This document shows, piece by piece, positions 1 to 16,528 of a DNA stretch of 16,528 nucleotides; positions within the stretch are counted from its first letter, which is position 1; each line of letters opens with the position of its first letter. The position numbers and the translations under genes were made by a program. The DNA is from an uncultured Desulfuromonadales bacterium. Lineage in GTDB: Bacteria; Desulfobacterota; Desulfuromonadia; Desulfuromonadales; Geopsychrobacteraceae. The stretch spans positions 1 to 16,528 of the forward strand of contig CAMYNC010000081.1 of assembly GCA_947259685.1 (NCBI GenBank), written 5' to 3'. The notes under the pieces were generated by a model. It did not search any database. It saw only the letters and a program-made list of their open reading frames with translations, and had not been told where the DNA came from.

Positions 1-1
1 G

Positions 2-562
2 TTCGTCTATATCCATCCATTTCAGGATGGAAACGGCCGTGTTCATCGCTGCCTTATCCATCATGTGCTGGGCGAGCGGGGTTTTGCCCCAACGGGAATG
101 GTCTTCCCCGTGTCAGCCGTCATGTTGGACCAAATAGACAAGTATCGTAAAACTCTGCAAAATCATACGGCTCCACTCATGCCTTTCATCGAGTGGCGAC
201 CGACCTCAGATGGGAATATTGAAGCTCTCAATGAAACGGCAGACCTCTACCGGTACTTTGATTGCACGGAAGCAGCGGAATTTCTCTATGCTTGTGTACA
301 GCGCACGGTGGAGCATGATCTTCCACGAGAGATCGACTATCTGCAGCGGCATGATGAGGCGCTACACCGTGTCATGCATACCGTAGAGATGCCGGACAGA
401 CTCGCCGAAAACCTGGTGCTGCTGATTCGACAAAATAACGGTAAGCTGGCGCAGCGCAGGCGAAATCGGGAATTTGAGGCGTTGACGAATGACGAAGTTG
501 CGGCTATTGAACAGATTGTTCAAAACGCCTTTGAGGGGTTCGATGCGGAATGGGGCCTTTAA
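2..562 (+). CDS. Fic/DOC family protein, 3' part (5' end outside window)
   Basis: The frame is open from the window edge, so the N-terminus is missing and the start lies to the left. Near the left edge it reads HPFQDGNGR, which matches the Fic active-site motif HPFx[D/E]GN[G/K]R exactly: the histidine is the catalytic base and the DGN/GR part holds the nucleotide phosphates. Fic enzymes usually transfer AMP, or another nucleotide part, onto a hydroxyl side chain of a target protein. About 165 residues follow the motif; they are largely helical and charged, and the last 40 resemble the C-terminal extensions common in stand-alone bacterial Fic proteins. The inhibitory helix motif (S/T)xxxE(G/N) cannot be checked because it would often be in the missing N-terminal part. 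The target is unknown. It may act as a toxin or regulator, in keeping with the accessory genes beside it. Confidence 0.9.
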   Translation, partial: FVYIHPFQDGNGRVHRCLIHHVLGERGFAPTGMVFPVSAVMLDQIDKYRKTLQNHTAPLMPFIEWRPTSDGNIEALNETADLYRYFDCTEAAEFLYACVQRTVEHDLPREIDYLQRHDEALHRVMHTVEMPDRLAENLVLLIRQNNGKLAQRRRNREFEALTNDEVAAIEQIVQNAFEGFDAEWGL

Positions 563-696
563 AAAAATCCAAAATTTAAAGTATGAGATTCTATTCTGGA
601 GCTGTAAAAAAATGGCTCAATGTGGGTAGGAAAATTTTCGAAAAGATTTCCCGGTCAGAACTTACAGATCCAGGTATTTAGATTGGTTTAACTGAG

Positions 697-722
697 GCAA
701 CCAGGGTTGCTAAACAGGAGGG
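697..722 (+). promoter_or_regulatory. Hairpin next to the ribosome binding site of the TIR-FGE gene
   Basis: GCAACC (697-702) and GGTTGC (705-710) form a perfect inverted repeat. It ends six bases before the strong Shine-Dalgarno AGGAGGG (716-722), which precedes the ATG at 726. The second TIR gene has a comparable stem in the same place. A role in translation control is inference. Confidence 0.35.
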
Positions 723-725
723 TAA

Positions 726-2108
726 ATGAGCGACATATTCATTAGCTATTCAAGAGAGGATAAAGAGAAAGTACAGCAGCTTGCCCAAGCTCTTGAAAAT
801 GAGGGTTGGTCGATCTGGTGGGATCCTCACATTCCGGCGGGAAAGAACTTTGATGATGTCATCGAGCAAGCCTTGGAAACCGCTAAGTCCGTTATCGTAT
901 TGTGGTCGGTCAAGTCAGTGGATTCGAGGTGGGTTCGAACCGAGGCTTCCGAAGCTCTGGACCGCAGTATTCTGGTCCCTGTTCTCATTGATGATGTGCG
1001 GGTTCCTTTGGCTTTCCGGCGTGTTCAGACTGCGGATTTAACCGCCTGGGATGGTTCCAGATCATTCCCGGCATTTCGCAAGTTGGTTGAAGATCTAGCA
1101 GGCATTATCGGCCCTCGGCCCGGACAAGTTGAGGGTGAAGCGAAATCTCAGGCAGAAGAGTTGGAAGTCAAGAAAGGGGAAAACGATACGAGGCGTCAGG
1201 TCACGGAAATGCTTCTGGAGGACAAGGCTGTAATAAGTCCCGTTCGGGACACCCCTGTGGGGAGCAAAAAGGGCCCTATGGTGGGTTTAGGGATTGTCGG
1301 CCTGGTGGCGTTATTATTCTTTTTCGGTTTGCAGTTTCGTGAGGGGAATATTGAGCAGGCTTCGAATTCGCAGGCCCACTCGACGAACACACCCGAACCG
1401 ACGCAGACAGTTACGCAGAACAATTCTGAAAAGCCTCTGATATCGCCGTCAAAGGACTCGGGCGAAAAGGTGATAAAGCCTGAAATGGTGGTTATCCCGG
1501 CGGGAACATTCAATATGGGTGGCAATGAGGTTAAGGTCCAAGAATTTGCAATAGGCAGGTATGAAGTCACCTTTGAGGATTATGAATATTTTACCAAAGC
1601 CAAAGGATGGGATACGCTTGATGATAATGGATGGGGAAAGGAGACGCGTCCTGTGATTCATGTCTCCTGGAAAGATGCCGCGGTCTACGCCAAGTGGCTC
1701 TCTGAAAAGACGGGCAAAAGTTACCGGTTGCCGACCGAGGAGGAATGGGAGTACGCGGCACGATGTCGGGGTGAGGATGAAAAGTGTGAGGGGATGCCTG
1801 CGACAGACAAACCGGGGGGGGATGCCTGGACCATTAAAAACAGTAAAAAGATGACACATCCTATAGGAGAGACAGAACCCAACGGGCTCAAGCTCTACGA
1901 CATGAGTGGCAACGTGTGGGAATGGGTTCAGAATCCCAGCAAAGATGATAATAGCGATCGGCGTATAATTCGTGGTGGCTCTTGGGCGGATGACGGTACC
2001 TGGGACTTAAGGTCTGAGGTCTCAGTACGCGATAGAGACCGCAGGTTTGGTTTTCGACTTGCCCAGGACTGCAATGAATCTTCACCCTGCACTCCTCCTG
2101 AAAACTGA
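726..2108 (+). CDS. Membrane-anchored TIR protein with FGE-sulfatase-like C-terminal domain
   Basis: The protein has 460 residues. The ATG is well supported by AGGAGGG just upstream. Residues 1-130 are a bacterial TIR domain: DIFISY is the first strand, the BB-loop region reads GWSIWWDPHIPAG, and the segment WSVKSVDSRWVRTEA places Glu73 where TIR NAD-cleaving enzymes keep their catalytic glutamate. A charged linker (131-182) leads to one membrane helix (about 185-203) and a Ser/Thr/Pro-rich stalk. Residues 252-447 form an FGE-sulfatase/C-type-lectin-like domain, with MVVIPAGTF, the block SYRLPTEEEWEYAAR, YDMSGNVWEW, RGGSW and GFRLA. The catalytic cysteines of true formylglycine-generating enzymes are absent after RGGSW, so the domain more likely binds a ligand than oxidises a sulfatase. 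Cys347 and Cys354 could form a disulfide. The inferred topology is TIR in the cytoplasm and sensor domain in the periplasm. A receptor whose TIR consumes NAD on activation is plausible but unproven. Confidence 0.9.
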   Translation: MSDIFISYSREDKEKVQQLAQALENEGWSIWWDPHIPAGKNFDDVIEQALETAKSVIVLWSVKSVDSRWVRTEASEALDRSILVPVLIDDVRVPLAFRRVQTADLTAWDGSRSFPAFRKLVEDLAGIIGPRPGQVEGEAKSQAEELEVKKGENDTRRQVTEMLLEDKAVISPVRDTPVGSKKGPMVGLGIVGLVALLFFFGLQFREGNIEQASNSQAHSTNTPEPTQTVTQNNSEKPLISPSKDSGEKVIKPEMVVIPAGTFNMGGNEVKVQEFAIGRYEVTFEDYEYFTKAKGWDTLDDNGWGKETRPVIHVSWKDAAVYAKWLSEKTGKSYRLPTEEEWEYAARCRGEDEKCEGMPATDKPGGDAWTIKNSKKMTHPIGETEPNGLKLYDMSGNVWEWVQNPSKDDNSDRRIIRGGSWADDGTWDLRSEVSVRDRDRRFGFRLAQDCNESSPCTPPEN

Positions 2109-2310
2109 AAAATTTTGATTTGGCAGTTTGGTAGGTTGAGTTGAGGCACAATGGCAGTGACCTGGATTGTTAGTAGATCAAGGCGAGCATGTTCTGAGTT
2201 GGGAGAAGATCTTTTTCTGGATTTTCGGATATACCGAATCCCAGTAGATCAATTAAAACTCAGGCTGCGTATTCAGACACACGGCTTTTTACCAGAAACA
2301 AAATAAGCCC

Positions 2311-2338
2311 TTGCATAGCATGGTATCCGTGCTAACAT
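2311..2338 (+). promoter_or_regulatory. Promoter and palindromic operator of the higBA-like pair
   Basis: TAGCATGGTATCCGTGCTA (2316-2334) is an imperfect palindrome with five perfect outer pairs and two further GC pairs inside. It ends two bases before the toxin ATG. TTGCAT (2311-2316) and TAACAT (2333-2338), 16 bases apart, can serve as -35 and -10, so the palindrome fills the promoter spacer. This is where HigA-type antitoxins bind to repress their own operon. If the -10 is right, the transcript would have little or no leader, which fits the lack of a ribosome binding site. Confidence 0.6.
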
Positions 2339-2639
2339 GATAGGCGTGATCCTCAATTTCAAAAACAAGGCAACCGAAGACATATTTAACGGCGTCTCTT
2401 CCAAGGATGCCCGCAAAGCATTGCCAAAAACGGTTTGGCGAGTTGCCACCCGCAAGCTGGATCAGCTCGATTCGATAAAAGTTTTGGATGAACTAAGGGT
2501 TCCCCCAGGCAATCGGCTGGAAGCCTTATCGGGAGACAGGAAGGGTCAACACAGCATCCGGATCAACAGTCAGTACCGCATTTGTTTTACCTGGCAAGAT
2601 GTCGGCCCGGCAGATGTGGAAGTAACCGATTATCACTAA
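2337..2639 (+). CDS. higB: HigB-type (RelE superfamily) toxin
   Basis: This is a small basic protein of 100 residues. NKATEDIFNG near the start, the long middle helix, LRVPPGNRLEAL, and the end block IRINSQYRICFTW then VEVTDYH are typical of HigB, a ribosome-dependent mRNA endonuclease of type II toxin-antitoxin systems. The usual family length is 92-100 residues. The start is uncertain. ATG at 2337 has no Shine-Dalgarno and overlaps the probable -10, while GTG at 2346 would give an N-terminus closer to relatives, which begin M-I-x-x-F. The antitoxin gene begins ten bases after the stop, so the order is toxin first, as in other higBA loci. No truncation is seen. Confidence 0.9.
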   Translation: MIGVILNFKNKATEDIFNGVSSKDARKALPKTVWRVATRKLDQLDSIKVLDELRVPPGNRLEALSGDRKGQHSIRINSQYRICFTWQDVGPADVEVTDYH

Positions 2640-2649
2640 GAGGTCTATT

Positions 2650-2967
2650 ATGGTACGCATACCAACCAACCGCCCGCCAACCCACCCGGGAGAAATGCTC
2701 CTTGAAGAGTTCCTGGCTCCAATGGAGATCACCCAGCGCGAGCTGGCCGACGCGATCCACGTCCCTTACCAGCGGGTTAACGAGCTGGTCAACCAAAAGC
2801 GTGGCGTCACCCCGAGTACCGCCCTGCGCTTAGCAAAGTTTTTCGGCATGACGGCAGACTTCTGGCTCAACCTACAAATGCGGTGGGATCTCTACAAAGC
2901 GAGAGAATCTGAAAAGACTGAAATCGAGACGATAGAGGATTATCAGCATCTGCGGAGAATGGCTTAA
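2650..2967 (+). CDS. higA: HigA-type antitoxin, XRE-family DNA-binding protein
   Basis: The protein has 105 residues and starts at an ATG preceded by AAGAGG (2638-2643), which overlaps the toxin stop codon, so translation is probably coupled. RPPTHPGEMLLEEFL at residues 8-22 is the characteristic HigA/VapI opening. Residues 28-50 form a helix-turn-helix (TQRELADAI, turn, YQRVNELVNQKRG), followed by the family block ALRLAKFFGMTADFWLNLQ. HigA binds and silences HigB and, with it, represses the operon; the palindrome at 2316-2334 is the likely site. The gene is complete and intact, so the pair looks functional. Confidence 0.93.
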   Translation: MVRIPTNRPPTHPGEMLLEEFLAPMEITQRELADAIHVPYQRVNELVNQKRGVTPSTALRLAKFFGMTADFWLNLQMRWDLYKARESEKTEIETIEDYQHLRRMA

Positions 2968-3056
2968 CCACAGAACATATCAATACGAATAAAAGTGCAG
3001 TAGCTCACCCTACTCGATTTCTGATATGTGGTGATTCATCAGAATGCATTCTACGG

Positions 3057-3536
3057 CTACTTGGGAATACCAATTTTACGACCAATGTTGTCGGGACGCT
3101 CTAAGTGTGATTGTTGTTGCGATAGGGTTTTAATCTTCGCCATTACTTCATCTGGAAAGGAAGCGGACTTACGTTTTTTCAGGTCTACGCATATGCTTAT
3201 TTGTTCAAGTGTGGAAGCAAGGTAGCCACTACTTCCCTTCACATGCATTTCAAAATAAAGATGAATGCGCTTGTGGTCATGATCTACCAGTTGCATCCGG
3301 ATCTCCACCTCCTGTCCAAGAGAGACCTCTTGATCGTAGGTGATATGGCTTTCCAATGCCATTGTAGATTTTCCAGTTAACTTTGCACTCACCTCACCTA
3401 AGCCAAGGGAAAGTAGCAATTCCTCGCAAGCAAGATCGAAGACCAAGACATAATATGCAACATTCATGTGGTTGTTGTAATCCAACCATTCGGGTTTGAT
3501 CTCTGTCGAATAAATAACAGTAGGGAGCTTATTCAT
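3057..3536 (-). CDS. Hotdog-fold acyl-CoA thioesterase (4HBT family)
   Basis: The protein has 159 residues, with GAGAGGG placed well upstream of its ATG. WLDYNNHMNVAYYV (17-30) is the active-site region of 4-hydroxybenzoyl-CoA-thioesterase-like enzymes, in which an Asp/Asn pair and the HMN turn begin the long central helix. LESHITYDQEVSLGQEVEI and the later strand IHLYFEMHV complete the hotdog fold. The family hydrolyses acyl-CoA thioesters in the cytoplasm. The sequence somewhat recalls betainyl-CoA thioesterases of carnitine breakdown, including the C-terminal VDLKKRKSASFPDEV block, but no carnitine genes are nearby, so no substrate is assigned. The gene stands alone, convergent with higA, and looks more like a housekeeping gene than its neighbours. 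Confidence 0.85.
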   Translation of the reverse strand: MNKLPTVIYSTEIKPEWLDYNNHMNVAYYVLVFDLACEELLLSLGLGEVSAKLTGKSTMALESHITYDQEVSLGQEVEIRMQLVDHDHKRIHLYFEMHVKGSSGYLASTLEQISICVDLKKRKSASFPDEVMAKIKTLSQQQSHLERPDNIGRKIGIPK

Positions 3537-4383
3537 ATTTACCCTCTCATGTTGAGCTGGAATACCCTAATTTACCTAAATGTAACAGATGCCTCGTAAC
3601 CTGAAACACCCAAAATCTGTCTCAGGGGTGCTGACATGTGAAAAGATAGCCACTATATAGGCACCTATTTCCTGCAATAAAACCTCACCGTGTATTGGGT
3701 TCGATTGATAAATACGGAATCGAATTCAGGGCTTGTTTACTGGTACCCTCAGGTTGTCGCATGGAGATTAATTGGTCAAAACAGAGACATAGGGACGTGT
3801 CGTTTAGATTTCCGCCATCGAAGGCATTTGTCTTACCTCCTTTGGATCTGCTCTTCCCTAGCCACTTGAAACCGCCGAGACTCCCTTACTTTTCTGCCCA
3901 AGCTGCCCTTGTTCCACCTTGGCAGCGATCCGATGTTGGACCTGCTCCAGAAAACACGGCTGGTAACAGAAATATCGGGTCGTCACGACGGGGAGGGGAG
4001 CTGATGAGGCTTTGCGGGGAGCATAAAAACAACGATGACGGATATCGCCAAGAGGTTTTCCCGGATGATTTTACTTTTCCGGTTTTTCGAGCGATTTATC
4101 ATTTTGGGAATTTCTTCCGCTCAATAAACGACTTTTTAGGGTCGCCCGCTCTACTTTGCCTCGTTGGTGCTTCCGTCACCGTCTGGTTTCAATCTATCGC
4201 AGGTCGGGGGGATGTCAAGCGGCAGGTTTCAACTATAATTCAGATAGTTGCAACTGCATGAAATCACTTGGCCCGGCTTTAGGAATATTTATTTGGGCCG
4301 GGGGCAGATCAGGCTGAAGGCCTAAAATCTTTGTAAATCGCCGGGCGGACAGAGGGGGAAGACTTCCCCCCTTAACAGGCCGT
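3537..4383. other. Gene-poor stretch with no convincing coding region
   Basis: This stretch of about 850 bases lies between the starts of the thioesterase and the terminator of the OmpA-like gene. An open frame from a TTG at 3695 to 4261 on the plus strand (188 codons) has no ribosome binding site, no recognisable domain and an unlikely composition, so I do not call it. On the minus strand AAAGGAGG precedes an ATG near 3816, but the frame closes within a few codons. A perfect small hairpin, GGGGGAA (4354-4360) with TTCCCCC (4364-4370), and a weaker CCCGGC/GCCGGG pair (4272-4277/4297-4302) are the only visible structures. It may hold decayed sequence or an undescribed RNA. Confidence 0.5.
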
Positions 4384-4430
4384 AAAAAAGCCCGGCCCTC
4401 ATCGCAACATTCGTGGAGAGAGGGCCGGGC
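4384..4430 (-). terminator. Rho-independent terminator of the OmpA-like lipoprotein gene
   Basis: An 11-base-pair GC-rich stem, GCCCGGCCCTC (4390-4400) with GAGGGCCGGGC (4420-4430), is followed on the minus strand by six T residues (4389-4384). It lies about 110 bases after the stop of the gene at 4540-5190. The 19-base loop is rather long, but the stem is perfect. Confidence 0.85.
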
Positions 4431-4539
4431 CGTCATGATTAACTTTTGAGCGATTCGCTATTTTCCTCGAAAATCCAAGCAGAAACGAAGAAAAATCAAT
4501 TCAAAAATCTCAGTTCTCAACAACACCTGTGGACCAGAA

Positions 4540-5190
4540 TTAAGCCCTTGGGGTAATGGTGACCTGAACCCGGCGATTAAGCTGCCGACCGTTCTCGGTG
4601 CTGTTGTCTGCAACCGGCTGAGCTTCGCCGAAACCAACGGTTTCAACCCGGCGAGGATCAACATTCTTCTTGATCAATGCGTTTCTAACCGCACTGGAAC
4701 GACGCTCTGAAAGCTGCTGATTAAGGGCTTCACTTCCCGTGCTGTCGGTATGTCCAGCCACCATGATAGAGGTCTGGGGGTACTGGTTGAGGACCTGGCC
4801 CACCCTAAATATTTCGTCATAAGCACCGGGTTTCAAAGAAGCCGATCCTACATCAAAAAGAACATCAGATTTGAAGGTTAAGGCCAAGGTATCCGCATTT
4901 CGCTGGATACTGGCGGCTTCAGAAGCCGCCAACTGCTGCCGCAAGGCCTGTTCCTGGTTGTCCATGTAGCGACCAACCCCGCCACCGGCCAGACCACCTA
5001 AAAGAGCACCGATACCGGCGCCTATAAGGGTTCCTTCGGTGTCGCCGCCGATAGCCTGGCCGAGACCTGCGCCGGCAGCGGCCCCTACGCCTGTTCCGAT
5101 CCAAGCCCCTTGCTGGGTCTTGTTCATGGGCTGGGCGCAGCCCACCAGGCTAACCGCCAAGATAAGCAAACTAATACACGTCCTTTTCAT
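4540..5190 (-). CDS. Outer-membrane lipoprotein with glycine zipper and OmpA domain (YiaD-like)
   Basis: The protein has 216 residues, with AAGGGAG before the ATG. Residues 1-17 are a lipoprotein signal peptide ending in the lipobox LVGC; Cys18 would carry the lipid. Residues 31-73 are a glycine-zipper segment (GTGVGAAAGAGLG, then GAGIGALLGGLAGGGVG) that could insert into the membrane. A short helical linker follows, then an OmpA C-terminal domain (about 105-214) with FDVGSASLKP, AGHTDSTGSEALNQQLSERR and NRRVQVTI, the peptidoglycan-binding signature. The protein therefore ties the outer membrane to the cell wall. It is monocistronic with its own terminator at 4384-4430. No link to the conjugation genes is visible; it looks like a chromosomal gene, which hints that the accessory genes sit in a chromosome. 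Confidence 0.93.
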   Translation of the reverse strand: MKRTCISLLILAVSLVGCAQPMNKTQQGAWIGTGVGAAAGAGLGQAIGGDTEGTLIGAGIGALLGGLAGGGVGRYMDNQEQALRQQLAASEAASIQRNADTLALTFKSDVLFDVGSASLKPGAYDEIFRVGQVLNQYPQTSIMVAGHTDSTGSEALNQQLSERRSSAVRNALIKKNVDPRRVETVGFGEAQPVADNSTENGRQLNRRVQVTITPRA

Positions 5191-5760
5191 TTTTTATCTC
5201 CCTTAAAAACTTAAAAGTGATTGTGTGACTCTTGAGAACAAAAAGAAGGGCGGAATTTATCACAAAAGATCGAAAAAGGTCGAGACTTTAACAATCTGGC
5301 GGACAGTCGCGGGAGTCGCCCCGCCCGGCGAGTTACCTTTCTTGACGGCCAAGCAAAGGTAACCGAAAGAAGGCCGCCCCACCCAGGGTGAACCATACGG
5401 CTAATCACAGCGCTTACTTCTGGTCCTTTTGACCCCTGTCTGTGTTGCGATTCTTTGACGTAAGCTTTGGCTAAGCCTTCATCTTCGCCGCCTTGCCAGA
5501 AGCCAAAATTTCTCAGAATCAATTCGCCGGGTTAACCGAATGGGTCACCAGCCTCCTGCAGGGTTCCCTCTCTCCGGTAATTTCCAGCCAGAAAGGAGAC
5601 GAAACCCCGCTACGCTAAGAGATCCGTCTCGGGGTTGCCAGCTGAAAATCCCCTGCGTTCGGCGGCACCCAAAGGGGGATTGACATAAAAATTCGGTAAA
5701 AACGTCTCACTCCCCTGCCATACGCTCATCATCCGCTAGAATTATAAAGAACTTATCTCT
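5191..5760. other. 570-base intergenic stretch with structured, repeat-like sequence
   Basis: This stretch separates the divergent OmpA-like and second TIR genes. The part next to 5190 should hold the promoter and leader of the OmpA-like gene. An open frame on the minus strand (5211-5522) has no ribosome binding site or domain and is rich in Arg, Ser and Gly. Its sequence is of the kind often seen when dispersed non-coding repeats are translated, so I do not call it. A folded segment at 5581-5648 is listed separately. TTGACA (5680-5685) and an AT-rich stretch (5736-5755) may belong to the TIR promoter, but no properly spaced -10 is evident. Confidence 0.5.
5581..5648 (+). other. Candidate structured RNA or palindromic repeat upstream of the second TIR gene
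   Basis: An outer stem TTTCCAGC (5581-5588) with GCTGAAAA (5641-5648, one mismatch) encloses a perfect stem AACCCCG (5603-5609) with CGGGGTT (5630-5636). A second perfect stem, GAGACG (5596-5601) with CGTCTC (5625-5630), would compete for base 5630. I do not recognise it as a known riboswitch class. It lies about 145 bases before the TIR start. Confidence 0.35.
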
Positions 5761-5787
5761 TTGCTGGCTCCCCCAGCAACGGAGGGG
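5761..5787 (+). promoter_or_regulatory. Hairpin next to the ribosome binding site of the second TIR gene
   Basis: TTGCTGG (5761-5767) and CCAGCAA (5773-5779) form a perfect seven-pair stem with a five-base loop. One base later comes the strong Shine-Dalgarno GGAGGGG (5781-5787), six bases before the ATG at 5794. This supports that ATG over the TTG at 5761, which lies in the stem itself. Confidence 0.4.
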
Positions 5788-5793
5788 AAATCT

Positions 5794-6921
5794 ATGGCGG
5801 ACATCTTCATCAGCTACAAACGAGAAGAGCAAGACCAAGCGAGAAAATTGGCCGACGCTCTTGAAGCCCAGGGTTGGAGTGTTTGGTGGGACCCCAATCT
5901 TATAGCAGGGGAACGTTTTGACGACGTTATCGAAACGGCGCTTAAAGAGGTGAAATGTGTCATCGTCATGTGGTCCAGGCTTTCGGTAGAATCAGAGTAT
6001 GTAAAAGACGAGGCCACCTATGCTCTTAGGCGCAAAAAACTTGCTCCAGTTACAATTGAGGATGTGGAACTGCCCTTCAGGTTTGAGGGCATCCACACCC
6101 CGCAGTTAATTGGCTGGAACGGCTCCGAAGAGACCCCTGAGTTTCAGAGGCTTATCAAAGATATCGCTTCAATTATCGGCGCTGCTCCTGGGAAAGTGCA
6201 ATCTGAAGGCAAAGCCAAGCCCGAACCGGCAAAAGAGCCTCCAAAGGCCCAGGTTGAGCCAGAAAAAAGGGAACCGCCTCCTTGGGGGAAACCTCCCTTT
6301 TGGACCAAAGCACGTCTATTAATGGGCGGACTTACCGTAGCTGTTATCGTTTTTTTGCTAATAATATCTCCATTTACTGATTATTTTAAGGAAATATCAA
6401 ATAGTAAATCAGTAAAATCAGAGCCACATATTCAACCACCAACGAACTTTATTGCAGTTCCTCTGGAAGCATACAATGAATTAGTCATTGAAAATAATAA
6501 ACTTGAAAGTAAATTAGAAGAACTTGAAATAAAATTGGCTGCAGTTGAGAAAAATAACACTTCAAATAACGAACAATTATCTAATCTTTTAAAATCTGAG
6601 AAAAGAAAACTTGAGAATGAAAAAAACATTACTCTTGAAGAAATTAAACATGGGAAAACAGTTAGTCTATCGTGGGATGCGAGTCCTTATGAAAACGTAA
6701 TGGGCTATAAAATCTATTATAAGACCGATAGTATTACCCATCCTTTTGATGGAACAGGTGCGAATGAAGGTCCTTCTCCAATTGTTGTAGGAAATATCTT
6801 AAGTACAACACTGACTGGTTTAAATGGTAATTTGGACTACTATTTTGCTATTACCGCTTATGATGAGAATGGAAATGAAAGTGGTTTCGGACCCATTATT
6901 ATGAGTCCTAAGATTAACTAG
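5794..6921 (+). CDS. Membrane-anchored TIR protein with coiled coil and fibronectin III domain
   Basis: The protein has 375 residues from the ATG at 5794, chosen for GGAGGGG at the right distance and because it matches the start of the first TIR protein. Residues 1-130 are a TIR domain (DIFISYKRE, GWSVWWDPNLIAG, WSRLSVESEYVKDEA) with Glu73 at the expected NAD-cleaving position. A Pro/Glu/Lys-rich linker (142-168) leads to one membrane helix (about 175-194). Residues 224-285 are a probable coiled coil. Residues 287-372 look like a fibronectin III fold (TVSLSWDASP, GYKIYYKT, YYFAITAYDENGNESG). The inferred topology is cytoplasmic TIR and periplasmic coiled coil with adhesion or sensing domain. 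It shares 72 of 140 residues with the first TIR protein, without gaps, but nothing beyond the membrane segment. Base composition drops sharply there: 31 of 60 bases are G/C at 5881-5940 against 13 of 60 at 6481-6540, suggesting a joined C-terminal module. Confidence 0.88.
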   Translation: MADIFISYKREEQDQARKLADALEAQGWSVWWDPNLIAGERFDDVIETALKEVKCVIVMWSRLSVESEYVKDEATYALRRKKLAPVTIEDVELPFRFEGIHTPQLIGWNGSEETPEFQRLIKDIASIIGAAPGKVQSEGKAKPEPAKEPPKAQVEPEKREPPPWGKPPFWTKARLLMGGLTVAVIVFLLIISPFTDYFKEISNSKSVKSEPHIQPPTNFIAVPLEAYNELVIENNKLESKLEELEIKLAAVEKNNTSNNEQLSNLLKSEKRKLENEKNITLEEIKHGKTVSLSWDASPYENVMGYKIYYKTDSITHPFDGTGANEGPSPIVVGNILSTTLTGLNGNLDYYFAITAYDENGNESGFGPIIMSPKIN

Positions 6922-7216
6922 ATAAAGTATCGAGGTTGAGGCGATTTGATGTAAAAATATTTTTGAGCCCTGTAGATAATTCAATAAATTTTCTTTTGAA
7001 ATATTTTTTTGTTCATCTTTTTCAAAAATGGTGTTGTATGCGTTTCTGATAAGTGGGCGTAACGTTTGACCATCTGGGCCCAATGACCACATAGCTGTAA
7101 AGAATGGCCAACATTTGAGAAGAACTCCTGAATGAAGCCGAAGTGTACTGCTTTGAGGACTTTTCGATAAACTCTCGGCTACCTATTACATTATTATACG
7201 TTTTCGTTCCATTGGG

Positions 7217-7744
7217 CTACAACCCCCCCATATAAGCGCATCGATGGGCATGAGAACAGCTCCGACACTTCGCGCCACCCACCCGAGAAGGTAAGGCCGC
7301 TCGGTTCTGGATCTGTCCATATCGTTCCAACCTCCGCTCAACAGCAGACCGATTAAGCAGATCCACCCGCTGCGCAGAATCCCCCGGGAAAACCACAAAC
7401 CCAAAGGGCGCGACCTCATTCCCTTGCATTTCCAAAATATAGCCATACAAAGAAAGCTGAATCCGATCCGTTCCGTATACTCTCCCATTCGCCCGGTTCT
7501 TCCGCTCAACCGGCACCAGGCGACCGTCCGGCAACTGATAAAGGCGATCCAAACGGCCCTTCAAGGGATAATCCCCAGTCGTTTCCAGATCCCACTCAAC
7601 ACCGATGAGCTGCGCGTCCTTCAGCTCTTCCGGTAGCCAGGCTTCAGGCTCTTTCGCAATCCTCGGAGTCCGCCTGAAAAACCGCCGAAAATAGAGAAAG
7701 AGGGCAATAAACCCTAGAAGTATCAACAAATAGTCACTATCCAT
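7217..7744 (-). CDS. Cas4-like PD-(D/E)XK nuclease, C-terminal motifs, with membrane anchor
   Basis: The protein has 175 residues. Residues 4-20 are a hydrophobic membrane helix. GRLDRLY (Asp66) and VPVERKN (Glu80, Lys82) form the D...ExK metal-binding and catalytic core, Gln96 to Tyr100 form the QxxxY motif, and Cys160, Cys163 and Cys169 match the C-terminal iron-sulfur cysteines of Cas4/RecB-type exonucleases. The Asp-Glu spacing of 14 and the Cys spacing of 3 and 6 equal those I recall for archaeal Cas4. The N-terminal part of Cas4, with the first cysteine and the motif I histidine, is missing here but present in the gene just upstream (7737-8153), which this one overlaps by eight bases in ATGGATAG. 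No cas genes or CRISPR array are near, so a role in conjugal DNA processing or recombination is more likely than spacer acquisition. Confidence 0.82.
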   Translation of the reverse strand: MDSDYLLILLGFIALFLYFRRFFRRTPRIAKEPEAWLPEELKDAQLIGVEWDLETTGDYPLKGRLDRLYQLPDGRLVPVERKNRANGRVYGTDRIQLSLYGYILEMQGNEVAPFGFVVFPGDSAQRVDLLNRSAVERRLERYGQIQNRAALPSRVGGAKCRSCSHAHRCAYMGGL

Positions 7745-8153
7745 GAGGTCCCCCGATCACACGGATAATCCGCGCCAGAATCCACCTCAAAACCGCCGAG
7801 CTCGCAGGAACAACCGAAGCCAAAGATACCAGGGCAGGGGAGAGGGCATAATAAACCTTCACAAACGCCTGACCGCTGAAAGTCGGCATCAAGTGCCGAT
7901 CACGCCACTGACGAAGAAACTCGGTCTCCGGCGCATCTGAACCAAAAACCGCAGTCGCCACAAAACAGCGCCGGTCCTTCGCCAGCCGGGAACGTCCTTG
8001 ACGTTCAAAGCGCGTATGATCTTGACTACCCTCAGTCCGCGCCCTTTGCACATGCGGGGCAGGGCGGTCGCCATACTCCTTATCAAAAACCGCTTTTTGC
8101 TCACAATACTCGGCGGCGACAACTTCACTGACAGTCCAAGGCTTCTTTTGCAT
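7737..8153 (-). CDS. Cas4 N-terminal-like segment fused to a CFI-box domain and membrane segment
   Basis: The protein has 138 residues. Residues 6-50 resemble the start of Cas4 nucleases: TVSEVVAAEYCEQK gives Cys17, the position of the first iron-sulfur cysteine, and EGSQDHTRFERQG gives His46, the motif I histidine, 29 residues later. Residues 63-108 are a CFI-box: CFVATAVFGSDAPE, LRQWRDRHL, GQAFVKVYYALSP. This widespread module of unknown function usually sits at the C-terminus of varied proteins. Residues 108-134 are hydrophobic and may span the membrane. The stop lies inside the start of the catalytic gene 7217-7744. The two reading frames overlap only across a short window that contains a run of five G on the coding strand (7750-7754), so a frameshift could fuse them into one protein of about 310 residues. 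The start at 8153 lacks a strong Shine-Dalgarno. Confidence 0.75.
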   Translation of the reverse strand: MQKKPWTVSEVVAAEYCEQKAVFDKEYGDRPAPHVQRARTEGSQDHTRFERQGRSRLAKDRRCFVATAVFGSDAPETEFLRQWRDRHLMPTFSGQAFVKVYYALSPALVSLASVVPASSAVLRWILARIIRVIGGPHG

Positions 8154-8173
8154 GTTGAAATTCTTTTCAGTGG

Positions 8174-8455
8174 TTAGAGCTTTTTATGTCTGCAGGGTCT
8201 ATTTAGAAACGTTTGAACCAACTTTTCAATATCTTCATCTGAGTAAGAATGGCTCAAAATACTCTCTCCAATGACCTCTGACCCAGAAGCTCTTAAAACG
8301 GCAACCAGCTGCTCAGCCTGTTCGGGAGTATAGCCTAGACTATTTTTCAGAGCCCTTTTCAGAAAAAATTCTGCATGCTTTGATTCTTCGCTATTGCTGA
8401 TGACATCCGCAACATATTCTTTTTCCAGCCACAATTTAGGTTCCTTCTGCTCCAT
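8174..8455 (-). CDS. Small hypothetical protein in the conjugation cluster
   Basis: The protein has 93 residues and is acidic and mostly helical, with no signal peptide or membrane segment. GGAGGT, which lies at the stop of the preceding gene, stands at a good distance from this ATG, so the two are translated as a unit. I recognise no domain. The central part (LGYTPEQAEQLVAVLRASGSE) could be a short helical hairpin, and the C-terminus is basic (RPCRHKKL). Tight packing between the LPD7 gene and the nuclease pair suggests a cytoplasmic accessory role in DNA transfer, which is guilt by association only. Confidence 0.75.
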   Translation of the reverse strand: MEQKEPKLWLEKEYVADVISNSEESKHAEFFLKRALKNSLGYTPEQAEQLVAVLRASGSEVIGESILSHSYSDEDIEKLVQTFLNRPCRHKKL

Positions 8456-8462
8456 TTTTGTA

Positions 8463-9242
8463 TTACCTCCCCAAAACCCGTTCTTCCTTCATAGCCCGAA
8501 CCCGCCGAGGCTCACGAACCTTAATCTGCGCACCAGGGTGCCCCTGCTCAACCTTAGACGCAACCCGATCCTGCACCTGCGCCAGAAACCGCTGCTGATC
8601 TGTTTTATTCGGAAACCGCTTTGCGATCTTCTCAGCCAGCTTCAAAGTCGCCGCTTCATGCTTCATTTCCGGGTGATCCTTCACCAGGTCTTCCGGCTTT
8701 TTCTTCTGCACGGCCTCCGCCTTCTCCGTCGCAGCCTTACGGGGGCTCTGACCAATTACCTTACTTGCCTTTTCAGCTGCTAAGGTTTGGTCACCTTGTT
8801 CAGCTGATTGGGTTTGCTGTAGCCGTTTTTCCAATAGTGCGAGGTCCGATTCTTTCGGCTGATAACCACGAACGTCAATCCCGCGAGCTGAAGCATCTAG
8901 CCAAACATTGCGGCGAAAATCTTCACTTCCACGTGCTTTGATTTCGGTCCAGCCTCGGGCTTGGGCAATATCAACCAAAGCGCCCGCAACCTTCATCCCG
9001 TCTGATTTGGCTTTGAGCTTGTTCCCTTTGTCCTCAAAAGCGAGCTGATCAGGATTGCGTTCGTAGTAAAAGCGGTTGCCGACCTGCAGGTAGGTCTTCT
9101 GGATCTGTTCTGGAACCAGGGCTTTCTTCTTATCCAGCTCAGTGAAAATTGTTTTCCGTTCAATGGAATTTCCGTCCTGCTCCTGAAGGGGCTTTTTGTG
9201 GCTGGGCTTGGTGTACCGGGAATTGCGGTCCTTATCTGCCAT
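8463..9242 (-). CDS. LPD7-domain protein of the conjugative transfer cluster
   Basis: The protein has 259 residues from the ATG at 9242, which has AAGGAGA upstream. A start at 9290 would fall inside a terminator stem and is rejected. Residues 45-140 match the LPD7 domain (large polyvalent-protein-associated domain 7): YLQVGNRFYYER, LAFEDKGNKLKAKSD, VAGALVDIAQARGWTEIKARG, RRNVWLDASARGIDVRGY. LPD7 is usually found in relaxases (MobA/TraI types), TraC-like primases and other large plasmid or phage proteins, often after the nicking domain. Here it stands alone with Lys/Glu-rich tails and no relaxase motifs. A role in recognising or passing on transferred DNA is likely but not shown. Downstream genes follow at short spacing. 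Confidence 0.85.
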   Translation of the reverse strand: MADKDRNSRYTKPSHKKPLQEQDGNSIERKTIFTELDKKKALVPEQIQKTYLQVGNRFYYERNPDQLAFEDKGNKLKAKSDGMKVAGALVDIAQARGWTEIKARGSEDFRRNVWLDASARGIDVRGYQPKESDLALLEKRLQQTQSAEQGDQTLAAEKASKVIGQSPRKAATEKAEAVQKKKPEDLVKDHPEMKHEAATLKLAEKIAKRFPNKTDQQRFLAQVQDRVASKVEQGHPGAQIKVREPRRVRAMKEERVLGR

Positions 9243-9272
9243 GAATGTTCTCCTTGCAGGTGGAGTTGAATC

Positions 9273-9313
9273 AAAAAAGCGGGCCGCCATCCTGGAGGGG
9301 ATAGGGGCGGCCC
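9273..9313 (-). terminator. Terminator or attenuator between the cysteine-rich gene and the LPD7 gene
   Basis: A perfect eight-pair GC stem, GGGCCGCC with GGCGGCCC (9306-9313 and 9281-9288), is followed on the minus strand by GC and six T (9278-9273). It lies 23 bases after the stop at 9336 and only 30 bases before the ATG at 9242. There is no room for a separate promoter after it, so it probably lowers rather than abolishes transcription of the LPD7 to Cas4-like genes. Confidence 0.8.
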
Positions 9314-9335
9314 TATTGCAAACGAATTTCTTTAT

Positions 9336-9830
9336 TTACCGCCGACGGTTCCAATAATAGGTTTCACCGGCCTGCTCACCGTCAATGAAAACGTCGATAT
9401 AGCGGGTGGTCCCTGTGCAGCCCGGCGGATAAGGGTCTTCTTCCTTGCGATTCACACACTGAGTTCCTTTGACATAATGGTCGGACCAACTTTCATACCT
9501 TAGACACTCCGTACTCGTCTGTTCTCCCGCGTCAAACCACTCAGCGCACCGCTTACCAGCAGGAACATAAGCAGCATAACTATAATCGTAAGACATGGTG
9601 CTGCTATCATCAGACTTGACCGCGCAGGAGAAAAAGTCAGGCAGTGGTGGCTTGAAATCTTTTATCCGGTTAACCATCGCCTTATAGGCGCTGTGGCATT
9701 CAGAAGGACCAAATCCGGCAGGGAGACAGATCCAAATCGCACATTCATCGTCCGAGCCCGCATGAACCTGCGGAGCTAAAAAAACAACCAAAAGAACACC
9801 TAAAATGAACTTGCGGAAATTCCTGTTCAT
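9336..9830 (-). CDS. Secreted cysteine-rich protein associated with conjugation
   Basis: The protein has 164 residues from the ATG at 9830, which is preceded by GGAGAGGGAG. The frame stays open further upstream into the coupling-protein gene, but that extension has no start signal and would bury the signal peptide. Residues 1-24 are a Sec signal peptide (basic start, hydrophobic core, VHA then G). The mature part has eight cysteines, suggesting four disulfides and a periplasmic location. The first block, ECAIWICLPAGFGPSEC then LPDFFSC, resembles small secreted proteins found beside virD4-like genes in conjugative elements, but I cannot name the family with certainty. It follows the coupling-protein gene by 28 bases and ends just before a terminator-like hairpin, so it closes the main transfer operon. 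Confidence 0.82.
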   Translation of the reverse strand: MNRNFRKFILGVLLVVFLAPQVHAGSDDECAIWICLPAGFGPSECHSAYKAMVNRIKDFKPPLPDFFSCAVKSDDSSTMSYDYSYAAYVPAGKRCAEWFDAGEQTSTECLRYESWSDHYVKGTQCVNRKEEDPYPPGCTGTTRYIDVFIDGEQAGETYYWNRRR

Positions 9831-9858
9831 CTTTTTTCTCCCTCTCCTTAAATGAAAA

Positions 9859-11739
9859 TTAGGTAACCGCAACCGGCTCCAACCCTTCAAAAAACTGATC
9901 GACAATCTGCACCATTCTCTGCTCAGAAATTTCCCCCGTAGGGATTTCAACCGACGAAAAATCACAGGAAAAATCTTCGAGATCAAGCTGATCAATATCG
10001 GCAATATCCTGTGCCGTAACCGCCCGCTCGACAGAAACAGTTTCCATTTCGGGGGTATTCAGAGCAAACTCTGGAAACTCCCGTTCTTCAATCTGTAAAA
10101 GATCCACTTCCGGGGCAGCCAGCAGCCGCTGCTTAAAGGTCTTCTCTTTGTAATAGCGAATTTTCCGGGAAAGAATCGGTGGGCAATTCTCAACCAGGAT
10201 AATCTGCTTCTCCTGCCCCAAGGCCCGCAGTTCCTGCGGCAGAAGCAGAGCCCGGCGCTGATCAGACGTGCTGACGCTTTTCCCTTCCCGCCCGGCCATG
10301 TTTTTCGATCTGGTTTTACTTTTGACGGTGGTATCGCCCAATGTTTCGGAAATATCCTTGGCGTCCTTGTTGTCCTTGGGAGCAAAAACGACCTGGAGAG
10401 CGTGGTTCTGCATGAATGTTTCAGCGGCATCATGCCCGTAAATATCTCGGATCTGCGCCGGAGATTGGATAATCGGCAAGAGCCGCAGCCCATACCCCGC
10501 AATAAACGCCAGGCCCTTCATCAACACGTTGACCTTGCCCAGGGCAGGAAACTCATCCATCAATAAAAGAACCTGATACTTTAGGGCCGGGTTGCGTTCT
10601 GGCAGTTCTCGGGTATTCAGCTCAATCGCCTGCTGAAAGAAAAGATTCAGCAACCGAGGCAGCCGCTCAAGAGCACCCGGGGCCACACCGATATAGATGC
10701 TCATGCGCTGTTTACGCAGATCACGCAGATCAAAATCGTTACCGCTGGTGGCCGCATCGACCACCGGGTTGAACCAGAGTTCCAAAGGAGCGGTAAAGGT
10801 TTTACGGATCGAAGAGCGTGTGCTATCGCTGGTGTTGAGATAGTCGTTCAAGGCGGCGACACACTCCCCAGAAAGGGGCCTGCTGCTGCCTTGCCGGTCC
10901 ATAATCACGCTTGCAAAACGTTTATCATCCCCGCTTGTCGCTTGGCGCAACACCTCCCCAAGAGTCACAGGGAGCCCTTCGGTTTCCATGAGATAGAGAA
11001 CAATGCCCAGGAACAACGACCGGGCGGACGGCTGCCAGATCGGGGCTTCGCGGTCATTATCCGGGTAAATCATGTGACCGATGGCCTGAATGTCCGTCAC
11101 CCGAAAATGGGGATCATCGGAGATATAGTAGAGGGGGTTCCAGCGGTGAGTCCGGTAGTCGCGGGCTTCCGGATTAAACAAAAAGCATTTTTGCCCATGC
11201 TTCGCCCGAAACCCTGCGGTGATATCCCAATTCTCCTGCTTCGTGTCAAACACGATGACACTATCCGGCCAGTTCAGCAGGTTTGGGATGACCATCCCCA
11301 CACCTTTGCCGGCGCGGGTCGGAGCAGCCATCAAAACATGCTGCTGACCACCAAAGACCAGGTAGCGGCCCTTGTTTTTCCCAACAATAATCCCTTTTTC
11401 GGCAGTCAACTTCGCCGCGCGAATTTCCGACTCTCTTGCAAACCGTGCATCGCCGTGTAGCGAGCGGCGGTTAGGGCGGAATAAAAAGAGGCCAGGCAGC
11501 AAAGCACAAGCCGTCGCACCAATAGCAGAAAACCCAAGGAAACGACGGGTGTCTGGATCATGGCCGTAGTGTTCCCAATAGCTGTAAGCAGTCCAGAGGT
11601 CTGCATCTTGGAAATTTTGACCGGCAAAATACATAAAAAAACCGCCCGTCAAATACACCCACAAGACCACTGTTCCCAGCACGACGAGCAGGGTCAGGGC
11701 GAGTTTGGCCCAAAGATTTTCCGAAAAATTTAGGAACAT
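9859..11739 (-). CDS. virD4: Type IV coupling protein, VirD4/TraG family
   Basis: The protein has 626 residues. Two membrane helices (about 12-38 and 68-87) flank a short periplasmic loop. A cytoplasmic motor domain follows, with Walker A APTRAGKG (139-146) and Walker B LLLMDEFPALG (391-401). Other family blocks are GGQQHVLMAAP, VIVFDTKQENWD and the conserved glutamine near IIQSPAQI. Coupling proteins are hexameric inner-membrane ATPases that bring the relaxase-DNA complex to the secretion channel and pump the DNA. Length is usual for the family. The last 70 residues are acidic, as in related proteins where this tail helps choose substrates. It is separated from virB11 by 170 bases of hairpin-rich DNA, while the cysteine-rich gene follows closely. 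Confidence 0.96.
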   Translation of the reverse strand: MFLNFSENLWAKLALTLLVVLGTVVLWVYLTGGFFMYFAGQNFQDADLWTAYSYWEHYGHDPDTRRFLGFSAIGATACALLPGLFLFRPNRRSLHGDARFARESEIRAAKLTAEKGIIVGKNKGRYLVFGGQQHVLMAAPTRAGKGVGMVIPNLLNWPDSVIVFDTKQENWDITAGFRAKHGQKCFLFNPEARDYRTHRWNPLYYISDDPHFRVTDIQAIGHMIYPDNDREAPIWQPSARSLFLGIVLYLMETEGLPVTLGEVLRQATSGDDKRFASVIMDRQGSSRPLSGECVAALNDYLNTSDSTRSSIRKTFTAPLELWFNPVVDAATSGNDFDLRDLRKQRMSIYIGVAPGALERLPRLLNLFFQQAIELNTRELPERNPALKYQVLLLMDEFPALGKVNVLMKGLAFIAGYGLRLLPIIQSPAQIRDIYGHDAAETFMQNHALQVVFAPKDNKDAKDISETLGDTTVKSKTRSKNMAGREGKSVSTSDQRRALLLPQELRALGQEKQIILVENCPPILSRKIRYYKEKTFKQRLLAAPEVDLLQIEEREFPEFALNTPEMETVSVERAVTAQDIADIDQLDLEDFSCDFSSVEIPTGEISEQRMVQIVDQFFEGLEPVAVT

Positions 11740-11909
11740 GCTCCCCCTCTTTAACTTAGTACCTTGTAAGCCATAAACCAGCGCGTCTAGCTTGTTCTTT
11801 GACGCGCCAACGACGTTGTGACTTCAGTTGCATAGCGATGCTATGCGCCGTCAGTCACGCCTTGTTGGTACGCCAAACCACCTCGCAATCTTGCGACACT
11901 TTATGATTT
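11740..11909. repeat. Hairpin-rich intergenic island between virB11 and virD4
   Basis: This is the largest gap inside the transfer operon. It contains a nested, symmetric imperfect palindrome: CCAAC (11807-11811) with GTTGG (11864-11868), GTGAC (11818-11822) with GTCAC (11854-11858), and at the tip GCATAGC (11830-11836) with GCTATGC (11840-11846). It is flanked by GCGCGTC (11781-11787) with GACGCGC (11801-11807), and by TCGCAA (11883-11888) with TTGCGA (11891-11896). No T-tract follows, so it is not a simple terminator. A dispersed REP-like or attC-like repeat, an RNA processing site or an origin of transfer are possible. Confidence 0.65.
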
Positions 11910-12938
11910 TCAAGGCACTAGAAGATTCCGTTTAAAAACCGGATCGTAATAGACTTCCGTGACGACCCGGCGGCGGTTGATATTCTTGATCTGGACAATG
12001 ATATCCACGCACATAAAAATAAGCTGCTTGATATCCTCGCGGCTCATTGTCGAGCCACTGGAGGATTCCTTGAGAAATAGCACCAGCTGTTCAATCGCCA
12101 GCTTGGCATTATTCGCGTGCATCGAGGTGATCGAACCAGGATGGCCGCTATTGACGTTCCGCAGGTAATAAAAAGCCTCATCCCCACGGATCAGCTCAGC
12201 TAGAAACACCCGGTCTGGCTTCATCCGCAGCGCACTTTCAAGTAAATGCTGCTGCGTGATGTTGGCAGCCCCTTGACCACCCGCGCTATAGAACAGAGAA
12301 ATGCTATTTGGGTGCGTCTGATGAAGTTTCAATTCATCAACGTTCTCAATACTCAATAGCCGCTCATCTTCAGGCACCAGGCCGAGTAGAGAACGCATGA
12401 GCGTAGTTTTCCCGGCTCCAGTGGAGCCGGAAACGATAATATTTTGTTTCTCCTTAACCGCGAGATCCAGGAACTCTTTAAAGCGGCGGGCATTCTTCAA
12501 TTCCAGCAACTTCTCTTCGTGGGGCATGAGGTCTGAAGAGCAGTCGCGGACCTCTTCAAATGACCCGGCCTTTTCATAATCATCCAAAGTCATGATCATA
12601 TCTGCAGGCCTGCGGATCGTCAGGCTAACCGTCCCGGTTCGAACCGCAGGCGGAATGACCACCTGAACCCGCTCCCCACCCGGCAATGTCGCAGAAACAA
12701 TCGGTTGCTGCTGATCAAGCTTTTGCTGAGAGTAAGTCGCAATCAGTTTTGCCAGCTGCAGACAGCGGTTAAAATCCATCTCTGGTGCATCATGAGTCAC
12801 CCACCCGCCGCGCCCTTCGGTCAGAACCTTACCTGGCGAATTAATACAGATTTCAGTGATTTCCTGGCTATCCAGGAAGGGGCGTAACTGCTCCAGATAC
12901 TCAAGCAGTGGCCCGGCACTATCAGGAGCAGTTACCAC
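11910..12938 (-). CDS. virB11: VirB11-type secretion ATPase
   Basis: The protein has 342 residues from the GTG at 12938, which follows GAGGG and begins just after the virB10 stop. An upstream in-frame GTG at 12989 (359 residues) would overlap virB10 by 50 bases and has no Shine-Dalgarno, so I prefer the shorter form. The N-terminal domain contains EITEICINSPGKV and RVQVVIPPAV. The motor domain has Walker A GSTGAGKTT (171-179), the Asp box (LLSIENVDEL), the Walker B region RVFLAELIRGDEA and the His box GHPGSITSMHAN. An isoleucine stands between AEL and RGDEA, where many relatives read ELRG. VirB11 is a hexameric ATPase on the inner face of the membrane that switches the system between pilus building and substrate transport with VirB4 and VirD4. 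Confidence 0.95.
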   Translation of the reverse strand: MVTAPDSAGPLLEYLEQLRPFLDSQEITEICINSPGKVLTEGRGGWVTHDAPEMDFNRCLQLAKLIATYSQQKLDQQQPIVSATLPGGERVQVVIPPAVRTGTVSLTIRRPADMIMTLDDYEKAGSFEEVRDCSSDLMPHEEKLLELKNARRFKEFLDLAVKEKQNIIVSGSTGAGKTTLMRSLLGLVPEDERLLSIENVDELKLHQTHPNSISLFYSAGGQGAANITQQHLLESALRMKPDRVFLAELIRGDEAFYYLRNVNSGHPGSITSMHANNAKLAIEQLVLFLKESSSGSTMSREDIKQLIFMCVDIIVQIKNINRRRVVTEVYYDPVFKRNLLVP

Positions 12939-12939
12939 C

Positions 12940-14118
12940 TTAATATCCCTCGGCAGCGAGGCTATAAACGCCCCGGAAGTCCAGGTCACGCGCTACAAAA
13001 ATACTGATATGTTCACCCTGATTTTTATAAAGCGTCGGCGGAATATCAATCGAGTTTTCCAGAGCAATTGAGCCCGCCTCTTGAGCAGTGCCGGTAGTAC
13101 TGCCGATTTGAACCCCGTTATTGTCAGCGGCCTTAGCAACGATGTAGTTACCGATATCGTCAATCACACTTAAGAGGATTGCACCACCAAAACGCTCCCA
13201 GAAATGCTTATCAATGTAGCCACTATGACCAGCTCGGCCCAAAGCATCGGTTCCCGGAGAATTCAGAGAAATAATTACACCGGAAGGGGTTTCGATTCGG
13301 TTCCAAAGGGCAAAAATCCGCGCCTTGCCTCTCTCCAGTCCCCCCTGATACTGGCCGACAGCTCTTGAGCCGCGCTCGATCAGTAGGACGTTGCCGTTTG
13401 TGCTGTAAATATCCCGCGTAACTCGGCAACTGGTCATCCCCGGAAGATCACTACTAATTGCGGTTTCCAGGGCGCAATCAATGAAATGCCCTTGTGTTAC
13501 AACTAGATTCCTATCCGGCAGCACACTGGCCGAAACACCTTCAATTTCTGTTGGTGTCAGCTTCGCGGACAGGGGACTTGCGGCGGGTTTATTTTCGTTT
13601 TCCGAGCCAAAGAAGCTTCTTTGAGCATTGCCCTGCGGAGCAGCCTGCGAGGGTAATTGTTCAGCGCTACGATCATTATCCAAATCAACAAATAAGCCCG
13701 ATTGGCGCTTACGCTGATCTGGTGTGATGGTTTTCTTTTTATCCTCTACCACCCTGAAGCGGGGCTGTGCTGGTGGTATGTCGTTGGTGCGGATCACCTT
13801 CGGGACATAGGGTTTCTGCTTCTCAACAATGACCGGCACAACCGGTTTCTTCGGTTGTGCTTCGGGTAATTCAGGTAAGTTTGAGCGAACGACTTTCTTT
13901 TTTTCTTCCTCAACAACAACACCCGCGCCGGTTTTTTCTTCTGTCTTTGAAAAAACACCATTGACCGCCAGGATCGCCAGCAGGGCAACTACACCTATTA
14001 CAATCATGCCGAGCTTGGCCGAGGTGCCACCGCCGCGCTTTTTCGGATTGACTGAGGGCAAACCGCGCTCGCCATCAACTTCGTGATTTTCCCCATTCTG
14101 ATTCTGAATATCACTCAT
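12940..14118 (-). CDS. virB10: VirB10-type channel protein spanning both membranes
   Basis: The protein has 392 residues. A short cytoplasmic tail (1-33) is followed by one membrane helix (35-56), then a long proline- and lysine-rich periplasmic stretch (77-140, with PKKPVVPVIVEKQKPYVP). Residues 195-385 form the VirB10/TrbI beta-barrel domain, with ASVLPDRNLVVTQGHFIDC, RGSRAVGQYQGG, RIFALWNRIETPSGV, GRAGHSGYIDKHFWERFGG and the antenna region before IPPTLYKNQGEHISI. Cys215 and Cys231 are placed like the conserved disulfide pair. The protein links the inner-membrane motor to the outer-membrane pore with VirB7 and VirB9. Its ATG overlaps the virB9 stop by four bases (ATGA), so the two are coupled. 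Confidence 0.96.
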   Translation of the reverse strand: MSDIQNQNGENHEVDGERGLPSVNPKKRGGGTSAKLGMIVIGVVALLAILAVNGVFSKTEEKTGAGVVVEEEKKKVVRSNLPELPEAQPKKPVVPVIVEKQKPYVPKVIRTNDIPPAQPRFRVVEDKKKTITPDQRKRQSGLFVDLDNDRSAEQLPSQAAPQGNAQRSFFGSENENKPAASPLSAKLTPTEIEGVSASVLPDRNLVVTQGHFIDCALETAISSDLPGMTSCRVTRDIYSTNGNVLLIERGSRAVGQYQGGLERGKARIFALWNRIETPSGVIISLNSPGTDALGRAGHSGYIDKHFWERFGGAILLSVIDDIGNYIVAKAADNNGVQIGSTTGTAQEAGSIALENSIDIPPTLYKNQGEHISIFVARDLDFRGVYSLAAEGY

Positions 14119-14933
14119 TGTTCTGCGCTCCCTTTAATGACCCGTTTGACTCCCGGTACAGTTGTGCCGCTTGGGTTCGAAATTCCATTCGGGTCATAGG
14201 CACGGTTATATACAGCAGCGACGAGTTGGCCTTTCCGTAAAACGAGCTTTTGGGCGATCTTATGAACCGCGATCACATCGCCTTCAACGTGAGTATTGAC
14301 CAGGCTTTCCGTTCCGTCCGGATTTTCAACGTAAATGGCAGGCATTTCTTTGTTGTTGGCAAAGGTCAAATAAGTAAAGCGCCGGTCATCATAGGCCTTG
14401 TTCGGGGCGAGGACTTCAGACCCTTTAACCCAATAATTCCAGTTTTCCGGGAGGCTTGTTGTTTGCTGCGCAAGCTTTTCTTGTAGGGCTTTCGATTGAG
14501 CAACCTTTTCAGCGTGGGCGGCTGCCTCATCGGGATAGCGAAACTTCAGCTGAAAGACCATATCATTCGGTTCTGGGTGCGCACCGCCCAAGGACTTGTG
14601 AGCATTTAACTCAAAATTGTAAACACGCTTGTCGGTCAGCACGGTCATGTTGGTTCCGGCTTTTTTCCCTTTGGGCTTCATAAAAAGATGATTGCCAAGC
14701 TTGCCGAGTTCCCAAGCTTTTACGTCACCCATGCCAATTTTTAAGATGTTTTCTCCAGGGGCAAATTCAACATGCGTTGAAAACCCGTAGTGGGCGGTAA
14801 TCCCCACCACTTCAGCCGGGTTGTAATCAACAAACTTTATCCGTTCGTCATGCGGGCCACCCTTGGGGATCTCCAAAGCCGAGGCTGAGAAGGGCAGGGC
14901 GATTAAACAAAAAAGCAGCGCAAAATATTTCAT
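14115..14933 (-). CDS. virB9: VirB9-type outer-membrane core protein
   Basis: The protein has 272 residues from the ATG at 14933, which has a GGGGGGA Shine-Dalgarno. A start 45 bases further upstream would hide the signal peptide and overlap virB8. Residues 1-19 are a Sec signal peptide ending in SASA. The N-terminal domain has DERIKFVDYNPAEVVGI, FSTHVEFAPGE and HLFMKPKGKKAGTNMTVLTDKR. The C-terminal domain has YWVKGSEVLAPNKAYDDRRFTYLTF, MPAIYVENPDG and the final LVAAVYNRAYDPNG. All of these are typical of VirB9/CagX. With VirB7 and VirB10 it builds the outer-membrane core ring. The virB8 stop lies one base before its ATG. Confidence 0.96.
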   Translation of the reverse strand: MKYFALLFCLIALPFSASALEIPKGGPHDERIKFVDYNPAEVVGITAHYGFSTHVEFAPGENILKIGMGDVKAWELGKLGNHLFMKPKGKKAGTNMTVLTDKRVYNFELNAHKSLGGAHPEPNDMVFQLKFRYPDEAAAHAEKVAQSKALQEKLAQQTTSLPENWNYWVKGSEVLAPNKAYDDRRFTYLTFANNKEMPAIYVENPDGTESLVNTHVEGDVIAVHKIAQKLVLRKGQLVAAVYNRAYDPNGISNPSGTTVPGVKRVIKGSAEQ

Positions 14934-14934
14934 A

Positions 14935-15678
14935 TTAAATTCCCCCCGTGATTGTTTCCGGGTCATTGCGATACCCACCTAGAACCTGAAAACCGAGCGG
15001 ATTAATCAGACGATCTTCTTCCTTCATCGGGGCGGGATAATAAGTAAATGGGACAGTGGCAACCCAATGTGTCGGCTTGTCGCGGGTGCCGGATTGCTCA
15101 ACGGTTTTGGTATAACGCACCATCCCCACTTGATCATTGATGAAGCTGATATTCTTAATGTTGATTTTGACTTCTGCGAAATCACCGTAAATATTCAAAG
15201 GTGATTCCGGTGTGGTACGTGGATTCATGAACTTTGCATATTCTTCTTGCTCTTCTGGCTCACTGAACAACCCAATAGCTTTGTAATCCTCTTGATGTGT
15301 TGCATGAAGCCAGTGTTCCCGAAGAATCACATATCGCGCTAACCAGTGCTTGTTGACGACCTCATCGTAGTTCGTTTCACCATCTTTTAAGTTGGTCATG
15401 ACCTCAGTTATGCCGGTGCTGTTATCAACCCTGATTACATATGGGACAACGGTTTTAAGTGGGGTCAGAGCTGCCAGGGCACCGACCGCACCGAGCGCAA
15501 TAATTATGGCTGCAGCGGCCACGATCCAGGCGCGTTTCTCAGATTTTCCCGCCCGCTCAATCCGATCATTCTCCCAGGCGGTCGCCTCTTCAAAATATTG
15601 CTGATCGATAGTCTTTTTCGGGCGTCTTTGAGGTTCTTCACGCGCCTCAATTTTATTGCCTTTAGTTTTCCCGAACAT
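14935..15678 (-). CDS. virB8: VirB8-type inner-membrane assembly protein
   Basis: The protein has 247 residues. A charged cytoplasmic tail (1-48) with YFEEATAWENDRIERA is followed by one membrane helix (50-71) and a periplasmic NTF2-like domain (about 90-235). That domain contains LTPLKTVVPYVIRVDNSTG, the WLARYVILRE helix, FMNPRTTPESPLNIYG and the end block VATVPFTYYPAPMKEEDRLINPLGFQVLGGYRNDPE, whose NPLGF motif is a VirB8 signature. VirB8 nucleates channel assembly at the inner membrane. Translation starts inside the end of the VirB7-like gene, with GGAGG six bases upstream of the ATG, so the two overlap by 17 bases. Confidence 0.95.
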   Translation of the reverse strand: MFGKTKGNKIEAREEPQRRPKKTIDQQYFEEATAWENDRIERAGKSEKRAWIVAAAAIIIALGAVGALAALTPLKTVVPYVIRVDNSTGITEVMTNLKDGETNYDEVVNKHWLARYVILREHWLHATHQEDYKAIGLFSEPEEQEEYAKFMNPRTTPESPLNIYGDFAEVKINIKNISFINDQVGMVRYTKTVEQSGTRDKPTHWVATVPFTYYPAPMKEEDRLINPLGFQVLGGYRNDPETITGGI

Positions 15679-15883
15679 CGGCCGCCTCCGCCTCTCTCAG
15701 CTGCTTAGCTTGTTCTTCTGATATGTCTCGCTCCCAGGCTGCAAGCGCTTCTGAACTAAGCATACTCGGGTTGATTGGCCGCATCCCTTCGGGGCTATCA
15801 TCTATAACTGGAGGGCGCGGCGGGGCCAGAGTTGTGCAGGCACCCAAACCCAGCACCATAAAAATTAATAACGCTTTTTTCAT
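15662..15883 (-). CDS. VirB7-like small lipoprotein
   Basis: The protein has 73 residues. A short basic start and hydrophobic core lead to the lipobox LGAC, so Cys16 is the likely lipid site. The mature part begins TTLAPPRPPV and is otherwise acidic and helical. Size, lipobox and position just before virB8 fit VirB7, the small lipoprotein that pairs with VirB9 in the outer-membrane ring; sequence conservation in this family is too weak to prove it. The gene has an AAGGAAAGG ribosome site and overlaps virB8 by 17 bases. Confidence 0.8.
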   Translation of the reverse strand: MKKALLIFMVLGLGACTTLAPPRPPVIDDSPEGMRPINPSMLSSEALAAWERDISEEQAKQLREAEAADVREN

Positions 15884-15898
15884 TGTTCAGCCTTTCCT

Positions 15899-15939
15899 TC
15901 AATACATGGAATTTTAATTTTGGAAATTGTATGTATTGA
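15899..15939 (-). promoter_or_regulatory. 41-base AT-rich inverted repeat between virB6 and the virB7-like gene
   Basis: TCAATACAT (15899-15907) and ATGTATTGA (15931-15939) are perfect inverted arms. Inside, AATTT (15910-15914) pairs with AAATT (15924-15928), leaving a nine-base loop. It is not followed by a T-tract in the direction of transcription. It sits just upstream of the ribosome site of the virB7-like gene, so it may be a repressor operator for a promoter there, or an RNA processing hairpin between virB6 and virB7. Confidence 0.5.
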
Positions 15940-15975
15940 TAGCGCTCATAAAAATCTCACTAGCACTATCTTTAT

Positions 15976-16528
15976 TTACCTGCCGGTGATGCTGTTTCCA
16001 CCAAATCGACGGCGGGCCAAGTCGCCCAGGTTGCCGATCCCACTGCTTATTTTGGTATTAGTGTAAGTTCGAGCAGAGTGCGCGGATCTCATCAACCAAG
16101 AGGTTGCGGGGTTCCCACGCAGGGCCGAACTGATAAATCCTTGAGTTGTTAGTGCTACACCACCGCCAAGGGCCATTGCTATTTGAGGGGCTTGTCTAAG
16201 AACCAACAGAGAAATAATCCCTGAAAGCAATATGTAGATTGTGCTGACAATGTTTACATCAGGGCTAGCAACAGCAATGTTTAGCATTGTTTCAAAGACA
16301 CTCAACATGATCTTTAATAGAACGACAGTAATAACAAGCATTATTGCGTAATTAAATACTTGACCAATCCATAATTCAAAAAACTTTTGAGTGGCTGAAA
16401 AAAGCAGAAAAATAATAAATATTGGTCCAATAGCAAGTAAAATAGTTAATGCTGCTTTGCTCAATAACAATAAAAAAGCAGAATATGCTGTTAGCGCACC
16501 AGTAATCCCCCAAATCACTAGGGCAAGA
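15976..16528 (-). CDS. virB6: VirB6/TrbL-type polytopic membrane protein, C-terminal part (start outside window)
   Basis: The frame is open to the right edge of the window, so the start is missing; a GTG at 16518 inside it is not the real start. About 184 residues are visible. The block LLAIGPIFIIFLLFSATQKF followed by FELWIGQVFNYAIM is the characteristic VirB6/TrbL motif. Three or more further membrane helices follow (about MLVITVVLLKIMLSVF, IYILLSGIISLLVL, and the weaker IAMALGGGVALT), then a polar, Arg/Ser-rich C-terminus. VirB6 lies in the inner membrane and contacts DNA during its passage. The gene precedes the virB7-like gene by 92 bases, the usual order. Confidence 0.93.
   Translation of the reverse strand, partial: LALVIWGITGALTAYSAFLLLLSKAALTILLAIGPIFIIFLLFSATQKFFELWIGQVFNYAIMLVITVVLLKIMLSVFETMLNIAVASPDVNIVSTIYILLSGIISLLVLRQAPQIAMALGGGVALTTQGFISSALRGNPATSWLMRSAHSARTYTNTKISSGIGNLGDLARRRFGGNSITGR

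Follow-up and report, generated by a model that had tools for sequence, protein, structure and literature searches.

Two short overlapping genes, here called A and B, stand at the end of a conjugation gene run in an uncultured Desulfuromonadales bacterium (GCA_947259685.1, contig CAMYNC010000081.1), and they raise the question of whether a Cas4-like nuclease can be divided between two proteins. The original prediction, made on the window (the whole stretch of 16,528 nucleotides that was analysed), took the pair for a two-subunit nuclease tethered to the membrane that may act on DNA entering or leaving through the type IV channel. The genes concerned and those upstream of them are as follows.

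7217-7744, minus strand: gene B, 175 aa; a membrane segment, then a PD-(D/E)XK core and Cys160/163/169; without the Cas4 N-terminus
7737-7744, minus strand: 8 bases shared by the last codons of A and the first codons of B, in different frames
7737-8153, minus strand: gene A, 138 aa; a Cas4 N-terminal segment (Cys17, Gly42-x3-His46), then a CFI-box (residues 63-130)
8174-8455, minus strand: 93-aa protein directly upstream of A; no Pfam family above the cut-off
8463-9290, minus strand: LPD7-domain protein (Pfam PF18821, E 7.9e-20)
9859-11739, minus strand: VirD4-type coupling ATPase (Pfam T4SS-DNA_transf, E 2.4e-118)

From VirD4 to the end of the window the minus strand carries the conjugation genes VirB11, VirB10, VirB9, VirB8 and VirB6. 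The pair closes this same-strand run of TrbL/VirB6, VirB8, CagX/VirB9, TrbI/VirB10, the VirB11-type ATPase and VirD4, with a protein without Pfam family, the LPD7 protein and the 93-aa protein lying between VirD4 and A, so that its predicted place at the end of a conjugation operon, after the type IV secretion genes, was borne out. The same is true of the absence of cas genes and CRISPR nearby: only B is cas-like among the 17 window ORFs scanned with Pfam, and no CRISPR-like repeat array was found in the window. Promoter and terminator scans of the window were uninformative, and of its right part 51 bases matched any plasmid by megablast. The LPD7 protein is free-standing, with no relaxase domain in the same ORF, and is close to virD4.

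The Cas4 residue set is indeed divided over the two ORFs, with Cys17 and His46 in A and with Asp66, Glu80, Lys82 and Cys160/163/169 in B, which also has Q96-L-S-L-Y100. The spacings of 29, 14, 3 and 6 residues are as claimed; according to the passages of PMC4176176 on these residues, they are 30, 14, 3 and 6 in SSO0001 (Cys32-His62, Asp99-Glu113, Cys188/191/197) and 30, 13, 3 and 6 in Pcal_0546 (Cys64-His94, Asp123-Glu136, Cys200/203/209). The CFI-box was correctly placed between motif I and the catalytic core, since NCBIfam NF041770 matches residues 63-130 of A over profile positions 1-69 of 69 (E 1.6e-21, 75.9 bits against a cut-off of 40). Neither a Pfam scan nor the PADLOC profiles gave a match for A. 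Gene B was matched by Pfam PDDEXK_1 (1.2e-6, entry at profile position 99 of 247) and Cas_Cas4 (9.4e-6, entry at position 54 of 160), and by 13 Cas4/Cas1-type PADLOC profiles, every one of which was entered at position 48 or later. Weak exonuclease matches in PHROGs fell on B only. Against the TIGR00372 equivalog B scored 34.7 bits, under the 65-bit cut-off. Searching PDB sequences with a B model gave 11 matches, the best being AdnA (2.4e-4), and A9, an N-terminal model of A, found no chain up to E 10. At the level of sequence the split is real: the N-terminal Cys and the motif-I His are found on A, motifs II and III and the C-terminal triad on B.

The residues that define the two halves are conserved in their relatives, taken here as 120 A proteins listed among 229 matches of a protein search and 123 B proteins (3 from one search and 120 listed among 149 matches of another). 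Among the matches listed, Cys17 and Gly42 of A are present in 120/120 and His46 in 119/120, relative P0155 having Arg instead; over the N-terminal 60 positions of A, just four columns reach 98% conservation or more, and these three residues account for three of them. Asp66, Glu80 and Lys82 of B are each found in 123/123 of the listed proteins, each triad Cys in 120/123 and the whole triad in 119/123, with P0058, P0076, P0080 and P0108 missing at least one. The QxxxY motif named in the prediction is present in window B; among the listed B proteins Gln96 is kept in 107/123 and the Tyr in 3/123. A motif-I His upstream of the core is found only when the two proteins are taken jointly, on A in the 119/120 just given, and the four-Cys iron-staple set, one N-terminal and three C-terminal, is likewise completed by A and B together.

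If A and B were halves of one enzyme, they should be found together, and this is what we observed. By tblastn, window A matched 64 plasmid records; in 60/60 listed records with A, B lies no more than ~1 kb downstream on the same strand, as judged from coordinates and annotated regions, and in CP062808 B is truncated beside IS21. Several B genes (those of IncC, of PA83 and of a number of Pseudomonas and Vibrio plasmids) gave a first impression of having no partner, and a model of A that includes the CFI-box (A3) found no A in records W01 and W02. That impression was dropped when the N-terminal model A9, run over whole records, found A in 9/9 of them, with best E values from 6e-20 to 0.0046; rows of W09-W11 were in the model and those of the other six were not, and the W01 match consists of two weak pieces of one ORF. 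A ~60-residue model of A without the CFI-box placed A divergent from B in L004 and L100-L102 and directly upstream of it in L096 and L098; L004, L096, L098, L100 and L102 had contributed no sequence to that model.

The two genes may also be far apart. In IncC plasmid pSD_174, ~6.9 kb that include an IS91-type insertion separate B from the A upstream of it; in A449 plasmid 4 A is 6.7 kb upstream (a weak match in two pieces of one ORF), in pQBR55 ~7.5 kb away and divergent, and in Vibrio gangliei ~41 kb away. The IncC A is a 95-aa protein with the Cys and Gly-x3-His retained and with a hydrophobic tail, and in the records listed its gene overlaps a repA-type gene; those of its matches that are listed either have no annotation or are called hypothetical. 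By tblastn this A is present in 1093 plasmid records (in 1091 over at least 80% of its length) and B in 1119. Compared as totals by genus, IncC A and B counts are nearly equal, with 341 and 347 in Klebsiella, 219 and 213 in Salmonella, and 193 and 191 in Escherichia.

A9 was also put to a blind test on genomes. Among 369 genomes of the class, its matches below 1e-6 were four loci, two in G001 and one each in G319 and G354, and these are the three genomes with a B match below 1e-20 in the same set; the G319 sequence is part of A9, and those of G001 (close to L001) and G354 are not. Among 399 genomes of the order there were two new loci, G700 and G760, each with an overlapping or adjacent B whose Cys-rich end is present (B E values 4.5e-33 and 2.4e-35). 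Weaker A9 matches (E at least 4.5e-4; G312, G227, G238, G366, G469) look like chance, with no B in the DNA examined, and were set aside. No separate A was found within ~3 kb at loci with full-length Cas4 or large helicase-nuclease proteins (L040-L060, 0/21). A first scan of genome contigs for B alone found nothing, and neither did a scan of viral contigs. As far as gene content goes, A and B travel together, with the genes overlapping, divergent or far apart.

We tabulated 36 A-B pairs, which include near-identical rows and represent 30 distinct B cores; three rows were left out, L028 because its contig starts with B, and L020 and L025 because they duplicate L018. For each of the 36 B rows an A is present on that replicon or contig, so that the case that would have spoken against the prediction, a partnerless B relative whose Cas4 N-terminus is complete, was not encountered among them. 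The adjacent pair recurs across genomes. The fused version that was also looked for did not appear: in the loci examined the A and B models never matched one and the same ORF, and the protein search was limited to 1.75x the query length, so that a fusion of ~310 aa would escape it.

This table bears on the simplest alternative, that a single Cas4 gene has been disrupted, whether by a frameshift or by an error in sequencing, or is joined by programmed frameshifting. The overlap of window A and B by 8 bases in different frames speaks for it. Against it, two genes are found in 36/36 pairs, with no single Cas4-like chain of ~171-221 aa carrying both ends; they are codirectional neighbours in 28, divergent neighbours in 4 (L004, L100, L101, L102) and apart on the replicon in 4 (L002, L106, L099, L107). 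An A that is divergent, ~7 kb off (in two IncC-type records, in one of them beside repA) or 41 kb away argues against a frameshift or broken gene, as do L010, L012 and L104, where another gene separates A from B. We give this explanation next to no probability.

The interposed genes differ among themselves. In the Thioalkalivibrio plasmid pTK9001 a DUF4326 gene (L010, 3408-3686) separates A and B, and in the Xanthomonas plasmids the place is taken by a ~200-aa protein (L012, 3446-4045; L104, 1830-2435), of which the L012 copy was scanned and has no Pfam family. Gaps similar to the Xanthomonas one are present in two Rhodanobacter records and one Dyella record.

Within the table the catalytic positions are kept throughout, with Asp and Lys of B in 36/36 and an acidic residue, Glu or Asp, at the position of Glu80 in 36/36. 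The Cys of A is in place in 34/36; it is absent in L038, and in L103 (Azospirillum) the column is gapped and a Cys stands at the neighbouring residue, so that this apparent loss is ambiguous. Gly-x3-His is in its column in 35/36, the motif of L002 being shifted by an insertion and still readable. The B triad is complete in 30/36: L038 and L103 have none, L013 is truncated, the frame of L039 is interrupted, and in the IncC-type B proteins (L106, 3929-4444; L002, 4884-5414) CxCGG-x-FH replaces CxxC-x5-C and the A Cys is kept, which is perhaps another ligand set or metal. A rule that A without the Cys goes with B without the triad was considered and dropped, as it is clear for L038 only, ambiguous for L103 and contradicted by IncC.

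The conservation of the catalytic residues also bears on whether the pair still cuts DNA. A structural or DNA-binding membrane module is conceivable, since the part of PMC4625639 on this subject describes a Cas4 derivative that serves as a viral nucleocapsid protein; the invariance of Asp66, Glu80 and Lys82 among the listed B proteins and the acidic residue at the Glu80 column in every tabulated pair speak against it, and we consider it most improbable.

A more serious alternative is that B is the nuclease by itself, and that A, for all its likeness to the Cas4 N-terminus, controls B as a regulator, an inhibitor or an anchor in the membrane and does not complete the active site. B is predicted to fold well on its own (pLDDT 89.5, pTM 0.78), A is only ~75-100 aa long in lineages that lack the CFI-box, and the mutant data in PMC4176176 report that Cys-to-Ala variants of Pcal_0546 and SSO1391 are active without the cluster. 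On the other hand, the Cys and His missing from B are exactly those retained by A, and in L038 the A Cys was lost together with the B triad while Gly-x3-His was retained. The AlphaFold2 model of A and B, built as one joined chain with unpaired alignment rows, aligns to Cas4 structures over 186 residues, compared with a B length of 175, and covers the Cas4 N-terminus; since B alone folds confidently, it does not show that B needs A. Two large alignments that placed B rows over the A part were left out of the results. The joined model is predicted to have the overall Cas4 fold, and it supports the view that the N-terminus of A would replace that of Cas4. B acting by itself appears unlikely. We hold it to be very likely that A and B are two subunits of one Cas4-family PD-(D/E)XK 'iron-staple' nuclease; the predicted two-subunit enzyme is well supported by co-occurrence, joint conservation, blind prediction of the partner, profile matches and the joined model. 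Counted against it are the confident fold of B alone, an hhalign probability of only 9.7% for A9 with Cas4, the lack of a PDB chain matching A9, the altered Cys motif of IncC B, the Arg in place of His46 in P0155, and neighbours that do not handle DNA.

Where the two-subunit enzyme would work is less clear-cut. A membrane helix had been predicted in both window proteins; that of B is clear (17-residue hydropathy 2.04), but the tail of A is borderline (1.71). Scored at a hydropathy of at least 2.0, a hydrophobic N-terminal segment is present in 29/36 B rows and absent from L004, L038, L100-L103 and L107, whose A partners have neither a CFI-box nor a hydrophobic tail. The CFI-box is found in 23/36 A rows, always with a B partner that has the segment. 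Membrane attachment of A and B thus covaries and is not essential to the family; tethering describes most relatives but not these 7 of 36.

Such variation weakens the idea that the split nuclease works at the conjugation channel, where it would trim or destroy DNA entering or leaving. The membrane segment in most B rows, the window pair closing a conjugation gene run and the position of the pair after traG/traH in Burkholderiales-type plasmids are consistent with that idea. Against it stand the soluble versions, the 13/36 A rows without CFI-box, and the IncC, Pseudomonas and Rhodanobacter pairs that lie amid replication or recombination genes. Several lineages have DNA-handling rather than channel neighbours: topA (L004, L100-L102), ssb (L007, L008, L011), rdgC (L002), a RecJ gene abutting A (L006), and CobT-like or AAA genes with DUF3150 (L009, L096, L097). 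Some pairs have neighbours that are not DNA-handling, such as M48 and S49 peptidases and spermidine synthase. Since peptidase or conjugation neighbours do occur, a role at the channel is possible, and we regard it as doubtful; the neighbours favour DNA processing of the element, and no test here supported the predicted action at the channel.

How, then, could a nuclease in two pieces function? We propose that the two proteins join to form a single Cas4-type nuclease that would be active only when both meet. An Fe-S cluster, if present, would take one Cys ligand from A and three from B and form an inter-subunit staple, and in most lineages the complex would sit at the inner membrane through the B helix and the CFI-box or membrane tail of A. 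By analogy with Cas4 and its relatives, the substrate is probably ssDNA ends. The complex might trim or cut such ends of the mobile element, and a role in how that element recombines, is repaired or becomes established would seem more likely than one in CRISPR adaptation. We lean slightly towards a fuller account, in which the cluster common to the two chains would lock them and switch the enzyme on where the halves meet, usually at the membrane, and in which a single origin of the split would have been followed by its spread among conjugative elements of Proteobacteria, IncC with its non-neighbouring halves being one of them.

The pair resembles Cas4 (PF01930/TIGR00372; SSO0001, Pcal_0546, type I-C Cas4 8d3l) in core motifs, spacing, 1+3 cysteines and the fold of the joined model. 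It differs in being two genes and not one chain, with the CFI-box or membrane parts intervening after motif I and before the core, and it differs from CRISPR Cas4 in that the window pair has no cas genes and B falls under the TIGR00372 cut-off. The iron-staple nucleases AddB, AdnA, Dna2 and Exo5 are single chains, AddB, AdnA and Dna2 having helicase domains as well, whereas the ends of A/B are on two proteins. Like CFI-box-CTERM proteins (NF041770), A ends in a full-length match above the cut-off, but the CFI-box is optional among its relatives. A large clade of Cas4 on Burkholderiales conjugative plasmids, MGE-Cas4, was noted in 2017 in the section of PMC5704561 on this group, and it very probably contains the B of Burkholderiales-type plasmids. 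That section is silent on a missing N-terminus, a partner gene or a CFI-box, and on relatives in IncC, Pseudomonas, Vibrio and Xanthomonas; the passages of PMC5704561 concerned do not describe a two-gene form. A full-text search of open papers found no description of a split Cas4 and gave no paper on the CFI-box. The suggestion that the split form is new is not contradicted by that search, with the Burkholderiales clade of Cas4 already known.

If the proposal is right, this nuclease would be controlled in an unusual manner, with the catalytic His and one cluster ligand on a separate protein, and an Fe-S staple between the subunits would tie its assembly to iron and oxygen. The pair is widespread, as the plasmid counts for B and IncC A given above indicate, and the proposal offers a testable function for two uncharacterised backbone genes of well-studied plasmids and, through gene A, a use for the CFI-box domain.

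Elsewhere in the window, on the plus strand, a TIR domain is fused to an FGE-sulfatase domain (726-2108; TIR_2 8.3e-27, FGE-sulfatase 5.1e-38) in what is possibly a defence or signalling protein. A HigB-like toxin gene is followed by an HTH antitoxin-type gene (2337-2967, plus strand), and a second TIR protein with fibronectin type III (5761-6921, plus strand; TIR_2 5.2e-23, fn3 9.9e-6) is encoded 3.6 kb from the first.
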